A stretch of DNA of 49,406 nucleotides, from positions 1 through 49,406 of the forward strand of contig JAFSVB010000080.1 of the NCBI GenBank assembly GCA_017450325.1, in the 5' to 3' direction. The notes below the pieces were generated by a model, which was not told the DNA's origin, made no database searches, and was given only the letters and a program-made list of their open reading frames with translations. Made by a program: the position numbers and the translations under genes. This stretch comes from Bacilli bacterium. Lineage in GTDB: Bacteria > Bacillota_I > Bacilli_A > RFN20 > CAG-826. Shown piece after piece: positions 1-49,406 of this stretch. Each line of letters begins with the position of its first letter. Position 1 is the stretch's first letter.

Positions 1-426
1 GCCGGCATAAGGGTCGATGACCGCAATGCTTGTTTTTGCCTTGGAAAACAGTTCTTTTATAAATGCTCTAGCGTCTAAATATTCGTCGTCGAAGAAAACC
101 TTTTCTAAGTCCGGGATATGTTCTTCCTCGATTTTGACCAGCCTCGAGTCGATGCTTTCAACCTTATTTAGAAGATTAATGTAATTCTCGTTGGTCACAA
201 GAACGCGGCTATTATCAACTACATAGCCACGTAATAAATACTCTTTTAGGACGGAGTTTGCCCATTTTCGAAAAGCCACACCGTTTTTAGATTTCACGCG
301 GTACCCAACCGAAATGATTACATCTAGGTTATAAAACTCAATGGTTCTTCTAACCGTTTTATTTCCTTCCTTTTGAACCGCTGCATTTTTTGCAACAGTT
401 TGATCTTGTTCTAACTCCCCTTTTGC
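1..426 (-). pseudogene. RhuM-family protein remnant, N-terminus missing, runs off window edge
   Basis: Not a complete gene. Reading the minus strand from 426 to 1 gives 142 uninterrupted codons. They contain the hallmark of RhuM (virulence RhuM / Fic-island associated) proteins: YNLDVIISVGYRVKS, then FRKWANSVLKEYLLRGY, and a downstream segment ending in VIDPYAG. The frame is closed by TAG at 427-429, only six codons after an ATG at 447. The usual ~60-80-residue N-terminal part (the WLTQQQ-type DNA-binding-like segment) is therefore absent: position 484 is already the stop of the next gene. The 3' end lies outside the window. RhuM genes are typical of mobile or restriction-modification islands, and their function is unknown. 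It is either a decayed remnant or the rejoined half of a recombined gene. Confidence 0.75.
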
Positions 427-483
427 CTAAATCTCCCTATTCACCATTTTGTCGTTTTATAGACATCCGCGAGCCCATAAAAC

Positions 484-1581
484 TCATTTGCCTTGGATGA
501 TCCTACGGAGTGCCAAATATTCCCTTAAATAGATCCCGCGCTTTATCTCGTCTTCTTTCGCATATTGCTGATGCTTACTAAAGATATCGATCGCGTCTTT
601 GATGGGTATCCATTTTGGTTCTAGTCCGGCTTTTGCTTCTTGTTCGGTTAACTGGGCTTTGCTTTGCCCAACGACATTGCAAAGAAAATACTTACTGATG
701 TATTTTTCGTTTTCGTAATATTCGTCTATTTCCAACGCGCATTTGGTTGGGCCCACGATATATCCGGTTTCCTCGGATATTTCTCTTTTGACGCAGGACG
801 TCTCCTCTTCATCGTTCTCCGCTCCGCCGCCTGGAATCATCCATACATCGTTGTTCTTGGCATATACCAAAAGGATACTGCCACCATTAATGACGATCCC
901 TCGACAAGCGACTCTGGTGTTTGAAAAATAATCCATGTAGTTGTCGCCATATATTTCGATAAAACCTTTATCGAGCTTCCTTTGGCTTATCCTTTGGACA
1001 AACAAACTGATCGGACAATCGAAAAACTCCGCAATTCTGAAGGCATTTTGGAAAGACGCTTTATATAAGGCCCCGTCATCCGCGTTGTATTTCGCAAGCG
1101 TGGCTAGCCCGATTCCCGTTTCATAACTTGCTTTTGTCAACGAGGTTCTCCTTTGCTCGCAAAGAAGCCTCAATATCGTTTTTTCTTTGCAAATTCGGAC
1201 AAAATATTCCAATAGCGAAGAGAAATCCATTTCGTGGTAGATGGTATAAATGTCCACCATTTTGGTTAACGGAAGCTTTAAGAAGATGTAGGCAAAGGGC
1301 TTTTGGGTTCTAAGCTGCAATTCGAAATACGAATAGCCGCACCAATAGGCATCGTTATAGACTCCATAGCTGTTATCTTCGTTGATCCTGTTGCCCGTGA
1401 TATCGAAAAAGATGTCGGTTAATTCTTTATTGAAATAATCGTCGTACTCCTTGAGTTCAAGCTTTTTTATCAGTTCGCTCTTAGAAAGCGCCGTCGTAAA
1501 GGAAAGCAGGTTCATCTTGTTCCAAAAGGCGAGCACGAATAAACGCGCGAAAAGCTCTTTCGTGCTTCTTAAATCATTCAT
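484..1581 (-). CDS. HTH-Nudix fusion protein, putative antitoxin/regulator of the upstream DUF3990 gene
   Basis: 365 aa. The N-terminal ~130 residues are a domain I do not recognise. Residues ~138-200 look like an XRE-type helix-turn-helix (TSLTKASYETGIGLATLAKY, then AFRIAEFFDCPISLFVQRI). Residues ~225-345 are a Nudix hydrolase fold with a canonical box Gx5Ex7REUxEExGU (GG at ~249, REISEETGY at ~263-271), so the catalytic glutamates are intact. The start is the ATG at 1581, which overlaps the DUF3990 stop by 8 nt with GGTGATG just upstream, so the two are translationally coupled. Gene order (toxin-like first, HTH second) and coupling suggest a toxin-antitoxin pair in which this protein autoregulates. 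The Nudix part could act on ADP-ribose-type or NAD-derived products. Domain calls are firm; the role is inference. Confidence 0.8.
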   Translation of the reverse strand: MNDLRSTKELFARLFVLAFWNKMNLLSFTTALSKSELIKKLELKEYDDYFNKELTDIFFDITGNRINEDNSYGVYNDAYWCGYSYFELQLRTQKPFAYIFLKLPLTKMVDIYTIYHEMDFSSLLEYFVRICKEKTILRLLCEQRRTSLTKASYETGIGLATLAKYNADDGALYKASFQNAFRIAEFFDCPISLFVQRISQRKLDKGFIEIYGDNYMDYFSNTRVACRGIVINGGSILLVYAKNNDVWMIPGGGAENDEEETSCVKREISEETGYIVGPTKCALEIDEYYENEKYISKYFLCNVVGQSKAQLTEQEAKAGLEPKWIPIKDAIDIFSKHQQYAKEDEIKRGIYLREYLALRRIIQGK

Positions 1582-2230
1582 GGTCCATCACCAAATCCCT
1601 TAATCTCGTGCCTTTTGCGTATCGATCGGCATTCAACAAATCGGTGAATACTTTGTCCGCACCGCTTTTCCGTAAGTAATAATCTTGGCGGCTTATTGTA
1701 AGCGCTTCTTCGGAATCTAAATAATGAATTAATCGAAAGGCCCGTTCAGAAATCAAAACATATTGTTTCCCCAATTCTCCAGCTTGGAATATCTTGTCCA
1801 AAGATTCCAAAGTGATCTCGCTTCGAACAAATGCCTCTGGGAAACGGAAGTAACTGTCGTCTGCCCGATAGCCAATCACAATGTCGTATTTTGAAGCATC
1901 GATAAGAAACTTTTTTTCTAGATAAGCGAGCTCCCTAGGAAAATTGCTCCTGAGGTCGGCGGATAATTCACGATTATGCATCAAAAGGGCTACCCAATAT
2001 AAAACGTCTCTAAACGGTGGTTTCGTTAAATCCAAGATTTTTAATCTGTCATCCCTAATCTGATACTTATTTATATATCCGTGGCCCGTTCTTTTTGCGG
2101 CCCATTCCTTTGCGAGGCCTTTGTTTGAGCAACAGTAAAAGCCCAATCCATAGTCATTATGGATATTGCCCTTTAAATATTCGGGTTTCTCAATGATAAA
2201 TTCGCTTCCATGGTAAATGATTCGTTCCAT
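1574..2230 (-). CDS. DUF3990-family protein (ADP-ribosyltransferase-like, putative toxin)
   Basis: 218 aa. The beginning (RIIYHGSEFIIEKPEY, then NDYGLGFYCCSN, then AKEWAAKR) is the recognisable DUF3990 signature: a small fold related to ADP-ribosyltransferase/RES-type enzymes that usually occurs next to a small HTH or DUF3791 partner. YDIVIGYRADDSYF at ~115-128 is the other conserved DUF3990 segment. There is no signal peptide or membrane segment, so it should act in the cytoplasm. The ATG at 2230 is supported because the family starts with this YHGS strand. There is no Shine-Dalgarno, and the -10 hexamer sits 6 nt before the ATG, which suggests a leaderless message. It overlaps the HTH-Nudix gene by 8 nt. 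Family assignment is good; the target and chemistry are not visible from sequence. Confidence 0.8.
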   Translation of the reverse strand: MERIIYHGSEFIIEKPEYLKGNIHNDYGLGFYCCSNKGLAKEWAAKRTGHGYINKYQIRDDRLKILDLTKPPFRDVLYWVALLMHNRELSADLRSNFPRELAYLEKKFLIDASKYDIVIGYRADDSYFRFPEAFVRSEITLESLDKIFQAGELGKQYVLISERAFRLIHYLDSEEALTISRQDYYLRKSGADKVFTDLLNADRYAKGTRLRDLVMDHE

Positions 2231-2236
2231 ATAAAA

Positions 2237-2265
2237 ACCATATTTTGTGAATGTTTATATGTCAA
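2237..2265 (-). promoter_or_regulatory. Sigma-A promoter of the DUF3990/HTH-Nudix unit
   Basis: On the minus strand TTGACA (2265-2260), a 17-bp spacer, and TATGGT (2242-2237). The expected transcription start falls at about 2230, the A of the ATG. Confidence 0.65.
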
Positions 2266-2269
2266 GACT

Positions 2270-2285
2270 ATATACTGTGGTATAT
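2270..2285. promoter_or_regulatory. Perfect inverted repeat upstream of the DUF3990 promoter (candidate operator)
   Basis: ATATAC-TGTG-GTATAT, 6-bp perfect arms, ends 5 bp upstream of the -35 box. Its position suits autoregulation by the HTH partner. AT-rich arms of this size also arise by chance. The rest of the gap between 2286 and 2546 shows no gene. Confidence 0.4.
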
Positions 2286-2546
2286 TTTTTATTCGTTTTT
2301 AGGTGCACATTCAATTCGTATTTAAGTTTTGATGACCTCAAGACACGAAAAAGACCCCAAAAGGGACCTATCTATCTGAATATCGGTTTTTGTCCAACTT
2401 TGGATAAGTGACTTTGGACTACGACAGGCTGTGGCCGGCTGAATCGATTTATCCAGTTTTGCACACGGTCGCCCATTGGAATTATGCCGCGCCGAGTCTG
2501 GTACGCGAATTCTAATTCACCCATAAAGCAGATAAAATACCAGTCG

Positions 2547-3089
2547 ATGGAAGTTCTATTAGAAATACTGTTCGAAATAGTCGGCCAAATAGTGGGCGCG
2601 ATAATCGAGGGACTTTTTTGTGTTCTTTCTGATCGATACATGTCCAATACGCAAGCCAAGAAGAGAGCAAAATACATTATTGGTGCGCTGATTCTGACAG
2701 GAGTAATAGCGCTGACCGTTTACGGACTGATAACCAAAAGAGGCCCAATTGTCATCGCTTCTTTGTCATACATTCTTTCATTGTCTATCATTCGTGGGGC
2801 TCTGTTCTTTAATGGGCAAGACGGCAAGAAATGGATAAAACAACTATTTGGATGGCTTGCTCGCATCCTTCATTATGGGTTTGCAATAACCCTTATTGTT
2901 TTGACCGCAATCTACGTCGATGGCCCAGTTGCAAAGCCACTTCTCATCTCCTTGTCGGCACTTTCAATTGTTATTTTTTTCTTTATTGATATGCACAAGC
3001 TTCGCACGTGGGACAAAGAAAGGTGGAAGAAGCGTGAGTTCTCTTTTACAGACCAAACTAATGATGTAAAAGACAGGCTAGATGATTGA
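2547..3089 (+). CDS. Hypothetical integral membrane protein, four predicted helices
   Basis: 180 aa from the ATG at 2547. An upstream in-frame ATG at 2484 would add 21 unlikely polar residues. I do not recognise the family. An amphipathic N-terminus (EVLLEILFEIVGQIVGAIIE) is followed by hydrophobic segments around residues 45-67, 70-92, 110-132 and 135-155, then a basic and acidic C-terminus (DKERWKKREF, ending in DRLDD). TAAAAT at 2533-2538 lies 8 nt before the ATG and no Shine-Dalgarno is visible, matching the leaderless pattern seen elsewhere here. It lies between the DUF3990 pair and the tRNA in the A+T-richer accessory region. A cargo or effector role is possible but unsupported. Confidence 0.6.
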   Translation: MEVLLEILFEIVGQIVGAIIEGLFCVLSDRYMSNTQAKKRAKYIIGALILTGVIALTVYGLITKRGPIVIASLSYILSLSIIRGALFFNGQDGKKWIKQLFGWLARILHYGFAITLIVLTAIYVDGPVAKPLLISLSALSIVIFFFIDMHKLRTWDKERWKKREFSFTDQTNDVKDRLDD

Positions 3090-3218
3090 ACGGGCCGCGG
3101 CTCTTTTCGTTTGGGGCGAAAGAAAAGGACCTGGTCGATAGCCAAGTCGATTTCTATATGGGTGTTGCTGCGTCGCCCGGATAAACGAGTTTGTGCAGCG
3201 ACAACAGGCAATAAAAAA

Positions 3219-3294
3219 TGGTGGATCCGACCGGGATCGAACCGGCTACCTCCTCGTTGCGAACGAGGCGCTCTCCCAGATGAGCTACGGACCC
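3219..3294 (-). tRNA. tRNA-Ala (anticodon CGC)
   Basis: A complete 76-nt cloverleaf including an encoded CCA. The acceptor stem is GGGTCCG/CGGATCC and contains the G3:U70 pair that identifies alanine tRNA. The anticodon stem CCTCG/CGAGG encloses loop TTCGCAA with anticodon CGC (plus-strand gcg at 3259-3261), and the T arm is GCCGG-TTCGATC-CCGGT. A T-run (minus strand, just below 3219) follows the CCA and could terminate transcription. Confidence 0.96.
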
Positions 3295-3306
3295 ACAGGC
3301 TCGATT

Positions 3307-3334
3307 ATTATACTCAACGTGAGTTGTGAATCAA
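3307..3334 (-). promoter_or_regulatory. Promoter of tRNA-Ala
   Basis: Minus strand TTGATT (3334-3329), 16-bp spacer, TATAAT (3312-3307), ending 12 nt before the tRNA 5' end. This is a strong sigma-A-type site. Confidence 0.8.
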
Positions 3335-3461
3335 CCGCAAGAATTAAGGATTGCGGGCGTGCGCGCCACGTTCGCTCGCGCGAAGAACATAGGTAAGCCA
3401 AGCGCGTTGTTACGCCGCAAAGAAGAAAAACCTATAACGATAAATCCGCTATTGAAAATCC

Positions 3462-3508
3462 AAAAACCTTGCAATTCCGTCATATCATTCTGAAATTGCA
3501 AAGTTTTT
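3462..3508. terminator. Long near-perfect stem-loop in the gap before the polymerase gene
   Basis: AAAAACCTTGCAATT (3462-3476) pairs with AATTGCAAAGTTTTT (3494-3508) with one mismatch over 15 bp and a 17-nt loop. The A and T runs on both sides would make it a bidirectional terminator. No gene is seen between 3335 and 3687 apart from this structure. A segment at 3355-3390 is rich in cgcg but has no recognisable RNA fold. Confidence 0.4.
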
Positions 3509-3687
3509 ATCCTAATGTTGCAACTCATTTTTCACCCGAAATTCAAGATGGGTTTTTTAGATAACGTATAGGTAAACGCCCGAACATAAGACCGTCTCAA
3601 GCAAATCAAAAGTTACGCACATACCCCTGCATGAAACATGGATTTCGCAAGGCTTTTCTAACACTTTATTTGCCTTACGATGAAGCT

Positions 3688-4944
3688 ATGGAAAGCGAAG
3701 TCTACGCGGTGATTGACATTAAGAGCTTCTATGCCTCCTGCGAGTGCGCCGCACGGGGGCTTGACCCTTTTTCAACGCCTTTGGTCGTAGCGGACAAATC
3801 GCGCAGCGTCAACAGCATCGTCATGTCCGCGACGCCCTATCTGAAGGCGCGTTACCGCATCCCAAATGTCTGTCGCATCCAAGACCTCCCCGATATCGAG
3901 GAGATGATCTACGCTACCCCGCGCATGTCCTATTACGTGGAGATGTCCGCCAACATCGTCTCCCTCTTCCTCGACTTTGTCGCCGAAGAGGACCTCCACG
4001 TTTACTCCATCGACGAGTCCTTCCTGCGCCTGACACCCTATTTAAAGATGAACGAATGCGACGCCTTTGGCTTCGTCAAGAAGATCCAAGAGGCAATTAA
4101 GGCGCGCTTTGGATTAATCGCGACGGCAGGGCTTGGCCCGAATATGTTCCTCGCAAAGGCATGCTTGGATAACGAAGGCAAAAAGAAACCGCCCTACCGC
4201 GCTTACTGGGGCTATGAAGACGTGCAAACAAAGTTATGGAAAGTCGCGCCGATTACCAAGATATGGGGCATTGCCCATGGAATCGGGTCTCACCTGCACC
4301 GTATCGGCATCCGCAGCATGGAGGCCCTTGCAAAAGCCTCTCCGGCGCTTATCGAGAAAGAATTTGGCGTCGTCGGGCTTGATTTGCAATTGCTCGCAAA
4401 CGGCATCGACCATACCGATATCACCCATAAGTATGTTCCAAAGGAGACGAGTTTTAGCCAAGGGCAAGTCCTGATGCGCGACTATATGCCCGCGGAGGCT
4501 GCCCTCGTGCTCAAAGAGATCGTCGACGAACTTTGTATCCGTCTACGCGCGGCAAACGCCCAAACGAAGGTCGTCTCGCTCTTCGTCGGATATTCCTCGA
4601 CGGGAGGCGGAGGTGGGTTGCACCATCAATGCGCCCTCAATGTCGCCGCCGATGATAACGACATCCTCAATGACCTCGTGCAGCAGCTTTACGCCCGCTA
4701 CATCGAGCCCCGTCCCATCCGTAACCTCGTCGTGAGTTTTGGGAAGCTGTCCTGTTATGACGCCCCACGCCAGCAATCCATTTTTGAGCGTGAGGAGGAA
4801 CTGCAAGAGCGCCGCTGCCTGCGCCTCGCCATGGATAAAATCAGCGAGCGTTTTGGCCGAAACGCCATCCTAAGAGCTTCCGCCCTCCTGAAACATTCCA
4901 CCATCATCGACCGTCATGGCCTCATTGGAGGGCACCGCGCATGA
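3688..4944 (+). CDS. Y-family DNA polymerase, UmuC/UvrX-like
   Basis: 418 aa from ATG 3688; an in-frame ATG at 3631 would add 19 residues. An error-prone translesion polymerase. The catalytic core is visible: YAVIDIKSFYASCECAARG with the first acidic ligand (Asp10) and the FY steric-gate region, and YSIDESF with the Asp-Glu pair at ~107-109. IATAGLGPNMFLAKA (~144-158) and the helix-hairpin-helix region IWGIAHGIGSHLHRIGI (~194-210) follow. The C-terminal little-finger part includes SFGKLSCYD. The start at 3688 is favoured because the fold begins at once and TACGAT lies 6 nt upstream. No Shine-Dalgarno is present at either candidate. A YolD-like gene follows with a 4-nt overlap, a typical Bacilli pairing for plasmid- and phage-type umuC homologues. 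Confidence 0.9.
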   Translation: MESEVYAVIDIKSFYASCECAARGLDPFSTPLVVADKSRSVNSIVMSATPYLKARYRIPNVCRIQDLPDIEEMIYATPRMSYYVEMSANIVSLFLDFVAEEDLHVYSIDESFLRLTPYLKMNECDAFGFVKKIQEAIKARFGLIATAGLGPNMFLAKACLDNEGKKKPPYRAYWGYEDVQTKLWKVAPITKIWGIAHGIGSHLHRIGIRSMEALAKASPALIEKEFGVVGLDLQLLANGIDHTDITHKYVPKETSFSQGQVLMRDYMPAEAALVLKEIVDELCIRLRAANAQTKVVSLFVGYSSTGGGGGLHHQCALNVAADDNDILNDLVQQLYARYIEPRPIRNLVVSFGKLSCYDAPRQQSIFEREEELQERRCLRLAMDKISERFGRNAILRASALLKHSTIIDRHGLIGGHRA

Positions 4945-5300
4945 AAAACGCAAATCGGGGCATGGTGAAATACGCCCCATACCAATCCTTGGTCGAACAG
5001 GCAAAAAGCCTCGCGGCGATGCGAGAGCGCAAGTCGCATGTGGAGAAACGCGTCTTGCTCGAAGACGAAGCGTACGCGATTGACGAAATACTTCGTAACT
5101 ACGACGGGGAGCTCGTGGAAGTCGTCTATTCTAAGCACGGAAGAAACCAAATACTGGAAGGGGTCATTGACCGTATCGACGCCTTTGAACGCGTTTTGTG
5201 GATCGGCGGCGAAAAGATTCCACTGAAGGATCTACAGTCCTTGAACAGAAAAACGGCGCCCGCAGAGGGGACGCCGTCATCTTATATGTGGGGCGATTAG
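4941..5300 (+). CDS. YolD-like family protein
   Basis: 119 aa. The N-terminus NRGMVKYAPYQSL resembles the RGxxKWxPF start of YolD-like proteins. These usually sit beside a UvrX/YqjW-type polymerase and are proposed partners of it, filling a role like UmuD in Gram-positive bacteria. The C-terminal half (VVYSKHGRNQILEGVIDRID, then WIGGEKIPLKDL) fits the small beta-barrel of that family. The start ATG overlaps the polymerase stop as ATGA, with GGAGGG upstream, so the two are one operon. The stop TAG shares the tetranucleotide TTAG (5297-5300) with the stop of the convergent 53-aa gene. Confidence 0.8.
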   Translation: MKNANRGMVKYAPYQSLVEQAKSLAAMRERKSHVEKRVLLEDEAYAIDEILRNYDGELVEVVYSKHGRNQILEGVIDRIDAFERVLWIGGEKIPLKDLQSLNRKTAPAEGTPSSYMWGD

Positions 5301-5458
5301 AAGCAATACGCTAGAACGGGAGCGGCATAGCCTTCGCAGATGTGGTTATTCTGAGAAAGCTGCGCATAGACACAAGCGGTATAGGTATTTTCTTCCGTGT
5401 GATCGTAATCATTCTCACGTTCGTTGAGGGCTTCTTCGTAGCCTTTGGACTGGATCAT
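5297..5458 (-). CDS. Small orphan protein (53 aa)
   Basis: 53 aa from the ATG at 5458; a longer in-frame reading to 5503 lacks a ribosome site. I do not recognise it. It is acidic and polar (KGYEEALNERENDYDHTEEN) with three cysteines in the second half (TACVYAQ, HICEGY, LAYCF) and no membrane helix. The gene is probably real: AAGGAGG lies 8 nt before the ATG, and a good sigma-A promoter with an inverted repeat lies upstream. Cysteine spacing could allow metal binding or disulfides, but no family motif supports either. Confidence 0.6.
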   Translation of the reverse strand: MIQSKGYEEALNERENDYDHTEENTYTACVYAQLSQNNHICEGYAAPVLAYCF

Positions 5459-5505
5459 GATGTCAGCCTCCTTTCCTTCTTGCCCTCGTTTTTGAGGACA
5501 CAATC

Positions 5506-5533
5506 ACTATAGGAGCGTTACAAAAAATGGCAA
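5506..5533 (-). promoter_or_regulatory. Promoter of the 53-aa gene
   Basis: Minus strand TTGCCA (5533-5528), 16-bp spacer, TATAGT (5511-5506), followed 40-50 nt later by AGGAGG and the ATG. Confidence 0.65.
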
Positions 5534-5542
5534 ATTTGTAAC
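5517..5542. promoter_or_regulatory. Perfect inverted repeat over the -35 region of the 53-aa gene
   Basis: GTTACAAA (5517-5524) and TTTGTAAC (5535-5542) with a 10-nt centre spanning the -35 box. A partial copy of the half-site, TTACAAATTT, recurs near 5560. It is a candidate repressor site; the regulator is unknown. Confidence 0.45.
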
Positions 5543-5612
5543 CCCTTTCCGAAATCGCTTACAAATTTTCGAAACGAAAAAGCGCCTATTCATCGATATA
5601 ATCTCGACAAAA

Positions 5613-5626
5613 TGTAAGCGCTTAAT
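5613..5626. promoter_or_regulatory. Catabolite-responsive-element-like sequence
   Basis: TGTAAGCGCTTAAT matches the cre consensus (TGNNARCGNWWWCA) except at the last two defined positions. It lies between the M29 peptidase stop and the 53-aa gene promoter, about 80 bp upstream of the latter. On the minus strand the AAGCGC here could also pair with GCGCTTTTT near 5575 as a weak peptidase terminator. Confidence 0.3.
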
Positions 5627-5651
5627 CGATTTTTGAAACAATTTTCAGGTC

Positions 5652-6878
5652 TTAGAAAGCCCAGTTTCCGTCCTTGAAGATCTGGATTTTCCTTCCATCT
5701 TCCGTCGTGCCGACGATGTTCAAATCGGCCGAACCGATCATAAAATCGACATGGCTCATGGACTTATTGATGCCGAAGGAATGGATTTCTTCCTCGGTGT
5801 ATTTCTCATAGTTGGGATAAAGGTTGGTAAACCCGCGGCCTAACGCTAAATGGCAGGCGGCGTTTTCATCATAGAGGGTGCTAAAGAAGAGCAGGCCCGT
5901 GTTGTTAATCGGTGAGTCAAAGGGGACCAAGGCGCATTCGCCTAGATACGCGGAGCCTTCGTCGACCTTGAGAATGGACTCGAGGGCTTCTTGGCCTTTC
6001 TCCGCATGGACTTCCACCGCTTTTCCTTCATGGAAGCGAACATAGAAGTTTTCGATGAGGACGCCCGAATAGGAAAGCGGTTTGGCCGAATAGACAATGC
6101 CTTCCGCTTCGCCACGCATCGGGGAAGTAAAGCACTCCTCGCTTGGAATGTTGGGCTGATAGTAGGCGCCACAGAGGTTCTTTTCGCCACCGCCAAGGAA
6201 TTCGACGCCAGGGATGAGCCCGACGGTGAGGTCGGTCCCATTGTTGCTGGTGTAATGAAGTTTCTTTAGTCTCAAGGAGTTGAGGTAATCGCAACGGGCT
6301 TTTAGGTCCTCATCGTGTTTGATCCAGTTCTCGATGCCATTGCCGTCGTCGGCGCGTGAGGTCTTTAGAATGGCTTCCCAAAGCTTCTCAATGGCCTTTC
6401 CTTTCGGAAGACCTGGGAATACCTTTTTCGCCCACGCGGCGGAAGGGACGCCAGCGATGCACCACTGGTAACGGTTCTCGCGTTCCTCGCGGAATGGGAA
6501 GAGCACCTTCATCTTCTCGCGGCGGACATAAGCCATCTTCTGCGGATCGATGCCCTTCATGGCATCCGGGTCATCAGATTCAAGATAAAGGAAGCACGGG
6601 AGCACCGCGTTTTTCCATTTCTCCTTCTCGATTTCATAAGCAAAGACTTCAGCAAGGGCTTCTTTCTTCGCCTTTTTGTAGGTGATGCGAGAGCATGCTT
6701 CGCTCGTCCAGTCGATCAAGACGCGTTTCGCGCCAGCGCGGTAGCATTCTTCTACCACCAAGGCGGTGAAGGGCTCAATCTCGACGTTAGCGGTAATGCA
6801 AACGGTCTGCCCCTTTTTCACGGCAAGACCAGAGCGGACGATGAGTTCCGCGTATTTTTTCAACAAACTTTTCTTCAT
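5652..6878 (-). CDS. M29-family metallo-aminopeptidase (AmpS/aminopeptidase T type)
   Basis: 408 aa from the ATG at 6878, which has AAAGG 6-10 nt upstream; a longer reading to 6980 adds a hydrophobic stretch with no ribosome site. M29 enzymes are cytosolic exopeptidases using two metal ions to release N-terminal residues. The N-terminal domain starts LLKKYAELIVRSGLAVKKGQ. The metal-binding half includes IPSEECFTSPMRGEAEG (Glu), a Glu in LGECALVPFDSP, His in ACHLALGRGF and the His/Asp pair in SMSHVDFMIGSADL, so the active site looks intact. It is transcribed alone, divergent from the membrane-protein gene starting at 6942. Confidence 0.93.
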   Translation of the reverse strand: MKKSLLKKYAELIVRSGLAVKKGQTVCITANVEIEPFTALVVEECYRAGAKRVLIDWTSEACSRITYKKAKKEALAEVFAYEIEKEKWKNAVLPCFLYLESDDPDAMKGIDPQKMAYVRREKMKVLFPFREERENRYQWCIAGVPSAAWAKKVFPGLPKGKAIEKLWEAILKTSRADDGNGIENWIKHDEDLKARCDYLNSLRLKKLHYTSNNGTDLTVGLIPGVEFLGGGEKNLCGAYYQPNIPSEECFTSPMRGEAEGIVYSAKPLSYSGVLIENFYVRFHEGKAVEVHAEKGQEALESILKVDEGSAYLGECALVPFDSPINNTGLLFFSTLYDENAACHLALGRGFTNLYPNYEKYTEEEIHSFGINKSMSHVDFMIGSADLNIVGTTEDGRKIQIFKDGNWAF

Positions 6879-6941
6879 AAGAACCTTTCTGGAATAAAAA
6901 GCCTTTATACTATAATCCACAGCGAACAGGAGGGAACTAAA

Positions 6942-7739
6942 ATGTCCGAAGCAATTCAAAAACAAAAGCAGGTAAACCAATTCTGGTTCATTTGGAACCT
7001 CGTCGAATCCATCGTCTTGTTCGCAGGAGGCGTCTTAGCCATCGTCGCAGGCATTATGACAGGCACGGAAGGGAGTAACGCCCCTACCGGCGTCGAAAAT
7101 GCCGTCGCCTATCTTGTCGCGAGCTTTGTCATCCTCGATGGCTTGCTGCGCATCGTCCTCTTTCTCGCTCGCGCGCAAAAAAACGACGAGCAGTCCCCAC
7201 TTGTAATCGCGGGCTTCGAAATCTCTCTAGGTATTCTGTTGATTCTTCTGCAAACCCATTATAGCGGGGCGGGCATCTTCGCCTATATGGTCGTCAATCT
7301 CATCGCCATCATCATGATGGTCATGGGTGCGTTACTCTTGCTCTATGCCATCTATGTTATCGCGAAGAAGATGGCGAAACTCTTCATGCCCGTCATGGAA
7401 ATCCTCTTCGCCGCGATTCTCGTGGGCGTCGGAGTCGTCATCGAGGTCCTCTATAACACCGCCTCCAGCCGCGACCAGCTCGTCCTCATCCTCATCGGCA
7501 CGGTCCTTGCTCTCGCCGCGATCGGCATGTTCGTCATCACGATCATCACGCGCGTGAAAACCAATAAGGAAGTCCGCAAGGCCGAAGACGAAGAGCGCGG
7601 CAATTATGAAGTCGTCGCTAAGCAAGGCAGCCATAGGAAACAATCCGAGCCTCAAGACGTCGTGGATGTTGAGGAGGCAAAGGACGAAGAGCCCGAAGCC
7701 CTCGATGGACCTAGGGCCATCGAACATAAGAAAAAATAG
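6942..7739 (+). CDS. Integral membrane protein with charged cytoplasmic tail, paralogue A
   Basis: 265 aa. I do not recognise a named family; it loosely resembles HdeD/DUF308-type six-helix proteins. Hydrophobic segments lie near residues 13-38, 50-75, 85-103, 105-136, 145-168 and 178-202. A ~60-residue charged tail follows (RKAEDEERG, VDVEEAKDEEPEALDG, ending HKKK). It is a clear paralogue of the protein at 8690-9475 (same length, helix order and tail style), and phoH lies between them. AGGAGGG precedes the ATG, TATAAT lies at 6911-6916, and a terminator follows at once. The pair may be envelope-stress or scaffold proteins, but nothing in sequence shows a function. Confidence 0.75.
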   Translation: MSEAIQKQKQVNQFWFIWNLVESIVLFAGGVLAIVAGIMTGTEGSNAPTGVENAVAYLVASFVILDGLLRIVLFLARAQKNDEQSPLVIAGFEISLGILLILLQTHYSGAGIFAYMVVNLIAIIMMVMGALLLLYAIYVIAKKMAKLFMPVMEILFAAILVGVGVVIEVLYNTASSRDQLVLILIGTVLALAAIGMFVITIITRVKTNKEVRKAEDEERGNYEVVAKQGSHRKQSEPQDVVDVEEAKDEEPEALDGPRAIEHKKK

Positions 7740-7740
7740 A

Positions 7741-7771
7741 AAACGGGCGCAAAACCCGTTTCTTTTTATTG
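7741..7771 (+). terminator. Intrinsic terminator between membrane protein A and phoH
   Basis: AAACGGG (7741-7747) pairs with CCCGTTT (7755-7761) around a 7-nt loop, followed by CTTTTT. It lies directly after the stop of the plus-strand gene and against the stop of the convergent phoH. Confidence 0.75.
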
Positions 7772-8560
7772 TTTTTTCGTCTGATGCTTCAGTTTGTATT
7801 CCAAGAAGCGCAGGTCGAAGTCGACGACGAAGGAGGTCCTCATCGGCCGGGTGAGTTCCACATACCCGACGAGCCCGGTCGGCTTTAGGATCTCATAGGA
7901 GATCTCAAAGGCGTTTTGCTCGGGCGTCTGTCCAGGGACGTCGATTTGGTTCGGCGAGCCGATGATGACCATCTTGCAGTTCGCGCCGATGCGTGTGACC
8001 ATGGTCTGAAGTTCATCGAGGTCCATGTTCTGCGCCTCGTCGAGCATGATGAGGCAATCATTGAAGGAACGGCCGCGCATGAATTCCGGCGCGAGCGGGA
8101 TGATGTCGCTAGGAAGTTTTTCATAGTAGGCGGATTCGTAGATCTCATCGTCTACATCCTGCGCGCCTTTGATTTTCTTGCGCAGCATCTTATGGGAGAA
8201 GTTCTGCTCCTCCTGCGGCGCATTGGCCATCAAGTGGTCGTAGTTATCCATCAATGGACCGATATAAGGGCCATATTTCTCAGCCGCGGTGCCTTTTAGA
8301 TAGCCGAGGCGATGTCCGATCTCCACCGGTTCGCGAACATAGAAGATGTTCTTGTACCGCTTCTTCGCGCCTTTGCCACGGACGAGATTCAAGCAGCCTG
8401 CAAGCGCCGCGAAAGTCTTGCCGGTTCCGGCAGAGCCTTTGCAAAAGACGACCGGCGTTCGTTCCGGGTCGTCATTGATGAGGCGTATCAGCTCGCGCTG
8501 TTCAGGGTTTTGGGTAAAGTCGATTCCGAAGAGTTTGTAGTTGGATGCGTTCGATGCCAT
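7766..8560 (-). CDS. PhoH-like ATPase
   Basis: 264 aa, a P-loop ATPase of the PhoH/RNA-helicase-like family, cytosolic and linked to RNA metabolism. Walker A is KGSAGTGKTFAAL (~41-53). Walker B and adjoining motif are CLIMLDEAQNMDLDELQTMVTRIG, followed by the sensor-like MVIIGSPNQID. The C-terminus carries GLVGYVELTRPMRTSFVVDF. There is no PIN domain, so it is the short form rather than the PIN-PhoH fusion. A good -10 (TATAAT, 8607-8602) with GAGACA 17 bp upstream lies ~42 nt before the ATG. GGAAGG is 20 nt from the start, so the ribosome site is poor. It is monocistronic, between the two membrane paralogues. Confidence 0.93.
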   Translation of the reverse strand: MASNASNYKLFGIDFTQNPEQRELIRLINDDPERTPVVFCKGSAGTGKTFAALAGCLNLVRGKGAKKRYKNIFYVREPVEIGHRLGYLKGTAAEKYGPYIGPLMDNYDHLMANAPQEEQNFSHKMLRKKIKGAQDVDDEIYESAYYEKLPSDIIPLAPEFMRGRSFNDCLIMLDEAQNMDLDELQTMVTRIGANCKMVIIGSPNQIDVPGQTPEQNAFEISYEILKPTGLVGYVELTRPMRTSFVVDFDLRFLEYKLKHQTKKQ

Positions 8561-8636
8561 ATGTTGCTAATAATCTTACATCCTTCCAAAGTATATGTCG
8601 AATTATAGAAAACCTTTCAAATTGTCTCTATCTACA

Positions 8637-8664
8637 TTGAATTTGCAGGAAAATGCTCCATAAT
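8637..8664 (+). promoter_or_regulatory. Promoter of membrane protein B
   Basis: TTGAAT (8637-8642), 16-bp spacer, CATAAT (8659-8664), 25 nt before an AAGGAGG-led ATG. Confidence 0.55.
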
Positions 8665-8689
8665 TTTTACGTTTTTAAGGAGGTATTCT

Positions 8690-9475
8690 ATGTTTAAAAA
8701 AGGTGGAATCGCCTGGATTGTCTGGAACATCCTATTTGCCGCGTTATTCATGACGCTTGGCATCGTGACGTGCGTCAATTCGGGCAATTCAGATTTCCAG
8801 AATGTCGTGATTCTCATCGCGGGCATCATCGTCATCGTCGACGCATCTCTTCGTTTGCTGACGCTCGCGCTCACCATCATCGCCAGCAAGGCTGAAAAGG
8901 AAATAAGCACTCAGGTCGCTCGTGCAGCCGCTTCTTCAAGCGAGCTTGCCATCGGCATTCTGCTCATCCTCGTCTCGCAAGGACAAAGCGCGGATTTGGT
9001 TGTCTTGTTCCAATACCTGGCCTACTTCATCGGCATCCTGCTCATCACCCTCGGCGCGGTCGCAGTGCTCTTTAGCGTCGTCTTCTTAATCCGCAAGGTC
9101 TCCACGATGGGCGCGAAGATCGGCGGAATCATCATCGGCGCGTTGCTCGTTACCGGCGGCATCCTCGTCTTGGTATATGCAAACCAAGAAGCCATGCTTC
9201 AAATCTTCTTCGTCTTGTTCGGCATCCTGTTGATCCTCATTGCCGTCGCGATGATCTTTGGCACGATTGGCGTCGCGATTGCGGTGCGCCATGGCGCGAA
9301 GCTCGCGGAAGAGGCTAATAACGCCTCCGCCGACGAACCAAACGCCGCCGACCCCAAAGCCATCGACGCAGTCGTCGAAGAGGAAAAGGCGGAACCTTCC
9401 GAAGAGAAGATTGAACCTGCTGAAGATAAAGCAGAGCCCACGGAAGAGCCTGAAGAAAAGAAAGACGCTGAATAA
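8690..9475 (+). CDS. Integral membrane protein with acidic repetitive tail, paralogue B
   Basis: 261 aa with strong Shine-Dalgarno AAGGAGG 6 nt before the ATG. Six hydrophobic segments (about residues 7-28, 32-64, 75-98, 101-130, 139-165, 168-200) are followed by a low-complexity acidic tail of ~55 residues. The tail has an EEKxEPxEEKxEP pattern (EEEKAEPSEEKIEPAEDKAE). It is a paralogue of the 6942-7739 protein, sharing the IAIGILLIL-type motifs and topology. There is no enzymatic motif. The tail would lie in the cytoplasm if the termini are inside, and its repeats resemble linker or scaffold segments. Family and function unknown. Confidence 0.75.
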   Translation: MFKKGGIAWIVWNILFAALFMTLGIVTCVNSGNSDFQNVVILIAGIIVIVDASLRLLTLALTIIASKAEKEISTQVARAAASSSELAIGILLILVSQGQSADLVVLFQYLAYFIGILLITLGAVAVLFSVVFLIRKVSTMGAKIGGIIIGALLVTGGILVLVYANQEAMLQIFFVLFGILLILIAVAMIFGTIGVAIAVRHGAKLAEEANNASADEPNAADPKAIDAVVEEEKAEPSEEKIEPAEDKAEPTEEPEEKKDAE

Positions 9476-9479
9476 AACA

Positions 9480-9530
9480 AAACCGTCGCTTCTCAAGAAT
9501 ATCCTTGATTTGCGGCGGTTTTTTCTTTTT
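9480..9530. terminator. Intrinsic terminator between convergent membrane protein B and folD
   Basis: AAACCGTCGC (9480-9489) pairs with GCGGCGGTTT (9512-9521), 10 bp with one G-U wobble, plus an inner CAAG/CTTG. T-runs follow on the plus strand and an A-run precedes it, so it can serve both genes. Confidence 0.8.
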
Positions 9531-10324
9531 TAACGGCTTTTTGCAGCGATAATGAGATTCTTCACAAGGGCAAGTCGAGTCAATAGACCAACCCCACCCG
9601 GTACAGGAGTCTGTAAAGCGACCGGCAGTCCAGCCACGGCATCGCCACGAAGCTTTCCTTCTTCGTTGCGATTGATGCCTACGTCCACGATCACGGCGCT
9701 AGGCTTATATTTGAAGCGCGCATCGAGGAAACCCAAGCGTCCAATCGCCACGACGATGAGGTCCGCATGAGCGATATAGAATGCCTTATCTTCTTCCGTG
9801 GTCCTAGAATGAAGCACGGTGACGTTGCAATGCTTGGAGAGCAAGAGTTTCGCCATGGGCTTGCCAACGATTTCACTGCGGCCAAGCACCACCGCATTCT
9901 TGCCAACGAAGGGGAACCCCTCCTCGGTCAAGTAATCGACGATGCCTTTCGGCGTGCAGGGCACGAAGGACGTTAACGGATGAAAGCCATCGACGTCCTT
10001 TTTCGGATCGACGGCTAGTTTTACCTTGGCTTCCGAGATATGGCTTGGAAGAGGAAGCTGGACGATGATGCCATCGACGTCCTCATCTTCGTTATATTCC
10101 GCGATTTTGCCTAGAAGATAGTCTTCTTCCGTCGTGGGCGGCAGGAGGCAAAGCGTGGCGCGCGCCCCTACTTCGTCACAGTCCTTGATCTTCCCACGGA
10201 CATAAGCGTCCGAGGCCGGAGAATCATTGGCCTGAATGATCACAAGATGCGGGATGTGCGGAAGAGCGGCAACTTCCGCGGAGAGTTGTTCTTTTTCTTT
10301 TGCTACAAATTCTTTAATGGTCAT
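9530..10324 (-). CDS. folD: Bifunctional methylenetetrahydrofolate dehydrogenase / cyclohydrolase
   Basis: 264 aa from the ATG at 10324; another ATG at 10333 adds three residues. It interconverts 5,10-methylene- and 10-formyl-tetrahydrofolate in the cytosol. Visible motifs are the catalytic Tyr-Lys region SDAYVRGKIKDCDEVG, DVDGIIVQLPLPSHI, DPKKDVDGFHPLT, the NADP-binding VVLGRSEIVGKPMAKLLL and the C-terminal TPVPGGVGLLTRLAL. It is somewhat shorter than the usual ~285 aa because the N-terminal helix is trimmed. The start at 10324 is favoured by an extended -10 (TG-C-TACCAT, -10 at 10337-10332) ending 7 nt upstream and the lack of a Shine-Dalgarno, suggesting a leaderless message. Confidence 0.95.
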   Translation of the reverse strand: MTIKEFVAKEKEQLSAEVAALPHIPHLVIIQANDSPASDAYVRGKIKDCDEVGARATLCLLPPTTEEDYLLGKIAEYNEDEDVDGIIVQLPLPSHISEAKVKLAVDPKKDVDGFHPLTSFVPCTPKGIVDYLTEEGFPFVGKNAVVLGRSEIVGKPMAKLLLSKHCNVTVLHSRTTEEDKAFYIAHADLIVVAIGRLGFLDARFKYKPSAVIVDVGINRNEEGKLRGDAVAGLPVALQTPVPGGVGLLTRLALVKNLIIAAKSR

Positions 10325-10389
10325 GCTGGGCATGGTAGCACTTCGGAAGAAAAAGTGTAGAGGAGAATCATTATTTCGCGCTGAAAAAA

Positions 10390-10410
10390 GAAAAAACGGC
10401 TCGCGCCGTC
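10390..10410 (-). terminator. Intrinsic terminator of secG
   Basis: On the minus strand ACGGC-GCGA-GCCGT (10409-10396; GNRA-type loop), then a T-run across 10395-10391. It lies 21 nt past the secG stop. Confidence 0.75.
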
Positions 10411-10430
10411 GTTTCCGTTCTCGATGATTC

Positions 10431-10721
10431 TTACCGGAAGAGCGAGACGATTGCCGCCGTCGTTTCCGTGGTATCCGAGGAGGAGCTCCCGTTCCCAGCC
10501 AAGACCGAGATCATAAGGGCTAGGAAGAAGAACAGAATAGCAAACCCGAAGGTTAACCAAGTGACGACCTTTTCGGAACCGCGCTCCTTGGTTTTGGCGA
10601 AGACATTGAGTCCGCCGCCGGTAATCGCGCCCGAAGCGCCGCCGGTTTTACCACCCTGAAGGAGCGAAAGGACGATAATGATCAACGAGACGATAATGAA
10701 GATGATGTCATACCATTTCAT
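10431..10721 (-). CDS. secG: Preprotein translocase subunit SecG
   Basis: 96 aa from the ATG at 10721, which has GGAGGT 8 nt upstream; the 8-residue upstream extension is not needed. SecG is the small accessory subunit of the SecYEG channel. Two membrane helices are visible (IIFIIVSLIIIVLSLLQ at ~5-21 and TWLTFGFAILFFFLALMISVLA at ~55-75). Between them is the typical loop LLQGGKTGGASGAITGGG. The C-terminal tail is Ser/Thr rich. It has its own promoter and terminator and works with the SecA encoded at 15934-19005. Confidence 0.93.
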   Translation of the reverse strand: MKWYDIIFIIVSLIIIVLSLLQGGKTGGASGAITGGGLNVFAKTKERGSEKVVTWLTFGFAILFFFLALMISVLAGNGSSSSDTTETTAAIVSLFR

Positions 10722-10757
10722 GAACGTTACCTCCTTCATGCGCAAATGCGCCTAATA

Positions 10758-10786
10758 AAGATACTCCACCCGCTTGTCTTTGACAA
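10758..10786 (-). promoter_or_regulatory. Promoter of secG
   Basis: Minus strand TTGTCA (10786-10781), 17-bp spacer, TATCTT (10763-10758). A short GCGC-ATTT-GCGC hairpin lies in the leader. Confidence 0.6.
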
Positions 10787-10898
10787 TATTTGTTGCACTT
10801 TTCGCTTTAGTGAGCGTCTATGAATCGGAACGGTTCCTCTCAACGATGCATTTACAAAGCGTCATTTGCGGCTATCATTCCTAAGCGAGGTAGCTCCC

Positions 10899-11249
10899 AT
10901 GCAAGATAAAGAACTCTATGAATCGACGATAGCACGATATACGCATCTTGGAAAAATATTCCTGATTTGCGGGATTATTGCCGTTGCAGCTTCGAATATT
11001 GCGTCGATTATCCTCGCTGTTTTCGCGGCGATAAACTCCGGCATCGCCGCGTCACCAAACGGGATTACGATCCCCGTTTTGTTCCAGAAGCCTTCTTTTT
11101 GGCTCTTCGTCGTGGCCGCGACGATTTTGTCCGATGGCGGAGCGGCCTTGATCGTCCTGCGTTTCACGCTTTGCAATATCAAAGTCCGCCACGCTCGGGC
11201 AAGGCTTGCGGAACTAGAAAAGAAAGACGAATCAGAGAAGGCCGCCTAA
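10899..11249 (+). CDS. Small membrane protein, unknown
   Basis: 116 aa from the ATG at 10899, preceded by GCGAGG at a 9-nt spacing. I do not recognise it. Two hydrophobic segments (LGKIFLICGIIAVAASNIAS, ~17-36 continuing to ~44, and FWLFVVAATILSDGGAALIV, ~67-86) and a charged C-terminus (ARARLAELEKKDESEKAA) suggest a hairpin membrane protein with cytoplasmic ends. Its last 18 nt overlap the 3' end of the convergent HAD gene. Confidence 0.6.
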   Translation: MQDKELYESTIARYTHLGKIFLICGIIAVAASNIASIILAVFAAINSGIAASPNGITIPVLFQKPSFWLFVVAATILSDGGAALIVLRFTLCNIKVRHARARLAELEKKDESEKAA

Positions 11250-11849
11250 GTCAAAGACGCGAATACCTTGATAGTCCGGATGGACATTTTCGCGGTCCAC
11301 GAGAACGCCAGAGATGCCCGCGTTTTCACCACACTCGGGGTCTTGTAGGGAATCGCCGACATAGCAAACGGAGCTATCCGCTTCGATCCCAAGGATGCTT
11401 AAAGCCGTGAGAATCGGCTCAGGGTGGGGCTTTCCGTTTGAAAACATATCCGAGCCGACGATGCAATCAAATGGCAAGTCAATACCCAGGGACTTTAAGA
11501 CAAGGCGGATATGGGTGGAGGTATTGTTTGAGACGATGCCGATTCGCTTACCCGCCTGGACGAGTTGCCTTAAGACGCCCTCCGTCTCCTGGAAGGCTTT
11601 GATCAACGCGATGGACTCTGGCATGTCCAAGGCATCGATGATGCCATCGACAACCGTTTGGTAATCTTCTTCCGCGATGCCCGAATCAACCAGCGACTGC
11701 AGCAGATTCAGGTGCATCCACCGCTCGCATTGCTCCGGCGTGGCATGGTAGCCGATCTTATCAAACCCTGCGCGGAAAACAGGCACTAAGGATTCCCTGG
11801 TATCGCAGAGCGTTCCATCAAAATCGAATAAATAAACCGAGAACTGCAT
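11232..11849 (-). CDS. HAD-family phosphatase (phosphoglycolate phosphatase/PpaX-like)
   Basis: 205 aa. HAD motif I is YLFDFDGTLCDT (nucleophile Asp and Asp+2), motif II is IGIVSNNTST, the lysine is at or near VLKSLGID, and motif IV is VCYVGDSLQDPECGENAG. The helical cap between residues ~18 and 80 is the type 1 cap of Gph/PpaX-like enzymes, so small phosphorylated metabolites such as phosphoglycolate or a sugar phosphate are likely. It is the last gene of the secA-prfB-yitT-uvrB-HAD run, 2 nt after uvrB. Substrate cannot be read from sequence. Confidence 0.88.
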   Translation of the reverse strand: MQFSVYLFDFDGTLCDTRESLVPVFRAGFDKIGYHATPEQCERWMHLNLLQSLVDSGIAEEDYQTVVDGIIDALDMPESIALIKAFQETEGVLRQLVQAGKRIGIVSNNTSTHIRLVLKSLGIDLPFDCIVGSDMFSNGKPHPEPILTALSILGIEADSSVCYVGDSLQDPECGENAGISGVLVDRENVHPDYQGIRVFDLGGLL

Positions 11850-11851
11850 AG

Positions 11852-13828
11852 TTATCCGTCCAAATCCGCCTTTAATTCAAACATGATGTCGCGTAGTTTC
11901 GCGGCGCGCTCGAAGTCGTATTCCTTCGCGGCGGCCTTCATTTGCTTCTCGATATCGGCAATCATGCGCTGGAGCTCGCTGCGGCTCTTCTTTTCTTTGC
12001 CGCGCAACGCTTCAACGCCCTCGTCCTCGACGTTATGTAACGGCGGTCGAATTTCTTTTTTGATGGTTGTAGGAACGATGCCGTATTCTTCGTTATAGGC
12101 CATTTGCTTCGCCCTGCGGCGCTTCGTCTCGTTGATGGCTTCCATCATCGAGTCCGAATACGTATCCGCGTACATAATAACGCGGCCGTTCGCGTTTCTA
12201 GCCGCACGGCCGATGACTTGAATCAAAGAACGCGTGGAGCGGAGGAATCCCTCCTTATCCGCGTCGAAGATCGCGATGAGCGACACTTCCGGTATGTCTA
12301 GGCCTTCGCGCAGCAAGTTAATGCCGACGAGCACGTCGTATTTGCCTTTTCGGAGTTGGTAGATGATCTCGGTGCGTTCCAAGGTCTTGGTCTCGTTATG
12401 AAGGTAGGTCACTTTGAGCCCTTCGTCCTTAAGGTAGGCGGTTAAATCCTCCGCCATCTTGATGGTCGAGGTTACGACCATGGTGCGTTCGCCTTTTTCA
12501 ATGCGCTTCTTGATTTCGGAGATGAGATCGAAAACCTGTCCCATCGTCGGGCGGACCTCGATGATGGGGTCTAATAGTCCCGTGGGACGGATGATTTGCT
12601 CGACGACCTCGCCACAGCGTTCCAGTTCATAATCACCCGGCGTGGCGGAGGTACAGATGACGGTATCGGGCATCAGTTCCTCGAATTCCTGGAAGTTGAG
12701 CGGACGGTTATCGAGGGCGCTAGGCAAACGGAAACCATATTCCACCAACGTTTCCTTACGAGAGCGGTCACCGTTGTACATACCGCGGATCTGAGGAATA
12801 GAGGCATGGGACTCGTCGATTAAAAGCAGGAAGTCCTTGGGCATGTAGTCCATCAAGGAATACGGGCGCTGACCAGGCTTACGACCATCGATGTGGCGCG
12901 AGTAGTTCTCGATGCCCGGGCAACGGCCGAATTCGCGCATTGATTCCATGTCTTGGCGCGTCCTCATTTCTAAGCGCTCCGCCTCGAGGAGTTTCCCCTC
13001 GGAACGGAAATAGGCGAGACGTTCCTCAAGTTCCTCGGCAATGGTCTCACAAGCTGCCTCGATGCGCGCCCTTGTGGAAGCGTGATCATAGGCGGGGAAG
13101 ATGGGATAGGTCGCGAAGGTCTTTTCGACGGTTCCCGTGATGGAATTAACCTGTGAAATAGATTCCACCTCGTCTCCGAAAAGGTCTAGACGGATATAGA
13201 AATCATGCGTCGCGGGCGCAATGTCGATGATGTCGCCATGGACGCGGAAGGTGCCTGGCTTCAGGTCGATGTTATTTCGGGTATACTGCGCATCCAAAAG
13301 ATGTCGGTAAAGCTCCTTGCGGTCGAGTTCCTCCCCCACGCGGATTTCAAAGATGAGGCCTTTGTATTCATTCGGGTCCGATAAGCCGTAGATCGCCGCG
13401 ACCGAAGCCACGACGATCGTATCGCGCCGCGAAAGAACCGAGTTCATCGCAGAAGTGCGCATCATGTCGATTTCTTCATTCATGACCGCATTCTTATCGA
13501 TGTAGGTATCCGACTTTGGCAAATAGGCTTCTGGCTGGTAGAAATCGAAGTTGGAGATGAAGTATTCGACGCGGTTCTCGGGAAAGAGTTCCTTAAACTC
13601 GCCATAAAGCTGCGCCGCGAGGGTTTTGTTGTGAACCAAAACAAGGGTCGGACGGTTTAAGGCGGCGACGATATTCGCGTCTGTAAACGTCTTGCCCGTG
13701 CCGGTCGCGCCCTTAATCACCTGAATCTTCTTGCCATCCTTTACGCCTTGCAAAATCGAGGCGATAGCCGCGGGCTGATCGCCGGTCGGCACGAAGGGTG
13801 AAACGAGTTTAAAAGCGCGATTATCCAT
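11852..13828 (-). CDS. uvrB: Excinuclease ABC subunit B
   Basis: 658 aa from the ATG at 13828, with AAGGAT 5 nt upstream; the ORF extends to 13885 without a better start. UvrB is the damage-verifying helicase-like subunit of nucleotide excision repair. Visible motifs: FVPTGDQPAAI, Walker A GATGTGKTF, the beta-hairpin region (YFDFYQPEAYLP-like), DESHASIPQ, TSATPGDYE, EGLDIPEVSLI, QVIGRAARN, and the C-terminal UVR coiled-coil motif (IADIEKQMKAAAKEYDFERA) that contacts UvrC. Length is normal. Its start overlaps the yitT stop by 8 nt, so it is co-transcribed from the secA promoter. No SOS box is visible, as expected for an internal gene. Confidence 0.97.
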   Translation of the reverse strand: MDNRAFKLVSPFVPTGDQPAAIASILQGVKDGKKIQVIKGATGTGKTFTDANIVAALNRPTLVLVHNKTLAAQLYGEFKELFPENRVEYFISNFDFYQPEAYLPKSDTYIDKNAVMNEEIDMMRTSAMNSVLSRRDTIVVASVAAIYGLSDPNEYKGLIFEIRVGEELDRKELYRHLLDAQYTRNNIDLKPGTFRVHGDIIDIAPATHDFYIRLDLFGDEVESISQVNSITGTVEKTFATYPIFPAYDHASTRARIEAACETIAEELEERLAYFRSEGKLLEAERLEMRTRQDMESMREFGRCPGIENYSRHIDGRKPGQRPYSLMDYMPKDFLLLIDESHASIPQIRGMYNGDRSRKETLVEYGFRLPSALDNRPLNFQEFEELMPDTVICTSATPGDYELERCGEVVEQIIRPTGLLDPIIEVRPTMGQVFDLISEIKKRIEKGERTMVVTSTIKMAEDLTAYLKDEGLKVTYLHNETKTLERTEIIYQLRKGKYDVLVGINLLREGLDIPEVSLIAIFDADKEGFLRSTRSLIQVIGRAARNANGRVIMYADTYSDSMMEAINETKRRRAKQMAYNEEYGIVPTTIKKEIRPPLHNVEDEGVEALRGKEKKSRSELQRMIADIEKQMKAAAKEYDFERAAKLRDIMFELKADLDG

Positions 13829-14789
13829 GCAAATCCTTGTCTTTTTGATTGTTTTTTTGACGGACGAGCGGGTCAAAACCCTCACCGTTAATCATGGATG
13901 CCTTGGTGAAGGTGACAAAGGCTCTCGGGTCCACGTTACCAATATAATCGCGGAACGCAAACAGCTCGCGCGAGGAGAACGCAACGCGAATTAGTTTCTT
14001 TCCTTCACCGGAATAGCCGCCCGTCACATCGATGACGGTAGTCGCATGGTCCATGTTTTTATGGACATATTCCTGAATCTTCTCATATTCGACGGAAATG
14101 ATGTCCGCGATAATAAAGGATTCGGCATTCACGTATACGTATTGAATCGCAAGCGCGCACGTGAAGGCGCCGATGACGCCGACGAGGGCGATGCGCACGT
14201 CCCTGGTCGCGATAACGCCGACGAGTACAAGCGTCGCGTCTAACGCGAACGAGGCGACGGCTTCCTTGACAGGGGTGTTGCGCGCGATAATCGTGCAGAT
14301 CACGTCAAGGCCGCCCGTAGAGCCGCCCGCATGGTAGCATGTAGCCACACCTACGCCGACCAAAACGCCGCCAGCGAGTGCCGCAAGTATGAGCTGGCCG
14401 AAATCCGCAGGGTCAAAAAGACGGCAGATATAATTGCCGAGGCTAAGCCCCCCAAACACTTGAACGCGCGTGAATAGCGAAAAGAGCAAAGGATAAAGCA
14501 GACTCGTGTAAATCGTGCGAATCGTGTATTTCTTGCCGAGCACCAAAAAACTGATAAGAAGCAAGACCACCTGGGCAGCGCCCGTGATGATGTCGACCGC
14601 ATAGAAGTCTGATCCCGAGAGGGAAATGAAGTGCTGGATGATGACGCCGATGGACAAGACGCCACCCGTAACAAGTCCTAAGGGGGAGATGAAAGCGGCT
14701 GAGCCAAAAGCCAAAACAAGGCACCCAAGTGTCAAAATTAAGTATTTTTTGGCAATGGCAAAGCCTTTTGACTTCGTAAACCTAGCCAT
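13821..14789 (-). CDS. YitT-family membrane protein (DUF161 + DUF2179)
   Basis: 322 aa. Several hydrophobic segments occupy residues ~14-200 ([35 protein letters not shown] and others). The Gly-rich [16 protein letters not shown] is a family signature. The C-terminal ~85 residues are the soluble DUF2179 domain ([20 protein letters not shown]). YitT proteins are of unknown function, possibly transporters. GAGG lies before the ATG at 14789. It overlaps prfB and uvrB by 8 nt on each side. Confidence 0.9.
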
Positions 14790-15889
14790 GACGTGCCTCA
14801 GATTCTAAATAAGCGTAGATAAAGGGCAGGATATCGCCATCCATCACGCCATTGACATCACCCGTTTGATAATCGGTGCGATGGTCTTTCACCATCGTAT
14901 AGGGCTGGAAGACATAGCTGCGAATCTGGGAACCCCACTCGATGTTCTTCTGCTCGCCTTGGATGGACTTTAGCTCACGGTTGCGTTCTTCGAGCTTACG
15001 CTGCATCAAAAGGTCGGTCAGCATCGACATGCAGTTTTCTTTATTCATCAGCTGGGAGCGCTCGACCTGGCACTGAACGACAATGCCCGTCGGAAGGTGG
15101 GTGATGCGAACGGCGGAAGAGACCTTGTTCACGTTTTGGCCGCCGGCGCCGCCAGAACGGTATGTATCGACGCGGAGGTCCTTAGGATCGATGACGATAT
15201 CGCTGATCGCGCCAAATTCTGGAATGACGTTGACGGAAGCAAAGCTCGTATGGCGACGCGCCGCAGCGTCGAATGGCGAGATGCGAACCAGGCGATGGAC
15301 GCCTTTTTCGCCTTTGAGATGGCCATAGGCATCGGGACCGGAAATCTTCAAAGCGATGGACTTAATACCCGCTTCGTCGCCTTCTTCCATGTCCATGACT
15401 TGCAGTTTGAAGCCGTTGCGCTCGCAAAAGCGGCCATACATGCGCGAAAGCATCTGAGCCCAGTCTTGGGCTTCGGTGCCGCCAGCGCCCGCATGGACTT
15501 CCAGCGTGCAGTTCAATGCGTCATATTCGCCCGAGAACAAGAGCTTATGGCGGAGGTCTTCGCATTCCGTCCCGAGCTCTTCTTCCATGGAGTCGATTAG
15601 CTCGATCATCTCCCCATCGCCTTCCGAGGTCTCGGAAAGGAGGGCGTTGATATCGTCCATGGCCGAGACGGATTTTTCGTAGACGCCAAGCTTTCCCGTC
15701 AAAGCGGAGTAGCGCGCCATGACGACTTTGGCGGAATTGGGATCATCCCAAAAACCGTCCTTGTTTTGTTTTTCTTCCAGCGAGGCGATCTCCGACTTTA
15801 TCTTAGGCAGGTCAAAGAGAGTCACCGAGCTGCGAGACAAGACGGCCGAGTTCCACGGCCCTCTGTTTTAATTCGACGAGCTCTTTCAT
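14782..15889 (-). CDS. prfB: Peptide chain release factor 2, with programmed +1 frameshift
   Basis: RF2 reads UAA/UGA stops. The start is the ATG at 15889 (AAGGA upstream). After 25 codons the frame meets CTT TGA C at 15817-15811, and a +1 shift joins it to the long frame ([15 protein letters not shown] onward) ending at 14782, for 368 aa in total, the normal RF2 length. The in-frame UGA is the autoregulatory device of most bacterial prfB genes. The main frame shows the stop-codon-recognition tripeptide SPF ([12 protein letters not shown]) and the peptidyl-hydrolase GGQ ([11 protein letters not shown]). It follows secA by 44 nt and overlaps yitT. The ATG-containing reading beginning at 15840 is only part of the gene. 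Confidence 0.95.
15811..15817 (-). promoter_or_regulatory. prfB +1 programmed frameshift site (CTT TGA C)
   Basis: CUU at 15817-15815, UGA at 15814-15812, C at 15811. A GGTGA lies 4 nt upstream; it can pair with the far part of the anti-Shine-Dalgarno (AGGAGGTGA) at a spacing comparable to AGGGGG in E. coli. Confidence 0.92.
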
Positions 15890-15933
15890 TATTCCTTTTC
15901 TCTCAAATTATCGGTGTTTTGCAGGGTTTTAGT

Positions 15934-18900
15934 TTATTCTGCAGGGTTTTCTGCAGGACGGATCTCGAGTTGAACGCGAAGCAGGTTCAAGGCGGTATCC
16001 ACGGCGACGGCATCCATTAGGAGGCTGACAAGGGGGGCGCCTTCGGCTGCGTAATCCTCGAGGGTGTTCTTCTCGGCGCGGGCAAGGATGCCTTGCTTGA
16101 AGGTCAGAAGGTTCTTGTGGTGAGCCTCCCAATCGCGGTCGATAACCTGGGCGCAGACATTGCGTTCCACGTAGTCGGCCTGTTCAGGGGTCCACTGTTT
16201 ACGGCGCTGGAGATATTTCTGATAGAGGGCATCGGAAAGTTTCTTGGTCGCCTCTTCGGTCGTGAGGTCATATTCCTCGGCGTTGAATTCGCCCTCGTCG
16301 AAGAAATTCGGAACGACCATGGCCTTCATCGGCTCAACATCGATCTTGCCTTCCTTGCTATAACGACGGCAGATGGCGCTGGCAGCGGTGTCGAAGAGGG
16401 CGCGAATCGTCTTCACGACGCTTGGAATGTGGGCGATTGTGTCGCGGAGTTCAATCGCGGCGCGATGGTGCGCCGCAACGACCTCGTCTTCATCGGGTTC
16501 GGTCGCTGGTGCGGGCGGAACGCTGGCATGGGAGGCGCTGCCGACGCGCGGGGCGGCACCGCCTTGTGCGGCGGCCTTTGCCGCTTCGGCCTGCTGCTGA
16601 GCGGCCTGCTGACGGCGCATTTGCTCCTCGCGTTCTTCGGGGGTCGTGAGACGGACGCGCATGAAGCTACGGACGCAGTCGACAGCCACCTGCTCGTTCA
16701 TTTCGCGGAAGAGGGCATAGCCTTCGTTGACGTAATCCTGAAGCGGATTGGTATGCGCGTAGGAGCGTAGACCGATGCCATCACGGAGATGGGACATCGT
16801 ATCGATATGCTTGGTCCAGTTGCGGTCGATGACGGAGAGGGAGACGTTGCGTTCGATGTAATCGGCCTGTTCCTCGGTCCACTCTTTGCGGCGCTGCAGA
16901 TACCTCTGGTAGAGGAATTCGCCTAAGTCCTCGCCGCCTTCTTCAACGGTCGCTTCCTCATAAGCCTTATACGGGAAGGCACCTTCATCCACGAAGGCAG
17001 GTTCGACTTGGCGACGGAGTTCCTCTGCGTTGATGAGGCCTTCGTCGCGGCCCGCGAGGACGGATTTCTTCGCGAGGTATTTGCCCGTGTCGACGAAGAA
17101 GGTATGCACCATCTCGCTGATGTCGCCCGCGAGCATGATATTGTCGCGGCGGGTATAGATGATCTGACGCTGCTTAGCGAGAACGTCATCGTAATCAAGG
17201 AGGTTCTTACGGGTATCGAAGTTGCGGCCCTCGATCTGCTTTTGGGCATTGGTGACGACGTTTTGAATCATGCGGTTCTCAAGGTGGTCGTCGCCGAGTT
17301 GTTTCTTAAAGGTATCGCGGATATTGTCCGGAACGAAGCGGCGCATAAGCTCGTCGTCGAAGGAAACATAGAAGCGGGAGAAACCAGGGTCACCCTGACG
17401 TCCGGAACGGCCGCGGAGCTGATTGTCGATACGGCGGGATTCATGGCGTTCGGTGCCTAAGACGCAGAGGCCGCCGAGTTCTTTGACTCCTTCGCCGAGC
17501 TTGATGTCGGTACCACGACCAGCCATGTTGGTGGCCAAGGTAACGGCGCCCTTTTCGCCTGCGTGGGAGATAATTTCCGCTTCGCGGGCGGCGTTTTTCG
17601 CATTGAGGACCTCGTGGGGGATGCCCGCGGCGGTGAGCAAGGCGGAAATTTCTTCGTTGGATTCAACGGAGGAAGTACCGATCAAAACGGGCTGCCCTTT
17701 CTCGTGGCGCTCCTTCACCTCTTGGACGAGGCCGGCGAGTTTCGCGTTGTGATTACCATAGATATGATCATCGTCGTCGATACGCTGAATCGGGCGGTTG
17801 GTCGGGATGACGATAACCTTCATGTTGTAGATCTTCTCGAATTCCTCTTCCTCGGTCTTCGCGGTACCGGTCATGCCGGAGAGTTTCTTATAGAGACGGA
17901 AGAAGTTCTGATAGGTAATCGTCGCCATGACGACGGTTTCCTGCTTGATTTCGACGCCTTCCTTGGCTTGAATCGCTTGCTGGAGACCGTCGTTATATTC
18001 GCGGCCCTTCATGATACGGCCAGTGAACTGATCGATGAGCTGGATCTGACGCTCGGAGTCAACCATGTATTCGACGTCACGCGCCATGATGTAGTTGGCT
18101 TTGAGGGCTTGGTGGATACGGTGGACGAGGTCCTGGTTTTCAGGGTCATAGAGGTTGCGGATGCCGAACATCTTCTCGGCTTTGTCGTTGCCAGAGTCGG
18201 TCAAAGAAGCGGTCTTCGTCTTGATATCGACGGTGAAGTCCTTCTCCTTCTTGAGCATTTTGACGAAGCGGTCCGCGACCTGGTATTGGCTCGCGGCGGC
18301 TTGCTTGCCACCGGAAATGATAAGCGGGGTCCTCGATTCATCGACGAGGACGGAGTCGGCTTCGTCGACGATGCAGAACTTAAGGCCGCGGAGGACGCGC
18401 CCTTGCATCGTGGTGGCCATGTTGTCGCGGAGGTAGTCGAAACCAAGCTCCGAGTTGGTCGTATAGGTGATGTCACAAAGATACGCCTCGCGCTTCTCGG
18501 CGGTGGTTTTGGAGGCGAGGTTGACGCCGACGGTCAAACCGAGGAAGCGGTAGACCTGGCCCATCCATTCCGCGTCACGGGAGGCGAGGTATTCGTTGAC
18601 GGTGATGACGTGGACGCCTTCGCCACGGAGGGCGTTGAGATAGACGGCCATGGTCGCGGTCAGGGTCTTACCTTCGCCCGTGCGCATCTCGGCGACGTTG
18701 CCGCCATCGAGGACGAGCGAGCCGACGATCTGAACCTTGAAGGGTTTCTGCTGTAAAGTGCGCCACGCCGCTTCGCGAGCGACGGCAAAGGCCTCAATCT
18801 TGATTTCTTCTTGCTTGCGGTCTTTCTCTTCCGGCGTCGTCGCGGCGGCGAGGATCGCCTTGAATTCATCGGTCTTCGCACGAAGTTCGTCATCGGTCAG

Positions 18901-19005
18901 AGCCGCCATTTTGCTATCCAGCGCCATGACGGATTCGGCTACGCGTTCGAGCCGCTTCAGTTCTCTTTTTTCGAGGTGGAATATTGCTTCAATAAAGTTA
19001 GCCAC
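15934..19005 (-). CDS. secA: Protein translocase ATPase SecA, with duplicated C-terminal helical scaffold
   Basis: 1023 aa from a GTG at 19005 (AAGGAG 6 nt upstream); the ATG at 19053 would add 16 unlikely residues. It drives protein export through SecYEG. Motifs in order: MRTGEGKTL (Walker A), VHVITVNEYLASRD, LGFDYLRDNM, VDEADSVLVDESRTPLIISG, MTGTAKTEEEEF, TNMAGRGTDIKL, GLCVLGTERHESRRIDNQLRGRSGRQGD. A normal helical scaffold with LRDGIGLRSYAHTNPLQDY spans ~654-786. It is followed by an Ala/Gln/Pro-rich linker and a second diverged copy at ~885-1015. Family length is usually ~780-950. There is no CxCxSGx8CH zinc motif at the end. First gene of the secA-prfB-yitT-uvrB-HAD operon. Confidence 0.96.
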   Translation of the reverse strand: MANFIEAIFHLEKRELKRLERVAESVMALDSKMAALTDDELRAKTDEFKAILAAATTPEEKDRKQEEIKIEAFAVAREAAWRTLQQKPFKVQIVGSLVLDGGNVAEMRTGEGKTLTATMAVYLNALRGEGVHVITVNEYLASRDAEWMGQVYRFLGLTVGVNLASKTTAEKREAYLCDITYTTNSELGFDYLRDNMATTMQGRVLRGLKFCIVDEADSVLVDESRTPLIISGGKQAAASQYQVADRFVKMLKKEKDFTVDIKTKTASLTDSGNDKAEKMFGIRNLYDPENQDLVHRIHQALKANYIMARDVEYMVDSERQIQLIDQFTGRIMKGREYNDGLQQAIQAKEGVEIKQETVVMATITYQNFFRLYKKLSGMTGTAKTEEEEFEKIYNMKVIVIPTNRPIQRIDDDDHIYGNHNAKLAGLVQEVKERHEKGQPVLIGTSSVESNEEISALLTAAGIPHEVLNAKNAAREAEIISHAGEKGAVTLATNMAGRGTDIKLGEGVKELGGLCVLGTERHESRRIDNQLRGRSGRQGDPGFSRFYVSFDDELMRRFVPDNIRDTFKKQLGDDHLENRMIQNVVTNAQKQIEGRNFDTRKNLLDYDDVLAKQRQIIYTRRDNIMLAGDISEMVHTFFVDTGKYLAKKSVLAGRDEGLINAEELRRQVEPAFVDEGAFPYKAYEEATVEEGGEDLGEFLYQRYLQRRKEWTEEQADYIERNVSLSVIDRNWTKHIDTMSHLRDGIGLRSYAHTNPLQDYVNEGYALFREMNEQVAVDCVRSFMRVRLTTPEEREEQMRRQQAAQQQAEAAKAAAQGGAAPRVGSASHASVPPAPATEPDEDEVVAAHHRAAIELRDTIAHIPSVVKTIRALFDTAASAICRRYSKEGKIDVEPMKAMVVPNFFDEGEFNAEEYDLTTEEATKKLSDALYQKYLQRRKQWTPEQADYVERNVCAQVIDRDWEAHHKNLLTFKQGILARAEKNTLEDYAAEGAPLVSLLMDAVAVDTALNLLRVQLEIRPAENPAE
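15961..16353 (-). repeat. Second, diverged copy of the SecA C-terminal scaffold (residues ~885-1015)
   Basis: In-gene duplication. YLQRRKQWTPEQADYVERNV here matches YLQRRKEWTEEQADYIERNV in the first copy (16648-17045). 22 of 29 aligned positions are identical from that Tyr to the Trp of VIDRxW. The later half has lost the conserved LRxGIxLRxY motif (FKQGILARAEKN instead). Confidence 0.85.
16648..17045 (-). repeat. First, canonical copy of the SecA C-terminal scaffold (residues ~654-786)
   Basis: Holds the family-typical HIDTMSHLRDGIGLRSYAHT and DYVNEGYALFREM motifs. The duplicated partner lies ~230 residues downstream, beyond a ~98-residue linker. Confidence 0.85.
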
Positions 19006-19035
19006 GTTAATCTCCTTGCTCAAAAGTGCCCGTAA

Positions 19036-19064
19036 ATCATACCATTTGGTCAAATGGTAGGCAA
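19036..19064 (-). promoter_or_regulatory. Promoter of the secA operon
   Basis: Minus strand TTGCCT (19064-19059), 17-bp spacer, TATGAT (19041-19036); leader of ~25 nt with AAGGAG before the GTG. Confidence 0.7.
19040..19059. promoter_or_regulatory. Perfect 20-bp palindrome filling the secA promoter spacer (candidate operator)
   Basis: TACCATTTG-GT-CAAATGGTA on the plus strand: 9-bp perfect arms around a 2-bp centre, lying exactly between and touching the -10 and -35 hexamers. Such placement is typical of a repressor site. I saw no second copy in the window. Confidence 0.6.
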
Positions 19065-19100
19065 CAATGCGTGCGTGTAATGCGCGGAACAGGCGACGCG

Positions 19101-19766
19101 CTATAGAAATGATGGTCTGCGTCGACGTTTCCTATCCTTGGCGACGCGCGCCAAAACCAGGACCTCAATCTTGGCTGGATGCAGCCTTTGAAGGAGTTTC
19201 AGGCAAGCTCGAACCGTCGCCCCGGTGGTGAAGACGTCATCGACAAGAAGCACCTTCTCTCCGCGGATTTTCGCCCCTGGAAGCAGGGATATATAATTGC
19301 CGACCTTTTTTCGGCCGAACTTGTTCTGGTCGCTCTGCTTGAAATCAGATGTCTTTTGCAAGAGGCAACGGACTTCCTTTCCTAGCCCTTCGAACATCGC
19401 CGGAAGATGGTCGAAACCACGCGCATCGATTTTCGAGGAGGAGGAAGGCGCGGGGACTACTACATAATGTCTATATCGGATTTTAAGAAACGGGAATAGA
19501 CGCTCCAAAAAGGCCTGCCTTAGCTCGTAGTCGCCACACCCCTTATACAAGTAAATCAATGATTGATAGGCCTCCTCATATCGATATACAGAAGTAAAAT
19601 GAATGCCGTTTTCTTTCCAATGTACATAAGTGGGTTTTAACGCTAAAAAACATCGCAAACAAATTGATTTCGCTGCAAAAACGGCATTAAAAATCGAATT
19701 TTTCTCAATGGGCCTATGGCACACTTTGCAGAAAAGTGTTGCAGTAGCTGATTTCTTTGATGGCAT
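19101..19766 (-). CDS. comFC: ComF-family phosphoribosyltransferase-like protein
   Basis: 221 aa. The N-terminal zinc-binding cysteines (LFCKVCHRP and ICLRCF) are followed by a phosphoribosyltransferase-like domain with the PRPP motif VLLVDDVFTTGATV at ~172-185. An arginine/lysine tail ends the protein. ComFC homologues take part in DNA uptake and recombination of transforming DNA. GAGGGG lies 9 nt before the ATG, inside comFA, so the two overlap by 53 nt and are co-transcribed. Confidence 0.9.
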   Translation of the reverse strand: MPSKKSATATLFCKVCHRPIEKNSIFNAVFAAKSICLRCFLALKPTYVHWKENGIHFTSVYRYEEAYQSLIYLYKGCGDYELRQAFLERLFPFLKIRYRHYVVVPAPSSSSKIDARGFDHLPAMFEGLGKEVRCLLQKTSDFKQSDQNKFGRKKVGNYISLLPGAKIRGEKVLLVDDVFTTGATVRACLKLLQRLHPAKIEVLVLARVAKDRKRRRRPSFL

Positions 19767-20877
19767 CTTTCATCCCCTCACTTTCTTTCTCGGCGACGAA
19801 GAAAACGTCGCCCTCGGGCGCGTCCGCCTTCCGCCCTGCCCTACCTGCGATCTGAATGAGAGCGGCGGCGTCATAAATCTCATCGTTGGCCTTAAAGACG
19901 ATGACCTGCAGGTCGCGGATGGTGACGCCGCGCTCCAAGACCGCCGTCGTCACCAGATAGCGGAACTTGCCCTTCTTAAACGTCTCGATGACCTCTTTTC
20001 GGTAAACGTGTTTGCTCGAGACATAATGGCCCTGCGGAACGAACATCCTCAATACGCCATAGAGGCTTTCCGCCTCATTAACCGTCGGGACGAAAACGAG
20101 ACATTGTTTGCCGCTTCTACGATAATCAAGCAGCCTGCGGATGACGAATATCTGCATCAAAGGACCGAGTCGAAGGACCGTTTTAGGCACAGGAATGGGT
20201 TTCTTGTGGTAACGGGTCCGTAAGCAGAGCATGTCCCTGCCAGGCTTTTGGAATTCTTGAATGACCTCCTTCGATGGCGTCGCGCTCATCATGACGTAAT
20301 GCCCGCGCATCGCCGCATGGAAAAAGGCGATTAACGTCGGGTCTCCCTTAAACGGAAACGCGTCGATCTCGTCCATCACCAACAAGTCAAAGTAATGGTC
20401 GTAACGATAAAGCTGATGGGTGGTCAAAATAATACAGTCGCCCTCTAGTTTTGAGTTATGTTGCCCGTAAACGGCAATGACGCTGTTGCCGGGAAACGCA
20501 TCGCGAAGGCGAAGATATAGCTCGATGACGACGTCGCGGCGCGGCAAGGCAAAGCCAACGTTCATGCCCATCGACATCGCATAGGCGATCACGCCATAGG
20601 ATATCTCGGTCTTTCCCGAACCGCAGACCGCATAGACAAGCGTGTCGATGCCAGCCTTAAAATTCGCGATGATCTTGTTGGATAGCTCCTGTTGTTCCTT
20701 CGAAAGGGAATAGGAAAGATCGAGTTTGATGGTCTTATGGCTCTTCGGCAAGTCCTTGGCCATATCGCCATGAAAGCCGATGCAGCGCCGACAATACGTC
20801 TTGCCGTTTTTCACGCCGAGGTAAATCGGATCAAAGTTCCCGCAACGGGGACAAACAAAAGAAGTTCCCACATTCAC
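19714..20877 (-). CDS. comFA: ComFA-like DNA translocase/helicase
   Basis: 387 aa from a GTG at 20877; a second in-frame GTG at 20871 is possible. A DEAD-box-like ATPase that pulls single-stranded DNA into the cytosol during competence. It has a four-cysteine zinc finger (FVCPRCGNFD at ~8-17 and TYCRRCIGF), Walker A AVCGSGKTE, MDEIDAFPF (Walker B), MMSATPS (motif III) and QIAGRAGRK (motif VI). It is shorter than B. subtilis ComFA (~460 aa). TATAAG directly abuts the first GTG and lies 5 nt before the second, with TTCTCA 18 bp upstream, so a leaderless start at 20871 is plausible. Confidence 0.9.
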   Translation of the reverse strand: MNVGTSFVCPRCGNFDPIYLGVKNGKTYCRRCIGFHGDMAKDLPKSHKTIKLDLSYSLSKEQQELSNKIIANFKAGIDTLVYAVCGSGKTEISYGVIAYAMSMGMNVGFALPRRDVVIELYLRLRDAFPGNSVIAVYGQHNSKLEGDCIILTTHQLYRYDHYFDLLVMDEIDAFPFKGDPTLIAFFHAAMRGHYVMMSATPSKEVIQEFQKPGRDMLCLRTRYHKKPIPVPKTVLRLGPLMQIFVIRRLLDYRRSGKQCLVFVPTVNEAESLYGVLRMFVPQGHYVSSKHVYRKEVIETFKKGKFRYLVTTAVLERGVTIRDLQVIVFKANDEIYDAAALIQIAGRAGRKADAPEGDVFFVAEKESEGMKDAIKEISYCNTFLQSVP

Positions 20878-20920
20878 TTATAGGGGCGAATACGGGAACT
20901 TGAGAATACTTTTTGCTAAA

Positions 20921-21964
20921 TCAGAGCATGTCGACGCGATGATGATGCTTCTGGTTGGTCGAAAAGGGGACGCTTAAGAAGATGTCGACGCGGCGAAGAA
21001 CGTCTTCGAGCTTCATGTATTTCTGTCCGAAGGAGATGACGTTGGCGTTGTTGTGATCGCGACACTTGGCGACGACAACATCGTCATAGCCGATGCCGCA
21101 CCGCACGCCACTCACCTTATTCGCGGCCATGGAGATCCCTTCGCCCGAAGTGCAGATGACGACACCGAGATCCGCTTCTTTCGCGACGACTTTCTCCCCG
21201 ACCGCTTTGCCATAAATGGGGTAATCGACCGAGGCCTTGGAATAGCACCCAAGATCGAGAACGCCGAACCCCATATCGAGGAGATGGAGTCGGATTGCTT
21301 CCTTGTAATCATAGCCGCCATGGTCGCATCCGATGGCGATCGTTTTCTTCGAATTTCGATACACGCCCTCCACTTTTTCAAAAGGAAGGGAGCCCTGGCG
21401 GATTAATTTCGGCGCGCCTTTTCCCGTGAGGTCGACGATGGTCGAAGGAACGTTGGAGGACGTCTCTCCGCGCACGATGACCGAAGCGCGGGAGGAGAAG
21501 ATTTCGCAGGCTTGCTCAAAATCTTTTGCGGGAGCTTGCCCAGACATGTTCGCTGAAGAGACGAGCAGCGGCTCACCGACCTTCTCGATGAGAGTGAGGG
21601 CTTCTGGGCTATTAGGAACGCGCACGCCGATGACGCCCGTACCAAGGTCAATCGTATGAGGAACGCCTTTTCTAGCGCGAAGTAACAACGTGAGTTCGCC
21701 AGGCATCAGTTCATTTAAAACGGCGGCTATGCCGACGTCGATCTCGCAGTATTGCGCAACCGTTCCCATATCCGCGCACATTAGGGTAAACGGCTTTTCC
21801 GCAGGTCTGCCTTTTGCTTCGCGAAGCGCATTGTATGCCTCCTCGCTTGAAGCGATGCAGGCGATTCCGTAAACCGTTTCCGTAGGAAAGAGAACGACTT
21901 CACCGCGTTTTAATGCGTCGATGGCGGTCTGCGTATCTGACCAGTCTATTATCTTTGCTTCCAT
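20921..21964 (-). CDS. Fusion: threonylcarbamoyl-AMP synthase (Sua5/YrdC) + ribose-5-phosphate isomerase B
   Basis: 347 aa from the ATG at 21964 (GGGGGAGG upstream; the ATG at 21982 overlaps prmC as ATGA). Residues ~1-200 are Sua5/YrdC, making threonylcarbamoyl-AMP for the tRNA t6A modification: GEVVLFPTETVYGIACIA, RPAEKPFTLM, GVIGVRVPNS, LLVSSANMSGQAP. Residues ~205-347 are RpiB, which interconverts ribose-5-P and ribulose-5-P: IAIGCDHGGYDYKEAI, SVDYPIYG, the catalytic Cys in ICTSGEGISMAANKV, and HNNANVISFG. Both active sites look intact. The two genes are neighbours but separate in B. subtilis (ywlC, ywlF). Here they share one frame with no stop. Confidence 0.93.
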   Translation of the reverse strand: MEAKIIDWSDTQTAIDALKRGEVVLFPTETVYGIACIASSEEAYNALREAKGRPAEKPFTLMCADMGTVAQYCEIDVGIAAVLNELMPGELTLLLRARKGVPHTIDLGTGVIGVRVPNSPEALTLIEKVGEPLLVSSANMSGQAPAKDFEQACEIFSSRASVIVRGETSSNVPSTIVDLTGKGAPKLIRQGSLPFEKVEGVYRNSKKTIAIGCDHGGYDYKEAIRLHLLDMGFGVLDLGCYSKASVDYPIYGKAVGEKVVAKEADLGVVICTSGEGISMAANKVSGVRCGIGYDDVVVAKCRDHNNANVISFGQKYMKLEDVLRRVDIFLSVPFSTNQKHHHRVDML

Positions 21965-21978
21965 GGAGATCCTCCCCC

Positions 21979-22824
21979 TCATTTGCAGAATACGAACAAG
22001 AATCTGGTAAGGCCATTCAGGTCTTTCATGAATTCGTATTCGTAGTCCTCGAGGTATTTATTCATCAAGTCCGTTAGATAACCCTCGAGGTCATACCCGA
22101 TCTCAAAGGCCATGAATAACGTGCCTTTCTTAACTTTCTTATAATCGCGGAAAATATCCTCATAGACGGAATTCTCTATCGTGAGGTAAAGCGCTTCTTC
22201 GGGCTCATAACGTTTCACTGAATCCTGAACTTCGTCCTTGTTGAGGATATAAGGCGGGTTCGAGATGATGATATCGAGGTTCATCTTCGCCTCGATGTAC
22301 GGGGTGAGGCTCTTGCCCTGAAGGAGGTTTGCGCGGACGTTATGCTCCTGCACGTTTTTCTTCGCGACTTCTAAGGCTGCGGAAGACATATCCGACCCTA
22401 CAAGAAGCCAATTGGGGAACATGGACCGCAATGCGCATAAGATCGCGCCGGACCCCGTGCCGATATCCGCGCAGACGAGGTAATTGCGCGGGTCATAGTA
22501 ATCCAAGATCTTTTCCGAGAGGTTCGCGACGAGTTCCTCCGTCTCCATCCGCGGGATCAAAACGCGGGGATCTACATAGATTTTCGTGTGCAAAAACGTG
22601 GCTTCGTTAATCACGTATTCTACGGGCATTCCTTGCAATAACTTTGCAAAATCCGCCTCAAATTGTTCGATTTTCGTAAATTCGTCGTCTTTATGATAAA
22701 GGGTATCGATGGGCTCTAAGTACCCCATTTCATGAGCGATCAGGACACGGATATCCTGCGAGGTGACGCCAGACTCCTTGCCCGAGTTCATCGCGTTTAG
22801 ATAGACGTCGTAGATCTTAGGCAT
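21979..22824 (-). CDS. prmC: Release factor glutamine methyltransferase
   Basis: 281 aa. It methylates the glutamine of the GGQ motif in release factors, including PrfA encoded next to it. The N-terminal helical domain is followed by the SAM-binding VCADIGTGSGAILCAL and the catalytic NPPY (DIIISNPPYILNKDE). GMPVEYVINEATFL and RVLIPRMETEELV are family-specific. It overlaps prfA by 8 nt and the Sua5-RpiB fusion's upstream region by 4 nt, keeping the usual prfA-prmC-sua5 order. Confidence 0.95.
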   Translation of the reverse strand: MPKIYDVYLNAMNSGKESGVTSQDIRVLIAHEMGYLEPIDTLYHKDDEFTKIEQFEADFAKLLQGMPVEYVINEATFLHTKIYVDPRVLIPRMETEELVANLSEKILDYYDPRNYLVCADIGTGSGAILCALRSMFPNWLLVGSDMSSAALEVAKKNVQEHNVRANLLQGKSLTPYIEAKMNLDIIISNPPYILNKDEVQDSVKRYEPEEALYLTIENSVYEDIFRDYKKVKKGTLFMAFEIGYDLEGYLTDLMNKYLEDYEYEFMKDLNGLTRFLFVFCK

Positions 22825-23908
22825 TGGCGCCGCCTTCTTCCTCGAGTAGCTTTTGTTCTTGGTCGAAGTGGATGAGCGCTTCGATCACACCGTCGAGCTC
22901 GCCTTCCATGATGCGGTCGAGCTGGTTGACGGAATAGCCGACGCGGTGATCGGTCACGCGGTTCTGAGGATAGTTATACGTGCGGATTTTCTCCGAGCGT
23001 TCGCCCGTGCCAACTTTTAGTTTCCGCTCCGTCGCGCGCTTCGCATCTTCTTGTTCTTGGAAGAAGGCGAAGACCTTCGCGCGGATCATCTGCATGGCGA
23101 TTTCCTTGTTTTGAAGTTGTGCCTTCTCGGTTTGGCAAGCCGCGACGATGCCCGTGGGCAAGTGGGTGATGCGGACGGCCGATTCGGTCTTGTTGACGTT
23201 TTGTCCGCCTGCGCCTTGGGAATGATACGTATCGATTTTTAAGTCCGAAGGATTGATTTGGACGTCGACTTCCTTCGCTTCAGGCATCACAAGAACCGTC
23301 GCGGTCGAGGTGTGGATGCGCCCGCTGGCCTCGGTCTTTGGGACGCGCTGCACGCGGTGGGCGCCGGATTCGAACTTCAGCTTCGAATAAACGGAATCGC
23401 CCTTGATAAGGAACGAAACGCTCGCGTAGCCGCCAGAAGCGCCTAAGGAAGCGTCGAGGAATTGGATTTTCCAGCCTTGCTTTTCCGCGTATTTGGAATA
23501 CATGCGAACAAGGTCGCCAGCGAAGATATTGGCTTCATCGCCGCCGACTGCGCCGCGGATTTCGACGATGATGTTCTTGTCATCGTTGGGATCCTTTGGA
23601 AGCAGGATGATCTTGAACTGCTCTTCGAGACTTTCAATCTTCTCTTGGGCCTCGCGCCTGGTTTCCTTCGCGAATTCCGCGAGCTCGGGATCACCAGAGT
23701 TTTCCATCTCAAAAGAATCGGCGATGTCCTGTTCGGCCTTTAAATATATAAGATAGGCTTCATAAGCCTCACGAAGGTTCGACTGTTCCTTCGTCATTTT
23801 CGTGAATGTCGCAAGGTCGTTCGTCGCGTCTTCTTTGCTTAGCTCCGCCTCCAATTGCAGATAACGTGTTTTCGTGGCTTCGAGCCGTTTTCTCATTGAA
23901 TCTTCCAT
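22817..23908 (-). CDS. prfA: Peptide chain release factor 1
   Basis: 363 aa from the ATG at 23908, which has TAGGT 7 nt upstream; the ORF extends to 23962 but those residues are upstream of the promoter's likely start. RF1 reads UAA/UAG. GGQ is present in [17 protein letters not shown]. The recognition-domain segment VPKTEASGRIHTSTATV carries the stop-codon-reading loop. Length is typical. It is the first gene of prfA-prmC-sua5::rpiB and diverges from dnaX. A TATAAT lies at 23933-23928. Confidence 0.96.
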   Translation of the reverse strand: MEDSMRKRLEATKTRYLQLEAELSKEDATNDLATFTKMTKEQSNLREAYEAYLIYLKAEQDIADSFEMENSGDPELAEFAKETRREAQEKIESLEEQFKIILLPKDPNDDKNIIVEIRGAVGGDEANIFAGDLVRMYSKYAEKQGWKIQFLDASLGASGGYASVSFLIKGDSVYSKLKFESGAHRVQRVPKTEASGRIHTSTATVLVMPEAKEVDVQINPSDLKIDTYHSQGAGGQNVNKTESAVRITHLPTGIVAACQTEKAQLQNKEIAMQMIRAKVFAFFQEQEDAKRATERKLKVGTGERSEKIRTYNYPQNRVTDHRVGYSVNQLDRIMEGELDGVIEALIHFDQEQKLLEEEGGANA

Positions 23909-23927
23909 ATTCAGACCTACCGGAGCG

Positions 23928-23933
23928 ATTATA
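23928..23933 (-). promoter_or_regulatory. -10 box of the prfA operon
   Basis: TATAAT on the minus strand, ending 19 nt before the prfA ATG, with a Shine-Dalgarno (TAGGT) between. The -35 is not clear. Confidence 0.5.
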
Positions 23934-24004
23934 ACATTGTGCGCACGAGTAGAAAACGGCAACTAATCTATGATTAGACCCTAGGAAGAAGGGCGCGGGA
24001 CGGC

Positions 24005-24010
24005 TATAAT
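24005..24010 (+). promoter_or_regulatory. -10 box of the dnaX operon, very close to the start codon
   Basis: A perfect TATAAT with only 8 nt (TCAAGTTA) before the dnaX ATG at 24019. There is no Shine-Dalgarno, so the mRNA is probably leaderless or nearly so. Confidence 0.6.
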
Positions 24011-24018
24011 TCAAGTTA

Positions 24019-25950
24019 ATGGCATACAAAGCGCTCTATAACAAATACCGCCCTACCACTTTCGAAGAAGTGGCGGGCCAGCGTTCCATCGTCCGCACGA
24101 TGCGGAACGCGATCGAAAACAACAAGATTGCTCACGCATATCTTTTCTGCGGGCCCCGCGGAACGGGCAAAACCTCCATGGCGAGGCTCTTTGCCAAGGC
24201 GTTGAACTGCGAGGAAGGCGTCGGGCATCAGTGCAACCGCTGCTCCAACTGTCTGGCGATGAACGCGGGTTCCCACCCAGACGTCATCGAAATCGACGCC
24301 GCGAGCAACAATGGCGTTGAGCAGGTTCGCGACCTCATCGACAAGGTCCGTTACGCCCCCATCAAAGGAAAGTACAAGATCTACATCATCGACGAAGTCC
24401 ATATGATGTCCGCCGGCGCTTTCAACGCGTTGCTAAAGACGCTTGAAGAACCGCCCGAACACGTGATTTTCATCCTCGCGACCACCGAACCGTTCAAAGT
24501 CCTTCCGACCATCGTTTCCCGTTGCCAGCGTTATGACTTCGGCAAAATTGAGCCTAAGGACATCAAGGATAAGCTCACGTGGATCCTTAGCCGCGAAGGC
24601 GTTCCCTATGAGGACGCCGCCCTCGACGCCGTCGTCGATTTGGCGGATGGGGGTATGCGCGACGCGCTTTCCATCCTCGACCAAGCCCTCGCATATGGCG
24701 GCAACCAGCTTCGTGAAAAAGACGTCCTCGACGTATTCGGCCTTACCTCCAGCGCGCAGAAATGCCGCTTGCTGAACCTGATCGCTGAAGGCTCTGTCAG
24801 CCCCGTTCTCTCCCTCGCGGAAGAATTCCTGACCTCGGGAATCGATATCAAGCGCCTCATCCAGTCCCTTCTCGATATCCTCAAAGACTGCCTGGTCTAC
24901 CTAAAGACCGGGAAAGCCGAGTTGCTCCAAGCCGCTTCGGCCAAGGAGATCGAAAGCCTCATCGGCGGCATCGATGACGTACGAGCAAACGAGATGATCG
25001 ATATCCTCATCAAATGCCAAGCCGATTCCAAAACCGTGGGGAATTTGCGCTCCTTATTCGAATTGACATTGCTGCGCATGACTTCCTTATTTGGTGGAGA
25101 TTCCCCTGCAAAACCCACGCCAATTCAGCGCGTCGCCCCTGCGCCAGCACCTGCTCCAACCGTAAGGCCAGCGCCCGTGCCCGTGCCAAGGTCTGAGCCA
25201 AAGCCCGAGCCCAAACCCGAGCCGAAGCCCGAGCCTGTCGCACCTGCGCCTGTGGAATTCGCACCCGCGAACAATCAAAAGCCTGTCGATGAACCCTTGT
25301 TCGAGCCTAAAGAAGAGGCGCCCCAAGGAATCTATACCGGAACGACACCGCCCGACTGGCTGCTTGACGAGGAGGCACCTAAGCCTGCGCCGAAGCCGAT
25401 TATGCCAGAGCCAAAGCCCGAGCCCAAACCCGAGCCCAAGAAGCCCGCCGCTCCGATATTCGCCCCCGAAGAGCCGAAAGAGAAGAAACAAGAAGCCCCT
25501 GCTTCCCCCTCTCTCGGCGTCATGGTGACCGAAGGGACTCCGCTCGTGCTCGATGACCAAACCATTCTCGACATCATGGTCCTCGGCCCGAAGTACAAGC
25601 CGCAACGCCAAGCCCTCTTTGAGAGGTGGAGCGAGATCGGCGAACTGCGCTACGACCCAAAAGTCGGCGCCCTTGCCGCGCTGCTTGAGAAGGGGAGGCC
25701 GTTCTGCCTCTGCTCAGAAGCGTTGTTGATTAACTTCAACTTCCCGCGCCAGCGCGAATACGCGAACCTCGCGGAGAACCAGAAAGCCATCTCCGACCTC
25801 GTCGCGACGATCCTTGGCCGCAACGTCTTCGTCTATGGCCTCGACCGCAACGACTCCAACCGTTGCCAAAAGAATTACTACGCCCTCAAGCAAATCGATA
25901 AGTTGCCAAAGCCCGAGGACGTCGTCCTGAACTTACCAAAGAGGAGGTAA
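24019..25950 (+). CDS. dnaX: DNA polymerase III subunits gamma and tau
   Basis: 643 aa. The clamp-loader ATPase and replisome organiser. Walker A is FCGPRGTGKTSMARL (~43-57). The zinc site is CNRCSNCLAM, Walker B is IYIIDEVHMMS, and sensor 1 and arginine finger are IFILATTEPFKVLPTIVSRCQR. Residues ~360-495 are a Pro/Glu/Lys linker with tandem EPKP units, and the remaining ~145 residues are tau-type domain V. I saw no A-AAA-AAG slippery site, so a separate gamma is not evident. The downstream genes ybaB, recR, tmk, holB, yaaT and rsmI follow closely. Confidence 0.96.
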   Translation: MAYKALYNKYRPTTFEEVAGQRSIVRTMRNAIENNKIAHAYLFCGPRGTGKTSMARLFAKALNCEEGVGHQCNRCSNCLAMNAGSHPDVIEIDAASNNGVEQVRDLIDKVRYAPIKGKYKIYIIDEVHMMSAGAFNALLKTLEEPPEHVIFILATTEPFKVLPTIVSRCQRYDFGKIEPKDIKDKLTWILSREGVPYEDAALDAVVDLADGGMRDALSILDQALAYGGNQLREKDVLDVFGLTSSAQKCRLLNLIAEGSVSPVLSLAEEFLTSGIDIKRLIQSLLDILKDCLVYLKTGKAELLQAASAKEIESLIGGIDDVRANEMIDILIKCQADSKTVGNLRSLFELTLLRMTSLFGGDSPAKPTPIQRVAPAPAPAPTVRPAPVPVPRSEPKPEPKPEPKPEPVAPAPVEFAPANNQKPVDEPLFEPKEEAPQGIYTGTTPPDWLLDEEAPKPAPKPIMPEPKPEPKPEPKKPAAPIFAPEEPKEKKQEAPASPSLGVMVTEGTPLVLDDQTILDIMVLGPKYKPQRQALFERWSEIGELRYDPKVGALAALLEKGRPFCLCSEALLINFNFPRQREYANLAENQKAISDLVATILGRNVFVYGLDRNDSNRCQKNYYALKQIDKLPKPEDVVLNLPKRR

Positions 25951-25956
25951 TAACCC

Positions 25957-26256
25957 ATGAACCAAATGCAACAAATGCTCGCCAACGCCCAAAGGATGCA
26001 GCGCGAGCTCGCCAAGGCCCACGCCGCCTTAGCCGAGAAGGAATTCAAAGTCTCCAAAAACGGCATGGTGGAGCTCACCATGCTCGGCAACCGCACCGTG
26101 AAGGAACTTGTCATCGACAAAGATGCCTTGGATCCTGAAAACGGCGAAATGCTTTCCGAGACCATCGCCCTCGCCTTGAACGAAGCTTTGGAAGCCATTC
26201 AGAAAGAAAGCGACGCGGTTGAGGAGAAGATCACCGGTAGGACCGGGCTGTTCTAA
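25957..26256 (+). CDS. YbaB/EbfC-family nucleoid-associated protein
   Basis: 99 aa. A small dimeric DNA-binding protein commonly between dnaX and recR. It starts NQMQQMLANAQRMQRELAKA and has the typical VELTMLGNRTVKELVIDKDAL core. GAGGAGG lies upstream, and its stop overlaps the recR ATG (TAATG). Confidence 0.95.
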   Translation: MNQMQQMLANAQRMQRELAKAHAALAEKEFKVSKNGMVELTMLGNRTVKELVIDKDALDPENGEMLSETIALALNEALEAIQKESDAVEEKITGRTGLF

Positions 26257-26852
26257 TGAAGGAACTTCCAACCTACACGGCGCTCGTTGATTCTTTTCGC
26301 AAGCTCCCCGGCATCGGCACCCGTTCCGCAGAACGCATGGCCAACGCCGTGCTCGAGCTACGGAAAGAAGATGCTTTGGAATTCGCTCACGCCATCGAAA
26401 GCGCGAAGACGAAGGTCCATAAATGCCCGCGCTGCGGACTCTACACGGAAGAAGAAATATGCGAGGTTTGCGAGGATAATTCCAGAAACCATGACATTTG
26501 CCTCGTCGTCGTAAGCCCTAAAGACGCCGTCGCATTTGAAGCCGTCAGCAATTTCCGCGGCATATACCATGTGCTTGGCGGTTTGCTCTCGCCCGCAAAA
26601 GGCATCGGTCCCGAATCGTTGAATATCGAGACCCTGAAATCGAGAATCAAAGAAGAATCCATCAAAGAAGTCATCGTCGCGACCTCCCCGACGCTTGAGG
26701 GGGAGACGACCGCGCTGTTCCTCGCGAAAATCCTCGAACCCCTGCAAGTGTCGGTCTCGAGGCTAGGATATGGCCTGCCGGCGGGCTCGTCTTTGGAATA
26801 CGCCGACCCATTAACGCTCTCGCGAGCGCTGGAAGGGAGAAAGAAACTATGA
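26256..26852 (+). CDS. recR: Recombination mediator RecR
   Basis: 198 aa. It helps load RecA in the RecFOR pathway. The helix-hairpin-helix FRKLPGIGTRSAERMA, the zinc finger CPRCGLYTEEEICEVC and the Toprim domain (ICLVVVSPKDAVAFE, then YHVLGGLLSPAKGIGPESLN) are visible, with the Walker-like C-terminus VSRLGYGLPAGSSLEYAD. Length is standard. It overlaps tmk as ATGA. Confidence 0.96.
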   Translation: MKELPTYTALVDSFRKLPGIGTRSAERMANAVLELRKEDALEFAHAIESAKTKVHKCPRCGLYTEEEICEVCEDNSRNHDICLVVVSPKDAVAFEAVSNFRGIYHVLGGLLSPAKGIGPESLNIETLKSRIKEESIKEVIVATSPTLEGETTALFLAKILEPLQVSVSRLGYGLPAGSSLEYADPLTLSRALEGRKKL

Positions 26853-27472
26853 GTTTGTTCGTTACCTTTGAAGGTGGCGAGGGTTCTGGCAAGTCCTCGG
26901 CACTAAAGCTTTTGGATGAGCGCCTGCGCACCGAGGGCTTTCAAACCGTCCTGACCCGCGAGCCGGGCGGCACCCCCATCGCCGAGCAGATCCGCAACGT
27001 CATCCTCGACAAGGGCAATACCAAGATGGATGCCCGCACGGAGGCGCTTCTTTACGCCGCCTCGCGCCGTCAGCACCTTGTGGAGAAAGTCTGGCCCGCC
27101 ATTAAGGAAGGGAAAATCGTCCTCTGCGACCGTTATTTGGACTCCTCTCTTGCCTACCAGGGCGGCGCGCGTGGCCTTGGGATCGATAACGTCCTTAACG
27201 TGAATCTTTTCGCGACCGAAGGCACGTTCCCCGACATTACGTTGCTTTTCGACATCGAACCGGAACTTGGCCTGGAACGCATCGCAAAGAATGCGTCGCG
27301 CGAAGTCAACCGCCTCGACCTTGAGAAAATCGACTTTCACCGCGGCGTCCGCAAGACGTTCTTGGAACTCGCGAAGCGTTACCCCGACCGCTACGTCATC
27401 ATCGACGCGTCGCAAACCCTCGATAAAGTCGTCGAGGACGCCTATCGTGCCATCAAAGCGAGGATGAAATAA
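26849..27472 (+). CDS. tmk: Thymidylate kinase
   Basis: 207 aa. It phosphorylates dTMP to dTDP. The P-loop is FEGGEGSGKSSALKLL, the DR(E/Y) motif is TREPGGTPIAEQIR, the TMP-binding region is CDRYLDSSLAYQGGARGLG and the LID region is LERIAKNASREVNRLD. Length is standard. It sits in the dnaX operon, overlapping recR by 4 nt. Confidence 0.96.
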   Translation: MSLFVTFEGGEGSGKSSALKLLDERLRTEGFQTVLTREPGGTPIAEQIRNVILDKGNTKMDARTEALLYAASRRQHLVEKVWPAIKEGKIVLCDRYLDSSLAYQGGARGLGIDNVLNVNLFATEGTFPDITLLFDIEPELGLERIAKNASREVNRLDLEKIDFHRGVRKTFLELAKRYPDRYVIIDASQTLDKVVEDAYRAIKARMK

Positions 27473-27476
27473 CCCC

Positions 27477-28454
27477 ATGGGTCTGGCCAATTACTTAAAA
27501 GAAAGACAACCGCTCGTCACGAAGTCTTTTTGCTATGGCCTGACCCACGATCAGCTCGCCCACGCCTATCTCCTCACGGGCGAAAGCGGAACCCCTTTAA
27601 AGGAAACCGCCCTGCTCCTTGCCAAATCCATCCTCTGCGACCATCCAAACCCCCTCGCAGACGAGGAATGCGTCACCTGTCAACGCATCGATCGCGACGA
27701 ATACCCGGACTTCATCTTTCTTAACGGCGAAGAAGATTCCATTAAGAAGGAGGAGATTAAGGACACCCTAACCCTCTTCCAAAAGACGCCACTCGAACGA
27801 AAAGGAATCATGATTTACGTCATTCACCTCGTCGAGAATATGACGCCCGAAGCCGTGAACTCTTTGCTGAAGTTCCTTGAGGAGCCTAGCCCCTCCACCT
27901 ACGCCATTCTCACGACACAAAACGAAGACAAGGTATTGCCCACGATTATCTCCCGCTGCGAAAAGCTCCGCCTCATTTTGACGCCGCGAAAGGAAGTCTA
28001 TAACGAGGCCCTTTCCCTTGGCGTATCCCAAGAAGACGCGGAAATCCTTTCCTTCTTCTATAACGACGGCTCTTTGCTACAAGCCGCAAGCCAAGGGGAA
28101 GATTATCAGAAGATTAAAATCGCGGCCGTCGATGCGGTCGACGCCCTTGCAAGAAGCCAGCATTTCGCGCGCTTCATTTTTGAAAAAGACGTCACTCCGT
28201 TGCTAAATTCTAAGCAAAACGCACGTTTTTTCTTCGATTTATTAACTTTATTCTTTCAGGACATCGTCGCCTACAAGGGCGGAAACCCCATTTCGTTGAC
28301 GAGCTATGATAAGATAATACAGGAGGCATCCAAGAAACTGCCTCATGTTGAAAACTCCCTTCTCTCCATCATGACGCTCCGAGGGGAGATCGAACTGAAT
28401 ATTCGAATCGGGCTTATTTTGGCCCATCTAGTGAACGTCCTTACCAAGGAGTAG
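27477..28454 (+). CDS. holB: DNA polymerase III delta prime subunit
   Basis: 325 aa. A clamp-loader subunit with the same fold as DnaX but no ATP binding: the P-loop equivalent LLTGESGTPLKETALLL lacks the GKT. Zinc-type cysteines are seen at ILCDHP and EECVTCQRI. The clamp-loader signature NSLLKFLEEPSPSTYAIL is present, as is TTQNEDKVLPTIISRCEKL with the SRC arginine finger. The Shine-Dalgarno is weak (GAGG, 13 nt away), so translation is likely coupled to tmk. Confidence 0.92.
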   Translation: MGLANYLKERQPLVTKSFCYGLTHDQLAHAYLLTGESGTPLKETALLLAKSILCDHPNPLADEECVTCQRIDRDEYPDFIFLNGEEDSIKKEEIKDTLTLFQKTPLERKGIMIYVIHLVENMTPEAVNSLLKFLEEPSPSTYAILTTQNEDKVLPTIISRCEKLRLILTPRKEVYNEALSLGVSQEDAEILSFFYNDGSLLQAASQGEDYQKIKIAAVDAVDALARSQHFARFIFEKDVTPLLNSKQNARFFFDLLTLFFQDIVAYKGGNPISLTSYDKIIQEASKKLPHVENSLLSIMTLRGEIELNIRIGLILAHLVNVLTKE

Positions 28455-28460
28455 CCCCAT

Positions 28461-29789
28461 ATGGAACCTGAAACCAGTGGATATTATTTAGGAATTAAAT
28501 TCCAGGGCTCGGAGAAGAGCTATTACTTTTCCTGCCCGAGCAACGATTTCGCCTTAGGCGACCTCGTCATCGTCATGACGGCGGCGGGCATCGAAGCGGG
28601 CATCGTTTCAGCTTTGCCCGTCTCCTTAGCCAAATACACCTCGACTCTTGAGCTTAAGCCGATTCTTCGCAAGGCGGATGAACGCGATATCCGCGATTAT
28701 AAGCGGAACCTCGAAGACGCCAAGCGCGCCATGGCCATCACGCGCAAGGAAGTGGCTGCCCTCAGCCTTTCCATGGACCTCATCGATGCCTATTACACGA
28801 TCGATGGATCCAAAATCACGATTACCTATACCTCCAGCGAAAAGCGCGTCGATTTCCGCGAATTGCTTAAGGTGCTCGCCCCACAGCTTGGCTGCCGCAT
28901 CGAGCTAAGGCAAATCGCGTCGCGCGATAAGGCCAAGATGATCGGCGGCCTTGGAATCTGTGGGCTACCTCTATGCTGCTCGACTTTCCTGACCCAGTTT
29001 GAAGGCATTTCCATCCAGCGCGCCAAGAACCAGATGCTCACGTTGAACATCCCCAAGCTCTCGGGCCCTTGCGGCAAGCTCATCTGCTGCTTAACCTACG
29101 AAGACGAAGCCTATACGGCCGCGAAGAAAGAGTTCCCGCGCATCGGCGAGACCATTAAGCTCGAAGAAGGCGTCTATGCCGTCGATTCATACAACATCCT
29201 CTCGAAGACGATTCGCGTCGCCAACTCCACGCGCAGCGATTACAAAACCTATAGTCTCGAAGACTACCGCGCCATTCAAAACGGCACCTATGTCCGCCGC
29301 GTCGAAATCGTTAAAGCCGAGGAAGCGGAGCTCCCCTCCTTCAATATCAAACCGGCGCGCGAACATAACGAAAATCCCCGCAAACCAGAGCAAAAGAACC
29401 AAAAACAGCAAAGAAATGACGGCAAAAACCGCCCGAACGCTCAAAATAACCCGCAAAACGGCCAGCAAAATAAAAAACCGCAGCAAAAACCCAATAATCG
29501 CAACGGAAATCAGCAGCAGAAAGGGAATAACGAGCAGCGTGGCAACAACCAACCTCGCCCGCAGCATGGTAACCCGAATCGCCGCGACCAGAACGGCCAG
29601 AGGCAAAACAACAACCAGAATCAGCGGCCGAACCCGCAGAAGCCTCCTCGTCAAGCCGACCAGCGCCCCGCAAACGCTGAAGGCCAGCAGAATCAAGAGC
29701 AGCGTCGCAACAACCATAACCATCGCAATCACCACCATCGCCGCGGCAACGGCGGAGGCAACCGCGGAGGAGAGGGCGGCGCCCAATGA
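28461..29789 (+). CDS. PSP1/YaaT-family regulator with an Asn/Gln-rich tail
   Basis: 442 aa. YaaT homologues act with RNase Y partners (the Y-complex) in RNA turnover, competence and sporulation. The PSP1 core is clear: GGLGICGLPLCCSTFLTQ, KNQMLTLNIPKLSGPCGKLICCL and GETIKLEEGVYAVDSY, with the conserved cysteines. The last ~135 residues (from ~305) are almost only Asn, Gln, Arg, Pro, Lys and His (runs such as QNNNQNQRP and NNHNHRNHHHR). They are probably disordered and possibly RNA-binding or condensate-forming. B. subtilis YaaT is ~275 aa, so this tail is a lineage addition. AAGGAG precedes the ATG; it overlaps rsmI by 4 nt. Confidence 0.92.
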   Translation: MEPETSGYYLGIKFQGSEKSYYFSCPSNDFALGDLVIVMTAAGIEAGIVSALPVSLAKYTSTLELKPILRKADERDIRDYKRNLEDAKRAMAITRKEVAALSLSMDLIDAYYTIDGSKITITYTSSEKRVDFRELLKVLAPQLGCRIELRQIASRDKAKMIGGLGICGLPLCCSTFLTQFEGISIQRAKNQMLTLNIPKLSGPCGKLICCLTYEDEAYTAAKKEFPRIGETIKLEEGVYAVDSYNILSKTIRVANSTRSDYKTYSLEDYRAIQNGTYVRRVEIVKAEEAELPSFNIKPAREHNENPRKPEQKNQKQQRNDGKNRPNAQNNPQNGQQNKKPQQKPNNRNGNQQQKGNNEQRGNNQPRPQHGNPNRRDQNGQRQNNNQNQRPNPQKPPRQADQRPANAEGQQNQEQRRNNHNHRNHHHRRGNGGGNRGGEGGAQ

Positions 29790-30649
29790 CTTCGCGCGAG
29801 CTTAACTTCGAGGGCCCTTCCCCCATTCTCTACCTGATCGCCACACCGATCGGCAACCGCTCCGAGATGACCCCGCGCGCCTTGGAAATCCTCAAAGATA
29901 CGGACTACATCGCCGCGGAAGATACGCGCAATTCCGGCCAATTGATGGCCTATTTCGGCATTGATAAGCCTTTTATTTCCTGCCATGAGCATAACGAAGA
30001 AGAAGCGGGCACGCGCATTGTGACGCTCTTGCAGCAAGGCAAGAAGGTCTGCTATATGTCCGACGCGGGCTATCCCTGCTTGTCCGATCCAGGGCAACGC
30101 CTCGTAGCGCGTTGTTTAGACCAAGGGATAAAAGTATCGGTAACTTCCGGCCCTAGCGCCGCCATAAACGCCTTAACATGCTCTGGCCTTAGCTCAACCC
30201 ACTTCCATTTTGAAGGCTTCCTGCCTGCAAAAGAATCCGAGCGCATCGCGCGCCTTAATGCCCTTGCATCCAACGAAGACACTCTCATCTTCTATGAATC
30301 GCCCCACCGCATCTTTAAGACGCTGCTATCCATGGCGGCGACTCTTGGGGATCGCAAGGCCGTCATCGCGCGGGAGCTCACGAAATCCCACGAGGAATTC
30401 ATCCGTGGCACGCTGGCGGAACTATGCCTCCTCCCCGAGGAATCCCTTCGCGGCGAGATGGTGATTGTCATCGAGGGCGCCTCCAAAAAGAAAGCCGTCC
30501 TCTCCGATACGGAAATCGCCCTAGCGCTTCGCGAGGAATTCGATTGGGGACGGACGCCAAAAGAAGCCATTAAAAACGTCTCCGCGAATAACGGGTTGCC
30601 TAAGAATAAGGTATACGAAGTCTATTTAGAGAACTTCAAGCGCGACTAG
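29786..30649 (+). CDS. rsmI: 16S rRNA 2'-O-ribose C1402 methyltransferase
   Basis: 287 aa, a tetrapyrrole-methylase-fold SAM enzyme that modifies C1402 of 16S rRNA. Motifs: LYLIATPIGNRSEMT, DYIAAEDTRNSGQLM, VCYMSDAGYPCLSDPG, TSGPSAAINALTCSGL, FHFEGFLPAK, IFYESPHRIFKTL. It ends the dnaX operon. Its last 14 nt overlap the 3' end of the convergent yfhO homologue, and a terminator stem starts inside its final codons. Confidence 0.96.
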   Translation: MTSRELNFEGPSPILYLIATPIGNRSEMTPRALEILKDTDYIAAEDTRNSGQLMAYFGIDKPFISCHEHNEEEAGTRIVTLLQQGKKVCYMSDAGYPCLSDPGQRLVARCLDQGIKVSVTSGPSAAINALTCSGLSSTHFHFEGFLPAKESERIARLNALASNEDTLIFYESPHRIFKTLLSMAATLGDRKAVIARELTKSHEEFIRGTLAELCLLPEESLRGEMVIVIEGASKKKAVLSDTEIALALREEFDWGRTPKEAIKNVSANNGLPKNKVYEVYLENFKRD

Positions 30650-33600
30650 GATCGATCTCGGTCGCGTTTTTCTTTTTGCGGATGGCCAAAGCAAATCCTA
30701 GGGACGCATAACCGACATAGAGGACGACGCCTAATGTCCATAAGCCAACGCCTGCAAGGCCAAAGGGCGTCACGTAACGAAGCTCATAGGAAATCGTCTG
30801 CGCCTTCCCGTTTTCGTCGAGCGAGGCGGGCGCGATAAATCCGACAAGACCGCCGCTAAGCTTGAGCATCGTGCAGTCTTTCTTCTTGCCGTCTGGCATC
30901 TTCGCGGTCGCTTTCCAGCCCTTATCGAAGCCAAGCTGCGTCAATACGATGCGTTCTTGGTCATAGGCCGTCTGGAAGCGGAAAAGATTGACGCCCGTCT
31001 CGACGTTTTGCAGCGAGTCCGACTTCCTTTGCCGTTCTTCCTGCTCGATTTTTGAGCGTTCCGTGACCGTCAGGTACATGTTGCGCGTATTGACGGATGC
31101 CGCCTCCGCTTGCGAGGAGCCGTAGCAAAGAACGACGTATTTGACCAAGCCGTCCGCGTAAAGGCCATAGGTGCAGGACCCCCAGTTGTATTTATCCGCC
31201 CTCGCGGCGTTTTGGAGCAAATGGTGGTCGAAAGACAAGGCGACATTCTCTTCGACGATATGGCCTTCGTCATCTACGCGGTCGCCGATGACGTAAACCC
31301 TCGGCGCACCGACGTTGCGATTGTTATAGGACGTCGGGGCATAGAAGCGCATTTCGAGATAGCATCCGCGAGGGTCTTCGTTGAGATAAGTGCCTGTGCT
31401 GCTTCTAAAGCAGAGTTTTCCATAATCGAGCTTCATCAAGAAGTTGCCCGTCTTCTCCACCGGTCCAAGGACGTGGTGATTGAGGAAATAGCCGAGGCCT
31501 TCCGAATAATAATCCGCCCGCGTATCGCCGAAGATCTGGTCATACCATGGCTTTTCCGTCGTCGATCCTTCGGGAATATAGGAACTCCTAGTCTCATAGT
31601 ATTCGGCTTTTAGGCCGTTCCCGTCGTATAGGCGTTTAATGCCCGTGTTCGCATAAAGAAGGCTGTCGCCCGTGACATATGGGGTTTGGGCTTGGATCTG
31701 AATCGATTCGGGCAAGGTTGCGTCATCCTCCACAATTGCGCCGTGGAGCTCGGTATATTGGGCGAATTGTAGCTGGTCAAAAGAGGCGGTATCGCCATGG
31801 TTGCCGAAGAAGGAGGTCGCATAATTGCTGCCTTCTTTATGGCCGATGCGGTAGATGCGCTCTGAATCGGAAGGGATGGCAAAGCCGAGCTGTGGCAAGG
31901 AGTCCTCGCTGCGGCGATAGACGCGGTAATAATCGCGATTGGTCGTGGCTTCCGTTAACTCCTCGCAACCAAACGGAACGTTCGCGGGGAGGAAGACGGA
32001 CGAACCGTCGGGATTTTTCCAGTTGAAGTAATTATTCTCGACGACGTAATAGCGCATCCCAAGAACCGTGTCCGTCGCATAGCGCTTATGTTTGTATAAG
32101 CCTGACCAACTAGGGTTATAGAATTGTTCCTCGTCATAGGTCGTACCCGTATCACCGACGTGCTTAATGTGGTGCATCAAGGCGAAATCCTCGACGTCGA
32201 AGTTCATCAGCGAGTGGAACTGCGCCGCCCCGTTTAATCCAAGGACGTTATGGCCATAGTTATCTCCGCGGGTCGAATCCATGTGGACGCGATAAAACGA
32301 GTGGTCTCCGGACTTGATGTTGTCCGCGATTCTTTGCGACGTCTGGAGGGTTCCTTGGCCGCCCATAAAGCTATATTGATACGACCAGACGCCGTTGAAG
32401 ACATAGGAGAGGTTGCCCATGACGACCGATTCCACGGCGACGAGGCCAAACAAAGCGAATTTCGTCCACTTCTTGCGGTGCCCGATGCAAAGCAATAGGC
32501 CTTCCATGACGACGAATACCAGCTGGTAATAGAAATACCAGGCGGTCGTGACATGGTTATAGACTTCGCTCGCGGTATGGTAGGTGGTCTGCCAGTAGGT
32601 CGTCCCGTTGACGTTGTAGGTGGCGCGCGTGAATTCTTTCCCCGCGAGGGTCGCTTCGATAAAGTAGAAGGTGAAGATGGTCATCCCCAAGGCGATCACC
32701 GTCGAGGCAAAGGGAATGAACTTAGGCTCTTCCTTCCGCTGGTCGAAGGCCCAGCAGCAGTAATAGACGATCAGGGGCACCAAGACGATGAACCAGCGGC
32801 CATACCCGTTGCCCGTGAATGCGTAAAAGAAGAAATAACAGAAGTTCGTGAAGACGGCGAAGACGCCAAGAAGGACAGCGGCAAGATGGTTCCATTTCTG
32901 CAAACGGATGGAGTTCATCAAGGCCGCGAAAAACAAAATGACGCAGGGCGTGTAGCAAAATAACGAAGAAGTCCAAGCGTCGTAGCCGTTGCTTCGGGCG
33001 AGTGGGAGCTGCGTCCATCCGCCCGTTGGGAAGAAGAAGGAAATGAGGCCCATGAGCTCGCGGCCAGGGTTATCGCCGACCTCCTCGAAGACGAGGGTGA
33101 AGAGCCTACGGGCGTCGATAGCCTTGATGGCTTCGCGAATGGATTTGAAATAGGCGGCGCCGATGGAAGCGGAACGGCCGGACAGCAGCGATTCGCGAAC
33201 GGATGGAATCAGCGAGAAAGCCGAGAACATCAGCCCCATCGCAAAACCCGCGACGCCAAGGATCATGACCTTGACGTTGGTCTTGCCATCGCGCGTTTTA
33301 ATCGTCAAGAAAAAACGCCAAACCGCATAAATGACGCCGAAAATGCATAAAACGGGCACGAAGAAGAAGCAGGAAACGCCGATGCCAGCGACCCCGAGAA
33401 TCAAGAAGGTCGGCTTTTGCTCGCGGATGGTCTTTTCAATGCCCCATAAGATAAGCGGGAGCATGCCGATCGGGGTCAAATATGTCGGGAAGCCTTCAAA
33501 GAAAGTCGTAAAGCCCGAAAATGCGTAGATAAGGCCGCCGAGCCTCGCCGTCCACTCACGGATGCCCATGTATTTCAAATAGCCACGCATCATGAGCCCC

Positions 33601-34040
33601 GCAAACGTGAGCTTTGCAAAGGTCATCAAGGCGTACATCTGGGGAATCCAAGCTCTTGGGGCGAGGTAACAGATGAACATAAACGGATCCATGAGGCCGT
33701 AGTAGGACCCAGAACCGACCATGTCCGTCCCAAGGAACGTCGACGCGTCATAAAGCGGGAAATGCCCCGTTACGAAGAACGTATGCCAAGCATCCCAATA
33801 CGTGTATGCAAAGGGGATATACTGCCAAGTGTAATCCCAGTTTAGAAGCTGAGTGCCGTCGTTGGTGAAAAACGGGAAACCTGCCCAAAGCATACCGAGG
33901 AAGAAAAGGAAAATCCCATAGTAAAGCAGGCTGTCCCAGCGTAGGAGAAAGGGCAGGTGCCGACCGAGCCAATCACGGACGGGAGTCGGTTTCTTCCGTT
34001 CAGAAATCTTTGTATTTTCAACCGTTTTCTCTGCAAACAT
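30636..34040 (-). CDS. YfhO-family membrane glycosyltransferase-like protein
   Basis: 1134 aa. The family has a GT-C-like membrane core; members in Bacilli and Listeria glycosylate lipoteichoic acid or related envelope polymers. After a short cytoplasmic start, the first helix (LLYYGIFLFFLGMLWAGFPF) is followed by the loop with the acidic signature LLNWDYTWQYIPFAYTYWDA, then GLMDPFMFICYLAPRAWIPQM. About a dozen helices fill residues 35-590, a long extracytoplasmic domain runs ~600-1070, and a final helix (LAGVGLWTLGVVLYVGY) precedes a basic tail. It is 3 nt downstream of a P-II-like gene and probably the last gene of that operon. Polymer and donor are unknown. Confidence 0.9.
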   Translation of the reverse strand: MFAEKTVENTKISERKKPTPVRDWLGRHLPFLLRWDSLLYYGIFLFFLGMLWAGFPFFTNDGTQLLNWDYTWQYIPFAYTYWDAWHTFFVTGHFPLYDASTFLGTDMVGSGSYYGLMDPFMFICYLAPRAWIPQMYALMTFAKLTFAGLMMRGYLKYMGIREWTARLGGLIYAFSGFTTFFEGFPTYLTPIGMLPLILWGIEKTIREQKPTFLILGVAGIGVSCFFFVPVLCIFGVIYAVWRFFLTIKTRDGKTNVKVMILGVAGFAMGLMFSAFSLIPSVRESLLSGRSASIGAAYFKSIREAIKAIDARRLFTLVFEEVGDNPGRELMGLISFFFPTGGWTQLPLARSNGYDAWTSSLFCYTPCVILFFAALMNSIRLQKWNHLAAVLLGVFAVFTNFCYFFFYAFTGNGYGRWFIVLVPLIVYYCCWAFDQRKEEPKFIPFASTVIALGMTIFTFYFIEATLAGKEFTRATYNVNGTTYWQTTYHTASEVYNHVTTAWYFYYQLVFVVMEGLLLCIGHRKKWTKFALFGLVAVESVVMGNLSYVFNGVWSYQYSFMGGQGTLQTSQRIADNIKSGDHSFYRVHMDSTRGDNYGHNVLGLNGAAQFHSLMNFDVEDFALMHHIKHVGDTGTTYDEEQFYNPSWSGLYKHKRYATDTVLGMRYYVVENNYFNWKNPDGSSVFLPANVPFGCEELTEATTNRDYYRVYRRSEDSLPQLGFAIPSDSERIYRIGHKEGSNYATSFFGNHGDTASFDQLQFAQYTELHGAIVEDDATLPESIQIQAQTPYVTGDSLLYANTGIKRLYDGNGLKAEYYETRSSYIPEGSTTEKPWYDQIFGDTRADYYSEGLGYFLNHHVLGPVEKTGNFLMKLDYGKLCFRSSTGTYLNEDPRGCYLEMRFYAPTSYNNRNVGAPRVYVIGDRVDDEGHIVEENVALSFDHHLLQNAARADKYNWGSCTYGLYADGLVKYVVLCYGSSQAEAASVNTRNMYLTVTERSKIEQEERQRKSDSLQNVETGVNLFRFQTAYDQERIVLTQLGFDKGWKATAKMPDGKKKDCTMLKLSGGLVGFIAPASLDENGKAQTISYELRYVTPFGLAGVGLWTLGVVLYVGYASLGFALAIRKKKNATEIDPSRA
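30641..30677 (+). terminator. Terminator of the dnaX-rsmI operon, inside convergent coding ends
   Basis: CGCGAC (30641-30646) pairs with GTCGCG (30661-30666), followed by TTTTTCTTTTT. The 5' arm encodes the last two rsmI residues; the whole structure is within the C-terminal coding part of the convergent YfhO gene. Confidence 0.65.
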
Positions 34041-34043
34041 CCA

Positions 34044-34382
34044 TTATTTTCCTTGTTTTCCGTCCCCTGATGGAGCGGCGAGACCGACGACGTCACTGAC
34101 AGGAAGCGAGAAGGCGATGCCCATGCCTGCCGTGGACATACCCGCGCCTTCGTTGATGGATTCCATGACTTTATCGCGAATCGCCCGCGGAACCAAAATA
34201 AGAGCGACGTCCTTCTCGGGCGTCACGACGACGCCGAAGAATTCTTCGATTTCCTTGTTGCCCGTACCGCGCGCGGAGAAGATCGTGCCACCTGTAGCGC
34301 CTGCTCGTTTCGCGGATTCCACGACGAGGTCCGTATAGCCATGGTTCACGATACAGATAATGCATTCGTAGTTGTTATTCAT
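34044..34382 (-). CDS. P-II-like regulatory protein (second copy)
   Basis: 112 aa. The opening strand ECIICIVNHGYTDLVVESAKRAG, the segment GGTIFSARGTGNKE (T-loop-adjacent region) and VALILVPRAIRDKVMESI match the ferredoxin-like P-II/GlnB fold. The canonical uridylylated T-loop tyrosine motif is not obvious. It ends with VSDVVGLAAPSGDGKQGK. Overlapping the preceding P-II-like gene by 8 nt and following the DUF1538 membrane gene, it probably senses a nucleotide or metabolite and gates that membrane protein. Confidence 0.8.
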   Translation of the reverse strand: MNNNYECIICIVNHGYTDLVVESAKRAGATGGTIFSARGTGNKEIEEFFGVVVTPEKDVALILVPRAIRDKVMESINEGAGMSTAGMGIAFSLPVSDVVGLAAPSGDGKQGK

Positions 34383-34797
34383 GTTTCTTCCCCTTTTTCT
34401 TTGTGACGGACGTCGGCTTCTCGAACACTCTCGTATTGCTCAGCATTTTGTAAATGGAAACGCCAGCGACAGAATCCAGCGGTATCGCGTAGGCGATTCC
34501 CTTGGCCATCTTCGAAATCGCAAAGCGCTCGGCGAGCTTTTCGCGGTAGGAAGGCCAGCGGTCGGCGCGCAGGATCGAGAAGACGATTTCCTTCTTCGTC
34601 GGAGCGCGGAGATTTAGAAGCGCTTCTTTCGGAGCGGTTCCTTTGCCGTGGCAAACGAAGCAGATCGCGCACTCTTCCTCGCGGTTTAGGTTGATGATGG
34701 CCTCCGACTGATTTTCGTTCACGACCGTCGTCACGAAGAGCAACGGCCTCAAACGGTGCGTCGATTCGTAGGGCACGTAATTTTTGCTGTCACTCAT
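34375..34797 (-). CDS. P-II-like regulatory protein (first copy)
   Basis: 140 aa, more diverged than its neighbour but with the same layout: LRPLLFVTTVVNENQSEAII, CAICFVCHGKGTAPKEALL, KEIVFSILRADRWPSYREKL, GKGIAYAIPLDSVAGVSI. The last is the equivalent of GMGIAFSLPVSDVVGL in the second copy. A basic tail (KKKGKKHE) ends it. It overlaps the DUF1538 gene by 4 nt, so it is translated from the same message. Two unequal P-II copies could form a heterotrimer; that is inference. Confidence 0.75.
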   Translation of the reverse strand: MSDSKNYVPYESTHRLRPLLFVTTVVNENQSEAIINLNREEECAICFVCHGKGTAPKEALLNLRAPTKKEIVFSILRADRWPSYREKLAERFAISKMAKGIAYAIPLDSVAGVSIYKMLSNTRVFEKPTSVTKKKGKKHE

Positions 34798-36392
34798 AGC
34801 TCACCCTCCGAAAGCTTCGCGATGTCGAAATGGATAATCTGGTCATCGTTATCCTCAATGATACGCTTGCGGGCTCTAGCCAAGGCAATGCGAGATTGCA
34901 CCTTGGATTGAAGACCGAGGGCCTGGATAACGATAATCGGCATCATCGCGACGACCGCGACGAGGCCAAAGCCGTAGGAATAAACGTCCGCTCCGCAAGA
35001 AAGCGCGAAGCCGATGCAGAAAGGCAATACGAACGTCGAGGTCATTGGACCGGAAGCGACGCCGCCGGAATCAAACGCCATGGCCGTATAGATTTTCGGC
35101 ACGAGGAACGAGAGGACGAAGGCGATGATATAGCCGGGGATGATGTAATACTCTAACCCGAAGCGGAAATGGCAGCGCAGGACAGAAAGGGCGACGGCGA
35201 CGCCATTAGCAAGCGCGAGCATCGCCAAAACGTTCACTTTGCGGATGCGGCCATCGGAGACCTGCTCCATCTGTGATACCAAGACGTGGACGGCGGGCTC
35301 GGCTAAGACGCCAAAGACGCCAAATAACGCACCGATACCGACGGCAACATAATGCATGACATCGGAAGTCCCAAGCATCAATCCGACCGTTTGAGCGATG
35401 GGCAGGAAGCCCCACTCGACGGCCGCTAAGAAGAGCACAAGGCCTGCATAGGTGATGATCATGCCGATGATGATGCGAATCAAATCCTTGACGGCGATGC
35501 GGATGAAGATCAGCTCGTAAACAATGAAGAAAACCAAGATGGGCACAACCGAAAGGGCGACGGAGCCCATCGTTCCAATGCTGTCGCGCAGCAGCCCTTC
35601 CCAAATGGACGAAAGGCTGGTTGCTTCGTTTGGATAGACGGAGGGAAGCCCTTTGCCTGAGGCTTTTAGAACCAGCGAAATGATGACCACGGCGAGAATG
35701 GGTCCAATGGAGCATAACGCCGTCAAACCGAAGGAATCTTCGGAGTTCTTACCGCCGCGGTTCGCGGCCATGCCAAGGCCAAAGCCGAGCAAGAACGGCA
35801 CCGTCACTGGCCCCGTCGTCACGCCGCCGGAATCAAAGCAGATCGGCAGGAAGCGCGGGTCGATAAAATATAGAAGGGCAAAGCAGAGCCCGTAGAAAGC
35901 CAAGAACATGACGTTGAGGCTTTGATGGAGCGTCGTGCGGATGACGCCGACGACCAAAAATAAGCCAACGCCAATACCGATGGTCCAGATAATAATCTGC
36001 GGATTGATGCCGATTTGGCCGGAAAGGACGCTTAGATCCGGTTCGGCAATCGTCACGAGAACGCCGATGATGAACGTCATTACGATGACGAAAAAGAACT
36101 TGTTCTTCTTAACCAACGAGCCGCCGATGATGCGACCGATTTCGGTCATGGACTGCTCTGTTCCAAGATTGAATAGCGCCATCCCGACCACGATCATCCC
36201 CACGGCGACCGCGAAGGAGATCATTTGATCGTTGCTTAGCGCATAGATATCGCCGGCGGCATTCTGGAATTGGTCGGCAGGCAAGGCAAAGCGGGTGACA
36301 AGAAAGAAGACGACGATCACGAATGCGATCGGCGCCGCGGAGAAGAGGGATTCCCTGAGTTTATCGAGCCATTCTCTTCCGTCTGGGATCAT
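34794..36392 (-). CDS. DUF1538 membrane protein with two homologous halves
   Basis: 532 aa, polytopic, cytoplasmic membrane. Each half contains a distinctive Gly-rich motif: FDSGGVTTGPVTVPFLLGFG at ~184 and FDSGGVASGPMTSTFVLPFC at ~438. This indicates an internal duplication of the DUF1538 unit, a common origin for transporters with inverted or tandem repeats. The half motifs TEQSMTEIGRIIG and EPAVHVLVSQMEQVSDG also correspond (compare ITIAEPDLSVLSGQIG). The C-terminal ~35 residues are charged (ARKRIIEDNDDQIIHFDI). DUF1538 proteins are known to occur beside P-II-like genes, as here. Substrate unknown. Confidence 0.88.
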   Translation of the reverse strand: MIPDGREWLDKLRESLFSAAPIAFVIVVFFLVTRFALPADQFQNAAGDIYALSNDQMISFAVAVGMIVVGMALFNLGTEQSMTEIGRIIGGSLVKKNKFFFVIVMTFIIGVLVTIAEPDLSVLSGQIGINPQIIIWTIGIGVGLFLVVGVIRTTLHQSLNVMFLAFYGLCFALLYFIDPRFLPICFDSGGVTTGPVTVPFLLGFGLGMAANRGGKNSEDSFGLTALCSIGPILAVVIISLVLKASGKGLPSVYPNEATSLSSIWEGLLRDSIGTMGSVALSVVPILVFFIVYELIFIRIAVKDLIRIIIGMIITYAGLVLFLAAVEWGFLPIAQTVGLMLGTSDVMHYVAVGIGALFGVFGVLAEPAVHVLVSQMEQVSDGRIRKVNVLAMLALANGVAVALSVLRCHFRFGLEYYIIPGYIIAFVLSFLVPKIYTAMAFDSGGVASGPMTSTFVLPFCIGFALSCGADVYSYGFGLVAVVAMMPIIVIQALGLQSKVQSRIALARARKRIIEDNDDQIIHFDIAKLSEGEL

Positions 36393-37453
36393 CGATGCCC
36401 TCCTTTCCTGGGTTTGCTGCCGGTTCTAACGTTCCGCTTTTTGGCTATTCTAGACCCTTCTTCCTCTTTGAGGAATGGCTTGCGGGATTTCGAAGCGCTT
36501 TCTTTTGCTTCTTCTCTTTTTTGGGCATGGGTCTTGAAGAAAAGCGATTTGAAAGAATCGGGCATCGGGGTGATGAAATCGTACCGCTTGCCGCTAAGAG
36601 GGTTCGTAAAGGTCAGCTGATAGGCATGGAGCCCAAGGCGCTTCAGGGGGTCGGCGGGTTCACCGTATTTATCGTCGCCGATAACATGATGGCCGCGCGA
36701 ACCGAGTTGGACGCGAATCTGGTTCTTTCGCCCTGAGGAGATATGGACATCTAGCAGCGAATAGGGCTCCTTGTAGGAGATGACTTTATAGGCCGTCGTG
36801 GAGAGCTTTCCCTCTTTTTTGTTTTTCGTTACGAAAACCAAATGAAGCTCGTTTTGCATCAAATAATCCTGCAAAACCGCCTCATCTTGTTCCATTTTCC
36901 CTTCGACAATCGCGTAATAGGCACGGGTTTCCACCGCTTCTTGCCAATGGTTTTGAAGAGCTTCGCGCACCTCGTATTTCTTCGCGAATACCAAGACGCC
37001 AGAAGTGTCTTCGTCTAAACGATGGACGACGTAGATGCGCGCTTTGGGGTTGAAGGAAGCGACATAATCGGAAATCAGTCGATAAGCCGTCTTTCCCTTT
37101 TCACGCTCGGTGGCGACGGAAAGCAGACCAGAAGGCTTGTTGATCGCGATGATGTCCTCGTCCTCATAGAGAATGGGCAAATCTTTCCGCTCGTGCTTGG
37201 CGATGCGGTTTTTAGAAACGGTGACGACGTCTTCGGGCACGAGGGGATAGTTGTATTGGGAAACGGGCACGCCGCCGACGGCGACTTGATGATGGGTGAG
37301 CAAAGACTTGATGGTCTTGCGGGGAGTGTCCGGCATCTTGAACATCAAAAACTCCATCAAGGTCGTCTCGCGGTATACCTCGAATTCCTTGATGCTGCGC
37401 GGATCGACGAGCCCCTTGTTCGGCGATGTTTTCTTTTTGTCGTTCTTATTCAT
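36389..37453 (-). CDS. RluA-family 23S rRNA pseudouridine synthase
   Basis: 354 aa. An N-terminal S4-like segment (FKMPDTPRKTIKSLLTHHQVAVGG) precedes the catalytic domain. DEDIIAINKPSGLLSVATE and YVVHRLDEDTSGVLVFAKK contain the catalytic Asp of the HRLDxxTSG motif; RKNQIRVQLGSRGHHVIGDDKYG is also conserved. The last ~45 residues are a Lys/Arg-rich tail (KREEAKESASKSRKP, RKGGHR). It overlaps the patatin gene by 8 nt and the DUF1538 gene by 4 nt. The exact RNA site is not deducible. Confidence 0.93.
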   Translation of the reverse strand: MNKNDKKKTSPNKGLVDPRSIKEFEVYRETTLMEFLMFKMPDTPRKTIKSLLTHHQVAVGGVPVSQYNYPLVPEDVVTVSKNRIAKHERKDLPILYEDEDIIAINKPSGLLSVATEREKGKTAYRLISDYVASFNPKARIYVVHRLDEDTSGVLVFAKKYEVREALQNHWQEAVETRAYYAIVEGKMEQDEAVLQDYLMQNELHLVFVTKNKKEGKLSTTAYKVISYKEPYSLLDVHISSGRKNQIRVQLGSRGHHVIGDDKYGEPADPLKRLGLHAYQLTFTNPLSGKRYDFITPMPDSFKSLFFKTHAQKREEAKESASKSRKPFLKEEEGSRIAKKRNVRTGSKPRKGGHR

Positions 37454-38327
37454 AAGTCGCTCCTAAAAAGGAAAGCATCGCGGATAGCTCTCTTTCCATG
37501 ATTTCGCGCCCCTTATCGTAAAGGGCGAGCAAGCGGTCCTTGTCCTTTTCGATAATGCCGACCGCAGGCGGCTCATCCGGGCGAATAATAAAGGCCGTCC
37601 CTTCTTCGAAAAGCTTTTCCATCTCGTCCATGTCTTTGTTGTAGGTCTCCGCGGAGACGCGGTAGGCGGCGTGGAACTTCGGGCAACGATGGTAGAGCAT
37701 CCGAGCGAGGATTCTCTTACCTTTCCCGACGGTCTTCTTTCGATAACCTTTGGGTCTAGTTTGGACGATGACGATTTTGGAGATGCCGTCTTCGAGCGGT
37801 TTCCGAAAAGGCGTGGCGTCCACGACGCCGCCATCGAGGTATTTTCTTCCCTCGACATCAACGGGACGAGAGATCAGAGGGAGAGAAGAGGAGGCGGCAA
37901 GCGCTTTGTAGAACTCCTTGCACTGCCCTTTCTTGAAATAGGTGGCCGTCCCTTCTTTGATATCGGTCGTCGCGCAGAGAAACTCGATGGATGAAGAGTT
38001 ATAACGGCCGGTATTAAAGGGGTATTTTGCCTTGGGGACAGTATGGAAAAGATAAGTGAAATTAAACGCGGTCCCGCGGAAGATCACATTGCCAAAGGAA
38101 ACGAATTTCGGGTCGTGCATGAGCTCCGTGGTAACGTATTTGCTTCGCCCCACGTCTCCCGAGACATAATTCACGGCGTTTAATGCGCCGGCGGAAGTGC
38201 CGATGACATAAGGGAAAAAGACACCGTGCTCCATCAGCACGTCAAGCACGCCGGCGGTAAAAGCGCCGCGGCTTCCCCCGCCTTGCAGGACCAGAGCAGA
38301 ATCTAAAGGTAAACGCGTCTTTCTCAT
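37446..38327 (-). CDS. Patatin-like phospholipase
   Basis: 293 aa, similar to YlbK/RssA-type patatin esterases. The oxyanion motif is LQGGGSRGAFTAGVLDVL, the nucleophile elbow is VIGTSAGALNAVNY (Ser in GxSxG), and the catalytic Asp is in DGGVVDATPF. It hydrolyses acyl esters, probably membrane lipids, in the cytosol; there is no signal peptide. First gene of the patatin-rluA-DUF1538-PII-PII-yfhO run. A short inverted repeat CATTAC-TAT-GTAATG (38325-38339) covers the start codon and could hinder initiation. Confidence 0.92.
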   Translation of the reverse strand: MRKTRLPLDSALVLQGGGSRGAFTAGVLDVLMEHGVFFPYVIGTSAGALNAVNYVSGDVGRSKYVTTELMHDPKFVSFGNVIFRGTAFNFTYLFHTVPKAKYPFNTGRYNSSSIEFLCATTDIKEGTATYFKKGQCKEFYKALAASSSLPLISRPVDVEGRKYLDGGVVDATPFRKPLEDGISKIVIVQTRPKGYRKKTVGKGKRILARMLYHRCPKFHAAYRVSAETYNKDMDEMEKLFEEGTAFIIRPDEPPAVGIIEKDKDRLLALYDKGREIMERELSAMLSFLGATYE

Positions 38328-38371
38328 TACTATGTAATGGTATCTTCCTTGATAGAAAACCTCAAAACAAT

Positions 38372-38386
38372 TCCGCTAAAAGCGGA
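38372..38386 (-). terminator. Hairpin after the esterase gene
   Basis: TCCGCT-AAA-AGCGGA, a perfect 6-bp stem. On the minus strand it is followed by AATTGTTTT, so it is a weak terminator for the esterase operon just before the patatin promoter region. Confidence 0.45.
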
Positions 38387-38407
38387 CATTTGCAATTCGA
38401 TAGACGT

Positions 38408-39313
38408 TTATTTCCCATCAGCTTTGCGAAAGAAAGCATCGATAGCGTCATTCACGCGGATGGACTCTGGATGGCGGAACTCCGTGATGTTATGGACATG
38501 GTCGACAAGTTTGTCGTCGTCCTCGATGAACAAGAATGTGCAGGTTTTCTCGTTTCTCTTCGACTCGCTTGCAAGATCAAAGCTTTCTTGTTTGAGGAAG
38601 TCACGGACGCACGAGGAGACAAAGACGGGAATATCCAATTCCGCATAATGCGCTCGGACGTCCAGTAACTTCAAATAATCCTCGTCTTGATAACGGGGAC
38701 CGAACATCAGTCGTTTTGCCCCAGCCGTCATCGAGGAGCCACCAACGGCGCGTCTAAAATCGAAAACAGGGCAGCATACCGCGATGGCTTTGAAGGAAAT
38801 TCCATTTAAATAAAGGCCGTTTTGCGCGGATAAATCTTTATTTGCAGCGATTTCTGCAATAAATAACGCAAAGTGGCCTCCCGCGGAATCGCCGGTAATA
38901 AATGCATGCTCGAGATTTAGATTAAGCTCTTTTTCGTGGTCTTTAATGTACTGGATTTGGCGGACGAGCGTGCGCACTTGGCCAAGGCAGTCCCGTTTCC
39001 CGTCGTTCTTTTCATAGTCGAGCAAAACGACGTCATAGCCTTTCTCAAGAAGAACGCTGGCGAATCCAAAGTTGTTCTTACGGTCACCATAGATATAAGC
39101 GCCGCCATGAATGTCAAAGACCGTTTTGCCAAGGCGTTTATCTTTTGGGGCATAGAATACGTCAAAGCAATGATAGAAATTGCCCTCGCCGATGGCATCG
39201 ACGTCCAAAACATGTTCGTACTGATCGATCGAAGGCCAGCTGCGCATCCGCTTGCGGTCCATCTTGGCCACAAAGTAAAAAGCGATCTTTAGTGCTGTCT
39301 TTCCGATTTTCAT
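38408..39313 (-). CDS. Alpha/beta-hydrolase fold esterase (HSL/acetyl-esterase type)
   Basis: 301 aa. DIHGGAYIYGDRKNN carries the HGG oxyanion motif and FITGDSAGGHFALFIAEIAA the GDSAGG nucleophile elbow. The catalytic Asp/His pair should be in SSCVRDFL and DDKLVDHVHNITEF. The N-terminal ALKIAFYFVAK is mildly hydrophobic but not a clear signal peptide. It overlaps the HAD gene by 4 nt. With the upstream GH2 enzyme it could remove acyl groups from oligosaccharides taken into the cell. Confidence 0.9.
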   Translation of the reverse strand: MKIGKTALKIAFYFVAKMDRKRMRSWPSIDQYEHVLDVDAIGEGNFYHCFDVFYAPKDKRLGKTVFDIHGGAYIYGDRKNNFGFASVLLEKGYDVVLLDYEKNDGKRDCLGQVRTLVRQIQYIKDHEKELNLNLEHAFITGDSAGGHFALFIAEIAANKDLSAQNGLYLNGISFKAIAVCCPVFDFRRAVGGSSMTAGAKRLMFGPRYQDEDYLKLLDVRAHYAELDIPVFVSSCVRDFLKQESFDLASESKRNEKTCTFLFIEDDDKLVDHVHNITEFRHPESIRVNDAIDAFFRKADGK

Positions 39314-40086
39314 ACGTTTAGCCCAAAGTGGCGAAGGCCCTCAACGAGACCGTCTTCCGCAATCGGCGGGCATACGTAGTCCGCTGCCGCCTTAACTTCA
39401 TCGCGCCCATTGCCAACGCAGACCAACACCGCGCTTTCGCCCATGGAGATGTCCTGAAAATCATCGCCAAAGCCAAGGGCCTCTTCTCTTTGAAGTCCGA
39501 GTTCACGCATGATCGCGGCGATGCCATCCCCCTTCTTATGTTCTTCACCCGCGATATCGACGCCGCATGGATGGAAACGGTAATAAACGAGACTAGGCAA
39601 GGCCGCGTGGAACTGTTCGTCGTATTCCTCGGGGCAGAACAAAAGCGTTCCCGTGACTTTTTGCCCCGAATAAGGGTGAACGGGCGGAGTGATGTCGGTA
39701 TAGGTGCCGTGATAGTGATCGAGGAACGTATTGCCCGGGGCGATAAGAAAGCGGCTTCTCGCGGTCACGAGCTCCATCGTGAGACTATTTTTCTTTGCGA
39801 TATGAACAAGTGTGCGTATAGCCTTTTGGTCCATGGCCAGGAGACGAAGCGTGCGGTTTCCTAGCGTCGCATAGGCGCCCGCATTGGCGATGACGCCGTT
39901 CCAGCGTATCCCTAAGTCGAAGACGCCAAAATCCTTCATGCTCGCATATGGGCGTGCCGAGCAAAGGAAGACCTTAACTCCTTGCGACTGAATCTTTTTG
40001 ATCGCCTCGATGCCTGAGGGAATGTAGCGCCGCTGCTGCCAGTCATAGAGTGTGTTATCGACGTCAAAGAAAGCCGCCTTAATCAT
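39310..40086 (-). CDS. Cof-type HAD phosphatase
   Basis: 258 aa from the ATG at 40086 (GGGGG upstream). AAFFDVDNTLYDW is motif I, VFLCSARPYASMKD motif II, and EALGFGDDFQDISMGES motif IV. The C2-type cap lies between residues ~85 and 185. Such enzymes dephosphorylate sugar phosphates or cofactors. It overlaps the GH2 gene by 8 nt and the esterase by 4 nt. Confidence 0.9.
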   Translation of the reverse strand: MIKAAFFDVDNTLYDWQQRRYIPSGIEAIKKIQSQGVKVFLCSARPYASMKDFGVFDLGIRWNGVIANAGAYATLGNRTLRLLAMDQKAIRTLVHIAKKNSLTMELVTARSRFLIAPGNTFLDHYHGTYTDITPPVHPYSGQKVTGTLLFCPEEYDEQFHAALPSLVYYRFHPCGVDIAGEEHKKGDGIAAIMRELGLQREEALGFGDDFQDISMGESAVLVCVGNGRDEVKAAADYVCPPIAEDGLVEGLRHFGLNV

Positions 40087-41821
40087 GCTCGCCCCCTTCA
40101 AACTTCAGTAGTGCGTTCACTTCCCGCATCTTTGCCTTATCGACTTTGACGACCTTGCGGTCATAGGTGATGAGGCCATTCGTCTCTTCTTCGACGTCGC
40201 TTAGCTGCGTCAAAACAATCGCAGAAAGCCCTTCTTTTATTTTCGGCAAAATTTCCGTTTTGTAACATTTTATGAGGGCTTTGCAGAGTTTATCGGTAGA
40301 ACTGAAGTATTTATACACGGTTTTCTTTGTATGGTCGCAATGCCCTTCGACGATGCAGGAATACGCCCCGAATTCAGATAGGAGCATGATGCGCTTATGG
40401 TCGTTTTTCATCCGCACCTTGCGGAAATAGATGTGGCGGGAATAGAAGTCGCCGTTGCCTTGATCGAACCAGCCGGAGTTCGCGTCCAGAAGGCGCGTCG
40501 GGTCAAGCCGCTGCAATTCGCCTGCAAGACGCACGGAGTCAAACTGGCCCCAGCCCTCGTTGAAAAGCGTCCACGCGGCGATGGAGGGAACGTTGTATAG
40601 CCGGTCGACGACCAGAGGGAGTTCTTTCTCAAAGAAGTCGCGGCTTTCCTTGCTCGCCCTGCCAAACAGGGGGAAGCGAACCGTATCGTCAAAATGGAAC
40701 GTAAAGAATGGGGCAGCCCAAAGCAGAATCTTCTTAGGATGCCGCCCTCCGTTGATGAAGTCCTGCATGACGATAAGCCCGAGGCGATCGCAATGATAAT
40801 ACCAGCGCATGCACTCGATCTTGATGTGCTTGCGCGCCATGTTGAAGCCCATTTCCTTCAATAGCTTAACGTCTCCGCTTAACGCAGCATCGGACGCAGC
40901 CGTCAGGCCGCCATCGGAGAAATAGCCTTGGTCGAGGACGCCGCTAAGGAAATAAGGCTTATTGTTCAGTCCAAATACCTTGTGGCCTTCGTGCTCGACG
41001 ACCGAGAACTTGCGCATGGCAAAATAACTGCTGACTTCGTCCTCGTTGACGCGAACCTTTAAATCGTAAAGGTTGGGGTGCTCGGGCGACCATTCGCGGA
41101 AATGAGACGATAAATCGAGGACGAGCCTGCCATCCTTATCGAAGCTCCCCTCCGCTACTTTTTTACTGCCAAAGAAGACTTCGACGCATGAAGTTTCGCG
41201 TTTTCCCTCGAAGGTCAGGTCAATCTGCACCTTCTTCTCGTCGAAAAGAGGCGTGATGCGGAACGATTGGATGACTTGTTTCGGGACGGATTCTAGCCAA
41301 ACGGTCCCCCAAATGCCACTGGTAGCGGTGTACCAGATGCCTCCGGGTTTTGCCGATTGCTTGCCACGGGGATATACGACGGACATCGTATCGTCGCGCA
41401 CATCGACGAGGAGTTCGTTTTGGCCAGGCCTCAGTTCCATGCAATCGAAGGTAAAGGGCAAAAAGCCGCCTTCGTGATGGCCGATCTTCACGCCGTTAAG
41501 ATAGACGTCAGCAACTTGGTCGACGGCTTCGAAATGCAGAAGCACGCGGCCTTTGTTGAAATCCGCCGGCAATTCGAAGTAGCGGCGGTAATGCATGACT
41601 TGATTCGGCGAAACGTGCTTGTGCACGCCCGAAAGCTCCGTCTCCACGGCAAACGGGACGACAATGTCCTCCGGATAAACGGAGTGGTTCTGCGGGTCCT
41701 CGTCCAGTGCAAAGTCCCATACCCCATTCAAGCATAGATAAGACTCCCGCTGGAACTGCGGGGTTGGGTATTCGCTGCGGGGGCAAGAAACGTCCAGTTT
41801 TTTTCCTTCGCTCGTCAACAT
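40079..41821 (-). CDS. Glycoside hydrolase family 2 (beta-galactosidase/glucuronidase type)
   Basis: 580 aa from the ATG at 41821; another ATG at 41827 adds two residues. The sugar-binding jelly roll (LNGVWDFALDEDP, DVYLNGVKIGHHEGGFLPF) is followed by an Ig-like domain. The TIM barrel has acid/base Glu in WTLFNEGWGQFD and nucleophile Glu in MLLSEFGAYS. There is no signal peptide, so it works on imported oligosaccharides. An extended -10 (TG-G-TACAAT, minus strand, -10 at 41833-41828) ends 6 nt before ATG 41821 and no Shine-Dalgarno is present, suggesting a leaderless message. It heads the GH2-HAD-esterase operon. Length is shorter than LacZ (~1000 aa). Confidence 0.93.
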   Translation of the reverse strand: MLTSEGKKLDVSCPRSEYPTPQFQRESYLCLNGVWDFALDEDPQNHSVYPEDIVVPFAVETELSGVHKHVSPNQVMHYRRYFELPADFNKGRVLLHFEAVDQVADVYLNGVKIGHHEGGFLPFTFDCMELRPGQNELLVDVRDDTMSVVYPRGKQSAKPGGIWYTATSGIWGTVWLESVPKQVIQSFRITPLFDEKKVQIDLTFEGKRETSCVEVFFGSKKVAEGSFDKDGRLVLDLSSHFREWSPEHPNLYDLKVRVNEDEVSSYFAMRKFSVVEHEGHKVFGLNNKPYFLSGVLDQGYFSDGGLTAASDAALSGDVKLLKEMGFNMARKHIKIECMRWYYHCDRLGLIVMQDFINGGRHPKKILLWAAPFFTFHFDDTVRFPLFGRASKESRDFFEKELPLVVDRLYNVPSIAAWTLFNEGWGQFDSVRLAGELQRLDPTRLLDANSGWFDQGNGDFYSRHIYFRKVRMKNDHKRIMLLSEFGAYSCIVEGHCDHTKKTVYKYFSSTDKLCKALIKCYKTEILPKIKEGLSAIVLTQLSDVEEETNGLITYDRKVVKVDKAKMREVNALLKFEGGEHD

Positions 41822-41827
41822 GTTCAT

Positions 41828-41836
41828 ATTGTACCA
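41828..41836 (-). promoter_or_regulatory. Extended -10 promoter of the GH2 operon
   Basis: TGGTACAAT on the minus strand; a weak -35 (TCCTCA) lies 17 bp upstream. The start site is predicted at or beside the ATG at 41821. Confidence 0.45.
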
Positions 41837-41920
41837 GCCAAAGCGAAAAATGAGGATTTTCTTGTAAGAAAATATGGTCACTGTCTAGGGAACAAACTAA
41901 GATAGACCCGAGGCAAGAAC

Positions 41921-42628
41921 ATGGCTTCCCTTATCACGGCAATCGGCATAACCAAGCGATATGGACGCGGAAGCGCCGCGGTCACCGCCCTCGATGACGT
42001 CTCTTTCTCCGTGGAAAAAGGGACGGTCACCATCATCCTCGGCCCCTCGGGCGCGGGAAAGACAACCTTGCTCAATATCCTCGGCGCCATGGACGTCGCG
42101 ACCTCCGGCATCCTTGCGGTCGACGGAGATAACGTTCTCGCCTATAGCGCGAAGCAGCGGTCCGCTTACCGGAGGAACAAGGTTTCCTTTGTGTTCCAAA
42201 CATATAACCTACTCGCAAACTTGTCCGCTCGCGAAAATGTCGTTTTGGCTACGGAAATGAGGCGAGGGGAATGCCGCGACATTGATAAAACCATCGAGGA
42301 CGTGGGTTTAAAACATCGTTTTTCCAACTATCCTTCCCAGCTATCAGGCGGCGAGCAGCAGCGCGTCTCCATCGCGCGGGCCTTGGCTAAGAACGCAGAC
42401 ATCCTCTTGTGTGATGAGCCTACCGGCGCCCTAGACAGCGAGACGGGCAAAATGGTACTCGCCTTGCTTTGTCGTGCCGCTAGAGACGAGGACAAGGCCG
42501 TCATCATCGTCACCCACAATTCCGCCCTTGAGCAAGTTGGCGACCACCTGATCAGGCTTAAAAACGGCAAGATCGTATCCGACCAGAAGGTCGATTGCCC
42601 GAAATCCATCGAGGAGATTGACTGGTGA
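41921..42628 (+). CDS. ABC transporter ATP-binding protein (LolD/MacB type)
   Basis: 235 aa. Walker A is LGPSGAGKTTLLNIL, the Q-loop is FVFQTYNLLANLSARENV, the signature motif is LSGGEQQRVSIARAL and Walker B is ILLCDEPTGALDSETG, with the H-loop VTHNSA. The sequence type (PTGALDS) and an FtsX-type partner place it with MacB/LolD/BceA exporters that move peptides or lipids out of the membrane. GAGG precedes the ATG. It overlaps its permease by 4 nt (GTGA). Confidence 0.95.
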   Translation: MASLITAIGITKRYGRGSAAVTALDDVSFSVEKGTVTIILGPSGAGKTTLLNILGAMDVATSGILAVDGDNVLAYSAKQRSAYRRNKVSFVFQTYNLLANLSARENVVLATEMRRGECRDIDKTIEDVGLKHRFSNYPSQLSGGEQQRVSIARALAKNADILLCDEPTGALDSETGKMVLALLCRAARDEDKAVIIVTHNSALEQVGDHLIRLKNGKIVSDQKVDCPKSIEEIDW

Positions 42629-44463
42629 AGACATCGTTTGGCAAATCCATCGTCCGAACCTACCTCGTCAACAAGGGGCGCTTTTTGGCGAACTTCCTCA
42701 CGGTCTTGCTCTCGGTAGCCATCACCGCTGGATTAAGCGCCCTCCCAGAAGGGTTTTCCGCTTCGTTTTTAAAGAACTACGAAAACGCCATAACGCCAGA
42801 CATCATCCTGAAGTCCAAGATGAAGACCGGCTTTGGCAACGAAGATATCGAAATCATAAAAAGCCATGAAAAAATTGAGCTTTTGCAGGAATTTTTCGTT
42901 GTTGACGCAAAAGAAGAAGACGGAACCTATAATCGTTTCTACGTCTATGACTTCGCCAGCGCCTCCATCGCTAAGCCCGTCATCACCATAGGAGAGTATC
43001 CTGCCAACCGTGGCGAGGCCATCTTCTTAACCCCTAGCCGCAAGATGGCTAAGCACCAACTCGGGGAACAATTAACGTTCACCCACGGCAACCCGTTCCT
43101 CCCTTCTTCGTTAACGCTACTAGGAGAGGCCCAATCTCCGTTATACAACTCTCAATCGAGGGAGCGCGCCGAACTAGAGGACCAAGACAACGTTCAGTAT
43201 GTGGACTCCATTTTCTTCCTCGACCGCTCCACCATGCCTCGATTCTCCCAGTCCATGTTCACGGACATCTACGTCCGCCTGAATATCCCGCACGATTATT
43301 ACACCAAGGGTTATCAGCAACGCGTAAACGCCATCAAAGAGGAGCTTATCGCCACATTAGGGAGCTCCCGCGTCGCAGCATTGACGCTTGAGGAAAACAC
43401 CAGTTACGCCCTATTCAAGAACTATAACGATAAAATCACGCTCATTGGGTACATCTTCCCGTTCTTCTTCCTCGTCCTATGCGCACTGATCAACCACCTC
43501 GGCATAACGCGTCTTATCAAAGACGAACGCGCCGCGATTGCCGTATATGCCTCCTCGGGCGTGCCAAAGCATAAGGTCGTCTTCAAATACAGCTTTTTCA
43601 TTACCCTCGCGGTGCTTGCGGGTGGGATTATCGGCTATCTTTTAGGGGCTCCATTGTTACCGTTCGCGGTCTACCCTGCTTATACGTCCGTTTTCCGAAT
43701 GAACGGCTGTCCCGTCACGTTTGCCGCCCCGATCGGCTTGGTAACCATCTTCGTTTTAACGGCGATCGCCCTTGGGCTAGCCGTCTTCTCGTCCTTATCC
43801 TATTTAAAAGAGGAGCCGAGCGATCTGCTCCATGACAAGGCGCCCGTCGTTGGCAAAAGAATATGGATGGAGCGCATTCCTTTCTTGTGGAGACCGATTC
43901 CGTTCTCCTTCAAATCCACGTTCCGAAACATCTTCCGCCAGAAGAAGAACTTCGTCCTTACGACATTCGCCGTCATCGGCTCAACGCTCATCTTACTCGC
44001 GGGCTTCGCCCTCTTAAACGTCTCCAACGCGCTTACCGACCACGAGCTCTATGCCGATGTCGCTTCCTCCATGGGCCTCATATCGACGGTCTTGGTGCTT
44101 TTCGCCCTAGGGATGGCTTTCCCCACGATTTATTCCCTCGCCAGCATGAACATTGCGGACCGCAAGAGGGAGCTAGCGACTTTGAAGGTGCTTGGATATA
44201 CGGATTGGCAATGCATGGGATATACCTTCCGCGAAATCATCGTCATCACGATCTTTGCCACCCTCATCGGCGTCCCCATTTCCGCATTCATTGTCGACTT
44301 CGTCTTGCGCTACCTTGAGTTTGGTTCATTGCAGGACGTGCAATGGTGGTCCTACGTCGTTACGGCAGCCTTAGAAATCGGCCTTTCCGTCGGCATTAAC
44401 TTCCTTCTCTACCCGCGTATCATTGCGATCGACATCAACGATTCGCTTAAATCCATCGAATAA
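42625..44463 (+). CDS. FtsX-type ABC permease
   Basis: 612 aa, starting with GTG at 42625 within the ATPase stop. One N-terminal helix (LANFLTVLLSVAITAGLSAL) is followed by a ~220-residue extracytoplasmic domain. Three helices follow (~270-390), a cytoplasmic linker, then a second set of four (FVLTTFAVIGSTLILLAGFA onward). The FtsX core motif appears in the second set: MNIADRKRELATLKVLGYTD. This is the MacB-like eight-helix double form. Substrate unknown; no two-component system is adjacent, so a bacitracin-type resistance module is not supported. Confidence 0.9.
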   Translation: MKTSFGKSIVRTYLVNKGRFLANFLTVLLSVAITAGLSALPEGFSASFLKNYENAITPDIILKSKMKTGFGNEDIEIIKSHEKIELLQEFFVVDAKEEDGTYNRFYVYDFASASIAKPVITIGEYPANRGEAIFLTPSRKMAKHQLGEQLTFTHGNPFLPSSLTLLGEAQSPLYNSQSRERAELEDQDNVQYVDSIFFLDRSTMPRFSQSMFTDIYVRLNIPHDYYTKGYQQRVNAIKEELIATLGSSRVAALTLEENTSYALFKNYNDKITLIGYIFPFFFLVLCALINHLGITRLIKDERAAIAVYASSGVPKHKVVFKYSFFITLAVLAGGIIGYLLGAPLLPFAVYPAYTSVFRMNGCPVTFAAPIGLVTIFVLTAIALGLAVFSSLSYLKEEPSDLLHDKAPVVGKRIWMERIPFLWRPIPFSFKSTFRNIFRQKKNFVLTTFAVIGSTLILLAGFALLNVSNALTDHELYADVASSMGLISTVLVLFALGMAFPTIYSLASMNIADRKRELATLKVLGYTDWQCMGYTFREIIVITIFATLIGVPISAFIVDFVLRYLEFGSLQDVQWWSYVVTAALEIGLSVGINFLLYPRIIAIDINDSLKSIE

Positions 44464-44472
44464 GGAGTCCCT

Positions 44473-45660
44473 ATGGAAATCAAAGACATTCAAAAAGAGG
44501 TCGCCCGTCTTGGCGGCGACGCATGGATCATCGTCGACTATGAGAACAAGAACCCCGCTTTGGTGAAGATGCTCGGGGAGCGCATGCTCACGCGCAAGAT
44601 CTTCCTCGTCCTCCCATCAGAAGGGAAGCCCTATCTCATCACCCACAGCATCGACACGGTCTACCTAAGCGACCCTTCCGTTATCGAGCGCTTTGACCTT
44701 CGCGTTTATAAGACCTGGGAAGAAATGCTCGCGCTTGAGCGAGAGAGCTTTTCCTCTTACAAAAAAGTCTTCATGGACGTGTCCGAAAACGGTCTTTTGC
44801 CCCGCGTTAGCCTCGCGGATTATGGTTCTGTTTCGTTTATTGAATCTCTTGGCATCGAAATTCTTTCCAGCGCGGACTTGCTCCAATTCCAAACGGCAGT
44901 CATGAACGAAAAATCCCTGCAATCTCAAATAAAAGCCTGCAAAACCGCCCTAAAAATCAAAGATGAGGCCTTTAAGGAGATCGCTCGGCGCATCCGCGAA
45001 TCCGGCGTAACATCGGAACTAGAAATCCAGCAATTCATCGCCAGGCGCTTTGATGAAGAGGGAATGGTTTATGACGAGGCGCCCCTTGTGGCGATTGGCA
45101 AGAACGCGTCAAACCCGCACTACACCCCAACGGAAGAGTCTTACTCCCCGATTAAGGAAGGCGACTTGGTTTTGATTGATATGTGGGCCAAATACAAGGA
45201 GCCCGGATCCGTCTACGCAGACATCACTTGGATGGGCTACGTCGGCACCAAAGTCCCCGAAGAATACCAAAAGCGCTTCGCCATCATTCGTAACGCCCGC
45301 GACGCAGCCATCGAACTCCTTAAGCGCGAGCTCCCTCTACGTAACGTGCATGCCTACGAAGCGGATGATGCCGCGCGAAAAGTCATCGAAGAGGCGGGCT
45401 TTGGGGAATGGTTCCTCCACCGTTTGGGGCATAGCATCTATGATGACGATTCTCCGCATGGCCCTGGCGCGAACCTCGATAACTACGAATCACACGATAC
45501 CCGCTTGCTCTTAGACGGGACGTCCTTTTCGGACGAACCTGGCATTTATACACCAGAATATGGCATGCGCACCGAAACAGACCTCCATATCCAAGGCAAG
45601 GAGTTGCTTGTCGTCGGCGGATTGCAAACGGAAGTTTTGCCTATCCTCGCGCTCTATTAG
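44473..45660 (+). CDS. M24-family metallopeptidase (Xaa-Pro aminopeptidase-like)
   Basis: 395 aa with AAGGAG 6 nt before the ATG. The N-terminal creatinase-like domain (~1-165) is followed by the pita-bread fold with the five metal ligands visible: Asp in LVLIDMWAKYK and VYADITWMGY, His in HRLGHSIYDD, Glu in SDEPGIYTPEYG and Glu in RTETDLHI. It cleaves N-terminal residues, often next to proline, in the cytosol. It lies 10 nt after the permease gene. Its stop overlaps the convergent csoR stop within TTAG (45657-45660). Confidence 0.92.
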   Translation: MEIKDIQKEVARLGGDAWIIVDYENKNPALVKMLGERMLTRKIFLVLPSEGKPYLITHSIDTVYLSDPSVIERFDLRVYKTWEEMLALERESFSSYKKVFMDVSENGLLPRVSLADYGSVSFIESLGIEILSSADLLQFQTAVMNEKSLQSQIKACKTALKIKDEAFKEIARRIRESGVTSELEIQQFIARRFDEEGMVYDEAPLVAIGKNASNPHYTPTEESYSPIKEGDLVLIDMWAKYKEPGSVYADITWMGYVGTKVPEEYQKRFAIIRNARDAAIELLKRELPLRNVHAYEADDAARKVIEEAGFGEWFLHRLGHSIYDDDSPHGPGANLDNYESHDTRLLLDGTSFSDEPGIYTPEYGMRTETDLHIQGKELLVVGGLQTEVLPILALY

Positions 45661-45920
45661 TCCATCAAGCGCAGCAATAACGCCTGTATTTCCGCGATTT
45701 TCTCGTTGGCATCAGCCTCGGTTTTCGCGTTCTTCACGCAATGCTCAAGGTGCGCAGATAAAACGATCGCGTTGATGCGTTTTAGGAGGGCCGTCGTCGC
45801 AAGGAGCTGGTTGGAGACATCGATGCAATAGGCGTCTTCCTCCACCATCTTGAGCAAGCCATCGATTTGTCCGCGCGCGATCTTCAGTTGGCGGGATACT
45901 TTATCGTGATCGGCTTTCAT
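45657..45920 (-). CDS. csoR: Copper-sensing repressor CsoR
   Basis: 87 aa. The Cu(I)-binding triad Cys-x-His-x3-Cys is present: Cys in DAYCIDVSNQ, then His and Cys in VLSAHLEHCVKNA. An all-helical tetrameric repressor that releases DNA on binding copper. It is the last gene of copA-copZ-csoR, sharing one base with the copZ stop (TAATG). Its operator is at the copA start. Confidence 0.95.
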   Translation of the reverse strand: MKADHDKVSRQLKIARGQIDGLLKMVEEDAYCIDVSNQLLATTALLKRINAIVLSAHLEHCVKNAKTEADANEKIAEIQALLLRLMD

Positions 45921-46138
45921 TAAGCGACCTCGATTAGCTTATAGCCGGCATCCGCGATGGCCTTTTCGTAGGCTTCGCGGGCGATTAAGTCGTCGACTTT
46001 CACGGTCGCCGTCTTCTTAGCAAGGTCGACCTTGGCGCTTTTCACGCCCGGCAATTTGCTAAGGGCCTCCTCAACATGGGCGGCGCAATGCGCACACATC
46101 ATGCCTTCGACCGTTAGGGTTTGTTTCTTTCCGAACAT
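45920..46138 (-). CDS. copZ: Copper chaperone CopZ
   Basis: 72 aa with a single HMA domain: LTVEGMMCAHCAAHVEEAL contains the CxxC copper site. It carries Cu(I) to CopA or CsoR. AAGGAG precedes the ATG, only 2 nt after the copA stop. Confidence 0.95.
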   Translation of the reverse strand: MFGKKQTLTVEGMMCAHCAAHVEEALSKLPGVKSAKVDLAKKTATVKVDDLIAREAYEKAIADAGYKLIEVA

Positions 46139-46140
46139 AG

Positions 46141-48465
46141 TTATTCTCCTTCTTCTGTCCTTATTTTTAATAAACGGAGGCGGAGGGCGTTGAGCACGAC
46201 CGTCACCGAAGAAAACGACATGGCGAGCGACCCGATCATCGGCGTCAAGACAAGGTGGGCTTGCGAGCCCGTAAACCAGTTGGGGGCGACCGAGACGCCA
46301 TAGAACGCGCCGGCGGCAAGCGGAATCAGCAGAATATTATAGAAGAACGCCCACGCGAGGTTCTGCCGTACGTTGTCGACGACTTTAGTGCTGAGCTCGA
46401 ATGCCCCAACGGTATCCAAAGGGTTGCTGCGCGCCAAGATGATATCGCTCGAGTCCAAAGCGATTTCCGTGCCTGCCCCGATCGCAATGCCGACATCCGC
46501 GCGTGAGAGGGCTGGGGCATCGTTGATGCCATCGCCTACGAAGGCAACTTTGTGCCCTTGCTTTTGATAACGCTCCACCACCGCGTCTTTTTCGTTGGGC
46601 AAGACCTCTGCCACGACGTCATCGATGCCGAGCTCTTTGGCAATCGCACGGGCGGTTCTTTGGTTATCGCCGGTTAAAATTGCGACTTTTTTACCGCGCT
46701 TTTGCAGCATTTTTACAGTTTTTGCAGCGGTTTTTTTGATTTCGTCGCCGATTGCAAAGACGCCGACGAGCTTCTTGTCTTTGGCCACGAATAAGACCGT
46801 ATTCCCGTTTTCGCTGAGGCGGAGGAAATCCTCTTCAGCGGCAGCGATGTCGATGTGGAAGTCATTCATGAGGGCGTTGTTGCCGATGATGAGGTTCGCA
46901 TTGAATACGCCCTTGCCCGGAACATTTTGAAAGCCCTCGGCGCGCTCGCTCGTAATCCCTTTGCCCGATGCGAAGCGGACGACCGCCTTCGAAAGCGGGT
47001 GTTCTGAACAAGCCTCAAGCGCAGCGCATTCCTTAAGAAGCGCATCTTCATCGCCGACATAGGCCTTCCATTCCTTGACCGTCATCTCGCCTTTGGTGAG
47101 CGTGCCCGTCTTATCAAAGAGGACAACATCGACCTCGCGGCAGCGCTCAAACGCCTCCGCCGACTTAATGAGGATACCGTTTTCCGCGCCTTTGCCCGTC
47201 CCGACCATAATGGCCACAGGCGTGGCAAGCCCTAAGGCGCAGGGGCAGGAAATCACCATCACAGAGACGGCGAGTTGCAGGCTTAGACTAACGTCTGGAC
47301 GCGATGTCCCAGCAACCCCAACACCCGAGAGAATCATCCAGATAACGAAGGTTAAGAGGCTAATGCCGAGGACGACAGGCACGAATATCGAGGAGATTTT
47401 ATCCGCTAAGCGCGCGATAGGAGCCTTGGATTCGCTCGCTTCCTGAACGAGCTCCACGATTTTGGAGATGGTCGTGTCTTTGCCTACGCTTTCGACTACA
47501 AAAACAAACGATCCTTCTTTGTTGATCGTGCCCGCGATGACTTTGTCTCCTTCTTTTTTATATACAGGCAAGGACTCGCCGGAAATCGCCGATTGATCGA
47601 TGTTGCCATATCCGGAGATGACCGTGCCATCGACGGGAACGGACATGCCCGGCTTTACGAGGACTTTTTCTCCCTCTTGCACCTCCTCTGTCGGCACTTC
47701 AACTTCTGTTTCGTCACGAAGAACGATGGTCGTGTCTGGGGTAAGCGCCATCAAGGAGGCGATGGAAGCGGTCGTTTTGTTCGTGGCCTTGGCCTCAAAA
47801 TACTTACCCATGGAAATAAAGACGGGAATCATGGCGGCAGATTCGAAATAGATGTTCATCGAATGCATCATCACCGCTTCTTTATCGTTAGAAGCGAAAG
47901 CCAGGATGAGACGAATAAAGACGTAAATGCCATAAACAATCGAAATAGAGGAGCCTAAAGCGACAAGCGTATCCATGTTCGGATGGCCCTTTAAAAGAGA
48001 ACGGAAGCCCGAGGAATAGTGATGGAAATTGAGGACGACAATCGGAACGAGGAAAAGAATCTGCGCCGTTACGTTTAAAAGAGATATCAGCATCATGTAT
48101 TCGCTGTTGTCGATCGCATCCATGATCGGCGGGATCATCGGGCCCATGGAAAAGACCATCAAGCCGAGCAATAAACCTAGGGAAATGAGGAGCTTGTTCC
48201 TTGTTTTCTTAAGGGCCTCTTGCCGTCTTTGCTGAATCTTCCGGATGGACTCGTTCACGTAAACGGAGCAACCATAGCCCGCGCTGGAAACGGCGTGGAT
48301 AATCTCCTCGTCGCCCGTTTTTTCGTCATCGAATTCGACGACCATGTTCTTCCCAAGCAAAGATACGTTCACTTCTTCAACGCCGTCGATGTTCTTGACC
48401 GCGCGTTGGACGTTGGCTTGGCATGCGGCGCACATCATGCCGCTCACTTCGTATTTCTTTTTCAT
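46141..48465 (-). CDS. copA: Copper-exporting P1B-type ATPase
   Basis: 774 aa from the ATG at 48465; an in-frame ATG at 48471 adds two residues. One N-terminal HMA domain (SGMMCAACQANVQRAV) is followed by eight helices. The transport site is SCPCALGLATPVA, with YN in FFYNILLIPLAAG and MSFSS in SLAMSFSSVTVVL: the Cu(I) (P1B-1) set. Catalytic motifs are LFDKTGTLTKG, the nucleotide-binding HP in CSEHPLSKA, ILTGDNQRTA and FVGDGINDAPAL. The start at 48465 is favoured because GGGGG, part of the CsoR operator, lies 7 nt upstream. Confidence 0.96.
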   Translation of the reverse strand: MKKKYEVSGMMCAACQANVQRAVKNIDGVEEVNVSLLGKNMVVEFDDEKTGDEEIIHAVSSAGYGCSVYVNESIRKIQQRRQEALKKTRNKLLISLGLLLGLMVFSMGPMIPPIMDAIDNSEYMMLISLLNVTAQILFLVPIVVLNFHHYSSGFRSLLKGHPNMDTLVALGSSISIVYGIYVFIRLILAFASNDKEAVMMHSMNIYFESAAMIPVFISMGKYFEAKATNKTTASIASLMALTPDTTIVLRDETEVEVPTEEVQEGEKVLVKPGMSVPVDGTVISGYGNIDQSAISGESLPVYKKEGDKVIAGTINKEGSFVFVVESVGKDTTISKIVELVQEASESKAPIARLADKISSIFVPVVLGISLLTFVIWMILSGVGVAGTSRPDVSLSLQLAVSVMVISCPCALGLATPVAIMVGTGKGAENGILIKSAEAFERCREVDVVLFDKTGTLTKGEMTVKEWKAYVGDEDALLKECAALEACSEHPLSKAVVRFASGKGITSERAEGFQNVPGKGVFNANLIIGNNALMNDFHIDIAAAEEDFLRLSENGNTVLFVAKDKKLVGVFAIGDEIKKTAAKTVKMLQKRGKKVAILTGDNQRTARAIAKELGIDDVVAEVLPNEKDAVVERYQKQGHKVAFVGDGINDAPALSRADVGIAIGAGTEIALDSSDIILARSNPLDTVGAFELSTKVVDNVRQNLAWAFFYNILLIPLAAGAFYGVSVAPNWFTGSQAHLVLTPMIGSLAMSFSSVTVVLNALRLRLLKIRTEEGE

Positions 48466-48469
48466 CTGC

Positions 48470-48486
48470 ATACCCCCGGGGGGTAT
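48470..48486. promoter_or_regulatory. CsoR operator at the copA start
   Basis: ATACCCCCGGGGGGTAT, a near-perfect G/C palindrome with TAT/ATA ends, the known CsoR box form. It sits just upstream of the start codon and downstream of the likely -10 (TATAGA, minus strand, near 48491-48486). Repressor binding would block initiation. Confidence 0.85.
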
Positions 48487-48536
48487 CTATATCTTAACGG
48501 TTGCGCGCTTCAGTTCAAACATTTTGCTCCCAAGAG

Positions 48537-48579
48537 GAAAAGGGCCACGACGGCCTTTGAGGCTGCCATGACCCTTTTC
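48537..48579 (-). terminator. Terminator-like hairpin after hsp20
   Basis: CCCTTTTC and GAAAAGGG form an 8-bp stem (48572-48579 with 48537-48544) with inner GGC/GCC pairing. The T-run is part of the 3' arm. It lies between hsp20 and copA. Confidence 0.5.
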
Positions 48580-48597
48580 GGGGAGGAAAGAAACTGC

Positions 48598-49005
48598 TTA
48601 TTGGATCGCGATGCGCGTAGGCTTCGCTTCTTCGGGCTGGACTTTGGGGGCGACGACGCTCAGGATGCCATCTTTGTAAGAGGCGGTGATGGCCTTCTCG
48701 TCGACTTCGCCAAGGTAGTACTGGCGGGATACCTCGCCATAGAACCTCTCGCGGCGGAGGAGCTTGAATTCGTCTTCCTCCTTCTCCTCGGACTTAACGC
48801 CGACGGTCAGATAACCATCTTTGAAGTCGAGGGAGATGTTTTCCTTCGTAAACCCAGGCATCTCGATGTCGAGACGGTAGGCTTTTTCGGATTCGTAGAC
48901 GTTCGTCTTCATGTTGAGGCGGCCATAGTTATTGCCTTCTTTGCCAAAGAAAGCATCGAAGAACGGGTCGAGATAAGAGTTGGTATTGCAATTGGTGTAG
49001 ATCAT
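48598..49005 (-). CDS. Small heat-shock protein, Hsp20 family
   Basis: 135 aa. An ATP-independent holdase chaperone. The alpha-crystallin domain spans ~30-125: VYESEKAYRLDIEMPGFTKENI, DGYLTVGVKSEEK, then the late signature YKDGILSVVAPK (GxLxxxxPK). It ends with RIAIQ; the short C-terminal IxI anchors oligomers. AGGAGA precedes the ATG. Two CIRCE-like sites around a strong promoter indicate HrcA control. Confidence 0.95.
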   Translation of the reverse strand: MIYTNCNTNSYLDPFFDAFFGKEGNNYGRLNMKTNVYESEKAYRLDIEMPGFTKENISLDFKDGYLTVGVKSEEKEEDEFKLLRRERFYGEVSRQYYLGEVDEKAITASYKDGILSVVAPKVQPEEAKPTRIAIQ

Positions 49006-49032
49006 AGTAAGTCTCCTTTTCGCTTTCGCGTT

Positions 49033-49059
49033 TTAGCACTCTCGTTTCCTAAGTGCTAA
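49033..49059. promoter_or_regulatory. CIRCE element 1 (HrcA operator), downstream of the hsp20 promoter
   Basis: TTAGCACTC-N9-AAGTGCTAA, one mismatch from the perfect CIRCE palindrome. It lies over the expected transcription start. Confidence 0.9.
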
Positions 49060-49063
49060 CCAT

Positions 49064-49091
49064 ACTATAAACCCATTTTTAGCAGTGTCAA
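49064..49091 (-). promoter_or_regulatory. Promoter of hsp20
   Basis: Minus strand TTGACA (49091-49086), 16-bp spacer, TATAGT (49069-49064). It is flanked by the two CIRCE elements. Confidence 0.85.
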
Positions 49092-49105
49092 TAGCCGAGT
49101 GCTAA
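49079..49105. promoter_or_regulatory. CIRCE element 2, overlapping the hsp20 -35 box
   Basis: TTAGCAGTG-N9-GAGTGCTAA: one arm is perfect and the other has two mismatches. It covers the -35 of the hsp20 promoter. Confidence 0.75.
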
Positions 49106-49109
49106 AAAT

Positions 49110-49406
49110 CTTTCATTTATTTTTCCGGCGCCTTTTTGCGCGCGTACATATACAAATATCTTTTCTTTTACGCGGGTTTTGCCACGAAATTCTTTAAAAT
49201 CCTGATATGAGACGACCTGTGTCAAGAGGGAATTTTGCGTCTTCCATTGTTTAAGGTTCTTTCTTGTGGAATCGGCTCTTCGATGGCGGCTGGTTCGGAT
49301 TGGGGTGACCGGCATTTGACCACTCTGATATTCGGGAGTTCGGCTTTCGCCTTATCCATAGGTCAATGGTCCGCCTTGGCCCCCATCCTCTAGTATCTGG
49401 GATCGC
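49110..49406. other. Right-end stretch with no recognised gene
   Basis: About 300 bases with no domain I can name. Minus-strand readings of 45 aa (ATG at 49359, stop 49222) and 75 aa (49315-49088) overlap in different frames. Neither has a Shine-Dalgarno or a family motif. The 75-aa reading runs through the CIRCE element, which argues against it. Confidence 0.4.

Follow-up and report, generated by a model that had tools for sequence, protein, structure and literature searches.

A SecA with a second, diverged wing and two-helix-finger unit in uncultured Bacilli, a candidate tethered C-domain

The secA gene of an uncultured Bacilli bacterium, located in a stretch of 49,406 nucleotides (contig JAFSVB010000080.1, assembly GCA_017450325.1; hereafter the window), encodes a protein in which the wing and two-helix-finger unit occurs twice, and this duplication is genuine. 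SecA is an essential protein with a strongly conserved domain layout; the possession, by a small clade of uncultured Bacilli, of this export motor with an altered second copy of its last domain is an unusual remodelling. The second unit (copy 2) is read here, with a probability of about 0.5, as a tandem-duplicated, tethered and non-catalytic C-domain that would dock on the motor or the channel. A SecA with a duplicated wing/finger was not found reported in the literature searched, which comprised mainly titles and abstracts, with most subscription journals outside its scope, and the available part of a survey of 156 SecA proteins, in which tails are sorted by the metal-binding domain, makes no mention of a second scaffold (PMC6620043).

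The gene occupies 15934-19005 of the minus strand (stop codon at 15934-15936) and encodes 1023 aa from a GTG start at 19005, which is preceded by AAGGAG. PF07517, PF21090, PF01043, and PF07516 (DEAD, P-loop, preprotein cross-linking, and wing/scaffold, respectively) all scored above their cut-offs in one SecA chain, and Bacillus subtilis SecA (1tf2) aligned with 822.6 bits over residues 21-824 of a 1039-aa reading of the protein. The minus strand of the window also carries a comFA-like gene, a comFC-like phosphoribosyltransferase gene, prfB, yitT, and a uvrB-like gene. The prfB gene starts at ATG 15889 on the minus strand (window 15815-15889) and contains CTTTGAC, the usual programmed frameshift site, so the listed 352-aa open reading frame lacks the first prfB residues.

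Within the secA frame, PF07516 (SecA_SW) was matched twice, at 16654-17283 (177.2 bits, profile positions 2-199) and at 15970-16479 (46.2 bits, E 6.4e-12, profile positions 36-200). Copy 1, consisting of the scaffold helix end, the helical wing, and the two-helix finger, is intact and spans residues 602-786 (16648-17202, minus strand), with its finger tip, GIGLRSYAHTNPLQD, at residues 743-757 (16735-16779). It is followed by a Pro/Ala/Gln/Glu-rich linker at residues 787-837 (16495-16647; these four residues make up 64% over 50 residues) and then by copy 2 at residues 838-1017 (15955-16494), a diverged second wing and two-helix-finger unit that was recognized by PF07516, blastp, AlphaFold2, Foldseek, and VIA-align. 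Copy 2 was identical to copy 1 at 68/183 positions (E 3e-37, blastp), and no repeat of the scaffold helix part before residue 602 was found. The initial annotation had described residues ~654-786 and ~885-1015 as homologous; the homology stands, whereas the start does not, as copy 2 begins near residue 838 and therefore also includes the scaffold helix end and the beginning of the wing. The unstructured linker comprises ~50 residues and not the ~98 proposed. The reported best block (22 of 29 identical) was recovered as 23/31 when extended by one residue at each end. The reported loss of the LRxGIxLRxY core from copy 2 was likewise evident in the alignment, with GIGLRSYAHTNPLQDY in copy 1 versus GILAR--AEKNTLEDY in copy 2, where the degenerate finger tip (GILARAEKNTLE, residues 972-983, 16057-16092, minus strand) is two residues shorter and lacks the tip aromatic.

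The predicted fold of copy 2 is that of a SecA wing/finger. Modelled alone with AlphaFold2, copy 2 yielded a pLDDT of 89.7, a pTM of 0.84, and a full hairpin (model helices 104-138 and 145-174) from an input of six rows, copy 2 and copy 1 from three genomes, the three copy 1 rows of which favour this fold. The best 26 Foldseek rows for this model were all SecA or SecA2 (3jv2_B, E 1.9e-06, TMq 0.78), and VIA-align superposed it on residues 599-779 of 3jv2_B with Z 17.9 and an rmsd of 2.7 over 173 aligned residues; the best 22 rows were SecA or SecA2 and the top unrelated row reached Z 9.0. The structural check proposed at the outset thus came out in favour of a resemblance between the second segment and the scaffold. 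A full-length model from three sequences (pLDDT 46.1, pTM 0.29) was too poor to place copy 2 on the motor. Regarding individual residues, copy 2 retained the finger-base motif RRxxW[TS]xEQAD[FY][VI]ERxV and DWExH in 5/5 carriers, and the finger tip LRxGIxLRxYAxTNPL with its aromatic was missing from copy 2 in all five (alignment of three, sequences of all five). The aromatic residue at the SecA finger tip is thought to push the substrate (PMC5963308). The predicted hairpin might lead one to expect a second working finger, in which copy 2 would enter SecY or bind substrate as another translocating element. Such a role is very improbable, because the tip is lost; moreover, the scaffold helix part before residue 602 is not repeated, and the aligned part of SecY that was examined shows no change. 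Specifically, one SecY was found in each of 11/12 genomes searched, and none in G151 (61% complete); these 11 proteins are between 452 and 457 residues long, those of the four carriers having 455, with no carrier-specific change in the C-terminal alignment part.

A close counterpart is B. subtilis SecA (PDB 1m6n, 1tf5, 3jv2, and 6itc), to which the entire motor and the first C-domain of the window protein can be aligned and whose residues 599-779 are also matched by copy 2; those structures have one wing/finger, whereas the window SecA bears a second one on a ~50-residue linker. SecA2 is an accessory SecA acting beside the housekeeping SecA1. The Clostridioides difficile SecA2 (6sxh) shares the SecA fold, and copy 2 aligns to its wing/finger with Z 15.8, but SecA2 is a paralogue, whereas the window-type protein is an enlarged SecA and the single one found in four of the five carriers. 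An identity as SecA2 was rejected, no SecA_SW frame beyond secA having been found in G102, G151, G152, and G155, all incomplete genomes. Since the motor and first finger are intact and another SecA was not found in these four carriers, the window SecA is taken as the housekeeping SecA; SecY is present in its own genome, and export activity together with SecYEG is presumed.

Survey of the clade revealed that the duplication is shared by relatives, contrary to the possibility, raised initially, that it might be absent from them. A SecA_SW match was present in 29/31 genus genomes and a second match in the same frame in five, namely the window's own genome (G000), G102, G151, G152, and G155. Copy 2 scored above the curated PF07516 cut-off (26.7 bits) in four of them (G000 46.2, G152 46.0, G151 35.1, and G155 31.9 bits); that of G102 lay under it (18.9 bits, E 8.8e-4) but was recognised by the copy 2 profile, which includes the G102 sequence. 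A TAA flagged in the G151 match is, by its coordinates, the gene's own stop at the match end. Two carriers are named assemblies, JAGAHY010000187.1 (L033, Bacilli bacterium RGIG8459), the record title of which names water deer abomasum, and SVBF01000012.1 (L034, Erysipelotrichaceae bacterium SIG221). Among 146 genomes drawn from the family, an in-frame second SecA_SW match occurred in G000 and G102 only. With the copy 2 profile, 5/279 order genomes passed E 1e-45, all within the genus (the best copy 1 score, among the matches listed, was E 1.9e-43), and 1/395 of the class sample, the own genome, passed E 1e-42; these order and class scans target relatives of this particular copy 2, convergent duplications being surveyed within the 146 family genomes only. 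Among the matches listed, G029, G039, and G091 were each hit twice by the copy 2 profile; G029 and G039 have ordinary SecAs, with frames of 813 and 818 aa.

These relatives also refute an assembly or binning artefact, i.e., the wrong joining of two secA pieces, the probability of which is negligible. The bin (2.38 Mb, contamination 3.61%) does hold a second secA-prfB contig, but the SecA on that contig lacks copy 2, and the architecture and gene order are alike in five genomes, including the two separately named assemblies, with clade-like divergence. This contig, C135 (L001, 3511 bases), carries a secA fragment with a prfB of its own behind it, the two being 79% and 71% identical, respectively, to their counterparts in the window; it groups with G154 and probably represents a second strain or species in the bin.

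Phylogenetic analyses pointed to a single gain. The five carriers grouped at 98/96 in a 24-row tree built from the remainder of SecA, with the single-copy G149 as sister (six rows at 100/99), followed by G150, and no single-copy genome fell inside the carrier clade. A domain tree of 34 rows united the five copy 2 sequences at 100/99 on long branches, although bootstrapping was not settled and the copy 2 of G155 and G102 form especially long ones (end branches 3.97 and 3.45, respectively). The genus rows G159, G044, and G161, whose domain ends were unmatched by the patterns, were left out of the 34-row tree, and the 24-row tree also left out short frames. As the five SecAs form one clade with a single-copy sister, copy 2 was gained once. 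Gene order was alike in the five carriers, G149, and G150 over the stretch covered by the fetched pieces. Furthermore, the motif GETAxAxxSGNVxxA, which occurs in the tails of the single-copy G149 and G158 and with variations in G150, G154, and G157, precedes copy 2 in G152, G102, and G155 and is not recognisable in the window and G151; in G152, an additional acidic tail lies behind copy 2. The old tail motif ahead of copy 2 and the further acidic tail behind it indicate that copy 2 was appended to the original tail, the outcome expected of a tandem 3' duplication, and we infer that the 3' end of secA itself was duplicated in tandem. Copy 2 likely, though this is not proven, descends from the clade's own copy 1 and not from another SecA, the identities on which this would rest being nearly tied.

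Identity among carriers was 83-92% for copy 1 and 36-67% for copy 2. The NG86 dN/dS ratios were 0.039-0.078 for the motor and 0.049-0.117 for copy 1 (10 pairs each), versus 0.127-0.574 for copy 2 in 9/10 pairs (one pair being saturated), the copy 2 values being rough because its dS ranged over 1.1-3.1. For both the motor and copy 1, dS between carriers was about 0.8-1.6, so that synonymous sites were near saturation. By these measures, copy 2 evolves faster than copy 1 and under relaxed purifying selection. Gene conversion keeping the RRKxWTxEQAD block alike was considered and rejected, as no consistent sign was seen across carriers: same-residue codons were identical between the copies at 16/22 positions in the window (11.2 expected from the gene's codon use, an expectation that holds for the window only), 10/18 in G152, 10/18 in G102, 14/21 in G151, and 7/14 in G155.

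The fast divergence and the lost finger tip of copy 2, together with the wide differences in length and kind among SecA tails in the family, would also be expected of a tolerated passenger, that is, a duplication in an addition-tolerant tail that is under selection only for folding and solubility and has no dedicated function. This explanation is nearly as likely as a docking or regulatory domain. Against it, however, the frame is intact in all five carriers despite near-saturated synonymous sites, dN/dS is well under 1, the finger-base motif persists in all five, and the carrier clade contains no single-copy genome in the 24-row tree. As a passenger, copy 2 would illustrate the extent to which an essential motor tolerates rebuilding of its end at no cost.

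The preferred reading, a tethered and non-catalytic C-domain that docks, starts from what the sequences show. In the ancestor of one genus clade, the 3' part of secA became doubled in frame, with the second unit behind the old disordered tail, and the five descendants have all retained it; the motor and the copy 1 finger are intact, and copy 2 has the finger-base residues but not the tip. Copy 2 might then form a "pseudo C-domain" in place of the C-terminal tail of other SecAs and do the same kind of job, docking reversibly on the motor, a second SecA protomer, or SecYEG via surfaces inherited from copy 1, and, when docked, could tune the ATPase, the clamp, or the dimer equilibrium, pushing no polypeptide itself. 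Published work indicates that the flexible tail of E. coli SecA controls conformation and ATPase, binding the core and inhibiting the ATPase until the metal-binding domain relieves the inhibition (PMC6620043), that the two-helix finger, alternatively named IRA1, is part of the C-domain (PMC6123708), and that the scaffold is bound by the C-tail of SecY and the wing touches lipid (PMC6599042). On this basis, a C-domain copy tethered at the tail position would most simply be a regulatory or docking domain. Consistent with this are the two in-frame PF07516 matches, the single origin, the shared gene order, the old tail motif ahead of copy 2, the kept fold and finger-base motif, the lost finger tip, dN/dS below 1 in 9/10 pairs, the finding of one SecA only in four carriers, and the autoinhibition by the E. 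coli tail. Against it, no docking site emerged from the poor full-length model, the divergence of copy 2 far outpaces that of copy 1, as expected of an unneeded passenger, SecY has no matching change in the aligned part examined, the tail motif ahead of copy 2 is unrecognisable in two carriers (the window and G151), copy 1 rows helped the fold model, and the descent is unproven. If copy 2 is regulatory, it offers a natural experiment on the control of the motor by its C-domain and tail, with single-copy sister species as the control.

In E. coli SecA, as in the window SecA, the catalytic core is followed by a small module on a flexible linker, but the E. coli module is a zinc knuckle, whereas the one in the window is a ~180-residue C-domain copy without CxCx8C(H/C). 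The absence of a zinc tail noted initially was borne out, but it extends beyond the carriers: the CxCx8C(H/C) motif was found in 0/85 SecA rows, with and without copy 2, within the last 60 residues (some genomes are repeated and a few rows are cut by contig ends). Hence the proposal that copy 2 replaced a missing zinc domain lacks support as history, and such a replacement is ruled out as the origin of copy 2, since single-copy relatives are zinc-less as well. A replacement in which copy 2 took over the binding of ribosomes or chaperones after the metal-binding domain was lost is also improbable: copy 2 does sit in the place of the absent tail, and the E. coli metal-binding domain binds ribosomes (PMC6620043), but the loss of the zinc tail did not require copy 2 in the relatives, SecB was not found in the one genome searched (the window's own), and copy 2 carries a net negative charge (-1.7 to -9.5), a property that does not point to ribosome binding.

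SecA tails vary elsewhere in these lineages. Single-copy SecAs of the genus, e.g., that of the sister G149 with its same gene order, lack copy 2 and have, at their C-terminus, either an acidic tail that is disordered or a module of another kind. In G121, G139, and G017 (L036, L037, and L038), this is a different small conserved module, NLDEAK...LLCKDAKAIIAFL, behind a Pro/Glu/Lys-rich linker, for which no Pfam match was obtained in the two tested (G121 and G139). It is a tentative and rather doubtful extension that the second wing/finger acts in cis or across the dimer as a regulatory or docking domain competing with the protein's own C-domain for partners, and that the SecA tail serves as a port for new modules in zinc-less lineages, such as copy 2, the module of G121, G139, and G017, and an end motif in genus g26. 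In the latter genus, 10/10 SecA rows (L021, L025, L027, L030, and L048-L053) end in a conserved tail, ISxIDxxxxAAxxxxxxxI[HR]TN, which might serve as a short docking motif substituting for the zinc domain.

Follow-up and report, generated by a model that had tools for sequence, protein, structure and literature searches.

What a pair of small P-II-like proteins might do beside a membrane protein of the DUF1538 family is the question posed by a compact locus of a Bacilli bacterium, which lies in the window considered here, i.e., the whole stretch of 49,406 nucleotides that was analyzed. The original prediction took the pair to gate a transporter, and docking of P-II proteins on transporters from the cytosol is established for GlnK-AmtB and SbtB-SbtA (PMC8352866).

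Gene organization of the locus

Open reading frames and Pfam matches give the minus-strand order RluD-type protein, DUF1538 protein, P-II-like protein A, P-II-like protein B, and YfhO-type protein (Table 1). The double-DUF1538 protein and the two unequal P-II-like proteins are hence present as had been predicted from the sequence, as are the twin motifs FDSGGVTTGP and FDSGGVASGP, both in the DUF1538 protein. The rluD-like and DUF1538 genes overlap by 4 nt, those for the DUF1538 protein and A by 4 nt (ATGA), and those for A and B by 8 nt; yfhO starts 3 nt past the end of B, and purine-rich stretches lie ahead of the starts in the overlapping run. The genes had been called translationally coupled, which holds as a description of these overlapping stops and starts but not as an experimental fact. 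Among loci from the same taxonomic order as the window, the triad is constant and the flanking genes change: the RluD-type flank changes beyond the near relatives, and a large open reading frame at the YfhO position is found in near relatives only.

Table 1. Coordinates of genes and protein motifs of the DUF1538/P-II locus in the window
Feature	Position	Strand	Basis or remark
RluD-type pseudouridine synthase	36389..37453	-	PF00849; upstream neighbor in overlapping gene run, outside the conserved system
Double-DUF1538 membrane protein (532 aa; single chain with two UmpA/UmpB-like halves)	34794..36392	-	PF07556 x2
E117-P118, repeat 1 helix break	36039..36044	-	Invariant in 109 sequences; model helices stop at 115 and resume at 118
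FDSGGVTTGPVTVPF motif of repeat 1 with invariant D187, at a helix break	35793..35837	-	Alignment and model
E365-P366, repeat 2 helix break, invariant	35295..35300	-	Alignment and model
FDSGGVASGPMTSTF motif of repeat 2 with invariant D441, at a helix break	35031..35075	-	Alignment and model
DDQIIHF C-terminal tail motif, candidate docking peptide	34827..34847	-	Tail motif counts
Diverged P-II-like protein A (140 aa) with the motifs GKGTA and KGIAY	34375..34797	-	Profile kinship to B
P-II-like protein B, 112 aa, shortened T-loop	34044..34382	-	PF00543
YfhO-type membrane protein	30636..34040	-	PF09586; downstream neighbor, outside the conserved system

The DUF1538 protein is a distant relative of UmpAB

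The membrane protein passes the Pfam DUF1538 profile (PF07556) with two copies and 358 bits (E 1.6e-107; Pfam cut-off 22.6). It also matches the NCBIfam profiles for UmpA (NF041627; 116 bits) and UmpB (NF041628; 112 bits), yet the equivalog cut-offs for these lie much higher, at 490 and 500, and it is hence a relative rather than an established member of UmpAB. UmpAB of Halomonas zhaodongensis, the sole characterized DUF1538 system, consists of two paired DUF1538 proteins that, coexpressed in Escherichia coli KNabc, act as an Na+(Li+,K+)/H+ antiporter (PMC5484666). The substrate of the system had originally been considered unknown; given this activity the family is no blank, even though the window protein is only distantly related to UmpAB, a distance because of which antiport in the window protein is something we infer. 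As in the window protein, two homologous halves work together in UmpAB, but these are two separate proteins that were characterized without a P-II partner.

Across 109 DUF1538 homologs, E117, D187, E365, and D441 are invariant, with one glutamate and one aspartate in each repeat. In an AlphaFold2 model (pLDDT 92.8, pTM 0.91), for which three rows from plasmid records were left out of the alignment, the helices break at or adjoining all four residues. Such predicted helix breaks at invariant acidic positions are as would be expected of intramembrane ion sites. No kinship to a known transporter fold emerged: a Foldseek search of the model against the PDB and viral models recovered no match (best E 0.025, TM <0.25), and neither single-sequence nor profile searches found a PDB chain akin to DUF1538.

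Many DUF1538 proteins of Bacillota also carry an acidic C-terminal tail with a DDQIIHF-like motif, which occurs in 36/41 loci with split and 69/104 with fused P-II genes (shuffled means of 5.8 and 9.4, respectively) and is absent from the tails of loci with three-domain P-II chains (0/11). As this pattern was defined after the tails had been inspected, we treat it as a lead.

Proteins A and B belong to the P-II superfamily

Protein B passes the P-II profile PF00543 (37.8 bits, E 2.5e-9; cut-off 25), and protein A matches no Pfam profile, PF00543 included. A comparison of the family profile of A with that of B by hhalign linked the two at 99.6% (E 2e-24). Further, the model of an A-B fusion found in a relative of the same genus (L063) has two ferredoxin-like domains (pLDDT 85.9, pTM 0.82), whose order of strands and helices fits the beta-alpha-beta-beta-alpha-beta P-II fold and whose closest solved folds are GlnK-type P-II structures. 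By this profile kinship and the predicted fold of the fused homolog, protein A is placed in the P-II superfamily despite the Pfam miss.

P-II-like domains constantly accompany DUF1538

Loci were collected with DUF1538 as the only search key, i.e., without regard to P-II, from relatives of the window genome, named genomes (80 loci, mostly Clostridia), plasmid records, spirochaetes (48 of 198 genomes above the family cut-off), and other Bacillota (58 of 295 genomes). The 186 loci, one of which was entered twice (L129 is L189), comprise 181 with a P-II-like neighbor and five that end at a contig edge. P-II-like domains thus directly adjoin DUF1538 in 181/181 intact loci having downstream DNA, and a recurrence of the same order in all of these indicates that the arrangement is not due to chance. 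The linkage spans Bacillota, Spirochaetota, and Alphaproteobacteria; in the last, two plasmids carry separate umpA and umpB genes (the first gene being annotated short in one plasmid) with one P-II gene. Co-encoding of P-II with DUF1538 is hence general and not specific to the window. The neighborhoods in other genomes, to which the original prediction had pointed for hints of a substrate, yielded P-II-like domains as the constant companion and no other conserved neighbor. None of the collected loci has a natural DUF1538-P-II fusion. Public annotation of the plasmid neighbors already reads "P-II family nitrogen regulator"; P-II is absent from the text of the UmpAB paper (PMC5484666), and a full-text literature search, in which subscription journals were sparsely covered, turned up five papers that name DUF1538 and no description of the link.

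Split, tandem, and triple P-II arrangements

The P-II-like domains beside DUF1538 occur as a single gene, a split A/B pair, a tandem fusion, or a three-domain single chain. Separate umpA and umpB genes are accompanied by one P-II gene (L147, L148, and L152), and fused DUF1538 proteins either by a pair of separate A and B genes or by a single tandem A-B chain (about 230 aa). In 14 spirochaete loci (L165 to L178), DUF1538 proteins of about 550 to 750 aa adjoin a 364- to 392-aa P-II chain, each third of which matches the P-II-B profile (E 6e-17 to 8e-20). The number of P-II domains thus goes with the type of DUF1538 system, apart from L193, which has separate umpA and umpB genes with two P-II genes. 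In the spirochaete branch, the DUF1538 halves resemble UmpA (first half) and UmpB (second half), and the protein of L178 scores 217 and 185 bits against UmpA and UmpB, respectively, i.e., nearer than the window protein.

On a DUF1538 tree built with FastTree, in which long branches were flagged, the triple type forms one clade, and at least nine changes between the split and fused states are required, or at least six if well-supported branches alone are counted. Since these states interchange repeatedly, A and B are probably parts of a single assembly, and their repeated fusion and fission suggests that they act together.

The long DUF1538 proteins of L165 to L178 have an extra stretch of up to about 200 aa between or inside the halves. 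Three separate P-II-like genes follow one DUF1538 gene in a row in L204 (positions 5475-6452), and in L162 (positions 4386-8184) one tandem P-II gene is flanked by two double-DUF1538 genes, all on the same strand.

Genomic context

By Pfam, the window genome encodes no further P-II protein, and it has no Amt; on these grounds, the classic nitrogen role known from GlnK-AmtB was ruled out. It also encodes two CPA-type exchangers and no PF03553 antiporter, and with the former present the DUF1538 protein is not the genome's sole candidate cation/proton exchanger. The single diadenylate cyclase in the genome is uninformative as to cyclic di-AMP as a ligand, since 11 of 14 control genomes also have this family; cyclic di-AMP may be considered a possible ligand of A/B.

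A proposed role for the P-II-like pair

Taking these findings together, we propose, with somewhat better than even confidence, that the locus encodes a fused, UmpAB-related cation/proton antiporter and a P-II-like control unit dedicated to it. The DUF1538 protein would be a fused monovalent cation/proton antiporter of the UmpAB type, an activity predicted from its distant characterized relative. A and B, which relatives possess as one tandem chain, would form one hetero-oligomer docked at the cytoplasmic side of the antiporter, with the conserved C-terminal tail of the latter probably serving as part of the docking site. This unit would bind a small ligand from within the cell, with an adenine nucleotide or a related messenger as the likeliest candidate and the classic pair of ATP and 2-oxoglutarate less likely; ligand binding would alter docking and thereby switch cation/proton exchange up or down.

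A more far-reaching version of this proposal is rather doubtful. Here, DUF1538 would be a transporter fold without solved relatives, the regulator of which diversified from a single P-II gene to unequal pairs, tandems, and, in spirochaetes, a three-domain chain that amounts to a hard-wired pseudo-trimer whose three sites differ; a noncanonical ligand would couple the energy or messenger state of the cell to cation/proton exchange.

Alternative roles

An unlikely alternative reverses the direction of signaling: the DUF1538 protein would be a sensor that holds or releases A/B by ion or pH state, and A/B would be a messenger to other cytosolic targets. P-II proteins generally have several targets. 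Moreover, four genomes that are at least 96% complete (L213, L214, L215, and L216) have A and B side by side near an rluD-like gene and no DUF1538 match. Between L214 and L215, the only pair compared, A has a dN/dS of 0.039 and B one of 0.005, i.e., both are under strong purifying selection without DUF1538, so the pair has another use, at least there, for which it would need another target. Hence, gating of DUF1538 is not the only job open to the pair. Against a messenger role, linkage to DUF1538 is otherwise constant, with no other conserved neighbor seen, and the genes were lost together in G428, where a 105-aa DUF1538 remnant (L218, positions 4857-5174) persists and both P-II genes are gone.

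The genes that follow the remnant in L218 are similar in size and order to those behind the intact triad of L219. In L217 (positions 5475-5876), a lone 133-aa P-II-B-like protein has a PAP2-like phosphatase on one side and, on the other, an apparent two-gene ABC system resembling FetA/FetB (neighbors named by eye).

Still less probable is that the P-II-like domains serve the transporter as permanent structural subunits that have lost the ligand site and sense nothing. A profile alignment of B domains has I, V, L, or M at the K90 position in 96% and G at the R101 position in 83%. Compared with canonical P-II proteins, some five residues are missing from the T-loop and Q39 and Y51 are lost; protein A is poorly conserved. 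The canonical ATP/2-oxoglutarate site is hence not retained as such. However, the strand that borders the ligand cleft is strikingly kept in B, where G31, T33, R/K38-G39, and E56-K57 are nearly invariant, and the survival of A/B without DUF1538 likewise argues against a purely structural part. An equivalence of K57 in B with the canonical K58 was dropped, as the register of the alignment is ambiguous.

The least probable reading, in which the pair gates the membrane protein for a substrate other than Na+ or K+, would agree with just one distant DUF1538 pair having been assayed, with scores far under the UmpAB cut-offs, and with the lack of a solved fold match to the model, but both the UmpA and UmpB profiles match the window protein, the acidic helix breaks follow an invariant pattern in each half, and DUF1538 is among the features used to predict growth pH, beside the Mrp and K+ transporter families (PMC13255231).

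An antiporter with a dedicated P-II-like control unit is favored as the best explanation by the constant adjacency, the match in copy number, the repeated fusion of A and B, the acidic helix breaks, the activity of UmpAB, the joint loss in G428, and the lack of both Amt and any other Pfam-detectable P-II protein in the genome. It is weakened by the persistence of A/B without DUF1538 in four genomes, the distance of UmpAB, the altered P-II ligand residues, the lack of a DUF1538-P-II fusion, the two CPA-type exchangers, and the closer kinship of the triple-P-II branch to UmpAB.

Relationship to known P-II systems and implications

The P-II-like pair with DUF1538 is a further variant of the P-II/transporter theme. 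In the case of the bicarbonate transporter SbtA, the gene of the P-II-like SbtB also adjoins that of the transporter, and SbtB docks on its cytoplasmic face (PMC8352866), as is proposed for A/B; however, SbtB is a single gene product that forms a homotrimer, serves a different transporter, and has an extended T-loop, whereas that of the window is shortened. GlnK is likewise co-encoded with its transporter, AmtB, and GlnK-type folds are nearest to the fused A-B homolog, but the window genome lacks Amt and its P-II-like proteins lack equivalents of Y51, K90, and R101; further, GlnK is one domain, whereas the P-II-like proteins linked to DUF1538 can combine two or three different domains. NifI1 and NifI2 are two unequal adjacent P-II genes that act as one hetero-oligomer; they resemble A/B as such a pair and differ in regulating nitrogenase, not a transporter.

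Detailed knowledge of how P-II proteins control transporters is limited to a few systems. If our proposal is true, there would be a widespread P-II system acting on a cation/proton antiporter family, and ion and pH homeostasis would be tied to P-II signaling in many gut bacteria and spirochaetes. The natural two- and three-domain P-II chains would allow subunit positions to be dissected singly, and the function of the unsolved DUF1538 membrane fold becomes testable.
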